A stretch of 64,000 bases of DNA from Rhodospirillales bacterium 24-66-33 (GTDB lineage Bacteria; Pseudomonadota; Alphaproteobacteria; Reyranellales; Reyranellaceae): NCBI GenBank assembly GCA_002281855.1, contig NCHQ01000001.1, positions 186,001-250,000 of the forward strand. Direction: 5' to 3'. Positions 1 to 64,000 of this stretch are shown one piece after another. The translations under genes and the position numbers were made by a program. Every line of letters begins with the position of its first letter. Within the stretch, counting starts at the first letter, position 1. The notes under the pieces are model-generated. The model was given only the letters and a program-made list of their open reading frames with translations, was not told where the DNA came from and made no database searches.

Positions 1-1
1 G

Positions 2-727
2 ATCGGCCACGACTGGGGCAGCCCCGTCGTCTGGAACATGGCCGCACACCATTCCGACAAGGTGGTGGGCGTGGCCAGCCTGTGCGTGCCCTATCTGCCG
101 ACTGGCTTCACGCTCGACACCGTCGTGCCGCTGGTCGACCGCGCGCTCTATCCCGAGGCGCAGTTCCCGGCCGGCCAATGGGACTACCAGTTCTTCTACG
201 AGGAGAGCTTCGAGAAAGCCTGCGCGGGCTTCGACGCCAATCCGCTCAACGTGGTGAAGGCGTTGTTCCGCAAGGGCGACCCGGCGAGGGTGGGCAAGCC
301 GGCGCCGACCTCGATGGTGCGCAAGGCCGGTGGCTGGTTCGGCGGCGGCGCCTGCCCCGATGTGCCGCGCGATCCCGACGTGCTGACCGAGCAGGACATG
401 GAAGCCTATACCGCGGCGCTGACGAAGAACGGCTTCTTCGGGCCGGACTCCTGGTACATGAACCACCGGGTCAACGCGGAGTACGCCAGGCGCGCCGCCA
501 ACGGCGGCCGGCTCGCCATGCCGGTCCTGTTCCTGCACGGCGCCTACGACACGACCTGCGAGACGATCACGTCGAGGCTCGCCGAACCGATGCGCCGCGA
601 CTGCGCCGATCTCACCGAAGTCGTTGTGCAGTCGGGCCATTGGATGGCGCAGGAGCAGCCGGTCGCCGTGAATGCGGCGCTTGCGAATTGGCTGGCCGCG
701 AAGCTGCCCGCTTACTGGAAAGTCTAA
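2..727 (+). CDS. Epoxide hydrolase-like alpha/beta hydrolase (5' truncated)
   Basis: The gene runs in from the left edge, so the N-terminus, including the oxyanion HGxP region, is missing. The first visible residues, IGHDWGSPVVWNM, form the nucleophile elbow of soluble epoxide hydrolases and haloalkane dehalogenase-like enzymes, with Asp of GHDWG as nucleophile. A cap-domain region follows, and the catalytic His sits near the C-terminus in VVQSGHWMAQEQP. The family opens epoxides through an alkyl-enzyme ester, but the substrate here cannot be told. A secreted hypothetical protein follows 6 bp downstream on the same strand. Confidence 0.85.
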   Translation: MGHDWGSPVVWNMAAHHSDKVVGVASLCVPYLPTGFTLDTVVPLVDRALYPEAQFPAGQWDYQFFYEESFEKACAGFDANPLNVVKALFRKGDPARVGKPAPTSMVRKAGGWFGGGACPDVPRDPDVLTEQDMEAYTAALTKNGFFGPDSWYMNHRVNAEYARRAANGGRLAMPVLFLHGAYDTTCETITSRLAEPMRRDCADLTEVVVQSGHWMAQEQPVAVNAALANWLAAKLPAYWKV

Positions 728-733
728 GGCGCG

Positions 734-1282
734 ATGCGCCGTTCGCGGTTACTGTTGGCGCTGGCCGCCTTGGCCATGATGTCCGGCATCTCCGCAGCGC
801 CGGCCCTGATGCCGATCTCGCCGGAACAGCTGTTGTGCGACGCGAACACCATTTTCGTGGGACGCGCGATCGAAGCTTCGTCCGCGCGTCGCCGGCAGGA
901 TGCGCAGGACGCCAATGGTGTGGATCTCACCATCATTGTCCGCCGGGTGATCGGGCGGAAGGAATTGTCGGGAGCGCCGACTCCGATCCTCGCGCCTGGC
1001 GACAATATCAGGGCCTATGCCCGGGCATCTGTTTCGCCGTATCCAGCGGTGGGCCGCTTCGACGAGAAGGCCGGATTGGCCTTCGTCGGTCCCTACGACA
1101 GTCTCGTTCCCGAGACCGACCTGATGCAGGCCTACACCGCTGAGGACTTCATCTACGCCGCTCATCTGGCGCCGGGCGTGCGCTCTTTCGTGAGAACCTG
1201 GCCGCTCGCCCAGGAAGAATGGGTCAGGAAAACGATGGCGTCCTACGCCAAGATGGGACAGCCCTGCTCATCTCCGCTCTAG
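734..1282 (+). CDS. Hypothetical secreted protein
   Basis: This is a 182-residue protein that I do not recognise. The N-terminus MRRSRLLLALAALAMMSG is a clear Sec signal peptide, probably cleaved near SAAPA, so the product should be periplasmic. The mature part has only two Cys residues, one near its start (LLCDAN) and one near its end (QPCSSPL), which could form a disulfide. There is no lipobox and no later membrane segment. It starts 6 bp after the upstream hydrolase and may be co-transcribed with it. It ends about 30 bp before the convergent GFA-family gene. Confidence 0.7.
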   Translation: MRRSRLLLALAALAMMSGISAAPALMPISPEQLLCDANTIFVGRAIEASSARRRQDAQDANGVDLTIIVRRVIGRKELSGAPTPILAPGDNIRAYARASVSPYPAVGRFDEKAGLAFVGPYDSLVPETDLMQAYTAEDFIYAAHLAPGVRSFVRTWPLAQEEWVRKTMASYAKMGQPCSSPL

Positions 1283-1313
1283 GGTCTCTTCGTCGTCCGC
1301 TTCTCGATCTCGA

Positions 1314-1814
1314 TCAGCATCGGCAGGTCGCCGCTCTCGCCCTCAACGTCGCAAACCGGTCGAGGCTCTCCGGCGGCCAGAGCTCCGAGCGGTCGTAATA
1401 CTCCGCCACGGCGGGCACGCCGGCGGGAAGCGCGACCCAGGGCTGCTTGCTCATGGTGAAGATGTGGATGTCGGGCGGCAGCCGGTCGGGCTCGTCGAGT
1501 GTTCCGACGCGCACGAAGCGGACGGTGGGTCCGGCGCCGGAATAGTTGCTCCACACCGCGATGCGGCACTGCGGGCAGCGCGCGATCTTCTGGCCCTTGC
1601 CGCTGAGGGTCGGGGTGTCGATCACCTCGACCTCGCCGCCCAGCCTCTCGACCCGGTCGGCCTCGATCATCGCGTTCATCGCGAAGGCGGTGCCCGAATC
1701 GCGCTGGCACCAGCGGCAGTGGCAGCAATGCACGAACAGCGGCTTCGAGGTGAGCCGGTAGCGCACGTTGCGGCACGTGCAGCCGCCTTCGAACGTCTCT
1801 GTCTTGCTGGTCAT
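1314..1814 (-). CDS. GFA/CENP-V family zinc-binding protein
   Basis: The protein (166 residues from this start) carries the zinc pattern of the GFA family: GGCTCRNVRY near the N-terminus, then HCCHCRWCQRDSG, then CPQCR. The family is named after glutathione-dependent formaldehyde-activating enzyme, but most members have no proven activity, so the role is open. I chose the ATG at 1814 because GGGAG lies 8 bases upstream; an in-frame start at 1853 has no such site. The last ten residues (RARAATCRC) look unlike usual family ends, and the -1 frame continues openly to 1279, so a late frameshift is possible. Confidence 0.8.
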   Translation of the reverse strand: MTSKTETFEGGCTCRNVRYRLTSKPLFVHCCHCRWCQRDSGTAFAMNAMIEADRVERLGGEVEVIDTPTLSGKGQKIARCPQCRIAVWSNYSGAGPTVRFVRVGTLDEPDRLPPDIHIFTMSKQPWVALPAGVPAVAEYYDRSELWPPESLDRFATLRARAATCRC

Positions 1815-1870
1815 CGCCTTCGTCTCCCGGCTAAGGTCCGCGCCTGAAATCATCTGGGTGGAGAGTAGAC

Positions 1871-2659
1871 ATGGCCGGACGGCTGCAGGGCAAGGTGGCG
1901 GTGGTGACGGGCGCGGCCCCGCGCGGCGAGGGCTTGGGCAACGGCATGGCGACGGCCCTGCTGTTTGCCAAGGAAGGCGCCAAGGTCGTCCTGGTCAACC
2001 GCAGTGCCGAGCGTGCCGAGGGACTGGCCAAACAGATCAAGGACGAGGGCGGCGAGGCGTCGGTCTTTGCGGCTGACGTGGCGCAGCTCGACGCGGCCGA
2101 GGCGATGGCCGACTTCGCCATGAAGACCTATGGCCGGCTCGACATCCTGCACAACAATGTCGGCATCGGCGGGCCGGGCACGCCCGAAACGGTGACTCTC
2201 GAGACCTGGAACAAGGTCCTCGAAGCCAATCTCACGACGACGATGCTGTGCACCAAGTCATGTCTGCCGCGCATGAAGGAAGGCGGCGGCGGGTCGATCA
2301 TCATGGTGTCGTCGATCGCCGGCGCCGTCGGCCTGATGGGGAGTGCCGGGGCGGTGGCCTATGCGACGGCCAAGGCGGGCCTGCACGGCTTCACGATGTC
2401 GGTCGCGGCCGACTATGCGACGCAGAACATCCGCGCCAACTGCATCATCGTGGGCTCGGTGCACACGCCGATGGTGGCGCATCTCGGCGCCGAGGCGCGC
2501 GACCGGCGCAAGAAGATGGTGCCCATGCAGGTCGAGGGCACGGCCTGGGACATCGCGCACGGCGCGGTCTATCTCGCTTCCGACGAATCGCGCTGGGTGA
2601 CGGGCGTGATGCTGCCGATCGATGGCGGTCTCGTCGCGCTGAGGGCGTGGCCGAGATGA
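1871..2659 (+). CDS. SDR family oxidoreductase
   Basis: A 262-residue classical short-chain dehydrogenase/reductase. The nucleotide-binding loop is stretched (TGAAPRGEGLGNG instead of TGxxxGxG). The NNVG motif follows, then the catalytic Ser in MVSSIAG and the YATAK pair. The C-terminal WVTGVMLPIDGG is typical of the family. SDRs use NAD(P) on alcohols and ketones; the substrate is not predictable. The stop codon overlaps the start of the next gene by four bases (ATGA), so the two are translationally coupled. Confidence 0.88.
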   Translation: MAGRLQGKVAVVTGAAPRGEGLGNGMATALLFAKEGAKVVLVNRSAERAEGLAKQIKDEGGEASVFAADVAQLDAAEAMADFAMKTYGRLDILHNNVGIGGPGTPETVTLETWNKVLEANLTTTMLCTKSCLPRMKEGGGGSIIMVSSIAGAVGLMGSAGAVAYATAKAGLHGFTMSVAADYATQNIRANCIIVGSVHTPMVAHLGAEARDRRKKMVPMQVEGTAWDIAHGAVYLASDESRWVTGVMLPIDGGLVALRAWPR

Positions 2660-3039
2660 ACCGGCGCCTGGTCGCGCTTACGGCGGCGGTCGTTGCGATC
2701 CAGACGTGGACCGCCGCGGGCTTCGCGCAGAGCCAGATGGACATGAACCAGCAGGCGGGGACGGCCCTGAAGGACGCTGATAGGCAGCTGAATGCCGCCT
2801 ATACGAAGCTGCGGACACGCCTCGGCCCCGAAAGCCGCGCTCGGCTGCAGGCGGCCGAAGAGGCCTGGATCCGTTTCCGCGACCGCGAATGCGCCTTCAT
2901 CGGCGCGCCGACCACGGGCGGCTCGATCCACGGCATGATCGTCGCCCAGTGCCAGGCACGCCTCACCCTGGTGCGCGTGAAGGACCTCGAGGCCCAGCTC
3001 AACTGCCAGGAGGGCGATCTGTCCTGCGTCAGGGAGTAG
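2656..3039 (+). CDS. LprI/DUF1311-family secreted protein
   Basis: A 127-residue protein with a signal peptide (MNRRLVALTAAVVAIQTWTA, cleaved near GFAQS). The mature part has the DUF1311/LprI signature: ADRQLNAAYTKL, then LQAAEEAWIRFRDREC, then further Cys residues (QCQAR, NCQEG, LSCVRE). Some LprI homologues inhibit lysozyme, so an envelope-protection role is possible, but this is inference. The ATG overlaps the SDR stop. The 3' end overlaps the convergent transporter gene by 11 bp. Confidence 0.85.
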   Translation: MNRRLVALTAAVVAIQTWTAAGFAQSQMDMNQQAGTALKDADRQLNAAYTKLRTRLGPESRARLQAAEEAWIRFRDRECAFIGAPTTGGSIHGMIVAQCQARLTLVRVKDLEAQLNCQEGDLSCVRE

Positions 3040-3919
3040 AGGCCGCTCGCCGTTCGTGGTGCCAGGTGTAGAGGCCCGAGGCCACGATCACCGCGGCGCC
3101 GGCCAGGGTCCAGTGGTCGGGGACGTCGCCGAACACGATCACGCCCAGGATCGTGACGAAGACCAGCAGCGTATAGCTGTAGGGCTGCACGGCGCCGGCC
3201 TCGGCATAGTCGAGCGCCTTGATCAGCGAATAGTGCGCCAGGGCGCCCAGCGAGGCGATGGCAAACAACAGGGCCCAGCCTTTCGCGTCCGGCCAGATCC
3301 ACTGCCAAGGCCCGACCAGGGTCGTGGCGCCGAACGACACGAAGGCCGACCAGACGAGCGTGGTGTCGGGCGTGTCGGTGCGTGAGCAGAGGCGGACCAG
3401 GATCTGGTAGCCGCCCCACATGATGGCGCCCGCCACCGGAAGCAGCAGGGGCCAGTCGAGTTCGCGAAAGCCCGGCCGCACGATCAGCAGCACGCCGACG
3501 AAGCCTGCGCCGACCGCCGCCCACCGCGCCGGGCCGGCACGTTCGCCGAGGAACAGCACGCCCAGCGCGATCACGATCAGCGGCGAGGTGGCGGCGACGG
3601 CATGGGTATCGGCCAGCGGCAAGTAGCGAAAGGCCAGCACGAATACCGCGCTCTCGATCACCGCCAGCAGGGCGCGGCCGAACTGCAGCCACGGCCGCGC
3701 CGAGCGCGCGGCGGCGCGCAGGCCGCGCCGGCGCACGACCGCCCACGCGAACAGGCAGAAGACGGCATAGCGGACCCACATCATCTGGCCGATCGAATAG
3801 TCGGCCACCATCCACTTGGAGATCGTGTCCATGCCGGCGAAGCCCAGCATGGCGAGCATGGTGAGGATCGCGCCGCGAGAATTGTTGTTGCGGCCGAGCG
3901 CGGCCGCTTGCGGAGTCAT
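3029..3919 (-). CDS. EamA/DMT-family transporter
   Basis: A 296-residue polytopic membrane protein with about ten hydrophobic segments, arranged as two EamA repeats (first around GAILTMLAMLGFAGMDTISK, second around LLLPVAGAIMWGGYQILVR). Drug/metabolite transporters of this kind usually export small metabolites; the substrate is unknown. The start ATG overlaps the stop of the upstream luciferase-like gene (ATGA), so the two form a coupled operon. Confidence 0.88.
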   Translation of the reverse strand: MTPQAAALGRNNNSRGAILTMLAMLGFAGMDTISKWMVADYSIGQMMWVRYAVFCLFAWAVVRRRGLRAAARSARPWLQFGRALLAVIESAVFVLAFRYLPLADTHAVAATSPLIVIALGVLFLGERAGPARWAAVGAGFVGVLLIVRPGFRELDWPLLLPVAGAIMWGGYQILVRLCSRTDTPDTTLVWSAFVSFGATTLVGPWQWIWPDAKGWALLFAIASLGALAHYSLIKALDYAEAGAVQPYSYTLLVFVTILGVIVFGDVPDHWTLAGAAVIVASGLYTWHHERRAASTP

Positions 3920-4989
3920 TCGGCGGCGGCCACGCGCCGGGTCGGCGGGCGGAAGGCGGGGATCACGCGCTCGGCGAAGAGCTTCAGGCTCTTCATCGTC
4001 TTCTCGCGTCCGTAATAGGGCGGGTAGTGCAGCAGCAGCGAGGTCATGCCGGTGCGCGCCTGCATCTCGCGCAGGCGTGCGATCACCGTTTCCGCCGAAC
4101 CGTGCAGCAGCGTGGTGTTCAGCAGTTCGTCGTAGCTGAGCTGGTTGCCCTTCTCGGACACCGAGCCGAGATATCCCGCGGTGCCGGTGCCGCCGAAATG
4201 TCCGATGTGGCGGACGATCGCCTCTTCGGTCTCGGCGCGCGCCTCTGCATCGGTGTCGGCGATGTAGACCCAGCGCGCGATGTCGATCTGGCCCGCGGCG
4301 GGATTCCTGGCGCGCTCGGCCGAGGCCGTCGCCAGCTCGCGCTTGTAGAGTGCGGTCTGCGCCGCGAGCGTCTCGATGCCGGGCAGGGTCGACAGCATCA
4401 GGCCGAAGCCGTTGCGGCCGCAATAGCCGATCGAGCGGTCGGTGCCGCCGGCCATGTAGAGCGGCGGATGCGGCATCTGCACCGGCTGGGGCAGCATCTC
4501 GTAGGGCTCCGCGACGGTGCCGCTGAAATACTTGCCCTTGTGATCGTAGCGATGGCGATGGAAGGCGTCGAACATCAGGCCGACTGCCTCCTCGACCATG
4601 TCGCGGCGGCCCTCGAAATCCTTGCCCAGCCCCACGAACTCGTAGGGCCGATAGCCCGAGCCGATGCCCAGGATGACCCGGCCGTTCGACAGGATGTCGA
4701 CGAAGTTCGCGTTCTCGACGACGCGAATCGGGTCGTAGAGCGGCAGCGTGATTACGCCGGAGGCCAGCTTGATGCGGCTGGTCTTGGCGGCGAGATAGGC
4801 CATGTAGGCGAAGCAATCGGGCATGATGCCGTAGCTGGTCGAGAAATGGTGCTCGGCGATCCAGGCCGTGTCGTAGCCCAGCCGTTCCGCCTCCACGATT
4901 TCGTCGGTCGTGCGCGCATGCACGGCGCGGTGCGGGTAGGGCTCTTCCTTCGGATTGGGATGCGAGGTGAAGAGGACGCCGAATTCCAT
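3916..4989 (-). CDS. LLM class flavin-dependent oxidoreductase
   Basis: A 357-residue bacterial luciferase-like monooxygenase. Typical features are MEFGVLF at the start, YDTAWIAEHHFS, the SRIKLASGVITLPLYDP barrel strand and RVILGIGSGYRPYEFVGLG. Members use FMNH2, supplied by a separate reductase, or F420 to oxidise organic substrates. I place the start at 4989 because AGGAG lies 9 bases upstream. An alternative ATG at 5010 overlaps the stop of a decayed Bug-gene tail. The DMT exporter follows with a 4-base overlap. Confidence 0.9.
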   Translation of the reverse strand: MEFGVLFTSHPNPKEEPYPHRAVHARTTDEIVEAERLGYDTAWIAEHHFSTSYGIMPDCFAYMAYLAAKTSRIKLASGVITLPLYDPIRVVENANFVDILSNGRVILGIGSGYRPYEFVGLGKDFEGRRDMVEEAVGLMFDAFHRHRYDHKGKYFSGTVAEPYEMLPQPVQMPHPPLYMAGGTDRSIGYCGRNGFGLMLSTLPGIETLAAQTALYKRELATASAERARNPAAGQIDIARWVYIADTDAEARAETEEAIVRHIGHFGGTGTAGYLGSVSEKGNQLSYDELLNTTLLHGSAETVIARLREMQARTGMTSLLLHYPPYYGREKTMKSLKLFAERVIPAFRPPTRRVAAAE

Positions 4990-5006
4990 GCCGTTCTCCT
5001 GCAGCT

Positions 5007-5066
5007 TCATTCCAGCTTGGTGCCGGTATCCTTCACCACCTTCGCCCAGTTTTCGACCTCGCGGGC
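5007..5066 (-). pseudogene. Remnant of a Bug/TctC binding-protein gene (C-terminus only)
   Basis: The last 19 codons of an open frame read AREVENWAKVVKDTGTKLE, the typical C-terminal helix of Bug-family tripartite tricarboxylate receptors. Upstream (to 5192) the frame stays open but no longer resembles the family, and there is no signal peptide or ligand-binding domain. The TGA overlaps an ATG at 5010 in frame with the luciferase-like gene. I read it as the end of a deleted Bug gene that once preceded that gene. Confidence 0.6.
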
Positions 5067-5312
5067 ACACCACGTATCGCTCTGCGCGGGCTTGCGGAGG
5101 GCGGGTTCGGCGCGGCGACCGCCAGTAATCCGCTTGACTCCGCTGCGCTGCAGCATCATATACGCGCCAGCTCGCAGGTAAGCGGGCTTCAAAGATTTCT
5201 CGCGATCGCGCGACGCGCCCCATTCCTTTGTGACGGCGCCTCATCCCGAGACAATCCCCCAAGACAAGAGCCGTCCCAGCCGCGCGCGGGAACGGGCCTA
5301 ACGCCGCCACAG

Positions 5313-5348
5313 ATGCGCGTGCCAGGATGGCACGCCGGCGGCAAGTAA
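5313..5348 (+). promoter_or_regulatory. Leader hairpin and possible 11-codon uORF before the RNA helicase
   Basis: A perfect 8-bp inverted repeat, GCGTGCCA/TGGCACGC with a GGA loop, occupies 5317-5335, ending 22 bases before the helicase GTG. It lies inside a tiny open frame (5313-5348, MRVPGWHAGGK, stop TAA) that ends 9 bases before the start codon and overlaps the helicase ribosome-binding site TAAGGA. The uORF has no clear Shine-Dalgarno of its own. The layout would suit translational or autogenous control, but that is inference. Confidence 0.45.
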
Positions 5349-5357
5349 GGATTTTCA

Positions 5358-7208
<1,851 letters not shown>

Positions 7209-8138
7209 CTAGAGAATTCCTTCCTCGCGGAAGATTTCCAGACATTTAGAAAGAGCGCGCTCATATCGGGCGCGCTCTTTCGCTATCGAGGCATCGTCCC
7301 AGTCGAAGAAGCCACCCTTGGTCTTGAAGCCGATGCGGCCCTGGTCGACGTTGCGCTGCAGGACCGGCGGGGGGCCGTCGGCGTTGCTGAGGTCGGGCCA
7401 GATGGTCTTGGCGACGGCGCAGGTCGTGTCCCAGCCGGAATGCTCTTTCTGGGTGATCGGGCCGGCGGCGGCATAGCGGAAGCCGAAGGAGAGACGCACG
7501 GTGGCGTCGATGTCTTCGGGCGAGGCGACGCCCTCCTCGATCAGCCACAGCGCCTCGCGCATCAACGCGCCCTGGATGCGGTTTCCCAGGAAGCCGATCA
7601 CATCCTTCTTCACCTGCACGGGCCGCTTGCCCAGCGCACTCATGATCGCGCCGACCTTCTCGGCCAGGCCCACGTCGGTGTGGACGGAGCGCACGACCTC
7701 GACCAGCGGGATCAGGTGCGCGGGCATGAAGAAGTGCAGTCCCATCATGCGGTCCTGGCTCGACAGGCCCTTGCCGATCTCGCTGATCGGGAAGCTCGAC
7801 GAGTTCGAGGTGAGCGGTACGCCCGGACGGGAGAGCTTCTCCATGTCGGCGAAGATCTTCTGCTTCAGCGCCAGGTCCTCGGTCACCGTCTCGACGGCGA
7901 TGTCGATCTTCGACCAGGGCGCCTCCTCGAGCGTCGCATAGGTCGCGAGGCCCGAGACATCGTCCGGCTTCGCCATCGCCTGGAGCGCGCGGGATGTCGC
8001 CGCAGGCAGCCCGTCGCGGGTCGAGGCGGAGCGCGACACGACGTCCACCTTCCAGCCGCCGCCCAGGAACATGGCGATGATTCCGACGCCCATCGTGCCT
8101 CCTCCCAGCACCAGGGCGTGTCGTTCGCTTTGCGGCAT
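7209..8138 (-). CDS. 3-hydroxyacyl-CoA dehydrogenase family protein
   Basis: A 309-residue single-function dehydrogenase. An N-terminal Rossmann fold carries LVLGGGTMGVGI; SNSSSFPISEI and MMGLHFFMPAHLIPLVEVV hold the catalytic Ser and His region; the C-terminal domain includes DVIGFLGNRIQGALMREA and GFKTKGGFFDW. The family oxidises 3-hydroxyacyl-CoA or related hydroxyacids with NAD. The start at 8138 (MPQSER) has GGAGGAAGAGGA just upstream; a longer frame to 8192 lacks such a site. It is divergent from an enoyl-CoA hydratase, consistent with beta-oxidation-type metabolism. Confidence 0.9.
   Translation of the reverse strand: MPQSERHALVLGGGTMGVGIIAMFLGGGWKVDVVSRSASTRDGLPAATSRALQAMAKPDDVSGLATYATLEEAPWSKIDIAVETVTEDLALKQKIFADMEKLSRPGVPLTSNSSSFPISEIGKGLSSQDRMMGLHFFMPAHLIPLVEVVRSVHTDVGLAEKVGAIMSALGKRPVQVKKDVIGFLGNRIQGALMREALWLIEEGVASPEDIDATVRLSFGFRYAAAGPITQKEHSGWDTTCAVAKTIWPDLSNADGPPPVLQRNVDQGRIGFKTKGGFFDWDDASIAKERARYERALSKCLEIFREEGIL
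7249..7281. terminator. 12-bp inverted repeat downstream of the helicase stop
   Basis: GAAAGAGCGCGC (7249-7260) pairs perfectly with GCGCGCTCTTTC (7270-7281) around a 9-base loop. It begins 41 bp after the helicase stop but lies inside the last codons of the convergent dehydrogenase gene (around KERARYERALSK). No long T tract follows on either strand, so termination is a guess. Confidence 0.4.
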
Positions 8139-8224
8139 TCCTCTTCCTCCCGTATCGACGCGTGACCCCTGCCGGGGCAGTATCCGGCCCAAGTTAACCG
8201 GATTTTCAACGCGGGAGAAAACTC

Positions 8225-8998
8225 ATGAGCGCCACCTTCAAGGATCTCGGTATCAGCACCGACGGCGCGGTCGGAATCGTCGAGATTCAGCGGCCGCCGC
8301 ACAACTTCTTCGACAACTCGCTGATCAACCAGATCGCCGATGCTTTCGAGGCGTTCGACCGCGACGACAAGATCCGCGCCTATGTCCTGTGCGCGCAGGG
8401 CAAGTCGTTCTGTGCCGGCGCCGACTTCGCCAACCGTCCGCAGACCGGTGCGGCCGAGAGCGGCAAGCATCTCTACAAGGAAGCGACCCGCATTTTCCGC
8501 GCGAAGAAGCCCAGCGTCGCGGCGATCCAGGGCCCGGCGATCGGCGGCGGCCTCGGCCTCGCGCTGGCGCCCGATTTCCGTGTCGCCGCCCCGGAGGCGC
8601 GCTTTGCCGCCAACTTCACGCGTCTCGGTTTCCATCCCGGCTTCTCGCTCACCTACACGCTGCCGCGCCTGATCGGCCAGCAGAAGGCTAACCTGATGTT
8701 CCTCACCGGCCGCCGCATCGGCGGCGAGGAGGCGGTGGAATGGGGTCTGGCCGACGTGCTGGCGCCGCTGGCCGACGTCCGCAAGGAAGCGATCAAGCTG
8801 GCGCAGGAGATCGCCGAGAGCGCACCGCTCGCCGTGATGTCGACGCGCGAGACGATGCGTCGTGGCTTCGCCGATGGCGCCGAGGCGGCGACCGAGCGCG
8901 AGCTGACCGAGCAGGAGTGGACCCGCAAGACCGAGGACTTCAAGGAGGGCGTCAAGTCCTACGCCGAGAAGCGCCCCGGCAACTGGAAGAACCGCTAA
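8225..8998 (+). CDS. Enoyl-CoA hydratase/isomerase family protein
   Basis: A 257-residue crotonase-fold protein. The oxyanion hole is formed by GKSFCAGADF and by the AIQGPAIGGGLGLAL helix; the C-terminal part carries REAIKLAQEIAESAPLAV. It probably hydrates or isomerises an enoyl-CoA. The Glu pair of classical hydratases is not obvious by eye, so another crotonase reaction is possible. GGGAGA lies 9 bases before the ATG. An SDR follows after 10 bp, probably in one operon. Confidence 0.9.
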   Translation: MSATFKDLGISTDGAVGIVEIQRPPHNFFDNSLINQIADAFEAFDRDDKIRAYVLCAQGKSFCAGADFANRPQTGAAESGKHLYKEATRIFRAKKPSVAAIQGPAIGGGLGLALAPDFRVAAPEARFAANFTRLGFHPGFSLTYTLPRLIGQQKANLMFLTGRRIGGEEAVEWGLADVLAPLADVRKEAIKLAQEIAESAPLAVMSTRETMRRGFADGAEAATERELTEQEWTRKTEDFKEGVKSYAEKRPGNWKNR

Positions 8999-9008
8999 GG
9001 AGCGTTCC

Positions 9009-9812
9009 ATGGCTCAGGTCTCTGGCAAGGTTGCCATCGTCACGGGCGGTGCTTCCGGCATCGGCGAGGCCTGTGCCGTAACGCTGGCGCGCGAAGGCGC
9101 GTCGGTTCTCATAACGGACATCGACGACACCCTCGGAAAGGGTGTCGTCGAGCGCATCACCAAGGCGGGCGGCAAGGCGCACTATCTGCGTCATGACGTG
9201 CGCGACGAGGCGGCGTGGCCCGGTATCGTCGCCGATGCCGAGAAGCATTACGGCCGCCTCGACATCATGGTGGCCAATGCCGGCATCGGCATCATGTCGC
9301 CGATCGCGACCATGACGCTCGCCGACTGGCAGCGTCAGCAGGCGATCAACCTCGACGGCGTGTTCCTTTCCATCAAGCATTCGATCCCGGCGATGAAGCG
9401 GGTGGGGGGCGGTTCGATCGTGCTGATGTCGTCGGTGGCGGGCCTGCGCGGCGCGCCGGGCCTGGCGGCCTATTCGGCGACCAAAGGCGGCGTGCGCCTG
9501 CTCGCCAAGTCGGTGGCGCTCGAACATGCGGCCGACAACATCCGCTGCAATTCGGTGCATCCCGGCATCATCGCCACGCCGATCTGGGAGAAGATCCCGA
9601 CCGGCGCCGAAGGCAATCGCCGCAACGCGCCGATCGATCCGCGCGAGCGCGCCGCCGCTTCGGTGCCGCTGCCACGCGTGGGCGAGGCGCAGGATATCGC
9701 CAACGGCGTACTTTTCCTGTGCACCGACGCCGGCAACTACATCACCGGCCAGGAGTTGGTGATCGACGGCGGCATGACGGCGGGCGGGCGACCGACCCGG
9801 CCGCTGCAATAG
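9009..9812 (+). CDS. SDR family oxidoreductase
   Basis: A 267-residue classical SDR with TGGASGIGEA, NAGIGI, the catalytic Ser in LMSSVAG, YSATK, and a C-terminal YITGQELVIDGGMTAGG. It follows the enoyl-CoA hydratase by 10 bp with AAGGAG before the ATG, so a 3-hydroxyacyl-CoA or related alcohol is a plausible substrate. The exact reaction cannot be read from sequence. Confidence 0.9.
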   Translation: MAQVSGKVAIVTGGASGIGEACAVTLAREGASVLITDIDDTLGKGVVERITKAGGKAHYLRHDVRDEAAWPGIVADAEKHYGRLDIMVANAGIGIMSPIATMTLADWQRQQAINLDGVFLSIKHSIPAMKRVGGGSIVLMSSVAGLRGAPGLAAYSATKGGVRLLAKSVALEHAADNIRCNSVHPGIIATPIWEKIPTGAEGNRRNAPIDPRERAAASVPLPRVGEAQDIANGVLFLCTDAGNYITGQELVIDGGMTAGGRPTRPLQ

Positions 9813-9816
9813 TCCC

Positions 9817-10215
9817 ATGGGCGACGCCGCACGGTTCTGGATCGTCGTCGCCGCGCTGAGCGGCGCCATCTCGGTCATCGTCGGCGCCTTTGCCGCGCAT
9901 GGCCTCGACCTGCGCACGGAGGCCGGGCTGAAGGCGCGCGACTGGCTGCAGACCGGCAGCCACTATCAGATGTTCCATGCCTTGGCGATTCTGGGCGTGT
10001 GCGCCCTGGCCGGCGCGGAGCACCTGAACGTGCGCCTGTCGGTTGTCGCCCTCTGGCTGTTCCTCGTTGGCAGCGTCCTGTTCCCCGGTGCGCTCTATTC
10101 CCTGTCGTTCGGCGGCCCCCGATGGTTCGGCGCCGTGGCGCCGATCGGCGGTCTCGCCTTCATCGCGGGTTGGATTTTTGTGGCAATCGCCGCATTCAAG
10201 GATCGCGGCGTCTGA
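9817..10215 (+). CDS. DUF423-family membrane protein
   Basis: A 132-residue integral membrane protein with four hydrophobic segments. The DUF423 hallmarks are the GAFAAHGL motif after the first helix, GSHYQMFHALAIL in the second, and LFPGALYSLSFGG then APIGGLAFIAGW near the end. The family is widespread and of unknown function. It starts 5 bp after the SDR stop and ends 7 bp from the convergent toxin gene. Confidence 0.88.
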   Translation: MGDAARFWIVVAALSGAISVIVGAFAAHGLDLRTEAGLKARDWLQTGSHYQMFHALAILGVCALAGAEHLNVRLSVVALWLFLVGSVLFPGALYSLSFGGPRWFGAVAPIGGLAFIAGWIFVAIAAFKDRGV

Positions 10216-10222
10216 ATAAGGA

Positions 10223-10609
10223 CTATGCCTTTTGGATGAGGCCGGGATACTGCAGGATCTGTTTATCTGCTGTCAGGAGCATGAACCCCTCTACCCGTGA
10301 TTGAGCGAGAAGCATCCGGTCAAAGGGATCCTTATGTAGAGGTGGTAAGTCGTCGAGAGCCAAGGCGTGGATACTCGTGACCGAGAGCTCGTTGTAGCCG
10401 TTGTCCAACAACCCTCGTCGCAATTGTCGTGCATTTACATCGAAATCATCCCGGCCCAGGCTTTGCTTAATGACAATTTCCCATAGGCTGGCTGCGCTGA
10501 AGACGAGCGTGTTGTCCGGATCGTCGAATAGGCGGAGCGTTTTGCGGGAAAGCTTTTCAGGACGTGCAGCCGCCCAGAGCAGGATGTGGGTATCGAGGAG
10601 TAAGTTCAA
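10223..10609 (-). CDS. vapC: PIN-domain toxin, VapC type
   Basis: A 128-residue PIN-domain ribonuclease. The acidic metal ligands are visible: Asp6 in NLLLDTHILLWA, Glu in ASLWEIVIK, and the DPFDRMLLAQ and LLTADKQIL regions. All expected acidic residues are present, so it looks active. Such toxins cut tRNA or rRNA when free of antitoxin. The ATG overlaps the antitoxin stop by four bases, the usual coupled arrangement. Confidence 0.9.
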   Translation of the reverse strand: MNLLLDTHILLWAAARPEKLSRKTLRLFDDPDNTLVFSAASLWEIVIKQSLGRDDFDVNARQLRRGLLDNGYNELSVTSIHALALDDLPPLHKDPFDRMLLAQSRVEGFMLLTADKQILQYPGLIQKA

Positions 10610-10851
10610 GGCGCTGTACCGAACAGGCGGCCGATCTGCTCGTCGCCCATCCGGTCGAAGTCATCAGGCACCTTCAGTTGCCCGGACAAGAAACCCACGC
10701 GACGCTTTTCCCCTGAAGATGGGGCGTCGAGAGCGACGACCTTAACAAGTGGTTTGCCCGCCTTTGCTATCACGAAGGACTCCCCGCGTGCAGCATCAGC
10801 CACCAGCTTGGAGAGGTTGGTTTTGGCTTCGTGAATGTTTACGGATTTCAT
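10606..10851 (-). CDS. Phd/YefM-type antitoxin
   Basis: An 81-residue protein with the Phd/YefM DNA-binding N-terminus (MKSVNIHEAKTNLSKLVADA, then GESFVIAKAGKPLVKVVAL). The C-terminus should wrap around the PIN toxin. It is expected to repress its own promoter, and a perfect inverted repeat lies over the -10 box just upstream (10865-10880). Confidence 0.9.
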   Translation of the reverse strand: MKSVNIHEAKTNLSKLVADAARGESFVIAKAGKPLVKVVALDAPSSGEKRRVGFLSGQLKVPDDFDRMGDEQIGRLFGTAP

Positions 10852-10864
10852 GATTTCAACATGG

Positions 10865-10901
10865 ACTAAGCCATCTTAGTTTAGTTTGATCGAAGCGTCA
10901 A
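10865..10901 (-). promoter_or_regulatory. Sigma-70 promoter and operator of the toxin-antitoxin pair
   Basis: On the minus strand TTGACG (10896-10901) and TAAGAT (10873-10878) are separated by exactly 17 bases, a near-consensus vegetative promoter. ACTAAG-CCAT-CTTAGT (10865-10880) is a perfect inverted repeat covering the -10 box and lies 14-29 bases before the antitoxin ATG. It is the natural operator for the antitoxin. The stretch is clearly AT-richer than its surroundings. Confidence 0.75.
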
Positions 10902-10921
10902 TGAGATGGGGGAGCGTCGGC

Positions 10922-11404
10922 CTACGAAAGCTGTTCGTCCAGCAGCTTGAGCGCTTCGGCGGCGAAGGCGCGCATGTTGGCGACGCGATCGTCGGAGCCG
11001 GTGCGCAGGGTGCGCGCGACGCTCCCGTGGGGGCCGACGACCGCCACGCATGTATGTCCCGCGGGATCGCCATAGGAATTGCCTGTCGGGCCGGAAGCGC
11101 CCGTTTCGGCCAGACCCCAGGTCGTCTTGAGGCGACCGCGGACATGCTCGGCGGCGAGCAGTGCCCACGGCTCGGAGGACGAGCGGACGCCGGCCCGCTT
11201 CTCGCGCGGCACGGCGAGGAACGCATCGCCGGCCGGCCGCGTGTAGACCACGGCGCCGCCCATGAAATAGGCCGAGGCGCCCGGCACGGCGAGCAGCGCG
11301 GCCGAGATCAAACCGCCGGCCGACGATTCGGAAATGCCGACGGTCTCTTTGCGGGCTTTCAGTTTTTCGCCGACGCGTTGGGCGAGCGGGAGCAGGGTGT
11401 CCAT
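10922..11404 (-). CDS. CinA C-terminal domain protein (NMN amidohydrolase family)
   Basis: A 160-residue stand-alone CinA C-terminal (PncC-type) domain. Hallmarks are ESSAGGLISAALLAVPGAS, YFMGGAVVYT and AETGASGPTGNSYGDPAGHT. PncC hydrolyses nicotinamide mononucleotide to nicotinate mononucleotide and ammonia in NAD recycling. The length matches the single-domain form. It starts 4 bp after the DOPA-dioxygenase-like gene and is probably co-transcribed with it. Confidence 0.88.
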   Translation of the reverse strand: MDTLLPLAQRVGEKLKARKETVGISESSAGGLISAALLAVPGASAYFMGGAVVYTRPAGDAFLAVPREKRAGVRSSSEPWALLAAEHVRGRLKTTWGLAETGASGPTGNSYGDPAGHTCVAVVGPHGSVARTLRTGSDDRVANMRAFAAEALKLLDEQLS

Positions 11405-11408
11405 CGGG

Positions 11409-11753
11409 TCAGTCCTTCCTCGTGAAGATGTCGAGGACCAGCGGCACCTGCTGGCCCATCCAGATCGCGCGGTCGCGATGATCCTCCAGATCGTGCCCGG
11501 TGTTGGGATGAATGAACACCGTAAGTTCGCCGCGGTTCAGGGTCAGCCATGACAGGACCGGCTCGAACTGTTCGTTCTTCAGGGCGACCTGATAGCTGAA
11601 GCGCGGATGCGGCCCGACCGGCTTCTCATGAAAGCGGCCCATCTCGATCGGGAAAGTCTTCTCGATACGCTCGCGCAATGCCCACGCCGCGTCTCGCGAC
11701 GCTTCGTCGAAATAGACGTGTGCGTGCCAGTCCTCGATTTGGTCAGTGTTCAT
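11409..11753 (-). CDS. DOPA 4,5-dioxygenase family protein
   Basis: A 114-residue protein (from the ATG at 11753) of the small DOPA dioxygenase family. The conserved histidines are in WHAHVYF, GPHPRFSYQV and VFIHPNTGHDLEDH. Fungal and plant members cleave catechol rings to make betalamic acid; the role of bacterial members is mostly unknown. ATG 11765 is also possible, as neither start has a strong ribosome-binding site. The CinA gene follows after 4 bp. Confidence 0.85.
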   Translation of the reverse strand: MNTDQIEDWHAHVYFDEASRDAAWALRERIEKTFPIEMGRFHEKPVGPHPRFSYQVALKNEQFEPVLSWLTLNRGELTVFIHPNTGHDLEDHRDRAIWMGQQVPLVLDIFTRKD

Positions 11754-11840
11754 GACGTTCACCATAATGCGCAGCACAACCCGCCTGTCGGAACCCTGAG
11801 CCGTTCCCCGAGCGGAGCAGGCTTGCTAGGGTCAGGCATC

Positions 11841-12965
11841 ATGAACTTCGATTTCTCCGACGACCAGAAGCTGCTCAAGGAGCAGGTTCGCAAATTCCTC
11901 GCCGACAAGTGCCCCACCAAAGTGGTGCGGCGCGTGCTCGACGGCCCCGAAACCCACGCGGAAGATGTCTGGAAAGGACTCGTCGATCTCGGCGTGCCGG
12001 CCCTCGGCATTCCCGAAGAATATGGCGGCATGGGACTGTCGCCGCTGGAGGTCTGCGTCGTCGCCGAAGAGATCGGCCGCGCCGCTGCGCCAGTGCCGTT
12101 CGACACGTCGGTCGTGCTGGCGACGGAGGCGCTGAAGCTCGCGGGCTCCGACGCGCAGAAGAAGAAGTGGCTGCCCGAACTCGCCTCCGGCAAGGCGATC
12201 GGCACGCTGGCCATCGCCGAGGGCGCGCAACCGCCGAAGCCGCGGAATATCCGCACGACCTTCGGCGGCGGCCGTCTCAATGGAAAGAAGTTGCCGGTGA
12301 CCGACGGCGAGGCCGCGACCTTCGCCATCGTGCTCGCCAACAGCGGCGGCTCGGGCGATCGCGCCGTGTCGCTCGTGCTGGTCGATCTCGGCCAAGCGGG
12401 CGTTGCGAAGAAGCGCATCGAGACGATCGATCCCGCGCGCAAGCACGCCGAGCTCACGTTCAACGACGCCACGGCGGAGCTGCTGGGCGGCGAGGGCGAG
12501 GGCTGGCGCCTGCTCGAGCGGCTCTACGATGCGGCGGCAGTCTACTTCGCGTTCGCCCAGGTGGGCGGCGCCGAGGCCGCGATGTGGATGGCACGCGACT
12601 ATGCGCTGCAGCGCCAGGCCTTCGGCCGTGCGATCGGTTCGTACCAGGCGATCAAGCACAAGCTGGCGGACTGTTACGTGAAGCTCGAACTGGCACGCTC
12701 CAATGCCTATTACGGCGCGATGATGCTGACCGAGGACGGCGCCGACCTGCCGCTGGCGGCGGCGGCGGCGCGCATCGCCGCGACCGATGCCTACGACTTC
12801 GCGGCCAAGGAGAATATCCAGACCCATGGCGGTATCGGCTTCACCTGGGAGGCCGACACGCAGTTCCACTATCGCCGCTCGCGCCTGCTGGCGCTGTCGA
12901 TCGGCGGTCCGATGGCGTGGAAGGACAAGCTGGTGACCCGTCTCGAACAGAAGAACGCGGCCTAG
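11841..12965 (+). CDS. Acyl-CoA dehydrogenase family protein
   Basis: A 374-residue FAD-dependent dehydrogenase with N-terminal DFSDDQKLLKEQVRKFL, GIPEEYGGMGLSPLE, and a C-terminal bundle carrying RQAFGRAIGSYQAIKHKLAD and QTHGGIGFTWEADTQFHYRR. It oxidises an acyl-CoA to enoyl-CoA and passes electrons to ETF. The central beta domain (GTLAIAEGAQ) is shortened, as in the partner class of paired ACADs. A second ACAD gene follows after 9 bp; such tandem pairs often make heteromers, which is inference here. Confidence 0.9.
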   Translation: MNFDFSDDQKLLKEQVRKFLADKCPTKVVRRVLDGPETHAEDVWKGLVDLGVPALGIPEEYGGMGLSPLEVCVVAEEIGRAAAPVPFDTSVVLATEALKLAGSDAQKKKWLPELASGKAIGTLAIAEGAQPPKPRNIRTTFGGGRLNGKKLPVTDGEAATFAIVLANSGGSGDRAVSLVLVDLGQAGVAKKRIETIDPARKHAELTFNDATAELLGGEGEGWRLLERLYDAAAVYFAFAQVGGAEAAMWMARDYALQRQAFGRAIGSYQAIKHKLADCYVKLELARSNAYYGAMMLTEDGADLPLAAAAARIAATDAYDFAAKENIQTHGGIGFTWEADTQFHYRRSRLLALSIGGPMAWKDKLVTRLEQKNAA

Positions 12966-12974
12966 GAGGGAACG

Positions 12975-14198
12975 ATGGATTTCAACGACACCCAGGAAGA
13001 AGCCGCCTTCCGTCAGGAAGTGCGCAGCTGGCTCGACGCCAACGCCACGCGCAAGAGCGACGACACGCAAAGCAACCGCGCGCGCAACGACGACCCCGAG
13101 TTGCTCAAGAAAGCCAAGGAGTGGCAGGACAAGAAGGCCACGGCCGGCTACGCGCGCCTGACCTGGCCCAAGGAGTTCGGCGGTCGCGGCGCCTCGCCGA
13201 TCCTGCAGGTGATTTACCAGCAGGAAGAGGCGAACTACCTGGTGCCGCTGGGCTTCTTCGACATCGGGCTGGGCATGTGCATCCCGACCATGATGGCCTA
13301 TGCCAAGCCCGAGCAGCTGCAGCGCTACGTGAAGCCCGCCCTGCACGGTCAGGAAGTGTGGTGCCAGCTCTTCTCCGAGCCCGCCGCCGGATCCGACGTG
13401 GCCGGCATCCGCACCAAGGCCGAGCGCGACGGCGACGACTGGATCATCAACGGCCAGAAGGTCTGGACGTCGGGCGCCCACTATTGCGACTTCGGCATCG
13501 TGATCACGCGCACGGATCCGAACGTCCCCAAGCACGCCGGTCTCACCATGTTCTTCCTCGACATGAAGACGCCGGGCGTCGAGGTCCGTCCGATCAAGCA
13601 GATGTCGGGTGGTGCGAACTTCAACGAGGTGTTCTTCACCAACGTCCGCATCCCCGACAGCCAGCGCCTGGGCAAGGTGGGCGAAGGCTGGAAGGCCGCG
13701 CTGACCACGCTGATGAACGAGCGTCTCGCGGTCGGCCTGCCGTCGGGCGGCCTCGACATCGACGAGCTGATGGAGCTGGCGCGCGAGACCGAGCTGGAGG
13801 ACGGCGCGGCGATCCGCAACCAGCAGGTCCGTTCGAAGATTGCCGACTGGTACGTTCAGCAGCAGGGCCTCAAGCTCACGCGCTACCGCACGCTGACGGC
13901 GCTCTCCAAGGGCCAGACGCCGGGTCCGGAATCCTCGATCATCAAGATCGTGGCCGCGCCCAAGATGCAGGACATGGGCGCCTTCGCCATGGAGCTGATG
14001 GGCCATGCCGGCATCATGAAGGAGGACGTGCCCTTCGCGGCCGGCTTCCAGGCGCAATGGATCGGCGGCGCTGGCTTCCGCATCGCTGGCGGCACCGACG
14101 AGATTCTGCGCAACATCGTGGCCGAGCGCGTGCTGGGACTGCCCGCCGACATTCGTGTCGACAAGGATATCCCGTTCAATCAGCTCGGTAAGAAGTAG
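12975..14198 (+). CDS. Acyl-CoA dehydrogenase family protein
   Basis: A 407-residue ACAD with WPKEFGGRGASPI, the FAD/substrate stretch WCQLFSEPAAGSDVAGIRT, QKVWTSGAHYCDFGI, and a C-terminus IAGGTDEILRNIVAERVLGLP. AGGAGG lies 7 bases before the ATG. It closely follows the other ACAD and probably pairs with it. The chain length of the substrate is unknown. The gene ends before a palindromic repeat. Confidence 0.92.
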   Translation: MDFNDTQEEAAFRQEVRSWLDANATRKSDDTQSNRARNDDPELLKKAKEWQDKKATAGYARLTWPKEFGGRGASPILQVIYQQEEANYLVPLGFFDIGLGMCIPTMMAYAKPEQLQRYVKPALHGQEVWCQLFSEPAAGSDVAGIRTKAERDGDDWIINGQKVWTSGAHYCDFGIVITRTDPNVPKHAGLTMFFLDMKTPGVEVRPIKQMSGGANFNEVFFTNVRIPDSQRLGKVGEGWKAALTTLMNERLAVGLPSGGLDIDELMELARETELEDGAAIRNQQVRSKIADWYVQQQGLKLTRYRTLTALSKGQTPGPESSIIKIVAAPKMQDMGAFAMELMGHAGIMKEDVPFAAGFQAQWIGGAGFRIAGGTDEILRNIVAERVLGLPADIRVDKDIPFNQLGKK

Positions 14199-14210
14199 GG
14201 CTCCTCATCT

Positions 14211-14262
14211 ACCTCCCCTTCGCGGATGCCGCGAAGGGGAGGTGCCCTCGTCTTACGAGGGC
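14211..14262. repeat. Composite palindromic repeat, family A, copy 1
   Basis: Two adjacent perfect hairpins: a 15-bp stem (14211-14225 with 14229-14243, loop ATG) and an 8-bp stem GCCCTCGT/ACGAGGGC (14244-14262, loop CTT). The same two-hairpin unit in the opposite orientation is at 25572-25622, with a few compensated changes. It sits between convergent genes, as REP/BIME-type elements do, and may act as a bidirectional transcript end. Confidence 0.8.
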
Positions 14263-14347
14263 AGAGAGGTCAAAGCCGCAGCAAGAATTCTTGTCCATTC
14301 TGCTCGGTGTGGGCTCTCGCGCTTGGTTACAAGCGCTGCCGCCCACC

Positions 14348-14379
14348 GCACTTAAGCAGAGCTACCTCTGCTTAAGTGC
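14348..14379 (-). terminator. 14-bp perfect hairpin spanning the tctC stop codon
   Basis: GCACTTAAGCAGAG (14348-14361) pairs with CTCTGCTTAAGTGC (14366-14379) around a CTAC loop. The stop codon of the binding-protein gene (14362-14364) lies in the loop. No U tract follows on the minus strand, so it may protect the 3' end of the message or stop opposing transcription rather than be a classical terminator. Confidence 0.55.
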
Positions 14380-15327
14380 CCACTCCGTGTACTTCGTCGC
14401 CGCCGCATGCGAATCGGCGTAGTACTTCGCATATTCCGCACCGACCATCGGCTTCAGCGCGAGACCCTGCTCGTCCATCTTCTTGATGTGCTCGGGATTG
14501 TTGATCGCCTTCAGGAAGGCGGTCTCGAGTACCTTGATCGCGTCGGCGGGCGTGCCCTTGGGCACGGCAATGCCGCGCGTCGAGGAGGAGATCACCGACG
14601 GGAAGCCGAGTTCCTTGGTGGTCGGCACGTCCGGCAGGAACTTGGAGCGCTGGTCGTCGGTGACGACGAGGGCCCGCAGTTCACCCGACTTCACGCGCTT
14701 CACGATGCCGCCGACATTGTCGAAGGCGCAGTCGACATGCCCGCCCATGACGCCGGTGAGCTGCTGTGCCGAGCCCTCGAAGTGGACGATGCGGAAATTA
14801 ACCTTGGCCGCGTCGTCGACCATCAGGATCGCCAGATGGTCGTCGCTCAGGATGCCGGTGGTGCAGGCGCTGATCTTGCCGGGCGCCTTCTTGGCGGCGT
14901 CGAGCAGGTCGGCGAACGTCTTGTAGGGGCTGTCCGCCTTCACCCACACGACGCCGGGATCGAGCACCTGGTTCACCACGGGCACGAAGCTGTCCATCTT
15001 GAATGCCGCCTTGCGCTCGGGATCGAGCACGATCGTGCTGACGCTGGGCAGGTTGATGAAGGTGACGGTGTAGCCATCCGGCCGGGCGCGGGCGCCCTCG
15101 GTGAAGCCGATCTGGCCGCCGGCGCCGCCCTTGTTCACGACCGTGATGGGCTGGCCAAGATCCTTTTCCGCGATCGAGGCGAGGATGCGGGCGCCGATGT
15201 CGGTGTTACCGCCGGCCGGGAAGGCGACGATCATCTGCACGGCCTTGCGCGGGAAGTTCTGCGCGAAGGCGGGGGCGGCAAGAGCGGTGGCGCCGGCCGC
15301 GGCGATCAGGGTGCGTCTGCGAATCAT
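14362..15327 (-). CDS. tctC: Tripartite tricarboxylate transporter substrate-binding protein (Bug family)
   Basis: A 321-residue periplasmic binding protein. The start MIRRRTLIAAAGATALAAP is a twin-Arg-like or Sec signal peptide ending near AFAQN. Typical Bug motifs are IVAFPAGGNTDIGARIL, VVNKGGAGGQIG, ARPDGYT and the C-terminal helix TKYTEWALKQR. AAAGGAGGACTCTC precedes the ATG. It lies at the end of a tctB-tctA-tctC operon, so it should deliver a carboxylate or similar ligand to that transporter. A strong hairpin covers its stop codon. Confidence 0.92.
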   Translation of the reverse strand: MIRRRTLIAAAGATALAAPAFAQNFPRKAVQMIVAFPAGGNTDIGARILASIAEKDLGQPITVVNKGGAGGQIGFTEGARARPDGYTVTFINLPSVSTIVLDPERKAAFKMDSFVPVVNQVLDPGVVWVKADSPYKTFADLLDAAKKAPGKISACTTGILSDDHLAILMVDDAAKVNFRIVHFEGSAQQLTGVMGGHVDCAFDNVGGIVKRVKSGELRALVVTDDQRSKFLPDVPTTKELGFPSVISSSTRGIAVPKGTPADAIKVLETAFLKAINNPEHIKKMDEQGLALKPMVGAEYAKYYADSHAAATKYTEWALKQR

Positions 15328-15341
15328 GAGAGTCCTCCTTT

Positions 15342-16841
15342 TCATTCGATGTCTGTTTGTCTCAAGTTGGCGAAGGCGCGTGGTCTCAGGGCAATGGCGG
15401 CCAGCACGATGAGCGGCACGGCGAGCAGCGCGAGCGCGAGCGGTCGGTCGAGGAAGATCGCGAAGCTGCCGCCCGAGATTTCTAGCGTCGTCCGCAGCGA
15501 CTTCTCCATCATCGGTCCCAGGATCAGCGCCAGGATCGCCGGCGCGATCGGGAAGTCGAGCTTGCGCAGGATATAGCCCAGCACGCCGAAGCCCAGCATC
15601 ACCCACACGTCGAACAGGCTCTGCTTCAGCCCGTAGGCGCCGATGATGCAGAAGATCAGCACGCCGGTGCAGAGATAGGCGAAGGGGATCTTGAGCAGCC
15701 GCGCCCACAGCCCGACCAGCGGCAGGTTCAGGATCAGCAGCAGCACGTTGCCGACGAAGAACGAAGCGATGACCGTCCAGACCAGTTCCGGCTTCTCCTG
15801 GAACAGGAAGGGTCCCGGCGTCAGCCCATTGACGATGAAGGCGCCCATCAGCACCGCGATGGTGGGCGAACTCGGCACGCCCAGCGCCAGCAGCGGCACC
15901 ATGGATCCGTTGGCATAGGCGTTGTTGGCGGTCTCCGCCGAAGCCACGCCCTCGATGGCGCCCTTGCCGAAGCGTTCCGGGTTCTTGGAGATGCGCTTCT
16001 CCAGCACATAGGCCATGAAGGTGGGGACGATGGCGCCCACCCCGGGGATCAGGCCCAGCACGAAACCGATCACGGTGCCGCGTCCGATGGCGCCGGACGA
16101 CCGGCGCCACTCGTCGCGCGTCGGATACCACTTCTTGAGGTCGGCCTGGATCAGGTGGGTCTGGCGCGCTTCTGCCGCCAGCAGCAGTTCGCCGACACCG
16201 AACAGGCCCATCACGACCGGCACGAAACCGATACCGTCATAGAGTTCCTCGATGCCGAAGGTGAAACGCGGCGCGCCGCGCACCGGGTCCATGCCGATGA
16301 GGGACAGCAGCAGGCCGAGTGCCGTCATCAGCAGCGCGGCCAGGATGTTGCGCCCGGCAAGGCCGACCACGAGGCAGAGGCCCGCGACCATCAGGGCGAA
16401 GAACTCGGCCGGTCCGAACTTCAGCGCCAGGCTGGCCAGCGGCGCGGCAACGGCCACCAGCAGGATCGTGGCGACGATGCCGCCGACGAACGAGCCGATG
16501 GCGGCGATGGCGAGCGCCGATCCTGCGCGTCCCTGCTTGGCCATCTGGTAGCCGTCGATGCAGGTGACGACCGAGGCGGCTTCACCGGGCACGTTGATCA
16601 GCACCGAGGTAATGGTGCCGCCGTACATGGCGCCATAGTAGATGGCGCACAGCATGATGATGGCGCCGGTCGCGTCGAGATTGAAGGTCAGCGGGATCAG
16701 GATCGCGGTGCCGGCGGCCGGCCCGAGGCCCGGCAGCACGCCGATCAGAGTGCCGAGCACGCAGCCTGCGAAGGCAAACAGCAGATTGTTGAACGAGAGG
16801 GCCGCGCCGAGGCCGGCCATCAGGTATCCGAGCGATTCCAT
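15342..16841 (-). CDS. tctA: Tripartite tricarboxylate transporter permease, large subunit
   Basis: A 499-residue polytopic protein with the TctA hallmarks: LIGVLPGLGPAAGTAILIPLTF near the N-terminus, MYGGTITSVLINVPGEAASV, and the second repeat GLIPGVGAIVPTFMAYVLEKR with LALGVPSSPTIAVLMGAF. It forms the transport channel for the ligand bound by TctC. The start overlaps the tctB stop by one base (TGATG). Confidence 0.95.
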   Translation of the reverse strand: MESLGYLMAGLGAALSFNNLLFAFAGCVLGTLIGVLPGLGPAAGTAILIPLTFNLDATGAIIMLCAIYYGAMYGGTITSVLINVPGEAASVVTCIDGYQMAKQGRAGSALAIAAIGSFVGGIVATILLVAVAAPLASLALKFGPAEFFALMVAGLCLVVGLAGRNILAALLMTALGLLLSLIGMDPVRGAPRFTFGIEELYDGIGFVPVVMGLFGVGELLLAAEARQTHLIQADLKKWYPTRDEWRRSSGAIGRGTVIGFVLGLIPGVGAIVPTFMAYVLEKRISKNPERFGKGAIEGVASAETANNAYANGSMVPLLALGVPSSPTIAVLMGAFIVNGLTPGPFLFQEKPELVWTVIASFFVGNVLLLILNLPLVGLWARLLKIPFAYLCTGVLIFCIIGAYGLKQSLFDVWVMLGFGVLGYILRKLDFPIAPAILALILGPMMEKSLRTTLEISGGSFAIFLDRPLALALLAVPLIVLAAIALRPRAFANLRQTDIE

Positions 16842-17311
16842 CAGGCGGCCCAGGGTCCGGGCGGCAACAGCACGTCGAGCCAGCGCGTGAAAACGTAGTA
16901 GACGCCGAAGCTGCCGGCGATGGCGAACAGGCCGATCGCGTACCAGCGGCGTTCGCCCAGCGCGAAGGTGAGCACGGCGATGAAGACCAGCATGGCCAGC
17001 TCGAAGCCGACCCATCCCATCAGCAGCGTTGCGCCGGCCACTGCCCCGATGATGATCAGCACGCGGAAGGCGCTTTCGCCACGCGGGAACAGTGTCTCGT
17101 CACTCTCGATCACCGGCTTGCGCCACACGTCGAGAATCAGCAGCCCGGCGAACAGCACGCCCAGGAGGGAGAGCCAGAAGGAGAAGAAGCCGGGGCCGGG
17201 GCCCAAGCGGTCGGTCAGCGACAGCAGCAGCGATTGCCAGATGGCGAAGACGCAGATCGCCATCATCGTTGCCGTCGCGACAAGCCAGCCGCGTCGCGCG
17301 TTTCGCGACAT
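16841..17311 (-). CDS. tctB: Tripartite tricarboxylate transporter small subunit (TctB)
   Basis: A 156-residue membrane protein with four hydrophobic segments, matching the DUF1468/TctB family (RLGPGPGFFSFWLSLLGVLF in the first half, FTRWLDVLLPPGPW at the end). It partners the large permease encoded directly downstream. It is the first gene of the operon; the 102 bp between it and the divergent SDR gene should hold both promoters. Confidence 0.9.
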   Translation of the reverse strand: MSRNARRGWLVATATMMAICVFAIWQSLLLSLTDRLGPGPGFFSFWLSLLGVLFAGLLILDVWRKPVIESDETLFPRGESAFRVLIIIGAVAGATLLMGWVGFELAMLVFIAVLTFALGERRWYAIGLFAIAGSFGVYYVFTRWLDVLLPPGPWAA

Positions 17312-17413
17312 GGATCGATTTCCTCCCGGAGGTTGTTATCGTCGGCGTTGTGCCTTGCGCGGACCATAGCGGCTTTGAGATGGTCGGTAAAACAATCAGG
17401 AGGAAGACGTGCA

Positions 17414-18217
17414 ATGAACAGGCTCGATGGCAAGGTAGCGTTCCTCTCCGGCGCCGCGCGCGGCATCGGTGGCGAGGCGGCGAAATTGATGGCGAGCGTC
17501 GGCGCGAAGGTCGCGATCGGCGATGTGCTCGAAGAGCGTGGCCGGCAGACCGTGAAGGAGATCGAGGCCGCGGGCGGGCAGGCGCTGTTCGTGCCGCTCG
17601 ACGTGACTGAGGAGGCGAGCTGGACCGCCGCCATCGATGCCACGGTCAAGAAGTTCGGCGGGCTCGACATCCTCGTGAACAATGCCGGCATCTTCGTCGG
17701 CAAGGGAGTCGAGGAAGCCTCGATGGACGAGTGGCACAAGCTCGTCGCCGTCAACCTGACGGGAGTCGTGCTGGGCACACGGATCGCGCTCCCACATCTC
17801 AAGGCGCGCGGCGCCACGAGCGCGCACGGATCGGCGATCGTCAATCTCGCCTCGGTGGCAGGCCTCGTCGGCTCCCAGCTCGATCCGCTCTATTCGCTGA
17901 CCAAGGGTGGCGTCACGCTGTTCACCAAGTCGACGGCGCTGGAGTTCGGCCGCAAGGGCTATCGCATTCGCGTGAACTCGATCCATCCCGGCGTCATCGA
18001 CACCGACATGGGCCAGCAGACCTTCGCCATGAGGGCGCGCGCCCTCGGCACTAACGACACGGAAGCCACGCGCAAGACCTCGCTCACCATGCATCCGATC
18101 GGAAGGCTGGGCGTCGCCGAGGACATCGCCAAGGGCATTGTGTTCCTGGCGTCGGACGATGCCGGCTTCATGACCGGCTCGGGCCTCGTCGTCGACGGCG
18201 GTTACACGGCTCAGTGA
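17414..18217 (+). CDS. SDR family oxidoreductase
   Basis: A 267-residue SDR. The cofactor loop reads SGAARGIGGEA, with Ser for the usual Thr; NNAGIF, LASVAGLVG, YSLTKGGVTLF and the C-terminal MTGSGLVVDGGYTAQ follow. CAGGAGGAAG is placed 8 bases before the ATG, which decides this start over longer in-frame options. It is transcribed away from the tct operon; the substrate is unknown. Confidence 0.9.
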   Translation: MNRLDGKVAFLSGAARGIGGEAAKLMASVGAKVAIGDVLEERGRQTVKEIEAAGGQALFVPLDVTEEASWTAAIDATVKKFGGLDILVNNAGIFVGKGVEEASMDEWHKLVAVNLTGVVLGTRIALPHLKARGATSAHGSAIVNLASVAGLVGSQLDPLYSLTKGGVTLFTKSTALEFGRKGYRIRVNSIHPGVIDTDMGQQTFAMRARALGTNDTEATRKTSLTMHPIGRLGVAEDIAKGIVFLASDDAGFMTGSGLVVDGGYTAQ

Positions 18218-18232
18218 TTCAGGGCCAGTAGT

Positions 18233-18691
18233 TCAGAAGATGCCGGCGGCGAGGCCAGCCGCCATGGCGGCGCCCAGCTCCTCGCACTGGTCCGCGAAGG
18301 CGGGTTGCCAGGGGCCCTTGCAGAGCAGGGGCTCCTGCACGGCCCGCCAGCGCAGGCCGGTCAGGATGGTCTCGACGCCGCGGCGCGTGCCGGTGCCGTC
18401 GCTGCCGGCCCTAATGTAGAGGGCGCAGGGCATGCCTTGCGTCTTCTCCAGGCAGGCATTGTAGCTGCGGTCGAAGAAATCCTTCAGGGCGCCGCTCATA
18501 TAGCCCAGGTTCTCGGGCGTGCCGAGGATCACCGCCTGGGCGGCCATCACGTCCTGCGGGCCGGCCTGCAGCGGCGCGATGACCCGGACGTCGATCCCCG
18601 TTTCGCTGCGCGCGCCCCGTTCCACGGCCTCGCGCAGGGAAAGGGTGTTCTCCGACGGGGCGTGCGCCACAATGAGAAGCCTTTTCGACAT
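18233..18691 (-). CDS. Flavodoxin-like NAD(P)H-dependent reductase
   Basis: A 152-residue flavodoxin-fold protein. The FMN phosphate loop is VAHAPSENTLSLREA; the second FMN loop is AVILGTPENLGYMSGALKDFFDRS. It may reduce quinones or flavins, but no partner is visible. The start at 18691 has no good ribosome-binding site. Only 25 bp separate it from the divergent carboxylase start, so the promoters of the two must overlap or lie inside coding DNA. Confidence 0.75.
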   Translation of the reverse strand: MSKRLLIVAHAPSENTLSLREAVERGARSETGIDVRVIAPLQAGPQDVMAAQAVILGTPENLGYMSGALKDFFDRSYNACLEKTQGMPCALYIRAGSDGTGTRRGVETILTGLRWRAVQEPLLCKGPWQPAFADQCEELGAAMAAGLAAGIF

Positions 18692-18716
18692 GGAGGGGGT
18701 TCTACCCCACGCTGAC

Positions 18717-21700
18717 ATGATCAAGAAACTCCTGATCGCCAACCGCGGCGAGATCGCCATCCGCATTGCCCAGGCCGCCGCCGAACTCGGCATTGCAACC
18801 GTGGGCATCCATTCGGAGGACGACGCCATCTCGCTGCACGTGCGCCGGGTCGACGAGGTGCGGCCGCTCAAGGGGCGTGGCGCGGCAGCCTATCTCGACA
18901 TCGCCGGTGTCATCGCGGCGGCCCGGGAGGCGGGCTGCGACGCGGTACATCCGGGCTACGGCTTCCTGTCTGAGAATGCGGCCTTCGCCACGGCCTGCGC
19001 CGAGGCGGGGCTCGTCTTCGTCGGTCCCACACCCGAGCAGCTCGACCTGTTCGGCGACAAGGCGCGCGCCCGGGCCCATGCCGGCAAGAACGGGGCGCCG
19101 GTCCTGTCGGGCACCGACAGTGCGGTCGACGTGGCCGGCGTTAAGGCTTTCTTCGCCAAGCATCGCAAGGCCGGCATCGTCATCAAGGCGATCGCGGGCG
19201 GTGGTGGGCGCGGCATGCGGATCGTCACGCAGGAGGCCGAGATCGAGGAGGCCTTCACGCGCGCCTCTGCCGAAGCGCAGGCGGCCTTCGGCAACGGCGC
19301 CCTCTATGCCGAGCGTCTGATCGCCCGCGCGCGCCACATCGAGGTTCAGGTCGTGGGTGACGGTCAGGGCGGCATCGCCGCCCTCGGCGAGCGCGAATGC
19401 ACGATCCAGCGTCGCAGCCAGAAGATCGTCGAGCTGGCGCCCAGCCCGAACCTCGCCGAGGCGATGCGCGGGCAGATCGTCGAATCGGCCGTGAGGATGG
19501 CGAAAGCGGTGAACTATCGCAGCCTCGGCACTTTCGAATTCCTGGTCGACGATGCGGCGCCGGATTTCTTCTGCTTCATCGAGGCCAATCCGCGCCTGCA
19601 GGTCGAACACACCGTCACCGAGGAAGTATGGGGCGTCGACTTGGTGAAGGCGCAGTTGCGGCTGGCGGGCGGCACGTCGCTCGACGACACCGGCGTTGGG
19701 CAGGCGTCGCCGCGCGGCCATGCCATTCAGATGCGGGTGAACATGGAGACCATGACGGCCGACGGTTCGGCCAAGCCGGGTGGCGGCACGCTCACGGCGT
19801 TTGAGCCGCCGTCGGGTCCGGGCGTGCGCGTCGACACCTATGGCTATGCGGGCTATCGCACCAATCCGAACTTCGATTCGCTGCTCGCCAAGGTGATCGT
19901 GCAGGCGGCCGATTTCGGCAGTGCGCTGCAGCGGGCCGAGCGGGCGCTGTCAGCCTTCCGGCTCGAAGGCGCGCCTTCGAACATCGCCTTCCTGCGCGCC
20001 CTGATTGCTCATCCGGACTTCCGCGCTGACAAGGTCCATACACGCTTCGTCGACGAGCAGGCTTCGGCTCTGATCGCCGCGGCCGGCAAGCTGAGCGGCG
20101 GCCTCTATTTCGAGGGCGCGCCGCCACCGGCATCACCCGCATCGTCGCCGCGGCAGGCCGGCGCGCGGGTCGACAGCGTCGATCCACTGGCGGTCCTGGC
20201 CTTCGGCAAGGCGAAGGCGGAGACGGCGTCGCGCGCGCCCGAAAGCGACGCCCCGGACGGCACGGTCGCCGTCCCGGCACCGATGCAGGGCACGATCGTG
20301 AGCCTGTCGGTGAAGGAGGGCGATCCGGTCGCGGCGGGCCAGGCCCTGCTGGTGATGGATGCCATGAAGATGCAGCATGAGATCCGCAGCCCGGTGCGCG
20401 GCTATGTGCGGCGCATCGCGGTCGAGGCGGGCGAGACGGTCTATGAGGGCCATTCGCTGCTGTTCGTCGAGGAGGCCGATGTCGAGGTGAAGGGCACGGC
20501 GGTCGAGGAAACGATCGACCTCGATCATGTCCGCCCCGATCTCGCTGAGTATTTCGAACGCCGGGCCATGACGCTCGACGAGAAGCGGCCAGAGTCGGTG
20601 GCGCGGCGGCGCAAGACCAACCAGCGGACCGCCCGCGAGAATCTCGAGGACCTGGTCGATCCCAACAGCTTCGTCGAGTATGGCGCCTTCGCGATCGCCA
20701 GCCAGCGCACGCGCCGCACGATCGAGGACCTGATCGAGAAGACACCGGCAGACGGGCTGATCACCGGCATCGGCCGGGTCAATGGCTCGCTGTTCGGACC
20801 GGAACGCAGCCGGGTCGCGGTCGCGCACTACGACTACACGGTGCTGGCCGGCACGCAGGGCAAGAACAACCACCACAAGAAGGACCGGCTGTTCGAGATC
20901 GTCGAGAAGCAGCGCATCCCGCTCGTCTTCTTCACCGAGGGCGGCGGCGGCCGGCCGGGCGACATCGACGTGCAGTCGGTGGCCGGACTCAACACGATGG
21001 CGTTCCACATCTTCGGACGTCTGAGCGGCGTGGCACCGCTGGTCGGCATCAACTCGGGCCGCTGCTTTGCCGGCAATGCCGCGATCCTGGGCTGCTGTGA
21101 CGTGGTGATCGCCACGAAGAACTCGTCGATCGGCATGGGCGGTCCCGCGATGATCGAGGGCGGCAATCTCGGCGTCTTCTCGCCCGAGGAGGTCGGGCCC
21201 ATGAACGTGCAGGTGCCCAACGGCGTGGTCGACATCGCGGTCGAGGACGAAGCCGAGGCGGTGGCCGTTGCCAAGAAGTATCTCTCCTACTTCCAGGGCG
21301 CGCTGCCGGAATGGCGTGCGGCCGACCAGCGCCTGCTGCGGCGGGCCATCCCGGAGAACCGGCTTCGCGTCTACGACGTGCGCAACGTGATCGCGACGCT
21401 GTGCGACGAGGACTCGGTGCTCGAAGTGCGTCGCGCCTTCGGGCCCGGCATGGTGACGGCGTTCGGCCGCATCGAGGGCAAGCCGCTCGGCATCGTGGCG
21501 AACAACCCGGTGCATCTGGCGGGTGCTATCGACAGCGACGGCTCCGACAAGGCCGCGCGCTTCCTGCAGCTCTGCGACGCCTATGACATCCCGATCCTGT
21601 TCCTGTGCGACACGCCGGGCATGATGGTCGGGCCGGAGATCGAGAAGACGGCGCTGGTGCGCCATTGCTCGCGGCTGTTCGTGACCGGCGCCAATCTCAC

Positions 21701-22085
21701 CGTGCCGTTCGGCACCATCGTGCTGCGCAAGGCCTATGGGCTGGGCGCGCAGGCGATGGCGGGCGGTTCCTTCCACGCGCCGGTCTTCGCGCTGTCCTGG
21801 CCGACCGGCGAGTTCGGCGGCATGGGGCTGGAAGGCGCCGTGAAGCTCGGTTTCCGCAAGGAGCTCGAGGCGGTGAGCGATCCCGCCGAGCGCCGCGCCC
21901 TGTTCGAGAAGATGGTCGCGGCCGCCTATGCGAGGGGCAAGGCACTCAGCACCGCGACCTATTTCGAGGTCGACGAGGTGATCGATCCCGCCGACTCGCG
22001 CCGCTGGATCGCGACCGCGCTGCTCGAGGCCAAGCCGCGGCCGGCGCACAGCCACAAGAAGCGGCCGAACATCGATACCTGGTAA
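18717..22085 (+). CDS. Single-chain biotin-dependent acyl-CoA carboxylase (BC-BCCP-CT fusion)
   Basis: A 1122-residue protein joining the three usually separate carboxylase parts. Biotin carboxylase spans about residues 1-450 (MIKKLLIANRGEIAIRI, ATP-grasp loop IAGGGGRGMRI near 160, EANPRLQVEHTVTE near 290). The biotin carrier domain is at about 520-590, with the biotinylated Lys551 in VMDAMKMQ. Carboxyltransferase halves occupy about 620-1110 (FFTEGGGGRPGD; LFLCDTPGMMVGPEIEKT). This layout resembles the single-chain acyl-CoA carboxylases reported from mycobacteria and Rhodopseudomonas rather than two-subunit PccAB. It carboxylates an acyl-CoA using ATP and bicarbonate; the acyl group is unknown. 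Confidence 0.92.
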   Translation: MIKKLLIANRGEIAIRIAQAAAELGIATVGIHSEDDAISLHVRRVDEVRPLKGRGAAAYLDIAGVIAAAREAGCDAVHPGYGFLSENAAFATACAEAGLVFVGPTPEQLDLFGDKARARAHAGKNGAPVLSGTDSAVDVAGVKAFFAKHRKAGIVIKAIAGGGGRGMRIVTQEAEIEEAFTRASAEAQAAFGNGALYAERLIARARHIEVQVVGDGQGGIAALGERECTIQRRSQKIVELAPSPNLAEAMRGQIVESAVRMAKAVNYRSLGTFEFLVDDAAPDFFCFIEANPRLQVEHTVTEEVWGVDLVKAQLRLAGGTSLDDTGVGQASPRGHAIQMRVNMETMTADGSAKPGGGTLTAFEPPSGPGVRVDTYGYAGYRTNPNFDSLLAKVIVQAADFGSALQRAERALSAFRLEGAPSNIAFLRALIAHPDFRADKVHTRFVDEQASALIAAAGKLSGGLYFEGAPPPASPASSPRQAGARVDSVDPLAVLAFGKAKAETASRAPESDAPDGTVAVPAPMQGTIVSLSVKEGDPVAAGQALLVMDAMKMQHEIRSPVRGYVRRIAVEAGETVYEGHSLLFVEEADVEVKGTAVEETIDLDHVRPDLAEYFERRAMTLDEKRPESVARRRKTNQRTARENLEDLVDPNSFVEYGAFAIASQRTRRTIEDLIEKTPADGLITGIGRVNGSLFGPERSRVAVAHYDYTVLAGTQGKNNHHKKDRLFEIVEKQRIPLVFFTEGGGGRPGDIDVQSVAGLNTMAFHIFGRLSGVAPLVGINSGRCFAGNAAILGCCDVVIATKNSSIGMGGPAMIEGGNLGVFSPEEVGPMNVQVPNGVVDIAVEDEAEAVAVAKKYLSYFQGALPEWRAADQRLLRRAIPENRLRVYDVRNVIATLCDEDSVLEVRRAFGPGMVTAFGRIEGKPLGIVANNPVHLAGAIDSDGSDKAARFLQLCDAYDIPILFLCDTPGMMVGPEIEKTALVRHCSRLFVTGANLTVPFGTIVLRKAYGLGAQAMAGGSFHAPVFALSWPTGEFGGMGLEGAVKLGFRKELEAVSDPAERRALFEKMVAAAYARGKALSTATYFEVDEVIDPADSRRWIATALLEAKPRPAHSHKKRPNIDTW

Positions 22086-22107
22086 ATGCGAACAGAGTTG
22101 CCCACCA

Positions 22108-22239
22108 ACCTCATGCTGAGGAGGCTGCCCCTCGAATACCTCGGGGTAAACTCCGCAGCCGTCTCGAAGGATGGGCCACACGCACCACGTCCGTTGCCCA
22201 TCCTTCGAGATGGCCCTTCGGGCCTCCTCAGGATGAGGT
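22108..22239. repeat. Long nested inverted repeat, family B, copy 1
   Basis: Outer arms at 22108-22125 and 22222-22239 match at 17 of 18 positions. A perfect inner pair of 15 bp (TCTCGAAGGATGGGC, 22162-22176, with 22196-22210) sits between them. The right arm CTCCTCAGGATGAGGTGGTG recurs exactly at 62069-62088, and the inner arm also recurs there. It lies between convergent genes after the carboxylase stop. No gene was seen in 22086-22319. Confidence 0.75.
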
Positions 22240-22275
22240 GGTGCGAGTCGACTTGAGACGACACGACTCCAAGAA

Positions 22276-22301
22276 AAAGGCCCCTCGATGGAGGGGCCTT
22301 T
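22276..22301 (-). terminator. Rho-independent terminator of the binding-protein gene
   Basis: AAAGGCCCCTC (22276-22286) pairs with GAGGGGCCTTT (22291-22301) around a 4-base loop. On the minus strand the stem runs into TTTTTCTT, a good U tract, 19 bp after the stop of the binding-protein gene. On the plus strand only a short TTTCGGTTT follows, so it would stop carboxylase transcripts less well. Confidence 0.8.
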
Positions 22302-22319
22302 CGGTTTGCGCCGGCTCGC

Positions 22320-24224
22320 TTACTGGGCGATCCAGAACGTGTCGGGCTGGTAGAGGCCGATGTACCCGCCCGGATCCCAGGCGTAGTAGCCTTCCTTCGG
22401 GACGTTGCGCACCTTGGGGCCGACCACGATTGGCTGGCGCACGCCATTGACCGTGCCGATCGAGAAGACCTCGTCGGCGTTGGTGGCGAGGATCTTGTCC
22501 CAGGCCTTGCGGCGGTCAGCTTCAGTTGTGCCGGTTTCCCATTCCTTCACGTAGTCGAGGAGCTTGCAGGCCGATTCGAGGTCGCATTTCTCGCCCTGCC
22601 TGCCCTTGGACTCGACGAACATGCCCCAGCGCGACCATTGCAGGCCGCCCAGCATGGTCGGCGCGAACTCCTTGGGGCTGGTATTGGGGGTCGGGACCGC
22701 CGTCACGGCGCCGGCGAAAGCCGTCATGACGGCTTCACCCGACGAGGTGCGGAGCCGGAAGTTGTCGCGGGTCTGCGGCTTGGTCAGCATCTTGATGCCG
22801 ATCTTCTTCCAGTTGTCGGCGATCAGCGTGAGCGCGTCGCTGTCCTCGGTTTCCTCGCTGGCATGTTCGACGACGATCGTGGCCGGCCGGCCGTCGGGCA
22901 GCAGGCGGATACCCTGGCTGTCCTTCTTCGTGAGGCCGATCTCGTCCAGCAGCTTGTTGGCGAGCTTCGGATCGTACTGGGCCCACTTGGTCGCATACTC
23001 CGGCTTGAACAGCTCCGAGCGCGGCATGATCGTGTTGTTCGACGGCCTGGCCAGGCCGATATAGACAACCTGGTTCAATTCCTCGCGGTCGATCGCCAGC
23101 GAGAGCGCCCGGCGGAAGCGCACGTCGCGCATCAGCTTGCGCCACTCCGCGTCGTTCGTGGTGAGATTGGGGTAGAGCGCGAGCTGCGAGCCCGAGCCCG
23201 CTTCCCACAGGCGCACGTTCACGCCCGAGGACTGCGCGCTCTTCTGAAGGAAGGTGTAGTCGCGCATGTTGAGGTAGCGCGGCTGCAGGTTGGCCTCGCC
23301 GAGCCCCGCCTTGGCCGGCACCAGGTTGGCGGCCGCCACCGTGAAGATCACCTGGTCGACATAGGGCAGTTGCTGCCCCTTCTCGTCGATGCGGTGATAG
23401 TAGGGGTTGCGCTGGTAGACGAACCGCTGGGCCGGTGACGCGGTCGTGCCGACCCAGGGGTTCAGCGTCGGCAGATCGACGTTGTCGTTGGCGTACATCA
23501 CGTCCAGGCGGCGGTAGATCGACACCCAGCTTTGCTGGCCGCCGCGCGCGGATTTCAGGATCTCGGCTTCGGGCGTGTACTTGGCGTGAAACTTCTTCAG
23601 GTAGTGGGCAGGCCTGTAGAGGAAGAGGGGCGCGGCGCGCGCCTGGCTCTCGATGAAGTACGGGTTGGGCTTGTCCCATGTGTACTTGATCGTGAGCGGA
23701 TCGATGATCTCGACCTTGGGCGGTTGTCCGTCGACCAGCAGCTCGACATTGGGGCCGCCGGCGGTGAGGTCCTTGTTGTTGGCGACGTCTTCCCAGAAGA
23801 AGCGGAAGTCCTCGGTGGTGAACGGATGGCCGTCCGACCACTTGTGGCCGGCGCGCAGCTTGAACGTGAACTCGCGGCCCTCCTTCTCCTCGTAGCTTTC
23901 GAGGATGTCCGGCTTCAGCTTGAACTTGTCGTCGTAGACGATCAGGCGGGTGTAGCTGAAGATCGTCATCAGGCGCGTATCGCGCGAACTGGCCACCAGC
24001 ATGTTGAGCTGGCCGCCCTGCTGGCCGGGCCCATCGCCGCCGGCGAAGTACTTCACGACCCAGGGCTGCTCGGGAACGCGCTTGTCGACCGGCGGCAGGG
24101 CGCCGGACTTCACCTGGTCGGCGAACATCGGCGTTTCCTTGAGCGTGGGCACGGGATCGGCGGCGAAGACCGGCCCCGCCATCCATCCGAAGACCAGTGC
24201 TGCCGTCAGAACGCGTCTCTTCAT
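22320..24224 (-). CDS. ABC transporter substrate-binding protein, family 5 (peptide/opine type)
   Basis: A 634-residue periplasmic binding protein with signal peptide MKRRVLTAALVFGWMAGPVFA. Family 5 features are FKLRAGHKWSDGHPFTTEDF and RRALSLAIDREELNQVVYIGLA. It is longer than typical OppA/DppA proteins (about 540), closer to the long SBP_bac_5 group. No permease or ATPase gene lies nearby, so it is an orphan in this window; the ligand is unknown. GAAGGA stands 7 bases before the ATG, and a rho-independent terminator follows. Confidence 0.9.
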   Translation of the reverse strand: MKRRVLTAALVFGWMAGPVFAADPVPTLKETPMFADQVKSGALPPVDKRVPEQPWVVKYFAGGDGPGQQGGQLNMLVASSRDTRLMTIFSYTRLIVYDDKFKLKPDILESYEEKEGREFTFKLRAGHKWSDGHPFTTEDFRFFWEDVANNKDLTAGGPNVELLVDGQPPKVEIIDPLTIKYTWDKPNPYFIESQARAAPLFLYRPAHYLKKFHAKYTPEAEILKSARGGQQSWVSIYRRLDVMYANDNVDLPTLNPWVGTTASPAQRFVYQRNPYYHRIDEKGQQLPYVDQVIFTVAAANLVPAKAGLGEANLQPRYLNMRDYTFLQKSAQSSGVNVRLWEAGSGSQLALYPNLTTNDAEWRKLMRDVRFRRALSLAIDREELNQVVYIGLARPSNNTIMPRSELFKPEYATKWAQYDPKLANKLLDEIGLTKKDSQGIRLLPDGRPATIVVEHASEETEDSDALTLIADNWKKIGIKMLTKPQTRDNFRLRTSSGEAVMTAFAGAVTAVPTPNTSPKEFAPTMLGGLQWSRWGMFVESKGRQGEKCDLESACKLLDYVKEWETGTTEADRRKAWDKILATNADEVFSIGTVNGVRQPIVVGPKVRNVPKEGYYAWDPGGYIGLYQPDTFWIAQ

Positions 24225-24409
24225 CTCAAGTCCTTCACCGGTTGCCCGCGGAAAGCAGGCCGATCCTGCGTATTCCGCCGAGCGAGTACCCCATATCGAT
24301 CAAATCGCCCAGGCGCGTCATCGTCAATGCCGGCTGCCTGTGACGCCACGTTGACGGGGCGTTGGAGACGCGCAAGAAAACCGTCGGCATTGAAAGATTC
24401 GAGGGAACG

Positions 24410-25504
24410 ATGGCGAGCGGCCTGGAGAGCGAATTCGTAACGCTACACGAGATCGTAAAAGCGGCGAAAATCCGGCTCAATCCGAATATCTGGGATTATT
24501 TGATCGGCGGCACCGAGACCGAGACCACGCTGCGCCGCAACCGGCTGGCCCTCGACACGATCGCCTTCAAGCCGCGTGTCCTGCGCGACGTGTCGAAGAT
24601 CGATCCGTCCTCCGAAATCCTCGGAAAGAAGATCCGCCTGCCCGTAATGCTGGCGCCCGTCGGGTCGCTGGAATCGTTCGAGGCCGGTGGCGGCATCACC
24701 GTCGCGAAGGGCGCGGGGGCGAGCAACGTCGCGATGCTGATCAGCTCGGTGACCACCCTCAAGCTTCAGGACATCGTGAAGGGCGGCGCGGGTCCAAAGA
24801 TCTACCAGCTCTATGTGCGCGGCGACGATGCCTGGGTCGCGGACCGCGTGAAGGAGGCGATGGACGCCGGCTACGATGCCTTCTGCATCACCGTCGACAC
24901 CCAGGTCTACAGCCGGCGTGAGCGCGACATCGCCAAGCGCTTCGTGAAGTCGTGGCGCGCGGCCGCCACCGGCCAGGATCACCAGGCGGCCTTCTCGTGG
25001 AAGAACTTCATCGCCGTCCGCGAGAAGTTTCCCGATGTGAAGTTCATGCTGAAGGGGATCGGCACCGGCGAGGATGCCGAGCTCGCCTGCCAGAACGGCG
25101 TCTGGGCGGTCTATTGCTCCAATCATGGCGGTCGCCAGCTCGACCATGGGCGCGGCTCGGCCGAGGTGCTGCCCGAGATCGTCGAGGCGGTCGCCGGTCG
25201 TGCCAAGGTGGCGGTCGATGGCAGCTTCAGCCGCGGCAGCGACATCGTGAAGGCGATCTGCATGGGCGCCGACTGGGTCGGTCTCGGCCGTCTCTACTGC
25301 TACGGTCTCGCCGCCGCCGGTGCCGCCGGCATCGAGCGCGTGATCGAGCTGCTCGACGAGGAGATGCGCGAGGTGATGGGCCTGCTGGGCGTCAACTCGC
25401 TGGCGCAGCTCGACAAGAGCTACATCGCCAGGAGCATGCCGACCAACCTGACCGGCGTGCACAGCGCCTTCCCGCTGCTCAACCTGCAGGACGAGGGTTA
25501 CTGA
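24410..25504 (+). CDS. FMN-dependent alpha-hydroxy-acid oxidase/dehydrogenase
   Basis: A 364-residue TIM-barrel enzyme of the lactate/glycolate/mandelate oxidase family. IRLPVMLAPVGSLESF, IYQLYVRGD, the catalytic His in SNHGGRQLDHGRG, and the FMN phosphate site DGSFSRGSDIVKAICMGAD are visible. The last motif normally reads DGGxRxGxD, so this member is divergent. It should oxidise an L-2-hydroxyacid to the 2-oxoacid. I chose ATG 24410 for the GAGGG 4-8 bases upstream; a TTG at 24362 is in frame. Confidence 0.88.
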   Translation: MASGLESEFVTLHEIVKAAKIRLNPNIWDYLIGGTETETTLRRNRLALDTIAFKPRVLRDVSKIDPSSEILGKKIRLPVMLAPVGSLESFEAGGGITVAKGAGASNVAMLISSVTTLKLQDIVKGGAGPKIYQLYVRGDDAWVADRVKEAMDAGYDAFCITVDTQVYSRRERDIAKRFVKSWRAAATGQDHQAAFSWKNFIAVREKFPDVKFMLKGIGTGEDAELACQNGVWAVYCSNHGGRQLDHGRGSAEVLPEIVEAVAGRAKVAVDGSFSRGSDIVKAICMGADWVGLGRLYCYGLAAAGAAGIERVIELLDEEMREVMGLLGVNSLAQLDKSYIARSMPTNLTGVHSAFPLLNLQDEGY

Positions 25505-25515
25505 GTTCTCACTTT

Positions 25516-25622
25516 CCTCCCCATTCAAATGGGGAGGTGCCCCGAAGGGGCGGAGGGGTCATGACCCCATCGCCCTCGTAAGACGAGGGCACTTCCCCTT
25601 TGCGGAGCCCGCAAAGGGGAAG
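25516..25622. repeat. Palindromic repeat cluster, including family A copy 2
   Basis: Between two convergent genes there are four hairpins in a row. The first is CCTCCCCATT with AATGGGGAGG (25516-25537), then GCCCCGAAGGGGC (25539-25551), then the family A unit: GCCCTCGT/ACGAGGGC (25572-25590) and a 14-bp stem (25592-25605 with 25609-25622). The family A part is the inverted copy of 14211-14262, and base changes in its arms are compensated. No gene was seen in this gap. Confidence 0.8.
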
Positions 25623-25632
25623 AGGCTGATGT

Positions 25633-26385
25633 TCAGCCGCGGCCGACGAAAGGCATCTTCGTCGCCATCACGGTCATGAACTGCACGTTGGCGTCGAGCG
25701 GCAGGCTGTCCATGTAGAGGATGGCGTTGGCCACCGCGGAGACGTCCATGCGCGGCTCGGCGATGGTCGTGCCGTTGGGCTGCAGCACGCCCTTGGTCAT
25801 GCGGTCGGTCATCGGCGACACGGCGTTGCCGATGTCGATCTGGCCGCAGGCGATGTCGTAGGCGCGGCCGTCGAGCGACGTCGACTTGGTGAGGCCGGTG
25901 ATGGCGTGCTTGGTCGAGGTGTAGGCGACCGAGAAGGGCCGTGGCGCGTGCGCCGAAATCGAGCCGTTGTTGATGATGCGGCCGCCGCGCGGGGTCTGGT
26001 CCTTCATGATCTTGATGGCCTCCTGCGTGCACAGGAACGGTCCCGTCAGGTTCGCCGCCACGACGCTCAGCCAGGTCTCGTAGGGCAGATCTTCGAGCGG
26101 CACGGGCGGGGCGCCGCCGCCGGCATTGTTGAACACCAGGTCGAGCCGGCCCCAGGTCGCCTTCACCTTGGCGAACAGGGCTACGATGTCGTCGCGCTTG
26201 GCTACGTCGGTCGGCACGGCGAGCGCGTTGGGCGCATTGTTGCCGGCCATCGAAGCCGTCTCGTCGAGCGCCTCCTTGCGTCGGCCCGCTAGTGCTACCT
26301 TGTAGCCTTTGTTCAGCAGGGCCAGCGCCGAGGCGCGGCCGATGCCGCTGCCCGCGCCGGTGACGACGGCGATTTTTCCACTCAT
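25633..26385 (-). CDS. SDR family oxidoreductase
   Basis: A 250-residue SDR with [20 protein letters not shown], a Ser in NNGSISAH, and YTSTKHAI. The C-terminus ([19 protein letters not shown]) differs from the common DGG end and resembles serine/3-hydroxypropionate-type SDRs. The reaction is not certain. It lies downstream of atzF on the same strand with a 69-bp gap, so read-through from that gene is possible. Confidence 0.88.
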
Positions 26386-26454
26386 GGGTTCGTTTCCTCT
26401 CCTCGAAGGAGCGGACCCTAGCAGACCGGCGCCCCGCAGTTGAAGGGTGGCGCG

Positions 26455-28230
26455 CTACGGCAACGTCGCGACGTAGGCCCGCCAGCCGCCCAGCGAGGTG
26501 ATGTCCTTGGCGCCCTGCGCCGCATGTGCCTCGCAGAGGAAACCCAGCACATCGGTCCCGTCGGCCAGGCTCACCGTGCCCAGCCCCAGCGGGGCGGGGA
26601 TGCGGCGCAGCAGGTCGCCGATCCTCTCGACCGGCAGGCTCCACACTTCCAGCTCGATGGCGCCGCCGCCTTCGGCCACGCGCACCAGGCCCGGCCGATG
26701 CGGCGGGCCGCCGGGCAGGGCGTAGAAGCGATAGGCGGGGGCGGTCCTGCCGGCGGTCTGCAGGCGCCCGCCCAGTTCCAGAAGCTGGCCGTTCAAGGGG
26801 AGGCCGCTCATATGCGCGCCGACCACGGCGATCGGCACGCGATCCTCCGCAACGACGGGATCGTTCTCCGGCTGCGGCAGGCGGCTCATCGTCTTGCCGA
26901 GCGGCAAGGGCACCGCGCGTTGCCAGCGGGCGCCGAACGCCAGCAGGGCGCGTTCGGCATTCGCGCTGGAGATCAGGGTGATGCCGAACGGCATGCCGTC
27001 GGGGCGGAAGCCGGCCGGCACGGCGAGTGCCGACAGGCCGAAGAAATTCACGAAGTTGGTGTAGTGGCCGAGATGCGAATTGTAGAGCACCGGCTCGCGT
27101 TCGAGATCGGCCAGCTTGTAGATCGTGCCGGCCGTGGGCACCGCCAGGAAATCGAGCCCTTCCATCTGGGCGAAGGCACGCGCTTTGAGTTCGGCGAGCC
27201 GGTACTGGCCTTCGAAGGCATCGACGGCGCTGTACTCGAGGCCGCTCAGGACGATCGCCCGAGTCGTCGGCCAGACGCCCGCCGCGTCGTCGGCCGCCTC
27301 CATGAAGGCGCCGACCGCCGCGGTGCGCTCGGCGACCCAGGGGCCGTTGTAGAGAAGCTGGGCAGCATCGCGGAACGGGGCGTAGTCGATCGCGACCGGC
27401 GTGCCGCCCAGCCCCTTCAGCCGCTCGATCGACTGGGCATAGAGCGCGGCATAGGCGGCGTCGCCGAAGAACTCCGCGTCCTTGGTGTCGAGGATGCCGA
27501 AGCGGAAGGTCCGGCCGATGGAAGGTGTCGCGTGCGGCTCGGCGGCGACGGCGAGCACCGCATCGGCATCGGCGCAGGAGAGGGCGAAGACCGAGGTGCA
27601 GTCGAGCGAGCGGCAGGCCGGCACCATGCCTTCGTTGCTGAGCAGGCCGGGTGTCGGCTTCAGGCCGACGATGTTGTTGAAGCCGGCCGGCACGCGGCCC
27701 GATCCCGCAGTGTCGGTGCCCAGCGAGAAGCTCACGAGGCCCGACGAGACCGCGACGGCCGATCCCGAACTCGATCCGCCGGGTACATACGAGGCGTCGA
27801 ATGGATTGCGCGGCACGCCATAGGGCGAGCGCACGCCGACGAGGCCGGTGGCGAACTGATCGAGGTTCGTCTTGCCGATCACGATCGCGCCGGCGTCCAC
27901 GAGGCGACGCACGACCTCCGCGGAAGCCTTGGCGTCATAGGCGAAGCCCGGGCAGGCCGCGGTCGTTACCATGCCGGCAACGTCGATATTGTCCTTCACC
28001 GCGAACGGCACGCCATAGAGCGGCAACCGGTCGATCTCGTCGCGCCTTGCATCCAGCGCCACAGCTTGTGCGCGCAGCGCGTCGTCGGAGGCGCGGGAGA
28101 TCCAGACCTTGTCGTCGCCCGCGTTTGCGATGCGTTTCAGCACCTCCTCGATGGTCTGACGCACGTCGAGCGTGCCGGCGCGATAGGCGCCGAGCAGCGC
28201 GTGAACCCCGAGGTCGAGAAAAGCTGTCAT
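26455..28230 (-). CDS. atzF: Allophanate hydrolase
   Basis: A 591-residue enzyme close to the usual length of about 600. The N-terminal amidase-signature domain carries the catalytic Lys in PFAVKDNID, the GGSSSGSAVAV loop and the Ser in GTDTAGSGRVPA. The C-terminal domain from about residue 465 (VAVVGAHMSGLPLNGQL, YRFYALPGG) is the decarboxylating part specific to allophanate hydrolases. It converts allophanate to ammonia and CO2. No urea carboxylase gene is present; instead it is divergent from atzG-atzE-atzH-like genes, which fits carboxybiuret breakdown. Confidence 0.93.
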   Translation of the reverse strand: MTAFLDLGVHALLGAYRAGTLDVRQTIEEVLKRIANAGDDKVWISRASDDALRAQAVALDARRDEIDRLPLYGVPFAVKDNIDVAGMVTTAACPGFAYDAKASAEVVRRLVDAGAIVIGKTNLDQFATGLVGVRSPYGVPRNPFDASYVPGGSSSGSAVAVSSGLVSFSLGTDTAGSGRVPAGFNNIVGLKPTPGLLSNEGMVPACRSLDCTSVFALSCADADAVLAVAAEPHATPSIGRTFRFGILDTKDAEFFGDAAYAALYAQSIERLKGLGGTPVAIDYAPFRDAAQLLYNGPWVAERTAAVGAFMEAADDAAGVWPTTRAIVLSGLEYSAVDAFEGQYRLAELKARAFAQMEGLDFLAVPTAGTIYKLADLEREPVLYNSHLGHYTNFVNFFGLSALAVPAGFRPDGMPFGITLISSANAERALLAFGARWQRAVPLPLGKTMSRLPQPENDPVVAEDRVPIAVVGAHMSGLPLNGQLLELGGRLQTAGRTAPAYRFYALPGGPPHRPGLVRVAEGGGAIELEVWSLPVERIGDLLRRIPAPLGLGTVSLADGTDVLGFLCEAHAAQGAKDITSLGGWRAYVATLP

Positions 28231-28286
28231 GTGAGGGTTTTAGACAAGCAATGCGTTGAATGCAGCCTCCAGATTCGCGCAGACCT

Positions 28287-28302
28287 TGGCACGGTCCTTG
28301 CC
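28287..28302 (+). promoter_or_regulatory. Sigma-54 (-24/-12) promoter for the atzG-atzE-atzH-like operon
   Basis: TGGCACG-GTCC-TTGCC matches the sigma-54 core consensus TGGCACG-N4-TTGC at every fixed base and spacing. Transcription should begin near 28313, before the small open frame at 28342 and atzG at 28498. The element is nearly symmetric: the minus strand also reads GG-N10-GC (AGGCAAG-GACC-GTGCC), pointing toward atzF 57 bp away. Activator sites were not identified. Confidence 0.7.
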
Positions 28303-28341
28303 TTCCCGGACTGGCGGGAAACAGGGGAGCGAGGGTGTGCC

Positions 28342-28461
28342 ATGAAGCGTCGCGCGCATGACACGGCGGCCGGGCTGGCAATCCTGCAGATTCTTCTGCA
28401 GCTTGGATGGGAACTGGGCGCGAGCTACCGGCTCATGCGCCGCGATCTCCATGTCGTCTGA
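28342..28461 (+). CDS. Possible 39-residue small protein at the head of the atzG operon
   Basis: An ATG follows GGGGAGCGAGGG by a short gap and opens a 39-codon frame (MKRRAHDTAAGLAILQILLQ and on to LMRRDLHVV). It has a basic start and a central hydrophobic helix. It lies between the sigma-54 site and atzG, so it would be the first translated frame of that message. I recognise no family. A 70-codon minus-strand frame (28240-28452) overlaps it, and either may be spurious. Confidence 0.3.
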   Translation: MKRRAHDTAAGLAILQILLQLGWELGASYRLMRRDLHVV

Positions 28462-28497
28462 AGACCGTCATCCCGATTGAATGAAAGTAGGAAGCGC

Positions 28498-28686
28498 ATG
28501 GCCGAACAGAAGCGTGACGTGGCGCGCATGGTCGAGGAGGGCGCGAAGACCGCAGGCCTCGCGATCGCGCCCGAATATCTCCCCAACGTGATCCTCAACG
28601 TCGAGCGCTCCCTGATGATCGCGCAGCCGCTGCTCGAGCTGGATCTCGAGGACGATCTGATGTCGGCTCCGGTGTTCCGGCCATGA
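28498..28686 (+). CDS. atzG: AtzG-like small subunit of 1-carboxybiuret hydrolase (DUF4089)
   Basis: A 62-residue protein matching the DUF4089/AtzG type: VEEGAKTAGLAIAPEYLPNV, then LELDLEDDLMSAPVFRP. AtzG resembles GatC and forms a complex with the amidase AtzE. The ATG at 28498 has AGGAAG upstream. The gene overlaps atzE by four bases (ATGA), the coupled order expected for a stable two-subunit enzyme. Confidence 0.88.
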   Translation: MAEQKRDVARMVEEGAKTAGLAIAPEYLPNVILNVERSLMIAQPLLELDLEDDLMSAPVFRP

Positions 28687-30065
28687 CCGACCCTCTTTCG
28701 AAGGCCGCGACAGCGACGGAGATCTCGGGCGCCGTGATGAGCGGCAAGGTCAAGGCCGCTGCCGTGATCGACGCCACCCTGAAGCGCATCGAGGCGGCGG
28801 AGCCCACGATCAACGCTTTCACCGACGTGGTTGCCGCGCGCGCCCGCCAGCGTGCGGCGGAGATCGACGCCGGGCTGCATCGCGGGCCGCTGCTGGGCGT
28901 GCCCTTCGCGGTGAAGAACCTGTTCGACATCGCGGGCCTGCCGACCCGCGCCGGCTCGAAGATCAACGTCGACGGCCCCAAGGCCGAGCGCGACGGCGCG
29001 CTGGTGCGCAAGCTCGAAGCGGCCGGCGCGATCCTGGTCGGCGGCCTCAACATGGGCGAATACGCCTATGACTTCACAGGCGAGAACGCCCATTACGGAC
29101 CGTCGCGCAATCCGCACGATCCTATGCGCATGTCGGGCGGGTCGTCCGGCGGCTCGGGCGCGGCGGTGGCGGCGGGAGAGGTGCCCCTGGCGCTGGGTTC
29201 CGACACCAATGGCTCGATCCGTGTGCCATCCTCGCTCTGCGGCCTGTTCGGGCTGAAGCCGACCTATGGACGGTTGAGCCGCGCCGGGTCCTTCCCCTTC
29301 GTGGATTCCTTCGACCATCTCGGGCCGATCGCCCGTTCGGCAGAGGATCTGGCGCTGTCCTTCGATGCCATGCAGGGCTGGGATTCGGACGACCCGGTCT
29401 GCACCGACCGGCCGGCCGATCCGACCCTGCCACGCCTGATCGAAGGCGTCGACGGGCTGCGCATCGCCATCGCCGGAGACTATTTCGCGAAGGGCGGCGA
29501 GCCCGAGGCGTTCGAGGCCGTGGCGACCGTCGCAAAGGCATTGGGCGCGACCAGGACCGTCGTGCTGCCGCAGGCGGCCGCGGCGCGGGCGGCGGCCTAT
29601 GTCATCACGGCCATCGAGGGCGCGCAGCTCCATCTGCCGCGGCTGCGCACGCGTCCGCAGGATTTCGATCCCGACACGCGCGAACGCTTCATGGCGGGCG
29701 CCCTGCTGCCCGGCGCCTGGTACGTGAAGGCCCAGCGTTTCCGCCGCCAGTACCGCGCCCACGTGCTGAAGCTGTTCGAAGAGGTCGACGTGATCCTGGC
29801 GCCGGCCACGCCTTGCACCGCGCCGAAGCTCGGCCAGACCATGATGACGCTGGACGGCGTCGAGCTGGCGGTGCGCGCCAATCTCGGCATCTACACCCAG
29901 CCGATCTCCTTCATCGGCCTGCCGGTCGCGGTGGCGCCGCTGCAACGGCCGGGCGGTCTGCCGATCGGCGTGCAGCTCATCGCCAAACCCTACAACGAGC
30001 AGGCCGCGCTGCGCGTGGCCGCGCATCTGCAGAAGCTCGGCGTCGCCGCCGCGCCGCCCGCCTGA
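28683..30065 (+). CDS. atzE: AtzE-family amidase (1-carboxybiuret hydrolase large subunit)
   Basis: A 460-residue amidase-signature enzyme. The catalytic Lys is in VPFAVKNLFDIAG, the Gly/Ser loop is MSGGSSGGSGAAVAAG, and the nucleophile Ser is in GSDTNGSIRVPSS. The stretch GEYAYDFTGENAHYGPSRNP is typical of the AtzE group. With AtzG it is known to hydrolyse 1-carboxybiuret from cyanuric acid ring opening. Because no cyanuric acid hydrolase is in view, the natural substrate here could be a related ureido compound. Confidence 0.9.
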   Translation: MTDPLSKAATATEISGAVMSGKVKAAAVIDATLKRIEAAEPTINAFTDVVAARARQRAAEIDAGLHRGPLLGVPFAVKNLFDIAGLPTRAGSKINVDGPKAERDGALVRKLEAAGAILVGGLNMGEYAYDFTGENAHYGPSRNPHDPMRMSGGSSGGSGAAVAAGEVPLALGSDTNGSIRVPSSLCGLFGLKPTYGRLSRAGSFPFVDSFDHLGPIARSAEDLALSFDAMQGWDSDDPVCTDRPADPTLPRLIEGVDGLRIAIAGDYFAKGGEPEAFEAVATVAKALGATRTVVLPQAAAARAAAYVITAIEGAQLHLPRLRTRPQDFDPDTRERFMAGALLPGAWYVKAQRFRRQYRAHVLKLFEEVDVILAPATPCTAPKLGQTMMTLDGVELAVRANLGIYTQPISFIGLPVAVAPLQRPGGLPIGVQLIAKPYNEQAALRVAAHLQKLGVAAAPPA

Positions 30066-30074
30066 GGACCCGAT

Positions 30075-30473
30075 ATGGAAATCAACATCCCCGAAGTCGT
30101 CGCCGAGGTGACGGCGGCGTTCAATCGCTACGAGGCGGCGCTCAACAGTAACGATGTCGAGGTGCTGGACGAACTCTTCTGGAAGAGTCCGCATACTTTG
30201 CGCTACGGCGTCGGCGAGCAGCTCTACGGGCACGACCAGATCGCCGCCTTCCGCTCCGGCCGCAACCCGCAGTTCGTGCCGAACCGCGACCTGCTGAAGC
30301 TCTGGATCGTCACCTACGGCCGCGACTTCGGCACGGCGAACTGCGAGTTCCAGCGTCACGGCGCGGCCAAGCCCGGCCGGCAGAGCCACACCTGGATGCG
30401 GACCCCGGAGGGTTGGCGCATCGTCGCCGCGCATGTCTCGCTGCTGGGCGAAGCGACGCCGATGAAGAGCTAG
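30075..30473 (+). CDS. atzH: AtzH/HpxZ-like protein (DUF3225)
   Basis: A 132-residue SnoaL-like fold protein of the DUF3225 group: AAFNRYEAALNSNDVEVLDELFW, TLRYGVGEQLYGHDQIAAFR, HTWMRTPEGWRIVAAHVSLL. Named members are AtzH, which turns 1,3-dicarboxyurea into allophanate, and HpxZ of oxalurate breakdown. The atzG-atzE neighbours support the AtzH reading, but HpxZ remains possible. It starts 10 bp after atzE. Confidence 0.85.
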   Translation: MEINIPEVVAEVTAAFNRYEAALNSNDVEVLDELFWKSPHTLRYGVGEQLYGHDQIAAFRSGRNPQFVPNRDLLKLWIVTYGRDFGTANCEFQRHGAAKPGRQSHTWMRTPEGWRIVAAHVSLLGEATPMKS

Positions 30474-30506
30474 CTGGCCGTCGAAAACGTCGGAGTGAGG
30501 GCGCGT

Positions 30507-30542
30507 AAACGAAACAAACGAAATAAACGGAATAACTGAAAC
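30507..30542. repeat. Four tandem 9-bp AT-rich repeats
   Basis: AAACGAAAC, AAACGAAAT, AAACGGAAT and AACTGAAAC follow each other without spacers in the gap between the atzH-like gene and a hydroxyacid dehydrogenase gene, 131-166 bases before that ATG. The strand is purine-rich and much AT-richer than the neighbouring DNA. A repeated regulator site is one reading; nothing identifies the regulator. Confidence 0.65.
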
Positions 30543-30672
30543 GAATGTCGCACCTCCCTGAATCGCGAGTCGTCACCCTTTGCGCAATAATGTTGCTTTT
30601 CGGGGCTTCGGAAAGGCCGCGTTCCACCGTCTGCTAGGTTCTTTCTCCGCGCTGCCGGCTTAAGCTCGCGGC

Positions 30673-31653
30673 ATGAAGAAGCTGCTTTTGACCCACGCCC
30701 CGCTCGCCCGGCGGCAATACTATGGGACCCGCGCCCTCACGCGACTGCAGGAGCTGGTCGAGGTCGTGCTGCACGAGGGCGAGGCGCCGCTCGATCCTCA
30801 GGGCGTGATCGGCAGGGCGCATGGCGTCGACTTCATCGTTGCCGATCGGGCGACGGCGATACCGGCCCTCGTCTTCGAAAGCCTGCCGGGGCTTCACGCG
30901 GTGATGCGCAGCGCCATCGACATCCGCAACATCGACGTTGCGGCGGCCACGAAGGCGGGCGTGCTCGTGACACAGGCGGACGCCGGCTTCGTTGCGTCGG
31001 TGGTTGAACTCACGCTGGGTTTTCTGGTCGATCTTTCACGCGGGATCACGCGGGCGGCGACGGCCTACCATGAGGGCGCGAAGCCCGAGATCAGGGTCGG
31101 CCGGCAGCTCGGTGGCTCGACCGCCGGCCTCATCGGCTACGGCCGCATCTCGCGCGCGCTGGCGCCGGTGCTGGCCCAGCTCGGCATGACCGTGCTGGTG
31201 TCCGATCCCTACGCCCAGGTCGACGATCCCCGGTACGTGAAGCTGCCGATGGAAGATCTGCTGGCGAAGGCCGACTACGTGATCTGTCTCGCCATCGCCA
31301 ACGAGGAGACCGAGAACCTGTTCGACGCCGCAGCCTTCGCCCGCATGAAGCCGGACGCCTTCTTCATCAACATGTCGCGCGGCAACCTGGTCGACGAAGG
31401 CGCCCTCGCGGAGGTTCTGCGCGAGAACCGCATTGCCGGCGCGGCGATGGATGTCGGACGCGCCCCGGACCAGATGCCGTCGCCCGAGCTGGCGCGCCTG
31501 CCCAATGTCATTGCCACGCCCCATATCGGTGGGCTTACGCCGCCCGCCAGCGAAAGCCAGGCGATGGACACGGTCCGCCAGGTCGAGGCGCTGGTGAAGG
31601 GCGAGGCTCCGCCCGGCGCGGTCAATCTTGTGAGCTGGACCCGCCGGGGTTGA
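30673..31653 (+). CDS. D-2-hydroxyacid dehydrogenase family protein
   Basis: A 326-residue NAD-dependent dehydrogenase. GLIGYGRISRALAPVLAQLG is the Rossmann motif, INMSRGNLVDEGAL holds the catalytic Arg region, and IATPHIGGLTPPA holds the His. The usual acidic partner (xxEP after the GAAMDV strand) reads GRAPDQMP, so the conserved Glu is missing. It could use a different acid or a different substrate. A small hypothetical gene follows. Confidence 0.88.
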   Translation: MKKLLLTHAPLARRQYYGTRALTRLQELVEVVLHEGEAPLDPQGVIGRAHGVDFIVADRATAIPALVFESLPGLHAVMRSAIDIRNIDVAAATKAGVLVTQADAGFVASVVELTLGFLVDLSRGITRAATAYHEGAKPEIRVGRQLGGSTAGLIGYGRISRALAPVLAQLGMTVLVSDPYAQVDDPRYVKLPMEDLLAKADYVICLAIANEETENLFDAAAFARMKPDAFFINMSRGNLVDEGALAEVLRENRIAGAAMDVGRAPDQMPSPELARLPNVIATPHIGGLTPPASESQAMDTVRQVEALVKGEAPPGAVNLVSWTRRG

Positions 31654-31684
31654 AAACCCTCCTTGGCGGGCGCATGTGCAATGA

Positions 31685-31867
31685 ATGCGCACACCGAAGG
31701 ATCTGATCGCCGTCCATGTCCCGAGTGAGGATCTGGGGGACTACAATCTCACCCAGACCGGCTGGTATGCGATGGATGACGGCGGCCATGTCATCCTCGG
31801 GCCCTTCGAGAACCTTGCGCAGTGCGACCGGGCGATGCGCGACCGGCTGCAGCAACAGAAGTTGTGA
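31685..31867 (+). CDS. Small hypothetical protein
   Basis: A 60-residue protein without signal peptide or membrane segment: MRTPKDLIAVHVPSEDLGDY, then TGWYAMDDGGHVILGPFENL, ending in a charged helix CDRAMRDRLQQQKL. Codon use is like the neighbours. The pattern of a short beta-rich part followed by GPF and a helix recurs in small alphaproteobacterial proteins of unknown role. It starts 31 bp after the dehydrogenase and ends 24 bp before a convergent gene. Confidence 0.6.
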   Translation: MRTPKDLIAVHVPSEDLGDYNLTQTGWYAMDDGGHVILGPFENLAQCDRAMRDRLQQQKL

Positions 31868-31891
31868 GCCAGCGCGGATAACCGTCCCGGC

Positions 31892-32923
31892 CTAGTTGCC
31901 GGGGCCGCGCTCCATCGAGAAGGGCTGCCAGCGCTGCAGCTTTGATTTCTCCAGCACCATCGGATTGACGCAGGCGCGCGGCCACCTGCCGCCCAGCACG
32001 AGTGCGAGCTCCGCGCCGACTCGGCGCTTGCGCGCGGGGTCGAAGCGGCTCGAGGCTGAGGCGACGTGCGCGGTGAGGATCACATTGTCCATTGCCAGCA
32101 GCGGATTGTTGTGGCCCACGGGCTCCGTCTCCAGCACGTCGAGGCCGGCGCCGGCGATCCAGCCTTCCTGCAGCGCCTTGATCATGGCCGGCTCGTCGAC
32201 CGTCGAGCCGCGGCCGGTGTTCACGAACAGCGCCGTCTTCTTCATCTGGCGGAAGTGCTGCTCCTTCATCAGGTGGTGGGCGTCCTTGGTCCCGGGCGCG
32301 TGCATGCTGACGATGTCGGACCGCTGCAGCAGCTCGTCGTAGCCGACCGGCTGGACGCCGTAGTCGGACATCACCAGCTCCTCGATATAGGGATCGTAGG
32401 CCAGCATCTGGAAGCCGAACGGCGCGGCGCGCTTGGCGACGGCGCGGGCGACATGGCCGAACGAGATGAAACCAAGGGTCATGCCCATCAGGCGCGGGAA
32501 CTGGTAGAGGTGCGGCCGGCCCTTGGCCCATTCGCCCTTGCGCACCATCTGGTCCTGCACCACCAGGCGCCGCCAGCTCGCGAGGATGAGCGTCATGGCA
32601 TGGTCGGCTACTTCCTCAATGAAGGTATCAGGTACGTTGGTGACCGGGATGCCGAGCTGGGTGGCCGTGTCCACGTCGACCGAATCGACACCGACGCTGC
32701 CCAGCGACACGACCTTCAGCTTCTTGCCCGCCTCGATCACCTTGGCGGTGATGCGCGGACGGCCCTTGCCGTAGATGGCGTCGGCGTCGGCGACCGCCTT
32801 GATGAGCTCGGCCTCGTCGCCCGAAACCTCGACGATTTCCGCGCCGATGGGCCCAAGCGTCTCCATTTCCAGCGAATGATCGGTTTTTCCCGGTCCCGTC
32901 GTCACGATCTTGAAACGCGCCAC
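31892..32923 (-). CDS. D-2-hydroxyacid dehydrogenase family protein
   Basis: A 343-residue NAD-dependent dehydrogenase. GVDSVDVDTATQLGIPVTNVP, GFISFGHVARAVAKRAAPFG, the Arg in VNTGRGSTVDEPAM, the Glu in GLDVLETEP and the His in LTAHVASAS are all present, unlike its neighbour at 30673. Candidate substrates are glyoxylate, hydroxypyruvate or bulkier 2-oxoacids. The start is GTG at 32923, chosen because GGAGGAGA lies 6 bases upstream; the upstream ATG at 32953 has no such site. Confidence 0.9.
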   Translation of the reverse strand: MARFKIVTTGPGKTDHSLEMETLGPIGAEIVEVSGDEAELIKAVADADAIYGKGRPRITAKVIEAGKKLKVVSLGSVGVDSVDVDTATQLGIPVTNVPDTFIEEVADHAMTLILASWRRLVVQDQMVRKGEWAKGRPHLYQFPRLMGMTLGFISFGHVARAVAKRAAPFGFQMLAYDPYIEELVMSDYGVQPVGYDELLQRSDIVSMHAPGTKDAHHLMKEQHFRQMKKTALFVNTGRGSTVDEPAMIKALQEGWIAGAGLDVLETEPVGHNNPLLAMDNVILTAHVASASSRFDPARKRRVGAELALVLGGRWPRACVNPMVLEKSKLQRWQPFSMERGPGN

Positions 32924-32988
32924 GTGTTGTCTCCTCCGTCGATTTGGCGGCACTCTATCGCAATCCCGCCGCCGTCCAACCTCGGTGA

Positions 32989-34527
32989 ATGAACATGCCT
33001 GCGTCCAAGAATGTCCTGTTGATCGTCGTCGACCAGTGGCGCGGCCTGATGTTGCCCAAGCTCGGCGCGGACTATCTGAAGCTGCCCAATCTCGACCGGC
33101 TGTGCGCCGAGGGTGTCACCTTCCGCAATCATTTCACCCAGGCCGTGCCCTGCGGCCCGGCGCGCGCCAGCCTGCTGACCGGCCAGTACATGATGAACCA
33201 TCGTGCGGTGCAGAACACGATTCCGCTCGCCTCGCGCTTCACCAACCTGGCGCACGAGCTGCGGCGCGGCGGCTACGATCCGGCGCTCGTGGGCTATACG
33301 ACCACGACGCCCGATCCGCGCCAGACGGCGCCCAACGATCCGCGCTTCTTCGTGCTGGGCGACATCATGGAGGGCTTCCATTCGGTCGGCGCCTTCGAGA
33401 ACCGCGACGCCTATTTCGGCTGGGTCGCCAGCCAGGGCTTCGCGCTGCCGAAGACCCGCGAGGATATCTGGCTGCCGCAAGGAGAGCCGGGAGCGGGCGC
33501 GACCGGACGGCCGGCCGTCATCCCCAAGGAATTGTCAGACACGGCCTGGTTCACCGAGCGCGGACTCGACTACCTGCGGGGCCGCGGCGGCAAGCCCTGG
33601 TTCCTGCATCTCGGCTACTACCGGCCGCATCCGCCGTTCATCGCGCCCGAGCCCTACAATTCGATGTATCGCCCCGAGGACATGCCGAAGCCGATCCGCG
33701 CCTCGTCGGCGGCGGAAGAGGGCAAACAGAACGCGCTGCTCGACTACTATGTGCGCAACATCAAGCAGGCGAGCTTCTTCCAGGACGGACAGGCGCTCGG
33801 TTCGGACATGAGCGAGGCCGAGGTGGCGCAGATGCGCGCCACCTATTGCGGCCTGATGAGCGAGATCGACGATCATCTGGGCCGGGTGTTCGATTATCTG
33901 AAGGAGACGGGGCAGTGGGACGATACGCTGATCGTCTTCACCTGCGACCATGGCGAGCAGGGCGGCGATCATCACCTGCTGGGCAAGATCGGCTACTTCG
34001 ACGAATCCTATCGCATACCGATGATCATCCGCGATCCGCGGGCCGAGGCAAACGGTACCCGTGGCACGATCGTCGATCGCTTCACCGAGACCATCGACAC
34101 CATGCCAACCCTGCTCGACTGGATGGGGCTGCCAGTGCCGCGCCAGTGCGACGGCCGCTCGCTGCTGCCCTTCTGCGAGGGCACGGTGCCGGCCGACTGG
34201 CGCACCGAGGTGCATTACGAGTTCGACTTCCGCGACCTGCATTACAGCAAGCCTGAATCGTCGCTGGGCGTGCCGATGGACAAGTGCTCGCTCGCCGTCG
34301 TGCAGGACGAAAAATTCAAGTACGTGCACTTCGCGGCCCTGCCGCCGCTCCTGTTCGACCTCGCGAAGGATCCCGGCCAGTTCGTCAACTGTGCCGCCGA
34401 TCCGGCCTATGCCGCGACGGTCGCCGACTATGCCCGCAAGATGCTCGACTGGCGGCTGGGCTATGCCGAGCGGACCCTCACCGGCTATCGCGCCACGCCG
34501 CAGGGGTTGGAGGTGCGCGCGGCCTGA
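32989..34527 (+). CDS. Phosphonate monoester hydrolase / sulfatase (formylglycine type)
   Basis: A 512-residue alkaline-phosphatase-superfamily enzyme. NVLLIVVDQWRG gives the metal-binding Asp residues; Cys55 in PCGPARASLLTG is the CxPxR site matured to formylglycine; HLGYYRPHPPF and CDHGEQGGDHHLLGKIGY supply more active-site residues. The overall pattern closely follows rhizobial and Burkholderia phosphonate monoester hydrolases, which also cleave sulfate and phosphate esters. No formylglycine-generating enzyme gene is in the window. No signal peptide is present, so it is cytoplasmic. Confidence 0.9.
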   Translation: MNMPASKNVLLIVVDQWRGLMLPKLGADYLKLPNLDRLCAEGVTFRNHFTQAVPCGPARASLLTGQYMMNHRAVQNTIPLASRFTNLAHELRRGGYDPALVGYTTTTPDPRQTAPNDPRFFVLGDIMEGFHSVGAFENRDAYFGWVASQGFALPKTREDIWLPQGEPGAGATGRPAVIPKELSDTAWFTERGLDYLRGRGGKPWFLHLGYYRPHPPFIAPEPYNSMYRPEDMPKPIRASSAAEEGKQNALLDYYVRNIKQASFFQDGQALGSDMSEAEVAQMRATYCGLMSEIDDHLGRVFDYLKETGQWDDTLIVFTCDHGEQGGDHHLLGKIGYFDESYRIPMIIRDPRAEANGTRGTIVDRFTETIDTMPTLLDWMGLPVPRQCDGRSLLPFCEGTVPADWRTEVHYEFDFRDLHYSKPESSLGVPMDKCSLAVVQDEKFKYVHFAALPPLLFDLAKDPGQFVNCAADPAYAATVADYARKMLDWRLGYAERTLTGYRATPQGLEVRAA

Positions 34528-34548
34528 GCCGGCGCTAAGCTCGGCAGC

Positions 34549-35250
34549 ATGAAAGAGGAAACCTACCGCCGTCCCGCTGCTGGGCATCACCCGCCAAATC
34601 TCTCGCCGGCCTACAAGTCGACGGTCAGCCGATCGCCCTCGAAGCCGGCGATCGTGCTGCCGCACACGCTGTCGGAGATCACCGGGCCGCTGCTGCGTGA
34701 GGAGCGGCTCGACTCGGTAGAGAACGATCTCACGCGCCGGCACATGGGCGAGCCTCTGGGTGAACGCATCATCGTGCAGGGTCGCGTCCTCGACGAAGAG
34801 GGCAGGCCAGCCCCCGAGGCGCTGGTCGAGATCTGGCAATGCAATGCGGCCGGTCGCTACCATCATCCCGGCGACCAGCACGATGCGCCACTCGATCCGA
34901 ATTTCTACGGCGGCGGCCGTGCCCGCGCCGATGCCGACGGCAATTACAAGTTCATCACCATCAAGCCCGGCGCCTATCCGTGGGGCAACCACCACAATGC
35001 CTGGCGGCCGGCGCATATTCACTTCTCCCTGTTCGGGCCGGCCTTCGCCACGCGCCTGATCACGCAGATGTACTTCCAGAACGATCCGCTGCTGGCCTTC
35101 GACCCGATCTACAATTCGGTGCCCGAAGGCGCGCGGGAGCGGCTGCAGGCCGCCTTCGACATGGACGCGACGCAACCCGGATGGGCGCTGGCCTATCGCT
35201 TCGACATCGTGCTGCGCGGTCGCCATGCCACGCCGATGGAGAACCCATGA
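34549..35250 (+). CDS. pcaH: Protocatechuate 3,4-dioxygenase beta subunit
   Basis: A 233-residue intradiol dioxygenase subunit. The iron ligands are visible: Tyr in GRYHHPGDQHDAP, Tyr in PGAYPWGNHHNAW and the two His in RPAHIHFSLFG. It opens protocatechuate between the hydroxyls to 3-carboxy-cis,cis-muconate, with PcaG. The first 30 residues (from KEETYRRPAAGHHPP) are typical of PcaH. The stop overlaps the pcaG start by four bases. Confidence 0.95.
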   Translation: MKEETYRRPAAGHHPPNLSPAYKSTVSRSPSKPAIVLPHTLSEITGPLLREERLDSVENDLTRRHMGEPLGERIIVQGRVLDEEGRPAPEALVEIWQCNAAGRYHHPGDQHDAPLDPNFYGGGRARADADGNYKFITIKPGAYPWGNHHNAWRPAHIHFSLFGPAFATRLITQMYFQNDPLLAFDPIYNSVPEGARERLQAAFDMDATQPGWALAYRFDIVLRGRHATPMENP

Positions 35251-35810
35251 GCCGCGCGCTGACGCCGTCGCAGACGATCGGCCCGTTCTATTTCGGCACC
35301 GTCACCAACGCCTATCGCCAGGACCTGGCGATGCCCGGTGTCGCGGGCGAGCGAATCGAGATTGTCCTGACCCTTCACGATGGCGCGGGCGCAATCGTGC
35401 CCGACGGCCTGTTGGAGATCTGGCAGGCCAACAGCCACGGCCGCTACAACCACCCGGAGGATCGCCGCAACCTGCCGCTCGATCCCGGCTTCGAAGGCTT
35501 CGGCCGGGCGTCGACCGACACGACGGGTTGCGCGCGCTTCGCCACGGTGAAGCCGGGGCGCGTGCCGTGGCCGGCGGGGGGCCTGCAGGCCGCGCACATC
35601 AACATCTCCGTGTTCGCGCGCGGCGTCCTCAATCGCCTCGCGACGCGCCTCTATTTCGATGGCGATCCGGCGCTGGCCGAGGACCCTGTCCTTCAACTCG
35701 TCGATCCCGCCCGGCGCGCCACCCTGATCGCGACGCGTGATGAAGCCGGCGTCTGGCGGCTGCCCCTGTACCTGGGCGGGCCGAACGAGACCGTCTTTTT
35801 CGATTGCTGA
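35247..35810 (+). CDS. pcaG: Protocatechuate 3,4-dioxygenase alpha subunit
   Basis: A 187-residue subunit with TPSQTIGPFYFGT at the N-terminus and LLEIWQANSHGRYNHPED in the fold core. As usual for alpha subunits, the iron-ligand set is incomplete (LQAAHINISVFARG keeps one His). It pairs with PcaH; the ATGA overlap ties their translation. pcaB follows 4 bp downstream. Confidence 0.94.
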   Translation: MSRALTPSQTIGPFYFGTVTNAYRQDLAMPGVAGERIEIVLTLHDGAGAIVPDGLLEIWQANSHGRYNHPEDRRNLPLDPGFEGFGRASTDTTGCARFATVKPGRVPWPAGGLQAAHINISVFARGVLNRLATRLYFDGDPALAEDPVLQLVDPARRATLIATRDEAGVWRLPLYLGGPNETVFFDC

Positions 35811-35814
35811 ACCC

Positions 35815-37116
35815 ATGACGGTTCGTCTGGTCTCTGCGTTGGGCTCATCGGCGACGGTGGCCGACTGCTTCTCCGACACCGCCACCTTGCGCCACATGCT
35901 GCACTTCGAGGCGGCGCTTGCCCAAGCGACCGCGGCGGCCGGCCTGATTCCGAAGCGCGCCGCGCCGGTCATCGTCAAAGCCTGCGATCCCGCCCTCTAT
36001 GACGCCGCACCACTCGCCGCCGCCGCGCGCCGGACGGCGACGCTCACCGTGCCGGTCGTAAAGGCGCTGACCGAACAGGTCCGGCAGCGCGACGCAAAGG
36101 CGGCCGACTATGTCCATTGGGGCGCCACCAGCCAGGACGTGATCGACACCGCGATGGTGCTGCAGCTCGGCGAGGCGCTGCCGCCGCTCGTGAAGTCACT
36201 CGACAGCATCGTCTCGGCCTTCGCGCGTCTGGCGAAGAAACACCGCACGACGCCGATGCTCGGCCGCACCCTGTTGCAGCCGGCGACGCCGCTCGCGCTC
36301 GGCCAGAAGATCGCGGGCTGGGCTTCCGACATCGACCGCGCCAAGCGGCGACTCGCCGAGAGTTTCGGTGAAACGCAGATCCTTCAGTTCGGCGGCGCGT
36401 CGGGAAGTCTGACGGCGCTGGGTCCGGAAGCCGAAAGGGTGATGAAGGTGCTGGCGAAGGAGTTGAAGCTCTCACTGCCGCCGGGACCGTGGTTTACTCA
36501 AAGGGTCCGGGTCGCGGCGTTTGCGCAGGATTGCGCGCTGGTCGTCGGGGCGCTCGCCAAGGCGTCGCGCGACATCGCCCTGATGATGCAGGCCGAAGTG
36601 GGGGAGGCGGCCGAGCCGTCCGGCCCGGGACGGGGCGGCTCTTCGACCATGCCGCACAAGCGCAACCCGGTTGGCGCCGCTCTCATTCTATCGGCGGCGA
36701 CGCGTGCGCCGATGCTGGCCGCGACGATCGTGGCGGCGATGCCGCAGGAGCACGAGCGCGCGTTGGGTGGCTGGCAGGCCGAATGGCCGACGCTCTCCGC
36801 GCTGGTCGAATGCCTGGGCTCGGCGGTGGAGGCGATGGCGGAAGTCGCGTCCGGACTCATCATCGAGCCCGACGCGCTGCAGGCCAACATGGATGCCGCC
36901 GAAGCCGCGGTCCTCGCCGAGCGCGCGACCTTCCTGCTGGCCCGGACGATGGGCAAACACGAGGCTCACGCGCTGGTCGAGAAGGCGCTGGCCAAAGGCG
37001 GGTCCTTCGCCCGGGCGCTCGGCCGGTTGGAGATGGAACTGGCCGACGAAGCGGCCCTGCTCGGCTACTCTCCGAAGTTCGTCGACCGTCTCCTCGCCGA
37101 CCTCAAACGTAGGTGA
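35815..37116 (+). CDS. pcaB: 3-carboxy-cis,cis-muconate cycloisomerase
   Basis: A 433-residue member of the fumarase/aspartase superfamily, carrying VHWGATSQDVIDTAMVLQL and the signature GSSTMPHKRNPVGA. It turns the PcaGH product into 4-carboxymuconolactone, the second step of the beta-ketoadipate pathway. Later pca genes (pcaC, pcaD, pcaIJ) are not in the window. The end overlaps the convergent greB gene by 14 bp. Confidence 0.93.
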   Translation: MTVRLVSALGSSATVADCFSDTATLRHMLHFEAALAQATAAAGLIPKRAAPVIVKACDPALYDAAPLAAAARRTATLTVPVVKALTEQVRQRDAKAADYVHWGATSQDVIDTAMVLQLGEALPPLVKSLDSIVSAFARLAKKHRTTPMLGRTLLQPATPLALGQKIAGWASDIDRAKRRLAESFGETQILQFGGASGSLTALGPEAERVMKVLAKELKLSLPPGPWFTQRVRVAAFAQDCALVVGALAKASRDIALMMQAEVGEAAEPSGPGRGGSSTMPHKRNPVGAALILSAATRAPMLAATIVAAMPQEHERALGGWQAEWPTLSALVECLGSAVEAMAEVASGLIIEPDALQANMDAAEAAVLAERATFLLARTMGKHEAHALVEKALAKGGSFARALGRLEMELADEAALLGYSPKFVDRLLADLKRR

Positions 37117-37654
37117 CCTTCAGGATCTCGATCTCTTCCTCGCCGCCGGGCGTGTTCATCCGCACGGCGTCGCCCTCGTGGGCCCGCATGACGGCGCGGG
37201 CGATGGGCGAGATCCAGCTCACATGGCCGCGGCCCGGGTCGACTTCATCGACGCCGACGATCTTGACCGTGCGTTCCTCATCCTTCGAATTGACGTAGGT
37301 GACGGTCGCACCGAAGAACACCTGGTCGGTCTTGGGCCGCTTGGCCGGATCCACGACTTCGGAGCGTTCCAGCCGCTTGCTGAGGAAGCGGATGCGGCGG
37401 TCGATCTCGCGCAGGCGCTTCTTGCCGTAGAGATAGTCGCCGTTCTCCGAGCGGTCGCCGTTGGCGGCGGCCCACGACACGACCTGTACGACCTCGGGCC
37501 GCTCCTTGCGCATGAGCGTCATCAGCTCCTCGCGCATGCGCTCGAAGCCCTGCGGGGTCATGTAGTTCTTGGCGCCGGGAGGTAATCCGCCGACATCGTC
37601 GGGCAGGTCGTCCTCGTCGTCGTCGTCGCTTTCCTTGGTGAAGGCCTTGCTCAT
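37103..37654 (-). CDS. greB: Transcription elongation factor GreB, with acidic N-terminal extension
   Basis: A 183-residue GreA/GreB-type factor. The coiled-coil tip that enters the RNA polymerase channel is present (NGDRSENGDYLYGKKRLREI); the C-terminal domain includes FFGATVTYVNSKDEERTVKI and SPIARAVMRAHEGD. It rescues backtracked polymerase by stimulating transcript cleavage. Before the core (about residue 31, YMTPQGFERMREEL) there is an Asp/Glu-rich stretch ESDDDDEDDLPDD that usual GreB lacks. The start lies 30 bp from divergent ureD. Confidence 0.9.
   Translation of the reverse strand: MSKAFTKESDDDDEDDLPDDVGGLPPGAKNYMTPQGFERMREELMTLMRKERPEVVQVVSWAAANGDRSENGDYLYGKKRLREIDRRIRFLSKRLERSEVVDPAKRPKTDQVFFGATVTYVNSKDEERTVKIVGVDEVDPGRGHVSWISPIARAVMRAHEGDAVRMNTPGGEEEIEILKVTYV
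37636..37651 (+). promoter_or_regulatory. Possible sigma-54 promoter of the urease operon, inside greB
   Basis: TGGTGAA-GGCC-TTGCT keeps the invariant GG-N10-GC spacing and a perfect -12 TTGC, with a weaker -24 half. It would start transcription near 37662, 23 bases before ureD. It lies over the first codons of divergent greB (AAGGCCTTCACCAAG), so coding constraint could explain the match by chance. Confidence 0.35.
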
Positions 37655-37684
37655 TCTGATCCTTAATCTATCAAGTCGGGGCCG

Positions 37685-38503
37685 ATGACCACCAGTCTCT
37701 CCCCCCGCATGCAACGCGCTTCCGGCGAAAGCCGGGTCACCTTCGACCTGCGGGACGGCAAGACACGCCTGGGCGATCTGTATCAACGCGACCCCTGCCG
37801 GGTTTTGTTCCCGAAACCCGAACTCGGCGAACCGCCGCAGGCCGTGATGATCACCACCTCGGGCGGTGTGACGGGCGGCGACGCCCTCAGAATGTCGGTC
37901 GAGATCGGCCCTGGCGCAGAAGCCGTGGCAACCACGCAGGCCGCCGAGAAGATCTACCGCGCCTCGAAGGGCAGCGCTCCCTGCACGATCGACGTCGACG
38001 TGCGGGTCGCCGAGGGGGCGACGCTCGACTGGCTGCCGCAAGAGACCATCGTCTTCGAGGGCGCGCAACTGAAGCGCCGGACGGTGGCCGAAGTGGTCGA
38101 CGGCGGCTCGCTGCTTGCCTGCGAGATGGTGGTCCTGGGCCGTGGTGCTTCGGGCGAGCGCTTCACGTCCGGCCTCTTGCTCGACGCTTGGTCGGTGCGT
38201 CGCCCCGGTCGGCTGGTCTGGACCGACACGTTGCGGGTCGAGGGCGAGACACCGGACGGTGCCGGTTTCGGGACTGCCAATGCGCTCGCGACCGTGATCG
38301 GCGTGTGGGATGCGCCTCAGCCGCATTTCGAGAAGGCCCGCGCCCTGCTCGAGGCTGCAGACCAAGTGCGTGCGGGTGTCACGGTCGTGAACGGAATCCT
38401 GGTCGCGCGCCTGCTGGGCGAAGCGACGGCGGTCCGTCATGCGACCATCCGGTTTCTCACCGAGTTTCGCGGCCGCCGCCTGCCGCGCGTTTGGCATGTT
38501 TGA
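37685..38503 (+). CDS. ureD: Urease accessory protein UreD
   Basis: A 272-residue UreD/UreH protein: GKTRLGDLYQRDPCRVLFPK, ITTSGGVTGGDALRMSVEIG, TTQAAEKIYRAS, WLPQETIVFEGAQLKRRT. It binds apo-urease and, with UreF and UreG, forms the complex that loads nickel. As in many alphaproteobacteria it precedes ureA. Only 30 bp separate it from divergent greB, so its promoter must reach into that gene. Confidence 0.94.
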   Translation: MTTSLSPRMQRASGESRVTFDLRDGKTRLGDLYQRDPCRVLFPKPELGEPPQAVMITTSGGVTGGDALRMSVEIGPGAEAVATTQAAEKIYRASKGSAPCTIDVDVRVAEGATLDWLPQETIVFEGAQLKRRTVAEVVDGGSLLACEMVVLGRGASGERFTSGLLLDAWSVRRPGRLVWTDTLRVEGETPDGAGFGTANALATVIGVWDAPQPHFEKARALLEAADQVRAGVTVVNGILVARLLGEATAVRHATIRFLTEFRGRRLPRVWHV

Positions 38504-38552
38504 TGCAGACTCGCTCGCGCTATAGTCGGGGCCTACGGGCCGGGGGAAACGA

Positions 38553-38855
38553 ATGAATTTGACGCCACGCGAAAAGGACAAGCTTCTGGTGGCCATGGCC
38601 GCCATCGTGGCGCGTCGTCGCCTGGAGCGCGGCGTGAAGCTCAACTATCCCGAGGCCGTGGCGCTGATCACCGATTTCGTCGTCGAGGGCGCTCGCGACG
38701 GGCGCTCCGTGGCCGACCTGATGCGCGACGGCGCGCACGTGATCTCGCGGGCCCAGGTCATGGATGGCATCGCCGACATGCTGGCCGAGATCCAGGTCGA
38801 GGCGACCTTTCCCGACGGCACCAAGCTCGTCACCGTCCATGCGCCCATTCGCTGA
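38553..38855 (+). CDS. ureA: Urease gamma subunit
   Basis: A 100-residue gamma subunit of usual length: [74 protein letters not shown]. It packs on the alpha subunit in the (alpha-beta-gamma)3 enzyme. It is separate from the fused beta-alpha gene, which begins 11 bp downstream. Confidence 0.96.
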
Positions 38856-38866
38856 GGAGAGACGCC

Positions 38867-40912
<2,046 letters not shown>

Positions 40913-40914
40913 CC

Positions 40915-41403
40915 ATGAAGCGCGCCATCGAGGTCGTGCGTGCCGGCGGCTGGCCGGCATCCGAGCGCACCGACACCGTCACCCTCCTGTTCGACGATCG
41001 CTACCGCCGCCGCCTGCGCATGCTGGGAGACGATGGGCTCGACTTCCTGCTCGACCTGGTCGAACCGGTGGTCCTGCACACCGGCGACGGTCTGAAACTG
41101 GAGGAAGGCGGTTTCGTTGAGGTGAAGGCCGCCGACGAGGATCTCGTCGAGGTGCGTGGCGGCGACGCCGCAGCCTTCGCGCGGCTCGCCTGGCACCTCG
41201 GCAATCGCCACCTGCCGACGCAGATCGATGCCGAACGCATCCTGATCCGCGACGATCATGTCATCGTCGACATGCTCAAGGGGCTGGGCGCCGAGGTGCG
41301 CAAGGTCCGCGCGCCCTTCGACCCGGAGGGCGGCGCCTACGGGCAGCACAATCACGACACCGGTCATCGCCACGGTGAGCTGCACGCGGAGCGTCATGGC
41401 TAG
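40915..41403 (+). CDS. ureE: Urease accessory protein UreE
   Basis: A 162-residue nickel chaperone. The N-terminal domain has TVTLLFDDRYRRRLRML; the metal-binding domain has AWHLGNRHLPTQ and VIVDMLKGLGAEV. The C-terminal tail GQHNHDTGHRHGELHAERHG is His-rich and should bind extra nickel. It starts 2 bp after the urease fusion and overlaps ureF by 8 bp. Confidence 0.93.
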   Translation: MKRAIEVVRAGGWPASERTDTVTLLFDDRYRRRLRMLGDDGLDFLLDLVEPVVLHTGDGLKLEEGGFVEVKAADEDLVEVRGGDAAAFARLAWHLGNRHLPTQIDAERILIRDDHVIVDMLKGLGAEVRKVRAPFDPEGGAYGQHNHDTGHRHGELHAERHG

Positions 41404-42079
41404 CGACCCGCTGTATAGGCTGCTTGCCTGGCTCTCCCCGGCCTATCCGATCGGCGCCTTCAGCTACAGCCACGGCGTCGAAACGGCGGTGGAAGAGGGG
41501 TTGATCCGGGACCGCGCCTCGCTGGTGGCCTGGCTCGACAGCGTCCTGCGGCGCGGCACGGGCGCGGTCGACGGGGCCCTGTTCGCGGCGGGCTGGCGGG
41601 CGGCCAGCGAGGCCGACTGGCCCGCGTTCGATGCCGCTGCCGAGCGCGCCGCTGCCTGGCGCGGCACCTCGGAAATGGCACTGGAATCGCGCCAGCAGGG
41701 CGGTTCGTTTCTGTCGATCACGCGCACGGCGTGGCCCCATGGCGCCCTCGACGAGGTACATCGGCGGCTCGACGGCGAGCTCGCCCTCCCGGTTGCGGTG
41801 GCGCTCGCCGCCGCGGTCCACGGTATCGCGCTCGAACAGGCGCTGGCGGGCTTTCTCCACGCCTTCACGGCCAATCTCATCTCGGCGGCCTTGCGCGCCG
41901 TGCCGCTCGGCCAGACCGACGGCCAGATCGCCTTGGCCGCGCTCGAGACATCGGTTAACGAAGCCACCCGGGCCGCCATAGCGGTCGACTCCCTGGACGA
42001 GGTCGGGACGGCGACGCCGCTGCTCGACTGGTGTTCGCTCCGTCACGAAACCCAATACACACGGCTCTTCCGCTCATGA
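41396..42079 (+). CDS. ureF: Urease accessory protein UreF
   Basis: A 227-residue UreF: LLAWLSPAYPIGAFSYSHGVE at the start, QQGGSFLSITRTAW in the middle and a C-terminal [14 protein letters not shown]. It acts with UreD and UreG in nickel insertion and as a check on UreG GTPase. The start overlaps ureE by 8 bp. The stop overlaps the next gene, a membrane protein, by four bases. Confidence 0.93.
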   Translation: MASDPLYRLLAWLSPAYPIGAFSYSHGVETAVEEGLIRDRASLVAWLDSVLRRGTGAVDGALFAAGWRAASEADWPAFDAAAERAAAWRGTSEMALESRQQGGSFLSITRTAWPHGALDEVHRRLDGELALPVAVALAAAVHGIALEQALAGFLHAFTANLISAALRAVPLGQTDGQIALAALETSVNEATRAAIAVDSLDEVGTATPLLDWCSLRHETQYTRLFRS

Positions 42080-42504
42080 CCGCCCTGATGGCTCTTCTCC
42101 TGTCGATCGGCGTCGGCGCCATCGCCGTGATCCATGTGATGTGGGGCCTGGGCAGCCACTGGCCGGAAGCCTCTGAGGAGGCCCTGGCCCGGAGCGTCGT
42201 CGGCGACGGGCGCCGCCGCATGCCGCCTTCCTGGCAGTGCTTCCTGGTGGCGCTGGTCCTCGTCGTGATGGCCCTGTGGCCGTGGTACGCGCTGGGCCGT
42301 ATTGCCGAACCGGCCGTGCTGGCCGGCAGCTACATGATCGCCGGCATCTTCGTCGCGCGTGGCATCGCCGGGTTCAGTCATCGCTGGCGGGCGCATTTCA
42401 CGATCGAACCGTTTGCCACGCGCAACAGACGCTACTATTCGCCTTACTGCCTGTTGCTCGGCGTGGGATACATCGCCCTGGTGGCTGGAGAACTGGACAA
42501 ATGA
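42076..42504 (+). CDS. DUF3995-like membrane protein inserted between ureF and ureG
   Basis: A 142-residue integral membrane protein with four predicted helices (about residues 5-25, 52-71, 76-94 and 120-137). The first helix has [12 protein letters not shown], as in the DUF3995 family of unknown function. Both ends overlap neighbours by four bases (ATGA with ureF, ATGA with ureG), so it is translated together with the UreF-UreG part of the maturation complex. That suggests a role in nickel or urea handling at the membrane, but no activity can be read from the sequence. Confidence 0.85.
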
Positions 42505-43124
42505 GCCTGCGTGGTCCGCTGAGAGTGGGGGTCGGCGGTCCCGTCGGCTCCGGCAAGACGGCGCTCGTCGAACGCCTGTGCAAGCGCATGCGCGATCTCT
42601 ACGACATCGCGGTCGTCACCAACGACATCTACACCAAGGAAGATGCCGAGTTCCTGACCCGCGCCGGCGCACTCGCGCCCGAGCGCATCGTGGGCGTCGA
42701 GACCGGCGGCTGTCCGCACACGGCCATCCGCGAGGATGCCTCGATCAATCTCGCCGCGGTCTCCGACATCGTACGCAAGTGGCCGGACCTCGAAGTCATC
42801 TTCGTCGAATCCGGCGGCGACAATCTCGCCGCGACCTTCTCGCCGGAACTTGCCGACCTCACGATCTATGTGATCGACGTCTCCGCCGGCGAGAAGGTCC
42901 CGCGCAAGGGCGGCCCCGGCATTACGCGGTCGGACCTGCTGGTGATCAACAAAATCGACCTCGCGCCGCTGGTCGGCGCCAGTCTCGAGGTCATGGACCG
43001 CGACGCCCGCCGGATGCGCGGCCAACGGCCTTTCATTTTCTCCAATCTCAAGGAGAATAAGGGGGTCGAGGACATTGCGGCCTTCATCGTGCGGCAAGGC
43101 GGCCTGCCGTCGCGGCTGAACTAG
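42501..43124 (+). CDS. ureG: Urease accessory GTPase UreG
   Basis: A 207-residue GTPase: P-loop [27 protein letters not shown], the nickel-site CPH in [35 protein letters not shown], and the NKID base motif. GTP hydrolysis drives nickel transfer into apo-urease. It starts inside the stop of the DUF3995-like gene; hupE/ureJ follows after 16 bp. Confidence 0.96.
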
Positions 43125-43140
43125 ATCACAGGAGCATTCA

Positions 43141-43713
43141 ATGACGATTCGGACGATCCGCCTGGCGGTTTTGCTCGTTATGGTGGCAAGCCCCGCGCTG
43201 GCCCATCCCGGACACGAGACGTCGGGCTTTGCCCATCCCTTCACCGGACTTGATCACCTCCTGGCGATGGTCGGTGTTGGCGTCTGGGCCTCCTTGCTGG
43301 CGGTGAAGCGTCCGGCCGCGGCCTATCTCGTGCCGGCTTCCTTCATCGCGATGATGCTTGTCGGAGCAGCTGCCGGATTCGCGGGCATTAAACTGCCTAT
43401 GGTGGAGGCGGGGATCGTTGCATCGGTCCTGCTGCTAGGCGCACTCATCATAGCCGCGGTGCGTCTGCCGTCTGCCGCAGCCATGGCCATCGTCGGTCTG
43501 TTTGCGGTTTTCCACGGCTATGCCCATGCCATCGAGGCGCCGACGAGCGGGACCGGCGTCTACATCCTGGGCTTCGTCGCCGCGACGGCCTTGCTGCACG
43601 CCGTGGGTTTGGGGCTCGGCTGGGTTGCGCGGCGCGCCGTCGGCGACCTGGGATTGCGGGCGCTGGGCGGCGCCGTCATGGCCGGCGGTGCGCTGGTCCT
43701 GATCGCCAACTAA
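43141..43713 (+). CDS. HupE/UreJ family nickel permease
   Basis: A 190-residue membrane protein with a signal-like first helix (MTIRTIRLAVLLVMVASPAL) and the metal-binding start AHPGHETSGFAHPFTGLDHL. HGYAHAIEAP lies in a later helix. HupE/UreJ proteins import nickel, and the place at the end of the urease operon supports that. It ends 92 bp before urtA. Confidence 0.9.
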   Translation: MTIRTIRLAVLLVMVASPALAHPGHETSGFAHPFTGLDHLLAMVGVGVWASLLAVKRPAAAYLVPASFIAMMLVGAAAGFAGIKLPMVEAGIVASVLLLGALIIAAVRLPSAAAMAIVGLFAVFHGYAHAIEAPTSGTGVYILGFVAATALLHAVGLGLGWVARRAVGDLGLRALGGAVMAGGALVLIAN

Positions 43714-43741
43714 TCCTTATCCCAAGGGCATTCTGCCGGTT

Positions 43742-43757
43742 TGGCATGAATTTCGCT
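43742..43757 (+). promoter_or_regulatory. Sigma-54 (-24/-12) promoter of urtA
   Basis: TGGCATG-AATT-TCGCT fits the sigma-54 pattern TGGCACG-N4-TTGCW with two mismatches and exact GG-N10-GC spacing. Transcription should start near 43768, 38 bases before the urtA ATG. An in-frame ATG at 43746 lies within this site, so the true urtA start must be the later one. Urea transporters are commonly under NtrC control. Confidence 0.65.
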
Positions 43758-43805
43758 TCCCTTGATCTCCGGCGGGGAGATCCGTCGAAAGACAAGGAGA
43801 GCGGG

Positions 43806-45110
43806 ATGAAATTGGGAACACTCATGCGGACGGGCCTCGTCGCCGCCGGCCTGGTGGCCAGCGCGGCGACCAGCGCGTTTGCGCAGGCGGGAGACACGAT
43901 CAAGGTCGGCATCCTCCATTCGCTGTCGGGCACGATGGCGATCAGCGAGACGACCCTGAAGGACGTCGTGCTGATGCTGGTCGAAGAGCAGAACAAGAAG
44001 GGCGGCCTGCTGGGCAAGAAGCTCGAGCCCGTCGTGGTCGACCCGGCGTCGAACTGGCCGCTGTTCGCCGAAAAGGCGCGCGAGCTGCTGCAGAAGGAAA
44101 AGGTCGCGGTGGTGTTCGGCTGCTGGACGTCCGTCAGCCGCAAGTCGGTGCTGCCGGTGTTCGAGGAGCTGAACGGCATCCTGTTCTATCCGGTCCAGTA
44201 CGAGGGCCAGGAGAGCCAGCGTAACGTGTTCTACACCGGCGCGGCGCCGAACCAGCAGGCGATCCCGGCGGTCGACTACCTGATGAGCAAGGACGGCGGC
44301 AACGTGAAGCGCTGGGTCCTCGCCGGTACCGACTACGTCTATCCGCGCACGACCAACAAGATCCTCGAAGCGTACCTGCTCCAGAAGGGCGTTCCGAAGG
44401 AAGACATCATGATCAACTACACGCCGTTCGGTCATTCGGACTGGCAGTCGATCGTGGCCGACATCAAGAAGTTCGGTTCGGCCGGCAAGAAGACCGCCGT
44501 CGTCTCGACGATCAATGGCGACGCCAACGTCCCGTTCTACAAGGAGCTCGGCAACCAGGGCATCAAGGCCAAGGACATCCCGGTCGTCGCCTTCTCGGTG
44601 GGTGAGGAAGAGCTCGCCGGCGTCGACACCAAGCCGCTGGTCGGCCATCTGGCGGCCTGGAACTACTTCCAGTCGGTGAAGGATCCCGCCAACGCGGAAT
44701 TCATCAAGACGTGGCAGGCGTTCACCAAGAATCCGAAGCGCGTGACCAACGATCCGATGGAAGCGTCCGTGATCGGCTTCCGGATGTGGGTCGAAGCGGT
44801 CAAGAAGGCCGGCACGACCGACCCCGACAAGGTGATCGACGCGCTCATCGGCATCAAGGTCCCCAACCTGACGGGCGGGATCTCCGAGATGCTGCCGAAC
44901 CATCACATCACCAAGCCGGTCCTGATCGGCGAGATCGAGGGCAATGGCCAGTTCGACGTGGTGTGGAAGACCCCCGGCCTCGTCCCGGGCGCCGCGTGGT
45001 CGCCGATCCTCGACGACTCCAAGAACCTGAAGGCCGACTGGACGAAGCCCGTGAACTGCGGAAACTTCGACACCGTGGCCAACAAGTGCATCGGCAAGGC
45101 GGCCAAGTAG
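43806..45110 (+). CDS. urtA: Urea ABC transporter substrate-binding protein
   Basis: A 434-residue periplasmic protein with signal peptide MKLGTLMRTGLVAAGLVASA (cut near SAFAQ). UrtA hallmarks are VGILHSLSGTMAISETTLKD, FGCWTSVSRKSVLPVFEELN, FYPVQYEGQE and GDANVPFYKELG. It binds urea or short amides. ACAAGGAGAGCGGG precedes the ATG. It heads urtABCDE behind a sigma-54-type promoter, and a hairpin after its stop may keep its expression above that of the permease genes. Confidence 0.95.
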   Translation: MKLGTLMRTGLVAAGLVASAATSAFAQAGDTIKVGILHSLSGTMAISETTLKDVVLMLVEEQNKKGGLLGKKLEPVVVDPASNWPLFAEKARELLQKEKVAVVFGCWTSVSRKSVLPVFEELNGILFYPVQYEGQESQRNVFYTGAAPNQQAIPAVDYLMSKDGGNVKRWVLAGTDYVYPRTTNKILEAYLLQKGVPKEDIMINYTPFGHSDWQSIVADIKKFGSAGKKTAVVSTINGDANVPFYKELGNQGIKAKDIPVVAFSVGEEELAGVDTKPLVGHLAAWNYFQSVKDPANAEFIKTWQAFTKNPKRVTNDPMEASVIGFRMWVEAVKKAGTTDPDKVIDALIGIKVPNLTGGISEMLPNHHITKPVLIGEIEGNGQFDVVWKTPGLVPGAAWSPILDDSKNLKADWTKPVNCGNFDTVANKCIGKAAK

Positions 45111-45133
45111 GCCGACGCGCAGGACTCACAGGC

Positions 45134-45155
45134 GGGGCGACTTTCGGGTCGCCCC
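45134..45155 (+). promoter_or_regulatory. Intercistronic hairpin between urtA and urtB
   Basis: GGGGCGAC (45134-45141) and GTCGCCCC (45148-45155) form a perfect 8-bp stem with a TTTCGG loop. No U tract follows, so it is better read as an mRNA-stabilising or partial-attenuation element, common after binding-protein genes in ABC operons. Confidence 0.55.
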
Positions 45156-45186
45156 GTTCCCATCTCCCGGGGTTAAGTCACAGCAC

Positions 45187-46800
45187 ATGCTTTTTCTTCG
45201 ATCGGTCTCGGTCCTGCTCTCGGTGCTGGCGTCGCTGGCGCTGGCCGGAGCGGCCCTTGCGGCCGACCTTGCCACTCTCGTCGGAAATCTCACCTCGGGC
45301 GGTTTGAGCGAGCGCGAGGGGGCGATCACCGCGCTGGCGGCCTCGGGCGACGAGCGTGCCGTGCCGATCCTCGAAGCCCTGGGCGCCGGGCAGCTTTACA
45401 TCCGCAATTCCGACAAGCTCGCGGTCATCGGCACGGTCGACGGCAACAAGCTGGCGCTGACCGAAGCGGTATCCGGCAAGCCGGCCGGTAGTGCCGATGA
45501 AGCCGACCTCGAGCGCGTGAGGGTCAACAACCGACTGCGCGGCACGATCGAAGCCGCGGTCGGATCGCTCACCCTGATGAGCCCTAATTCCCGGACCCGG
45601 CTCAGCGCCGCCGACGCGCTCTTCAAGCGCCGCGATGCGACGGCCCTGGCAGCCCTCGACCAGGCGCTCACCGTCGAAAAGGACCCGCGCATCAAGCGCG
45701 CGATGAGCGAGGCGCGGGCCGCCATCGTACTCGCGACCGCCGAGTCTTCCCCGGCACAGAAGCTCGCCGCGATCGCCCTGGTTCGTGAGCGCGGCGACCG
45801 CGATTCGCTGGGCATCCTCAAGACCGTCGCTGCCGCCTCCGACGGCGAGGTCAAGACGGCTGCCGCGGCCGCCGCCGAGTCGATCGAGCAGTCGCTGGCC
45901 GCCTGGCAGATGGCGCAGAACGTCTGGTACGGCATCTCGCTCGGCTCCGTGCTGCTGCTGGCCGCCATCGGGCTCGCCATCACCTTCGGCACCATGGGCG
46001 TGATCAACATGGCGCATGGCGAGATGGTCATGCTGGGCGCCTATACGACCTTCGTCGTCCAGGAGGTCATCCGCACCTCGGCGCCGCACCTGTTCGACGT
46101 CTCGCTGGTGATCGCCCTGCCGCTCGCCTTCCTCGTCTCGGGCGCCATCGGCATCCTGATCGAGCGCACCATCATCCGCTTCCTCTACGGGCGTCCGCTC
46201 GACACGCTGCTCGCGACCTGGGGACTGTCGCTCGTGCTGCAGCAGGCCGTGCGCTCGATCTTCGGCTCGTCCAACCGCGAGGTCGGGGCGCCGTCGTGGA
46301 TGTCGGGCGCGTTCCAACTCGGCCAGCTCAACATTACTTATGGACGCCTCTGGATCGTGGTGTTCGCGCTGATCGTCTTCGCGTCGCTCATCCTGCTGCT
46401 GCGCAAGACGCCGCTCGGCCTCTACATGCGCGCCGTCACGCAGAACCGCCCGATGGCCTCGGCCGTTGGCATCCGCACGCCGCGCGTCGACGCGCTGACC
46501 TTCGGCCTCGGTTCGGGCATCGCGGGCCTGGCCGGCGTGGCGCTGAGCCAGATCGACAATGTTAGCCCCAACCTCGGCCAAGGCTACATCATCGACTCCT
46601 TCATGGTCGTGGTGTTCGGCGGCGTCGGAAACCTGTTCGGCACGCTGATCGGCGCGCTGACGCTCGGTGTCGTGAACAAGTTCCTCGAACCCTATGCCGG
46701 CGCGGTGCTGGGCAAGATCCTGGTGCTGGTGTTCATCATCCTGTTCATCCAGCGCCGGCCGCGCGGGTTGTTCGCGCTGAAGGGACGTTCTGTCGAATAA
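45187..46800 (+). CDS. urtB: Urea ABC transporter permease UrtB
   Basis: A 537-residue protein. After a signal peptide (MLFLRSVSVLLSVLASLALA) comes a helical soluble region to about residue 235 with HEAT-like repeats (EREGAITALAASGDERAVPI, AIALVRERGDRDSLGILKTV). The permease part is residues 245-537, with NMAHGEMVMLGAYTTF and VVVFGGVGNLFGTLIGAL. Shorter UrtB proteins of about 300 residues lack the N-terminal part, which should lie in the periplasm, perhaps near UrtA. It overlaps urtC by one base. Confidence 0.93.
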   Translation: MLFLRSVSVLLSVLASLALAGAALAADLATLVGNLTSGGLSEREGAITALAASGDERAVPILEALGAGQLYIRNSDKLAVIGTVDGNKLALTEAVSGKPAGSADEADLERVRVNNRLRGTIEAAVGSLTLMSPNSRTRLSAADALFKRRDATALAALDQALTVEKDPRIKRAMSEARAAIVLATAESSPAQKLAAIALVRERGDRDSLGILKTVAAASDGEVKTAAAAAAESIEQSLAAWQMAQNVWYGISLGSVLLLAAIGLAITFGTMGVINMAHGEMVMLGAYTTFVVQEVIRTSAPHLFDVSLVIALPLAFLVSGAIGILIERTIIRFLYGRPLDTLLATWGLSLVLQQAVRSIFGSSNREVGAPSWMSGAFQLGQLNITYGRLWIVVFALIVFASLILLLRKTPLGLYMRAVTQNRPMASAVGIRTPRVDALTFGLGSGIAGLAGVALSQIDNVSPNLGQGYIIDSFMVVVFGGVGNLFGTLIGALTLGVVNKFLEPYAGAVLGKILVLVFIILFIQRRPRGLFALKGRSVE

Positions 46801-47918
46801 TGGTCACACGGTTCCTCTGGCAGGGCATGACCCGTAACCTGCGCCTCTTCGTCCTGCTGGTCCTCGCGGTCGGCATCCTCGTGCCTCTGTCGAACCTGCT
46901 TCTGCCGGCGGACAGCGCGTTTCGCATGCCGTCCTGGGCGGTGCAGCTCGTCGGCAAGTATCTGTGCTACGCCTCGCTGGCGCTGGCCGTCGATCTCGTC
47001 TGGGGCTTCTGCGGCATCCTCACGCTCGGCCACGCCGCCTTCTTCGCGCTCGGCGGCTATTGCATGGGCATGTACCTGATGCGCCAGATCGGCACGCGCG
47101 GCGTGTACGGCAATCCCCTCCTGCCCGATTTCATGGTGTTCCTGAACTACAAGGAGCTGCCCTGGTTCTGGCACGGCTTCGACAGTTTCTGGTTCGCCGC
47201 GCCGATGATCGTGCTGGTGCCGAGCGTGCTGGCGTTGGCGCTCGGCTGGTTCGCCTTCCGCAGCCGCGTCACCGGCGTCTATCTCTCGATCATCACCCAG
47301 GCGATGACCTTCGCCCTGCTTCTGGCCTTCTTCCGAAACGACATGGGGCTGGGCGGCAACAACGGCATGACCGACTTCAAGGACATCCTGGGCTATTCCG
47401 TTCAATCCGACACGACGCGCGCCGTGCTGTGCTTTGCCTCGGCGCTCGCGCTGGCGGTCTTCCTGGTGATCTCCGCCGCCATCGTGGGCTCTCGCTTCGG
47501 CAAGGCCCTGACCGCGGTACGCGACGCCGAAAGCCGCATGCGGTTCCTGGGCTATCGGGTCGAGCGCTACAAGCTGTTCGTCTTCGTGCTGTCGGCGGCG
47601 ATGGCCGGCATCGCCGGCGCGCTCTACGTGCCGCAGGTCGGCATCATCAATCCCAGCGAGTTCTCGCCCGGCAATTCGATCGAGGCCGTCCTGTGGGTCG
47701 CGGTCGGTGGGCGCGGCACGCTGATCGGGCCGGTGATCGGCGCCTTCATCGTGAACTTCGGCAAGACCTGGCTCACCGGCGCGCTGCCGGAGGTCTGGCT
47801 GTTCGCGCTCGGCGCCCTGTTCATCGTCGTGACGCTGCTGCTGCCCAAGGGCGTCGTCGGCCTGTGGAATCAGTTCATGAACCGATCACGCGAGCGGCGG
47901 GCGAGGGCTGCGGCATGA
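46800..47918 (+). CDS. urtC: Urea ABC transporter permease UrtC
   Basis: A 372-residue permease of the LivM type with about ten membrane segments. WGFCGILTLGHAAFFALGGY, the EAA-like loop AVRDAESRMRFLGYRVERYK and VLWVAVGGRGTLIGPVIGAF are typical of UrtC. It forms the channel with UrtB. The start shares the last A of the urtB stop (TAATG), and the stop overlaps urtD by four bases. Confidence 0.95.
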   Translation: MVTRFLWQGMTRNLRLFVLLVLAVGILVPLSNLLLPADSAFRMPSWAVQLVGKYLCYASLALAVDLVWGFCGILTLGHAAFFALGGYCMGMYLMRQIGTRGVYGNPLLPDFMVFLNYKELPWFWHGFDSFWFAAPMIVLVPSVLALALGWFAFRSRVTGVYLSIITQAMTFALLLAFFRNDMGLGGNNGMTDFKDILGYSVQSDTTRAVLCFASALALAVFLVISAAIVGSRFGKALTAVRDAESRMRFLGYRVERYKLFVFVLSAAMAGIAGALYVPQVGIINPSEFSPGNSIEAVLWVAVGGRGTLIGPVIGAFIVNFGKTWLTGALPEVWLFALGALFIVVTLLLPKGVVGLWNQFMNRSRERRARAAA

Positions 47919-48685
47919 AGGCCCCTGGTATCACTCACGCGCGCTCCACGTCGGCGCTGCTCTATCTCAGCGGCGTCAGCGTTTCGTTCGACGGCTTCAA
48001 GGCGTTGAACAATCTCTCCCTGCTGATCGAACCGGGTGAGATGCGGGCGATCATCGGGCCCAACGGTGCCGGCAAGACCACCATGATGGACGTGATCACC
48101 GGCAAGACCCGTCCCGACTCGGGTGAGGTGGTGTTCGACGGCAGGGCCGACCTCACCAAGCTCGACGAGGCCAACATCGCCACCCTGGGCATCGGCCGCA
48201 AGTTTCAGAAGCCCACCGTGTTCGAGAACCATACGGTGCGCGACAATCTCCTGCTGGCGCTGGCCGGCATGCGGGGCTGGTACCAGTTGCTCATGGCAGC
48301 GCCCAGCAAGGCCGAGAACGACCGCTTGGAAGAGATCCTGTCGATTATCCGCATGGGCCCGCAGCAGCACATGCTGGGCGCCCGGCTCAGCCACGGCCAG
48401 AAACAGTGGCTCGAGATCGGCATGCTGCTGGCGCAGAACCCCAAATTGATGCTGGTCGACGAGCCGGTCGCGGGCATGACCGACGTCGAGACCGAGACCA
48501 CCGCGCAGGTGCTGCGCGAGGTCAACAAATCGCATTCGGTCGTCGTGGTCGAGCACGACATGAGCTTCGTACGCGCGCTTGGCGTCAAGGTGACCGTGCT
48601 GCACGAGGGCTCGACCCTGGCCGAGGGATCGCTCGACCAGGTGAGCGCCGACCCGCGCGTTGTCGAAGTGTACCTCGGACGATGA
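47915..48685 (+). CDS. urtD: Urea ABC transporter ATPase UrtD
   Basis: A 256-residue ATPase of the LivG type: Walker A GPNGAGKTT, Q-loop GRKFQKPTVF, signature LSHGQKQWLE, Walker B LMLVDEPVAGM, and the switch His in VVVEHDMSFV. The first 15 residues (MKAPGITHARSTSALLY) are a short extension before the domain. It overlaps urtC and urtE by four bases on each side. Confidence 0.95.
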   Translation: MKAPGITHARSTSALLYLSGVSVSFDGFKALNNLSLLIEPGEMRAIIGPNGAGKTTMMDVITGKTRPDSGEVVFDGRADLTKLDEANIATLGIGRKFQKPTVFENHTVRDNLLLALAGMRGWYQLLMAAPSKAENDRLEEILSIIRMGPQQHMLGARLSHGQKQWLEIGMLLAQNPKLMLVDEPVAGMTDVETETTAQVLREVNKSHSVVVVEHDMSFVRALGVKVTVLHEGSTLAEGSLDQVSADPRVVEVYLGR

Positions 48686-49383
48686 CGATGCTTTCAGCCC
48701 AGAACGTCAATCTCTACTACGGTGCCGCCCAGGCGCTGCGCAGCGTATCGCTGACGGCCACGATCGGTCGCGTCACCTGCCTGCTCGGGCGCAACGGCGT
48801 CGGCAAGACCAGCCTGCTACGCGCCATCTCCGGCATGCAGTCCATTGCCTCGGGAACCATCCAGGTCGATGGCCAGGAAGTCTCCAAGCTGCCGCCCTAT
48901 GAACGCGCGCGCCGCGGCGTGGCGCTGGTGCCGCAGGGCCGCGAGATCTTCCCGCTGCTGACAGTGAAGGAGAATCTCGAGACCGGGTTCGCGCCGGTGG
49001 GCCGCGAGCACAAGAAGGTGCCGGACGAGGTGTTCGAGCTCTTCCCGGTGCTGCAGTCGATGCTGAAGCGCCGCGGCGGCGATCTCTCGGGCGGCCAGCA
49101 GCAGCAGCTGGCGATCGGGCGCGCGCTCACCATGCGGCCCAAGCTCCTGCTGCTCGACGAGCCGACCGAAGGCATCCAGCCCTCGGTCATCAAGGACATC
49201 GGCCGTGCCATCGTCTACCTGCGCCAGCGCGGCGACATGGCGATCGTGCTGGTCGAGCAGTATCTCGACTTCGCCCATGAACTCGCCGACGACTTCGCCG
49301 TCATGGACCGCGGTGAGGTCGTGCTCTCGGGCACCCGCGAAACCTTCGACGTCGAGGCCGTGCGCAAGCACATGACGGTGTAG
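48682..49383 (+). CDS. urtE: Urea ABC transporter ATPase UrtE
   Basis: A 233-residue ATPase of the LivF type: LYYGAAQALRSVSL, Walker A GRNGVGKTS, ALVPQGREIFPLLTVKENL, signature LSGGQQQQLAIGRAL, Walker B LLLLDEPTEGIQP. It completes the UrtABCDE system for high-affinity urea uptake that feeds the urease encoded just upstream. A second ATG 6 bases later (48688) is also possible. Confidence 0.95.
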   Translation: MTMLSAQNVNLYYGAAQALRSVSLTATIGRVTCLLGRNGVGKTSLLRAISGMQSIASGTIQVDGQEVSKLPPYERARRGVALVPQGREIFPLLTVKENLETGFAPVGREHKKVPDEVFELFPVLQSMLKRRGGDLSGGQQQQLAIGRALTMRPKLLLLDEPTEGIQPSVIKDIGRAIVYLRQRGDMAIVLVEQYLDFAHELADDFAVMDRGEVVLSGTRETFDVEAVRKHMTV

Positions 49384-49426
49384 GTCGCCGGCCAAGGCGG
49401 CGCCTAAAAAGCCAGATAGCTGTAAT

Positions 49427-49514
49427 TGTCGTCCTGAGCGAAGCGAAGGACCTTGCGCGTCGACCAAAGGACTCCCGTGCTGGCGTGAGATCCTTCGCTT
49501 CGCTCAGGATGACA
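49427..49514. repeat. Inverted repeat, family C
   Basis: Two 24-base arms (49427-49450 and 49491-49514), each containing CCTGAGCGAAGCGAAGGA or its complement, match at 23 of 24 positions around a 40-base centre. It sits in the 193-bp gap between convergent urtE and the amidohydrolase gene. Elements with this core occur between genes in many bacterial genomes. Nothing else was seen in the gap. Confidence 0.8.
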
Positions 49515-49576
49515 TGAGGGGCTAACTGTGATCCCGGTTAAAGGTCAGCTTACCTTCAACCTTAAATCACTTTGCG

Positions 49577-51283
49577 CTACCGTGCCGTCTGAGCCCCACG
49601 CACCAGGCGGCCAGGACGCTCACCCGTCAGCTCGTCGTTCTGAAGCGTCTCGACGCCGGCATTGAACGTGTGCCGGTAGCCCGAGGCGCGCTGGATCAGG
49701 CGGCGGCCGCCGGTCGGCAGGTCGTAGGCCACTTCGGGACGCTTCAGGGTAAGGGCGTCGAAGTCGATCACGTTGATGTCGGCCTTGTGGCCCGGCGCCA
49801 GCAGGCCGCGGTCCATCAGCCCATAGGCCTCAGCCGTGCCGCGCGTCTGCTTGGCGATCAGGAACTCGAGGTCGAGCTTCGGTCCGCGGGTGCGGTCGCG
49901 GCCCCACAGCGTCAGCAACGAGGTCGGCGAGGAGGCGTCGCAGATCACACCGACATGGGCGCCGCCGTCCGCAATGCCCAGCACCGATGCGGGATCTGTG
50001 ATCATCTCGTGCACCACGTCGAGGCTGCCATAGGCATAGTTCTCGAAGGGCAGCATCAGCAGGCCCTTGCCGCCGCGCGACATCATCTCTTCGAGCGCCA
50101 CCGCCTGCGGTGTGCGTCCCGTGCGCTGGGCGATGGCCGAGATCGAATCCTTGGCATCCGGCTCGTAGTCGGGCCGCTCGCCGATCGGGAACATCCGATG
50201 GAACGCCTCGGCCATGAAGGCCCGCGGGTTGGGCTCCTGCTGCGTCTCGGTGAGCGCCCGGCGCAGCTCGGCGTCGGACGCGAGGCGCTGGTAGCGCTCC
50301 TCGGGCGAGAGCTTGCGCATGTCGAGCCAGGCGCGATGGCCGGCGAACGGATGGGCCGTCGTCTCGAGGCCCATGATGACGCCGATCGGCCGCGAGCCCA
50401 CCTGCGCGTTGGCCATGCGGCCGCTGCGGCGCACGACATTGATCTGGTCGAGTGTCTCGCGCCACAGCTTCGGTTGCGCATCGACCTGCACCAGCAGGCA
50501 GGAGAGCGGCCGGCCCGCCAGCTTGGCCGCCGCATCCAGCGCCTCGAACTCGCCCGGCCCGAAATCCGAATTGACCTGCAGCACGCCGCGGCCGGCGCGC
50601 CTCATGCCCTGGGCGATGCCGAGAAGCTCGGCTTCGCGCGCGCTGAGCGACGGCGTGAAACGGCCGTCGCGGGCCTTGTGCTTGGTGGTGCGCGAAGTGG
50701 TGAAGCCCATGGCGCCGGCATGCAGCGCTTCCTCGGTGAGGCGGGCCATCTCCTCGATCTCGCGTTCGGTCGGCACCTCGGCATGTTCGGCGCCGCGGTC
50801 GCCCATCACGTAGAAGCGCAGCGCGCCGTGCGGGAGCTGTGCGGCCACGTCGACCGCGCGATCCATCGAGGCCAGTGCGTCGAGATAGTCGGGGAAGGAT
50901 TCCCAGTTGAACTTCACGCCCTCGCTGAGGACGGTGCCGGGAATGTCCTCGACGCCTTCCATCAGGTTGATCAGGTAGCCCGAGGCGCCCGGACGGACCG
51001 GCGCGAAGCCGACGCCGCAATTGCCGAACACCGTCGTCGTGACACCGTGCCACGAGGAGGGCGTGACGAAGGGATCCCAGGTCGCCTGCCCGTCATAGTG
51101 CGTATGGATGTCGACGAAGCCCGGGGCGACGATCAGCCCGTCAGCATCGATCTCGCGCCTGGCCTGTCCCAGTTTGGGACCCACGGCGGCGACGCGATCA
51201 CCTTGCACTGCAACATCGGCGATTCGGCGCGGGGCGCCCGAGCCGTCGATCACGGTTCCGTTTCGGATGACGAGGTCAAACAT
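49577..51283 (-). CDS. Amidohydrolase, N-acyl-D-amino-acid deacylase family
   Basis: A 568-residue metal-dependent hydrolase. FDLVIRNGTVIDGSGAPRRI opens the fold; the metal site HTHYDGQATWDP is followed by GVTTTVFGNCGVGFAPVRPG, and IADGGAHVGVICDASSPTSL and LLAPGHKADINVIDFDAL close it. Long members of this group include D-aminoacylases and related deacetylases. The substrate could be an N-acyl-D-amino acid, fitting the amide theme of the region. The frame stays open to 51712, but MFDLVIRNG at 51283 is the natural start. Confidence 0.9.
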   Translation of the reverse strand: MFDLVIRNGTVIDGSGAPRRIADVAVQGDRVAAVGPKLGQARREIDADGLIVAPGFVDIHTHYDGQATWDPFVTPSSWHGVTTTVFGNCGVGFAPVRPGASGYLINLMEGVEDIPGTVLSEGVKFNWESFPDYLDALASMDRAVDVAAQLPHGALRFYVMGDRGAEHAEVPTEREIEEMARLTEEALHAGAMGFTTSRTTKHKARDGRFTPSLSAREAELLGIAQGMRRAGRGVLQVNSDFGPGEFEALDAAAKLAGRPLSCLLVQVDAQPKLWRETLDQINVVRRSGRMANAQVGSRPIGVIMGLETTAHPFAGHRAWLDMRKLSPEERYQRLASDAELRRALTETQQEPNPRAFMAEAFHRMFPIGERPDYEPDAKDSISAIAQRTGRTPQAVALEEMMSRGGKGLLMLPFENYAYGSLDVVHEMITDPASVLGIADGGAHVGVICDASSPTSLLTLWGRDRTRGPKLDLEFLIAKQTRGTAEAYGLMDRGLLAPGHKADINVIDFDALTLKRPEVAYDLPTGGRRLIQRASGYRHTFNAGVETLQNDELTGERPGRLVRGAQTAR

Positions 51284-51362
51284 GGCGGGGAGGATAGGCC
51301 CTGAGGGTCGCCCCGGTCTATGTTCGGGTTTCCGAAAGCCATCCCGTCCGGGGGACCGACCT

Positions 51363-52484
51363 TTGCAGAAACCGCTTCTCTTCACGCCGCTCAAGATGCG
51401 CGGCGTCACCGCACCCAATCGCTGCGTCGTTTCCCCCATGGTCCAGTTCCGCGCGACGGACGGGCTGGTGAACGACTTCCACCTCGTGCACCTCGGCAAG
51501 TTCGCGCTGGGCAGGTTCGGCACCGTATTCACCGAGAATTGCGCCGTCGAACCGCGCGGCAGGGTCACGCAGGGCGATCTCGGCCTGTGGGACGACGGCC
51601 AGATCGCCAGCCACAAGCGACTGACCGATTTCATCCGCGGCGAGGGCGTGCTGTCGGCGACCCAGATCACCCACTCGGGCCGCAAGGGCTCGACACCGCG
51701 CACCTTCGACAAGCGCGGCCAGTTCGGACCGGAAGGTGCCGGCTGGAAGAAATGGGAAGTGGTCGGCCCGACCGACCTGGCCGCGGCCGACGGCTGGCTG
51801 AAGCCGCGAGCCCTGTCGGTCGCCGAGATCGAGGAGCTGGTGGCGAAGTTCGCGGCCGCCGCGAAGCGCGCCGATGCGGCGGGCTACGACGTGCTCGAAG
51901 TGCATGGCGCGCACGGCTACCTGCTCGCGCAGTTCCTCTCGCCGATCAGCAACACGCGCAACGATCAGTATGGCGGCGACCGCGCCGGCCGCATGCGCTT
52001 CCCGCTCGACGTGGCGAGGGCCGTGCGGCAGGCATGGCCTGAGAGCAAGCCGCTGTTCGTGCGCGTCTCCGCTGTCGATGGGGGCGGCGGCTGGGACGTC
52101 GACGACACGGTGGCCTTCGCCCAGGAGCTGAAGGCGATCGGCGTCGACGTGATCGACTGCTCCTCCGGCGGTATCGCCGGTGCCGCGACCGCGGCCGGCG
52201 TGAAGCGCGGCCTCGGTTTCCAGGTGCCGTTCGCGTCGGCCGTGAAGAAGCAGGCCGACATCGCGACGATGGCCGTCGGCCTGATCCTCGACGGGCCCCA
52301 AGCCGAGGCCATCCTGCAGTCGGGCGACGCCGACCTGATCGCGATCGGCCGTCAGGCGCTCTACGAGCCGTTCTGGGCGCTGCACGCCGCGCAGGCGCTG
52401 GGGTGCGATCCCGAGTTCGACCTGTGGACGCCGGAATACGGCTGGTGGCTGGAGAAGCGCGAGCACACGCTCGGCCGCAAGTAA
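51363..52484 (+). CDS. NADH:flavin oxidoreductase, old yellow enzyme family
   Basis: A 373-residue OYE of the YqjM-like class: LFTPLKMRGVTAPNRCVVSP, QITHSGRKGS, EVHGAHGYLLAQFLSPISN, YGGDRAGRMRF and AIGRQALYEPFWAL. It reduces activated C=C bonds with FMN and NAD(P)H. The start appears to be TTG at 51363, preceded by GGGGG; no ATG fits before the conserved start. A CoA transferase gene follows after 30 bp. Confidence 0.88.
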   Translation: MQKPLLFTPLKMRGVTAPNRCVVSPMVQFRATDGLVNDFHLVHLGKFALGRFGTVFTENCAVEPRGRVTQGDLGLWDDGQIASHKRLTDFIRGEGVLSATQITHSGRKGSTPRTFDKRGQFGPEGAGWKKWEVVGPTDLAAADGWLKPRALSVAEIEELVAKFAAAAKRADAAGYDVLEVHGAHGYLLAQFLSPISNTRNDQYGGDRAGRMRFPLDVARAVRQAWPESKPLFVRVSAVDGGGGWDVDDTVAFAQELKAIGVDVIDCSSGGIAGAATAAGVKRGLGFQVPFASAVKKQADIATMAVGLILDGPQAEAILQSGDADLIAIGRQALYEPFWALHAAQALGCDPEFDLWTPEYGWWLEKREHTLGRK

Positions 52485-52514
52485 CAAGACAATCAACAGC
52501 TACGGGAAACGTTC

Positions 52515-53729
52515 ATGACAGGCATTCTCGCGGGCCTCCGCATCGTCGAGGGCTCGGCGTTCATCGCCGCGCCGCTGGGCGGCATGACGCTGGCCCAGAT
52601 GGGCGCAGACGTGATCCGCTTCGACGACATCAAGGGCGGTCTCGACAATGAGCGCTGGCCGGTCACGGAAGATGGCCGCTCGATCTACTGGGCCGGCCTC
52701 AACAAGGGCAAACGCTCGATCGCTGTGGACCTTCGCAATCCCAAGGGTCGCGAGTTGCTCACGGCGCTGATCACCGCACCGGGCGAGGGCGCGGGCATTT
52801 TCACCACCAACATGCCGGCGCGCGGCTGGCTCGCCTACGAGGAGCTGGCGAAGAAGCGCGCCGACCTGATCGCCCTCAACATCATCGGTGCGCGCGACGG
52901 CTCGGCCCATGTCGACTACACGGTGAACGCCATTACCGGCTTCCCCATGGTCACCGGCCCGGTCGGCCATGAAGGACCGGTGAACGCGGTCTGCCCGCCC
53001 TGGGATCTCGCCGCCGCCTATGCAGGTGCCCTCTCGCTTCTGGCCGCCGAACGCCATCGCCGCATGACGGGGCAGGGGCAGAAGATCGTGCTGCCGCTGC
53101 AGGACATGGCACTCGCGACCACGTCGGCGCTGGGCTATCTCGGCGAAGCGGTCGTTAACGACGTCGACCGGCCGCGCTTCGGCAACGAGATCTTCGGCAC
53201 CTTCGGCCGCGACTTCCGCACCAAGGATGGCCGCTTCGTGATGATCTGCATCTTCTCGGACCGCCATGTCGATGCGCTAGCCGCCGCTGGCGGCTTCGCG
53301 GATGCCTTCAGGAAGATTGAGGTCGAGACGGGCGTCGACCTCAAGAGCGATGCCGGACGCTGGAACGCCCGTTCTGAACTCATCGCCGTGATCGAGCCGT
53401 GGGTGGCGGCTCACGATGCGGCGGATGTCTCGGCGGCTTTGAAGAGTGCCGGGGCCCTCTGGGCGCCCTACCAGACGTTCCGCGAGCTGGCCGCCGACAG
53501 AGCGAACGTGCTCGACAATCCGATGTTCACCATCCTCGATCAGCCCGGCATCGGCCGTTATCCGGTCGCCGCCTCGCCGATGCAGTTCGGCGCGGTCCCG
53601 CGCCAGCCGCCGCAACCGGCGCCCATTCTCGGGCAGCATACCGACGAGATCCTTTCCAGTATTCTTGGCATACCCGGGCACGAAATCGCCCGGTTGCACG
53701 ACGACAAGGTCATCGGTGGTCCGCGATAG
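52515..53729 (+). CDS. Family III CoA transferase, mesaconyl-CoA C1-C4 CoA transferase-like
   Basis: A 404-residue class III CoA transferase. GLRIVEGSAFIAAPLGGMTL, IYWAGLNKGKRSIAVDL, FTTNMPARGWLAYEEL and PAPILGQHTDEILSSILG closely follow Chloroflexus Mct (2-methylfumaryl-CoA isomerase), which moves CoA within mesaconyl-CoA. The likely catalytic Asp is in CPPWDLAAAYAGAL. Partner genes of the 3-hydroxypropionate bicycle are not in view, so the substrate may differ. The end overlaps the monooxygenase gene by 14 bp. Confidence 0.82.
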   Translation: MTGILAGLRIVEGSAFIAAPLGGMTLAQMGADVIRFDDIKGGLDNERWPVTEDGRSIYWAGLNKGKRSIAVDLRNPKGRELLTALITAPGEGAGIFTTNMPARGWLAYEELAKKRADLIALNIIGARDGSAHVDYTVNAITGFPMVTGPVGHEGPVNAVCPPWDLAAAYAGALSLLAAERHRRMTGQGQKIVLPLQDMALATTSALGYLGEAVVNDVDRPRFGNEIFGTFGRDFRTKDGRFVMICIFSDRHVDALAAAGGFADAFRKIEVETGVDLKSDAGRWNARSELIAVIEPWVAAHDAADVSAALKSAGALWAPYQTFRELAADRANVLDNPMFTILDQPGIGRYPVAASPMQFGAVPRQPPQPAPILGQHTDEILSSILGIPGHEIARLHDDKVIGGPR

Positions 53730-54894
53730 GATTCTCATCGCCGGCGGCGGCATCGGCGGACTGGCGGCGGCACTGGCGCTTGCCCAGAAGGGCATCGCCT
53801 CGCAGGTGCTGGAGAAAGCGAGCCGCCTGGGGGAGATCGGCGCCGGCATCCAGCTCGGCCCCAACGCCTTCCACTGCTTCGACCGGCTCGGTGTCGGCGA
53901 GGCGGCGCGCGGCATGGCGGTCTATATCGACCAGCTTCGCCTGATGGATGCGCTGGCCGATGGCGAAATCTGCCACATCGATCTCGGCGAGCGGTTTCGT
54001 GCTCGTTTCGGCAATCCCTACGCCGTCGTACATCGCGGCGATCTTCACGGCGTATTGCTGAAGGGGTGCGAGGATCATCCCCTGATCGAGCTGCGCACCA
54101 GCGCTGAGGTCACCGGCTACGATCAGGATGGTACTTCCGTCACCGCCCGGCTCCGCAACGGCGAGACGATGAAGGGCCGCGCCCTGATCGGTGCCGACGG
54201 GTTGTGGTCGAACGTACGGGCGCAGGTCGCCCATGACGGGCCGCCGCGCGTGTCGGGACACACGACCTACCGCTCGGTGATCCCGACCGAAGAGATGCCG
54301 GAGGATCTGCGCTGGAACGCCGCCACCCTGTGGGCCGGGCCGAAGTGCCATATCGTCCACTACCCGCTCTCGGGCTGGAAACTCTTCAACCTCGTCGTGA
54401 CCTATCACAACCATGCACCCGAACCCGTCGCCGGCAAGCCGGTCGATACGAACGAGGTGCGACAAGGCTTCGCGCATGTCTGCGAACGGGCAAGGAACAT
54501 CATAGAGCGTGGCCGGAACTGGCACATGTGGGTTCTCTGTGACCGTGATCCGGTCGATCGCTGGGTCGACGGGCGGGTGGTGCTGCTGGGAGACGCTGCA
54601 CACCCCATGCTGCAGTACATGTCACAGGGAGGCTGCATGGCGATGGAGGATGCCGTCTGCCTCGCCGATTCGCTGTCCCATAGCGATTCCGTCGAGAGCG
54701 GTCTCGTCACCTATCGCGACCGCCGCGTCCTACGCACGGCGAGAACACAGCTGATGTCCCGCGCCATGGGCGATCACGTGTATCATCCGGCCGGCCCGCA
54801 CGCGGCTTTGCGCAACGCGATGATGGGCGCGCGGACGCAGGATCAGTGGCTCGACTCTCTGGAGTGGCTTTACGGCGGCAACGGCCTCGGCTAG
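53716..54894 (+). CDS. FAD-dependent monooxygenase, 3-hydroxybenzoate 6-hydroxylase-like
   Basis: A 392-residue class A flavoprotein hydroxylase. ILIAGGGIGGLAAALALAQK is the FAD Rossmann motif, LIGADGLWSNVRAQV the DG motif, and RVVLLGDAAHPMLQYMSQGG the GD motif. GEIGAGIQLGPNAFHCFDRL is typical of the salicylate/3-hydroxybenzoate hydroxylase group. It probably hydroxylates a phenolic acid with NAD(P)H. GTG at 53716 is the best start, inside the end of the CoA transferase gene, so the two are coupled. Confidence 0.87.
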   Translation: MVRDRILIAGGGIGGLAAALALAQKGIASQVLEKASRLGEIGAGIQLGPNAFHCFDRLGVGEAARGMAVYIDQLRLMDALADGEICHIDLGERFRARFGNPYAVVHRGDLHGVLLKGCEDHPLIELRTSAEVTGYDQDGTSVTARLRNGETMKGRALIGADGLWSNVRAQVAHDGPPRVSGHTTYRSVIPTEEMPEDLRWNAATLWAGPKCHIVHYPLSGWKLFNLVVTYHNHAPEPVAGKPVDTNEVRQGFAHVCERARNIIERGRNWHMWVLCDRDPVDRWVDGRVVLLGDAAHPMLQYMSQGGCMAMEDAVCLADSLSHSDSVESGLVTYRDRRVLRTARTQLMSRAMGDHVYHPAGPHAALRNAMMGARTQDQWLDSLEWLYGGNGLG

Positions 54895-54933
54895 GGCTGC
54901 TGCTTCGTAGGGTGGGTCAGCGGAGTTTCAGGG

Positions 54934-55443
54934 ATGCGCCACGTCTTCTTCGTCCTCGCCTTGCTGTGCACCGCGCTGAGCGCGGGCATCTTCTATTCCT
55001 TTTCGACCATCGTCATGCCGGGGCTCGATCTCGGTGGCGCCATGTCGGCGGTGAATTCGATGCACGGCATCAACACCATCGTGCGCAGCCCAATCTTCGC
55101 CATCGTCTTCTTCGGCGCCCTGATCCTGCCGCTGCTGGCGGCGCTGGGCGCCCGCTCGGCTGGCCATCGCGGTGCGGCGCGGCTCGCCGCCCTTGCCGCG
55201 CTGATCCATGCCGCCGCGGTGATCGGCGTCACCCTGCAGGTCAACGTGCCGTTGAACGAGACCCTCGCCACCGTGGCCGGCGCCGATGCCAACGCCGCGA
55301 GCTACTGGAAGGACTTCTCCGTGCCGTGGGCGTCGTGGAACCACGTCCGCGCGCTCGGTGCGATCCTGGCCTTCCTTTGCCTGCTCGGCGCCTGGGCGGT
55401 CGACCTGACCTCGGCCGGCCGCCGATCCTACGGTCTGCGCTGA
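54934..55443 (+). CDS. DUF1772-family membrane protein
   Basis: A 169-residue protein with four membrane segments: MRHVFFVLALLCTALSAGIF, FAIVFFGALILPLLAALGA, AALAALIHAAAVIGVTLQV and ALGAILAFLCLLGAW. NVPLNETLA after the third segment is the DUF1772 mark. Fungal relatives include anthrone oxygenases, but bacterial members have no clear role. It follows the monooxygenase gene by 39 bp and converges on alsS. Confidence 0.85.
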   Translation: MRHVFFVLALLCTALSAGIFYSFSTIVMPGLDLGGAMSAVNSMHGINTIVRSPIFAIVFFGALILPLLAALGARSAGHRGAARLAALAALIHAAAVIGVTLQVNVPLNETLATVAGADANAASYWKDFSVPWASWNHVRALGAILAFLCLLGAWAVDLTSAGRRSYGLR

Positions 55444-55468
55444 CCGCGGACCGTGATCGACGAGGGCG

Positions 55469-57127
55469 TCAGATGATGACGTCCTCGTGCATCGCGGCCA
55501 TCAGGCTGGGATTGTCGCGATAGTCGACAGGCACGCCGACCAGCACCGGACCTTCCATCGCGAACGCCTTGCGCAGCGTCGGACCGACATCGTCGGCGTC
55601 CTTGATCATGAGGCCTTGCGCGCCCATCGACTCGGCGAACTTCACCAGGTCGACGGGGCCGAAATGCACGCCTGAATCGCGGCCATAGGCGGCGACCTGC
55701 TGGATGCCGACCATGTTGTAGCTGCCGTCGATCCAGACCAGATGCACAAAGTTGCACTTCAGACGCACGGCCGTCTCGAGCTCGACGGCAGAGAACAGGA
55801 AGCCGCCATCGCCTGACACCGACAGCACCTTGCGGCCGGGTTCGGCCAGGCAGGCGGCGATGCCCCAGGGCAGCGCGACGCCCAAGGTCTGCTGCCCGTT
55901 GCTGATCAGGATCTGCCGCGGCCGGTGGCTGATGAGATGCCGCGCCATCCAGATGTGGAAGGAGCCCATGTCGGAGCAGAGCGTCACGTCTTCGTCGATC
56001 AGCTTCTGCAACTCGTACACCAGTCGCAGCGGATGGACCGGGGTCCCGGTGCGCTTGGCGGCTTCTGCGGCCACCGTCGCGCGCTCGCGCTGGATCTCTG
56101 CGAGCAGTTCCGATTGTGGCAAGCGGTCCTTCGGCTGCAGCAGCGCCGACAGGGCGCGGAGGGTGGCGGCGCTATTGCCCATGAGCTCGATATCGGGGCG
56201 GTAGTAACGGTCGTAGTCCGCCGGAATGCAGTCGATGTGGATCAGCTTGCGCGTGCGTCCGGCATTCCAGAGCGCGGGGTCGTATTCGACGGGGTCGAAC
56301 CCAACTGTGATCACCACGTCGGCCTCGTCGAGCAGGCGATCGGCGGGCTGGTTGTGGAACAACCCGACCCGTCCGCCAAAACAGTCGAGCCGGTCGCTCG
56401 GAACCACCCCTGCGGCCTGATAGGTGCCGGCGACGGCGAGGCGAGTACGGGCCAGCAATGCGCGCACTGCCTGGGCGACGGCCCCCTGGCTGGCCAGCAT
56501 GCCGAGCAGCATCACCGGCCGTTGCGCAGCCTCGATCATGGCGGCGGCGGCGACGATCGCCTCGGTGTCGGCGGCGCCCATCGCCGGGACGGTTCCCGGG
56601 GTGAGCACGGCGCCGGGAGCGGGGGCCTTCATGACGTCCTTGGGCAATCCGATGAAGGCGGTGCCCGGGCGGCCGGACTCGGCGGCGCGGAACGCGGCGG
56701 CCGTCACTTCGGAGATCGCCGACGGCGAGTCGATCTCCGCCGCATACTTGGTGATGGGCCGCAGCAGCGCCACCGTGTCCATGCTCTGGTGCGCCTGCTT
56801 CAGCCGGTCGGCGATGGGCACGGCACCGCCCAGCGCCACCACGGGATCGCCTTCCGTATTGGCGGTAGCGAGGCCGGTGGCCAGGTTCGACACGCCGGGG
56901 CCCGAGGTCACGAGCACGACGCCGGCCTTGCCGGTCAGGCGGCCCAGCCCGCCCGCGATGAAGGTCGCGTTCTGCTCGTGCCGGCAGACGACCAGCCTGA
57001 TTTTCGATTCGACCAGCGCATCGAAGACGGGGTCGATCTTGGCGCCGGGAATGCCGAATATGTATTCGACGCCCTGCGCCTCGAGGTTGCGCACCAGCAG
57101 GTGCGCGCCGTTCTTCGGGTCGCTCAT
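55469..57127 (-). CDS. alsS: Acetolactate synthase, catabolic AlsS type
   Basis: A 552-residue TPP enzyme. YIFGIPGAKIDPVFDAL, CRHEQNATFIAGGLGRLTGK with the TPP-activating Glu, VTSGPGVSNLATGLATANTE, and the TPP/Mg motif GDGGFLFSAVELETAVRLK closely track Bacillus AlsS. It joins two pyruvates to acetolactate. No alsD or ilvN gene is nearby, so its role (acetoin formation or another carboligation) is open. ATG 57127 has GGGGAG upstream; the frame is open to 57271. Confidence 0.88.
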   Translation of the reverse strand: MSDPKNGAHLLVRNLEAQGVEYIFGIPGAKIDPVFDALVESKIRLVVCRHEQNATFIAGGLGRLTGKAGVVLVTSGPGVSNLATGLATANTEGDPVVALGGAVPIADRLKQAHQSMDTVALLRPITKYAAEIDSPSAISEVTAAAFRAAESGRPGTAFIGLPKDVMKAPAPGAVLTPGTVPAMGAADTEAIVAAAAMIEAAQRPVMLLGMLASQGAVAQAVRALLARTRLAVAGTYQAAGVVPSDRLDCFGGRVGLFHNQPADRLLDEADVVITVGFDPVEYDPALWNAGRTRKLIHIDCIPADYDRYYRPDIELMGNSAATLRALSALLQPKDRLPQSELLAEIQRERATVAAEAAKRTGTPVHPLRLVYELQKLIDEDVTLCSDMGSFHIWMARHLISHRPRQILISNGQQTLGVALPWGIAACLAEPGRKVLSVSGDGGFLFSAVELETAVRLKCNFVHLVWIDGSYNMVGIQQVAAYGRDSGVHFGPVDLVKFAESMGAQGLMIKDADDVGPTLRKAFAMEGPVLVGVPVDYRDNPSLMAAMHEDVII

Positions 57128-57264
57128 CCGATATCTCCCCAGCCCAAGTTGGAGATGACTATGCCCGAGCGCGGGAGGCCTGTCGTGGCCGCGGTGGTCC
57201 CAGGTTTGAAGCTTCTCCGCATGGGTTAGTGCGGTTAGGGTCCTCTCCGAAAGCGAGGGCATCC

Positions 57265-57729
57265 ATGGCACGAACCAAGAAGAGTGTGGCGAACCAGCAC
57301 GACGAGAGCTCGGCAGAGTATCAGCGGGGTATGCATGAAATCCGCAAGCAGCTCGGGCCGATGGCGGATTCCTACATCCGCAACATCAAGGCGCTGGCGC
57401 CGGAATTCGCCTGGGTGAATGTCACCTTTCCGTTCGGCGAGCTCTATACGCGCGATGTCATCGATCTCAAGACGCGCGAACTCTGCACCGTGGCGGCGCT
57501 CACCGTGCAGGGCTTCTCCCTGGTGGAGCTGAAGCTGCACGTGAAGGCGGCCTTGCGCTGCGGCGCGTCGCGCGCCGAAGTGACCGAGATCATCACCCAG
57601 ATGATCGCCTATTGCGGTTTTCCCGCAGCGACCAATGCGCTGATGACCATGAAGGAAGCGTTCGACGAACTCGACGCCGCCACCAGGAAGAAGCCGCGCA
57701 AGGCCGTGAAGAAGGCGCGACGCAAGTAA
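57265..57729 (+). CDS. Carboxymuconolactone decarboxylase family protein
   Basis: A 154-residue protein with one CMD/AhpD-like domain: FGELYTRDVIDLKTRELCTV, LHVKAALRCGASRAEVTEII, then QMIAYCGFPAATNAL. The CxxC of peroxidase-type AhpD is absent, placing it with the gamma-CMD-like group. The tail (RKKPRKAVKKARRK) is highly basic. It is 20 kb from pcaHGB, so a role as PcaC is possible but unproven. GAGGG lies 6 bases before the ATG. Confidence 0.85.
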   Translation: MARTKKSVANQHDESSAEYQRGMHEIRKQLGPMADSYIRNIKALAPEFAWVNVTFPFGELYTRDVIDLKTRELCTVAALTVQGFSLVELKLHVKAALRCGASRAEVTEIITQMIAYCGFPAATNALMTMKEAFDELDAATRKKPRKAVKKARRK

Positions 57730-57778
57730 GCGACGCCGGCCCGCGAGACCGGCGTCGTGATCGTTCGGTCCTTGCCGC

Positions 57779-58141
57779 CTAGCTCTTGGGCGTAGGCGGG
57801 TTCGCCAGGATCTCGGCGCAGGCTCGGGCGACGTCGGACTCGGCGTCCTTGGCACCCGGCATCGTGGCGAAGCCGCTCTTGGCGATCACGTTGCCGCGGT
57901 CCCAGGTGCTGGTCTTGCTGAGTTCGGTGATCTTCGTTGCCGCGTCGGGCTGCCGGTTGAAGCGGTCGACACAGATCGGCGCCAGGGCAACGACGACCGC
58001 GTCGCGGGCGGCCGCGGCAGACTCCTTGCTCGCCGTTCCGCCGGTGACCCAGCCGCCCCAGGTGAACCCGACGACCGCGCAGAGCACGGCACCGCCGACA
58101 GCGGTCCAGATCAGCGTGGAGATGTTCTTTGGCATTTCCAT
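57779..58141 (-). CDS. Hypothetical protein with one N-terminal membrane anchor
   Basis: A 120-residue protein I cannot assign. Residues 8-30 (STLIWTAVGGAVLCAVVGF) form a single membrane segment; the rest, SKESAAAARDAVVVALAPIC and TKITELSKTSTWDRGNVIAK, should be periplasmic and mostly helical, with two Cys. GGAAGGA stands about 8 bases before the ATG at 58141. It is divergent from the retropepsin-like gene across a 263-bp gap in which I see no further gene. Confidence 0.75.
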   Translation of the reverse strand: MEMPKNISTLIWTAVGGAVLCAVVGFTWGGWVTGGTASKESAAAARDAVVVALAPICVDRFNRQPDAATKITELSKTSTWDRGNVIAKSGFATMPGAKDAESDVARACAEILANPPTPKS

Positions 58142-58404
58142 GGGAATGTCCTTCCGGGGCCGTGCGGCCCTTGTCAGCTCGGCGCACGCAGGATTGCACA
58201 GCCGGCGTTCGACAGAACGAGGAAGCTCTAGAGCGAGACCGGCAACTCGGGCCGGTCCAGATGCGGTCGCCTCGGTTCGCGGGCGGGAGCACATGCATCT
58301 CTCAGCCATCGCAGGCCGACCATTTGGTGAGCGATGGTATAGACTTTGTACAGGTTGAGCGCGGGAGTGTCCAACCGGCTGCAATCCTGATCGGAGCGGA
58401 AGCG

Positions 58405-59121
58405 ATGAGATCGACACTTTTCCTGGCGACGCTTTCCGCGACGCTGCTCTGGGAGGCTGCGGCAGCGCAGGCGCAGTCACAAGAGGCGGCGCAGTTCGTC
58501 GCGCAATGGCAGAGGAGCAATGCCGCCTGCCGCGCGCCGGCCACGCCCGCGCTGGAAGCGATTGCCGCCTGCGAACAGCGCGACACCTATTCGAAGCTGC
58601 TGTCGGCCTCGAACTATTGCTACGGGCCTGTCGAAGGGGCGCCTGCGGGCTGGACGCCTTGCGGCGGCGATCCCGCGTCTGGCACGCCGAGCGCCAAGGC
58701 GCTCAGGGACGCGGCGCTGGCGCGGGCGACGGAGCGGTTCCAGAGGATGGGCGGCGTGTTCGTCCTGCCGGCCACGGTGAACGGCACATCGACGGCGTAC
58801 TTCATCGTCGATTCCGGCGCCGCCAACGTCCAGATCCCGGAGGAACTCGCCGAGGAGATGAAGCGCAACGGCACCCTCACCGAGGCCGATTCGCTCGGCC
58901 AGAGGCGCTTCACCCTGGCCGACGGCAGCGGCCTTCAGCAGCGCATCGTGCGCCTGCGCTCGATCAGGATCGGCGAGCGCACGATGGAGAATGTCATGGC
59001 CTCGGTCAGCCCGGCGCGCAGCCGGGCCCTGCTGGGGCAGAGCTTCCTGCGCCGCCTCAGCTCCTGGAAGATCGACAATGTGAGGAACTCGATCGAGTTC
59101 GAGTTCACCGGCTCGTTCTAG
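58405..59121 (+). CDS. Retropepsin-like aspartic protease, secreted
   Basis: A 238-residue protein with a signal peptide (MRSTLFLATLSATLLWEAAA). A Cys-rich helical region to about residue 110 is followed by a clan AA fold: GGVFVLPATVNGTSTAYFIV, catalytic Asp136 in VDSGAANVQIP, and the flap and core ending in ARSRALLGQSFLRRL. One Asp per chain means it should act as a homodimer in the periplasm. GGAGCGGAAG precedes the ATG at 58405. The target is unknown. Confidence 0.85.
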   Translation: MRSTLFLATLSATLLWEAAAAQAQSQEAAQFVAQWQRSNAACRAPATPALEAIAACEQRDTYSKLLSASNYCYGPVEGAPAGWTPCGGDPASGTPSAKALRDAALARATERFQRMGGVFVLPATVNGTSTAYFIVDSGAANVQIPEELAEEMKRNGTLTEADSLGQRRFTLADGSGLQQRIVRLRSIRIGERTMENVMASVSPARSRALLGQSFLRRLSSWKIDNVRNSIEFEFTGSF

Positions 59122-59145
59122 GCCAGGCGCATCCGAATCAGCCGC

Positions 59146-60108
59146 TCAGGTCGGTGCCGGAATCTTCGCGTCCTTGATCACCTTGCGCCAGCGCACGGTC
59201 TCATCGGCCAGACGCTTGGCATAGGCTTCGGGGGTACCGCCGGTCGGGATGAAGCCGAGCGACATCAGCCTCTCGCGTACCGCCTCGGCCTTCAGCGCGG
59301 CATTCACCGCGGCGTTGAGCTGCTGGATCGTCTCGGGCGGCGTGCCCGCCGTCGTTGCCACGCCGAAATAGACCGCAGCCTCGAGCTCCGGCGCGCCCAG
59401 TTCGCTCGCCACCGGCACGGTCGGAATGTTGGCGACGCGGCTCTTGGCGCCGCAGATCAGCCCGCGCATCGTGCCGGCACGAATCTGCCCATCGACAGGC
59501 GTAGTGACATCGACGAAGGCCGGGACGTGGCCCGCCACCGCATCGCGCAGCGCTTCGGCCGCAGCCTTGTAGGGGATGTGCTGGAGCTTGCCGTTGGTGC
59601 GCGTGGCGATCACCTCGCCCCACAGATGCGGCAGGCCGCCGGAGCTGGAAGTCGAATAGTGCACGGGGCCGGGCTGCGCCTTCACCCACTCGATGAACTC
59701 GGCGAAGGTCTTGGCCGGGTTGTTGGCATTGACCGCGAGCACGCACGGGATGTCGGCGAGCTGGGCCACCATCGCGAGGTCCTTCTGCGGGTCGATCGGC
59801 ATCGGGATGTCGAACGCCGGCTGCAGCGCCGCCGTGGTGGTCAGGACCATAAGGCTGGTGCCGTCGGGCTTGCTCTTGGCCACGTTCACCATGCCCACCA
59901 TCGTGCCACCGCCCGGACGGTTCTCGACCACGATGTTCTTGCCGGTATCCGCCGACATGCGCTCGGCCAGGACGCGCCCGGCCGTGTCGGTCGAGCCGCC
60001 GGGACCGTAGGGCACGACGAGGCGGATCTGGCCGCTCTGCCCGAAGGCGATCGAGGGCAGGGTGAGGGCGGCGGCAGTGCCGGCCACGAAACTACGGCGC
60101 TGGATCAT
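59146..60108 (-). CDS. Bug-family tripartite tricarboxylate transporter binding protein
   Basis: A 320-residue periplasmic binding protein with signal peptide MIQRRSFVAGTAAALTLPSI. IRLVVPYGPGGSTDTAGRVL, VENRPGGGTMVGMVNVAKSK, PDGTSLMV and the C-terminal VRWRKVIKDAKIP are typical. GGAAGGATTTCAC precedes the ATG. It lies 115 bp downstream of the hydantoinase B-like gene on the same strand and may bind that pathway's substrate. No TctA/TctB gene accompanies it. Confidence 0.9.
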   Translation of the reverse strand: MIQRRSFVAGTAAALTLPSIAFGQSGQIRLVVPYGPGGSTDTAGRVLAERMSADTGKNIVVENRPGGGTMVGMVNVAKSKPDGTSLMVLTTTAALQPAFDIPMPIDPQKDLAMVAQLADIPCVLAVNANNPAKTFAEFIEWVKAQPGPVHYSTSSSGGLPHLWGEVIATRTNGKLQHIPYKAAAEALRDAVAGHVPAFVDVTTPVDGQIRAGTMRGLICGAKSRVANIPTVPVASELGAPELEAAVYFGVATTAGTPPETIQQLNAAVNAALKAEAVRERLMSLGFIPTGGTPEAYAKRLADETVRWRKVIKDAKIPAPT

Positions 60109-60223
60109 GTGAAATCCTTCCCTGATTGTTTTCATTATCGGGGAGGAAACTAGGTCGAGAGTTCGCGTCGCGGCAAGACGAGCGCGCTCCCTCCGACCGC
60201 CAGCCGAACGGCAGATGGCGGAT

Positions 60224-61951
60224 TCAGGGCAGAGGCTTGCGCAACTCCGTGGTGCGCGCGGCATCGACGCTGCGACCGCTCGCGGCGATCGCCACGGCAT
60301 AGTCCTTTTCCGCGCTCTCGACGCTCACGATGCCGTCTCGGACGTCGCGCAACACATGCTCCGGATCGCGCGTCATCGGATCGCCATAGCCGCCACCGCC
60401 CGGCGAGAGCGCGCGATAGGCGCCGGGGCCGTGGCGTTCGACGCCGTATTTCGGCGCCTGGATGCGCGTGCCGTCTGCAAGGGTGAGTACAACCTCGCCA
60501 CCGGCGCCGGCACGGCCACCCGCGACGCCGAAGCTCGACGGCGCGCCGGCGCCCTCGCCGCGAAAGGCGTAATCGGCCGGGGTGAAGATCTCGACCTCAT
60601 AGTCGCAGCCGGCGCCGCCGCGGAAGCGGCCTGCGCCGGCGGTGTCGCAGCGCATTTCCTGGCGGCGAAAGCGTGCGGGGTAGAGCTGCTCGTAGGTTTC
60701 GAGATTTGGCAGCGTCAGGCCGCCCAAGGTGATGAGGTGGCCGATCAGGTGGAAGCCGTCGCGTCCCTCGACGCCACCGCCGGCCGGCGCACCGGCCCAC
60801 TGATACATGACGTAGCGCCCGCCATCCTCGCGCAGGCCCGCCGTGACGGCATGCACGGCCTTCGACCAGCCGGCCGAGGCGCGCTCGGGCAGGGCCTGAG
60901 CCAGCGCTTTCCACATCGCGTGGATGATCTCGTGCGCCACGAACACGGTGTTCATGGTCATCGGTGCCGGCATGCGTGCATTCACCAGCGTGCCTTCTGG
61001 CAAACGGATCTCGACGCTGCGGAAGGCGCCTTCGTTCTTCGGCAGGTCGGGCTCGAAGAACGAAGCGAGCGACATGAAGACCGCCGAGGTCGAGTTGGCG
61101 ATCGAGCTGTTCTTGAAGCCGCGCACCTGCGGCGAGGTGCCAGCGAAGTCCACGACCAGCTTGCGGTCCTTCACCGTGATCGTGACGGCGATCTTCGCAT
61201 CGATCGGCTCGAAGCAGTCGTTGTCGACCGGCTCTTCGCCTGTCCATATGCCCTGCTGCAGGCGATCGATGCAGGTCTGGAAACGCCGGTCGGCATGGTC
61301 GAGCACGCCTTCGAAGAATTCGTCGGCACGGTCGACCCCCAGCTCCTCGACCAGCAAGGCAAGCCGCTCGGCCCCGATGCGCGTCGAGCCGATCATGGCG
61401 CGCAGGTCGCCGTCGAGCGCCTCGGGCAGGCGTGTGTTCAGCATCAGCAGGCGCCACAGGTCGTCGCGGACCTGGCCGGCTTCGATCAGCTTCAGCACCG
61501 GCAGGCGGATGCCTTCGTGGAAGATCTCGGTCGCGGCGGAATTGTAGGTGCCGGCCGCACCGCCGCCAATATCGGCCTGATGGGCCCGGTTGCAGGCAAA
61601 GGCCACGAGCTTGCCGCCGACGAAAACCGGCCGCGTGATCACCCAGTCGGGCAGGTGGTTGCCGCCCGCCGTGTAGGGATCGTTCAGCAGGAACACGTCC
61701 TCGGGCGAAATGGCGTCCTTGAAATCGCGCAGGATGGCGCGCACGGCGAAGCCGCCGCCGCCGGTATGGATCGGGATGCCGTCGGCCTGGCTGATCAGCG
61801 TGCCGCGCGCGTCGGCGATGAAGCAGGAGAAATCGTGGCTCTGGCTGAAGATCGGCGAGCGCGCGGTACGCGTCATCACCCAGCCCATCTGATGCGAGAT
61901 GTGGTCGAGCCGGTTCTGCACCAGCGCGAGCGTGACGGGATCGAGGTTCAT
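60224..61951 (-). CDS. hyuB: Hydantoinase B/oxoprolinase family protein
   Basis: A 575-residue HyuB-type subunit: MNLDPVTLALVQNRLDHISH, ARSPIFSQSHDFSCFIADAR, DVFLLNDPYTAGGNHLPDWV and LSPGGGGYGDPMTRDPEHVL. With HyuA it forms ATP-dependent enzymes that open hydantoin or 5-oxoproline rings, or acetone-carboxylase-like enzymes. It lies downstream of hyuA on the same strand, but 147 bp away with a palindromic repeat between them. Confidence 0.9.
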   Translation of the reverse strand: MNLDPVTLALVQNRLDHISHQMGWVMTRTARSPIFSQSHDFSCFIADARGTLISQADGIPIHTGGGGFAVRAILRDFKDAISPEDVFLLNDPYTAGGNHLPDWVITRPVFVGGKLVAFACNRAHQADIGGGAAGTYNSAATEIFHEGIRLPVLKLIEAGQVRDDLWRLLMLNTRLPEALDGDLRAMIGSTRIGAERLALLVEELGVDRADEFFEGVLDHADRRFQTCIDRLQQGIWTGEEPVDNDCFEPIDAKIAVTITVKDRKLVVDFAGTSPQVRGFKNSSIANSTSAVFMSLASFFEPDLPKNEGAFRSVEIRLPEGTLVNARMPAPMTMNTVFVAHEIIHAMWKALAQALPERASAGWSKAVHAVTAGLREDGGRYVMYQWAGAPAGGGVEGRDGFHLIGHLITLGGLTLPNLETYEQLYPARFRRQEMRCDTAGAGRFRGGAGCDYEVEIFTPADYAFRGEGAGAPSSFGVAGGRAGAGGEVVLTLADGTRIQAPKYGVERHGPGAYRALSPGGGGYGDPMTRDPEHVLRDVRDGIVSVESAEKDYAVAIAASGRSVDAARTTELRKPLP

Positions 61952-62002
61952 CGGCTGATCCTCCAGTCGTTTACCTCTCCCTGGGGAGGCCGCGCAGCGG
62001 CC

Positions 62003-62088
62003 GTCTCGAAGGGTCGGTACGAGCACCTTGCCTGTTGCCCATCCTTCGAGACGCACGCCTGCAGCGCGCTCCTCAGGATGAGGTGGTG
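62003..62088. repeat. Inverted repeat, family B, copy 2
   Basis: GTCTCGAAGG (62003-62012) pairs with CCTTCGAGAC (62043-62052), and CTCCTCAGGATGAGGTGGTG (62069-62088) equals the right arm of copy 1 near 22240. Copy 2 has lost the matching left outer arm. It lies inside the presumed hyuA-hyuB operon rather than between convergent genes, so it may reduce hyuB expression relative to hyuA. Confidence 0.7.
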
Positions 62089-62098
62089 TGGGTGAGAG

Positions 62099-64000
62099 CT
62101 ATGCGGCATTGACGCCGACATGCACGAGGAAATCGTCGCGCTCGTCGACTTCGAGCACGTCGCGGGGGCCGACGAACGCCGTCGTCGTGCGTTCCTCGAC
62201 CAGCAGGGGGCCATCGAGGCGACAGCCCGGCCGCAGGTCGGCACCGTCGTAGATGGGGACGTCGAGCCAGCCCGTCGCGGGATCGATCCAGACCTTGCGG
62301 GTCTCGCGCGGCTGGGGCGTATCGGTCTGCGGCGAACGCGCGGCGGGCGGTGTCCAGTCGAGTCGGCCGCGGCCCACGACGCGCAGCGCCGTGATGTCGA
62401 TGCGGCCGCCCGGCTGGATGTGGCCGAACAGGCGCTGATGCTCGGTCTCGAAGGCCTGGCGTGCGGCAGTGGCATCGAAGCCCGCAGCGGAAAGCGGCGC
62501 GCGCACCGGCCATTGCTGGCCGTCGTAGCGCAGGTCGAGCTGGCGCTCGATCATGATCTCTCCGTCGCCGAAGCCATCACGCGCCAGCGCCTCGCGGGCG
62601 CGCGCCTCGAGCTGGGCAAAGCCTGCCTCGAGCGCCGCGGTCTCGACCTTGTCGAGATCGGCGAGGAAGACCTGCAGGTAGTCCTGCCGCACGTCGGACT
62701 GCAGCATGCCCATGGCGCAGAAGGCGCCGGCGGCGCGCGGCAGCAGGGCGCGGCGGCTGCCCAGCGCGCGGGCGACGGCGGTGCCGTGCATCGGGCCGGC
62801 GCCGCCCGCGGCGACGAGGGTGAAGGTCGCAGGATTGTGGCCGCGCTCGATGCTGAGCCGCTCGACCGCATGCAGCAGGTTCTGCTCCAGCAACCGGATC
62901 ACGCCGGCCGCAGCCTCCTCGACCGAGAGGCCGAGCGGTTTGGCGAGCTTGGTCTCGATGGCCTTGCGGGCGAGCGCCGCGTCGAGCGTGACGGCGCCGC
63001 CGGCCAGCGGGCCGGGACGCAGGCGGCCCAGCACGAGCTGCGCATCCGTGACGGTCGGGTTCTCGCCGCCCAGCCCATAGGCTGCGGGGCCGGGCCGGGC
63101 GCCGGCGCCCTGCGGGCCGGCGTGCAGGAGGCCCGCATCGTCGACCCAGGCGATCGTGCCGCCGCCGGCGCCGACTGTGTGGATCTCGACCGAGGGGGTC
63201 GTGAGATGGTAACCGTCGATGGTGAGTTCGTCGGTGACCGGCACGTCACCGCCCGCCATCACCATCACGTCGCAGCTCGTGCCGCCGATCTCCATCGAGA
63301 TCAGGTTGGCCTTCTCGCCGGGCGCCGCGCAGCCCTTGAGCGCGCCGACACCGGCCGCGGGTCCGGACAGGACCAGCATCACCGGCCGCGCCGCCACCTG
63401 GTCGACGGAGACGGCGCCGCCATTGCTCTGCAGCAGCAGCAGCGAACGCGGCAGGCCGAACTGGCGCAGCTGTTCGTCGAGGGCGCGCAGATAGCTCGTC
63501 ACCTTGGGCGCCACATAGGCGTTCACGACGGCGGTCGAGCCGCGCTCGTACTCGCCCATCGTCGGCATGACTTCGCTCGACAGCGAGACCCATTTGCCGT
63601 TCCACGCTTTCGCGAGCTGACTGCCGACGGCGCGTTCATGCGCGCCATCAAGGAAGGAATTGAACAGGCAGACCGCGACCGACTCGACGCCTTCTTCGGC
63701 GAACACCTTGGCCGCAGCGTCGACGTCTTCAGGCTTCATCGGCGCCAGCTCGGTGCCATCGGCCGCGATGCGCCCGCGCACCGGGAGCCGCAGGTAGCGC
63801 GGTACCAGCACCTGCGGGAACGGCGCGCGATGGTCCCACTGGTTGTCCCGGATGCCGCGACGGATCTCCAGCGAATCGCGGAAGCCCTCGGTCGTCAGCA
63901 TGCCGACCTTGGCGCCCTTTTTCTCCAGGATCGTGTTGGTCGCCACCGTCGAGCCGTGCACGAACAGCGCGCAGTCGCGCAGCAGCGCGGTCAGCGTGAT
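62099..64000 (-). CDS. hyuA: Hydantoinase A/oxoprolinase family protein (5' end outside window)
   Basis: The visible 633 residues lack the N-terminus, which is beyond the right edge. VHGSTVATNTILEKKGAKVG and LTTEGFRDSLEIRRG open the visible part; MEIGGTSCDVMVMAGGDVPV is the phosphate-binding motif of the ASKHA-like fold; HTVGAGGGTIAWVDDAGLLH, AGGAGPMHGTAVARALG and a C-terminal beta domain follow. It is the ATP-binding subunit paired with HyuB. The substrate (hydantoin, oxoproline or another) is not decided by sequence. Confidence 0.92.
   Translation of the reverse strand: MTLTALLRDCALFVHGSTVATNTILEKKGAKVGMLTTEGFRDSLEIRRGIRDNQWDHRAPFPQVLVPRYLRLPVRGRIAADGTELAPMKPEDVDAAAKVFAEEGVESVAVCLFNSFLDGAHERAVGSQLAKAWNGKWVSLSSEVMPTMGEYERGSTAVVNAYVAPKVTSYLRALDEQLRQFGLPRSLLLLQSNGGAVSVDQVAARPVMLVLSGPAAGVGALKGCAAPGEKANLISMEIGGTSCDVMVMAGGDVPVTDELTIDGYHLTTPSVEIHTVGAGGGTIAWVDDAGLLHAGPQGAGARPGPAAYGLGGENPTVTDAQLVLGRLRPGPLAGGAVTLDAALARKAIETKLAKPLGLSVEEAAAGVIRLLEQNLLHAVERLSIERGHNPATFTLVAAGGAGPMHGTAVARALGSRRALLPRAAGAFCAMGMLQSDVRQDYLQVFLADLDKVETAALEAGFAQLEARAREALARDGFGDGEIMIERQLDLRYDGQQWPVRAPLSAAGFDATAARQAFETEHQRLFGHIQPGGRIDITALRVVGRGRLDWTPPAARSPQTDTPQPRETRKVWIDPATGWLDVPIYDGADLRPGCRLDGPLLVEERTTTAFVGPRDVLEVDERDDFLVHVGVNAA

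Follow-up and report, generated by a model that had tools for sequence, protein, structure and literature searches.

The gap between atzF and atzG in the 64,000-nucleotide stretch of DNA analysed here (the window) contains a candidate sigma-54 −24/−12 promoter element, TTGGCACGGTCCTTGC, located on the plus strand at 28286–28301 and recognised by its motif and conservation. It is highly likely that this is a one-way sigma-54 (RpoN) promoter for atzG-atzE-atzH, most probably activated by NtrC when nitrogen is scarce, and inherited from a dppABCDF-atzGEH arrangement divergent from atzF. The evidence lies in the motif, its conservation and direction, the scar of a deletion behind it, and the fact that rpoN and a GAFTGA-bearing NtrC are encoded, all read from sequence.

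The sigma-54 site and its surroundings

The genes around the site were assigned with family models. The divergent neighbour is atzF, coding for allophanate hydrolase (26455–28230, minus strand). On the plus strand are atzG (AtzG-like, PF13318; 28498–28686), atzE (AtzE family amidohydrolase; 28683–30065) and an atzH/hpxZ homologue (PF11533, NF033625; 30075–30473). The AtzG, AtzE and AtzH family matches lie in that order on one strand, which identifies the cluster as atzGEH (1-carboxybiuret hydrolase). The original prediction described atzF and atzG as coding for subunits of a single pathway; they are not subunits of one enzyme, and the partner of AtzG is AtzE (PMC6219798). AtzE is insoluble without AtzG (PMC6219798), so a single atzGEH transcript would supply the complex. 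A consensus scan for a sigma-70 promoter for atzF found none. Upstream of atzF, its frame stays open through the promoter in several relatives (minus strand, 28231–28460), and gene callers may therefore annotate a falsely long AtzF.

In TTGGCACGGTCCTTGC, the GG of the −24 element is at 28288–28289 and the GC of the −12 element at 28300–28301, with the fixed spacing of TGGCAY-N5-TTGC. The perfect core match that had been claimed was confirmed: TGGCACGGTCCTTGC at 28287–28301 on the plus strand has zero mismatches to TGGCACG-N4-TTGC, and is the only such match in the window, where 24 further matches each have two mismatches. The base following TTGC is C, against W in the consensus. When mismatches are allowed, the total number of matches in the window is the same as in shuffled sequences, so the signal lies in the perfect match rather than in how many matches there are.

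The sequence TTGGCAYGNNNNTTGC occurs six times in this 6.12 Mb Reyranella genome (G000), against about 1.06 copies expected from base composition, and its reversed control pattern does not occur at all. Judged by position and family matches only, the six copies lie upstream of atzGEH, rpoN, glnK-amtB, a TorF-like putative porin gene and two ABC-transporter genes. The first of these two copies is before a gene for an SsuA/NMT1-type substrate-binding protein adjoining a gamma-glutamyltransferase gene, and the second is before a gene for an ABC transporter ATPase adjoining a PuuE-like gene.

Several of these regions are worth describing individually. A strict sigma-54 site lies about 50 bp before the rpoN start codon (L076, 1501–1516; G000:C7:173920–173935), which suggests autoregulation of rpoN. 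At L077/L078 (G000:C30:43368–43428), two strict sites 45 bp apart point in divergent directions, one before glnK-amtB and the other before the TorF-like putative porin gene. This arrangement, in contrast to the atzF/atzG gap, has the look of a genuine divergent sigma-54 pair. In L087 (1649–4291; G000:C2) the order is gamma-glutamyltransferase gene, sigma-54 site, SsuA/NMT1-type substrate-binding gene. In L088 (2130–9634; G000:C2) an ABC transporter that has a sigma-54 site of its own lies among several PuuE-like polysaccharide deacetylase/allantoinase genes, and this group is perhaps a purine-nitrogen unit.

Direction and conservation of the probable promoter

Comparison with relatives, of which the close ones with names are Reyranella or Rhodospirillales, supports the predicted direction toward atzG-atzE-atzH. 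The prediction also called for a search for −24/−12 sites in homologous atzF-atzG gaps, and the motif points to atzG in all 16 genus loci with divergent atzF and atzG, over gaps of 63–279 bp. The site is also intact in 11 further genomes, where it faces a dipeptide-type substrate-binding gene (dppA) and mostly lies 53–57 bp from atzF. By family assignment, dppA in these transporter carriers is followed by permease and ATPase genes and then by atzG-E-H.

A strict search then covered named genomes, looking for [N]TGGCA[CT]N5TTGC in the 330 bp that precede the first gene. This motif is present in 43 of 45 related loci, either before a dpp-type transporter-atzGEH unit or before atzGEH alone, compared with a chance expectation of 0.003 per region, calculated from the remainder of these loci. 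These comprise 28/28 Reyranellaceae loci, which are mutually related and partly repeat the earlier genomes, and 15/17 loci of other groups, which are out of sample. The two loci that lack it are from Azorhizobium. Nor was the strict motif found near atzG in atzGE loci that have neither dppA nor a divergent atzF (for example in G022, G035 and Methylobacterium), so sigma-54 control of atzGEH is not universal. In the Reyranella loci of G022 and G035 (L092 and L093), atzG-atzE is accompanied by no more than a remnant of atzH, and atzF, the transporter and a strict sigma-54 site are all missing from the neighbourhood.

The placement of the site follows the gene to its right. Its distance to dppA is 51–107 bp, mostly 57–61 bp. 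Where the transporter is present and the gap is longer, the site is about 50–60 bp from the rightward gene and about 180–280 bp from atzF; in G006, an insertion leaves it 281 bp from atzF and 58 bp from dppA. The site is also present in 12 of 14 loci that have no neighbouring atzF (Bradyrhizobium and others), at 58–61 bp before dppA. The conserved distance to the rightward gene, together with the presence of the site where atzF is absent, indicates that it belongs to the rightward operon.

The original prediction went further, proposing a nearly symmetric element that serves both directions through a second GG-N10-GC on the minus strand. This pair does exist: it runs from 28302 down to 28289, with the atzF start about 58 bp away, and 17 of the 31 divergent loci retain the mirrored GG/GC. 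It is not beyond chance, since each strand of the window has about 1.1 copies of GG-N10-GC per 100 bp. The sequence GGC...GCC gives rise to it, since the opposite strand then has GG...GC one base over, and the other 14 loci have lost it. The mirrored pair needs a C after TTGC, and in relatives this base may be C, G, A or T. On the minus strand the site has three mismatches in 11 core positions (three to five across the divergent loci), and "nearly symmetric" is thus an overstatement. Given also that the site shifts away from atzF as the gap grows and occurs where atzF is missing, a single bidirectional sigma-54 element serving both atzF and atzGEH is very improbable.

The open minus-strand frame upstream of atzF offers another explanation, namely that the motif is kept merely as part of a coding sequence, because this frame spans the site and runs into atzF in several relatives. 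The frame appeared coding-like at first, and was rejected as a gene: stops break it in L005, L011, L098 and L101, and its pN/pS over the scar is about 1. The motif moreover persists where the rest of the frame is absent or the neighbouring gene is different. This explanation is scarcely tenable, and the one-way promoter for the rightward operon remains the preferred reading.

Transporter loss and the scar ORF

Between the site and atzG there is a 39-codon ORF, MKRRAHDTAAGLAILQILLQLGWELGASYRLMRRDLHVV (28342–28461, plus strand), which is open in nine genomes and carries the scar of a deleted transporter operon. It starts 56 bp after the site, which is the promoter-dppA spacing of the relatives, and its first 12 nucleotides, ATGAAGCGTCGC (28342–28353), are identical to the start of dppA in transporter-carrying relatives. 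The piece at 28381–28457 comes, in the same frame, from inside dppF, the gene for the ATP-binding subunit, with 73% identity over 77 bp to G031 (E about 1e-7) and 77–78% in the related locus L011. The ORF thus joins the dppA start to an inner piece of dppF. A scar that matches both ends of the transporter operon implies that the transporter was deleted in the clade of the window. Very probably, the same promoter drives dppABCDF-atzGEH in the relatives, and the five-gene transporter was deleted in this clade. A move of the transporter to another place in G000 was considered and rejected: the best DppA match left there is only 42% identical, compared with 89–93% among carriers, which indicates loss.

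In G029 and G007 the promoter is joined to the 3' end of dppF. Both genomes sit in branches beside transporter carriers (bootstrap 88 and 94), and from this placement the deletion probably took place more than once, although the pattern may also have come about through recombination between strains. In a deep transporter-free group (G024, G011, G001, G036 and G027) the transporter may be primarily absent.

The question of whether the scar ORF is a gene was addressed by comparing the nine genomes. Its sole internal indel comprises a whole codon, whereas the indels outside are mostly not multiples of three. Its variable sites favour third codon positions (26, against 18 and 13 at the other two; p 0.005), and its pN/pS between the two subclades is 0.53 (0.30–0.86), although within each subclade the interval includes 1. 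These signals are suggestive of a coding sequence. A Pfam search of the ORF gave no family. Our proposal, which is tentative and which we would not be surprised to see fail, is that this ORF of 39–40 codons is a new small gene that is translated off the sigma-54 mRNA and that selection maintains, serving either as a small protein or a translational lead-in to atzG, while separate deletions elsewhere rewired the same promoter to atzG.

Activator, known systems and implications

Genome G000 has one rpoN and two full-length enhancer-binding proteins, NtrC and NtrX, encoded in an ntrBC-ntrYX cluster. The GAFTGA loop is needed for contact with sigma-54 (PMC10274813). It is present at residue 217 of NtrC and absent from NtrX, which makes NtrC the likely activator. 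A search for an upstream NtrC site conserved across the loci found none, and this, together with the presence of NtrX beside NtrC, leaves some room for a sigma-54-dependent promoter with a different activator, such as NtrX or one from another genome context. Such an activator is unlikely, given that only NtrC has GAFTGA and that other copies of the motif precede nitrogen genes such as glnK-amtB. The window contains a single GCAC-N7-GTGC dyad (28161–28175), a candidate NtrC-binding site inside atzF, 125 bp upstream of the promoter. It was rejected as a conserved NtrC site, being confined to the clade of the window and absent from all 36 other loci.

With NtrC as the preferred activator, low nitrogen would lead to phosphorylated NtrC, sigma-54 polymerase would open the promoter with a transcription start predicted near 28312, and the mRNA would run through the scar ORF into atzG-atzE-atzH. 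The promoter, leader and dppA start codon would have been retained after the transporter deletion, and would now lead via the scar into atzG.

Sigma-54 control is already known for the homologous atz operons of Pseudomonas sp. ADP (PMC6834077), which counts in favour of a sigma-54 promoter here. There, atzDGEHF with the divergent atzRSTUVW resembles the present locus in having homologous atzG-atzE-atzH and an ABC transporter unit nearby (PMC6834077). In Pseudomonas, atzD leads the operon and atzF ends it, the LysR-type AtzR adds control by cyanuric acid, and it is the transporter that is divergent. In the present locus the divergent gene is atzF, the operon was very probably led by a dpp-type transporter before its deletion, and neither atzD nor atzR is seen in the operon itself. 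No paper linking atzR with NtrC was found in the open library, which holds part of the literature.

Clusters of allophanate hydrolase, ABC transporter and atzGEH genes are likewise known in Proteobacteria (Esquirol et al. 2018; PMC6219798), and among the beta-proteobacterial clusters described, about half have transporter genes between atzF and atzGEH (PMC6219798). These clusters bring together the same genes as here, except that their atzF is on the same strand, and the paper gives neither a promoter nor a deletion series. In Klebsiella oxytoca, hpxWXYZ is strongly upregulated under nitrogen limitation, and NtrC and sigma-54 were suggested for it from promoter sequences (PMC8381380). Its genes are homologous to those here by name (HpxZ belongs to the AtzH family), and its neighbours differ. 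To our knowledge, no transporter deletion is known for hpxWXYZ. What is new here is the loss of the transporter with retention of the promoter, and the scar ORF; for neither was a paper found in the same partial library.

For Reyranella, the results point to a concrete candidate promoter through which nitrogen could control atzGEH, and conservation extends this to Bradyrhizobium, Ferrovibrio and relatives. The scar shows clearly how a small ORF can be made by joining both ends of a deletion. The sigma-54 promoter is kept, and the genes directly behind it are lost, at a minimum of three different deletion joints. These joints are natural experiments, and suggest that control of atzGEH is worth keeping even without the uptake system.
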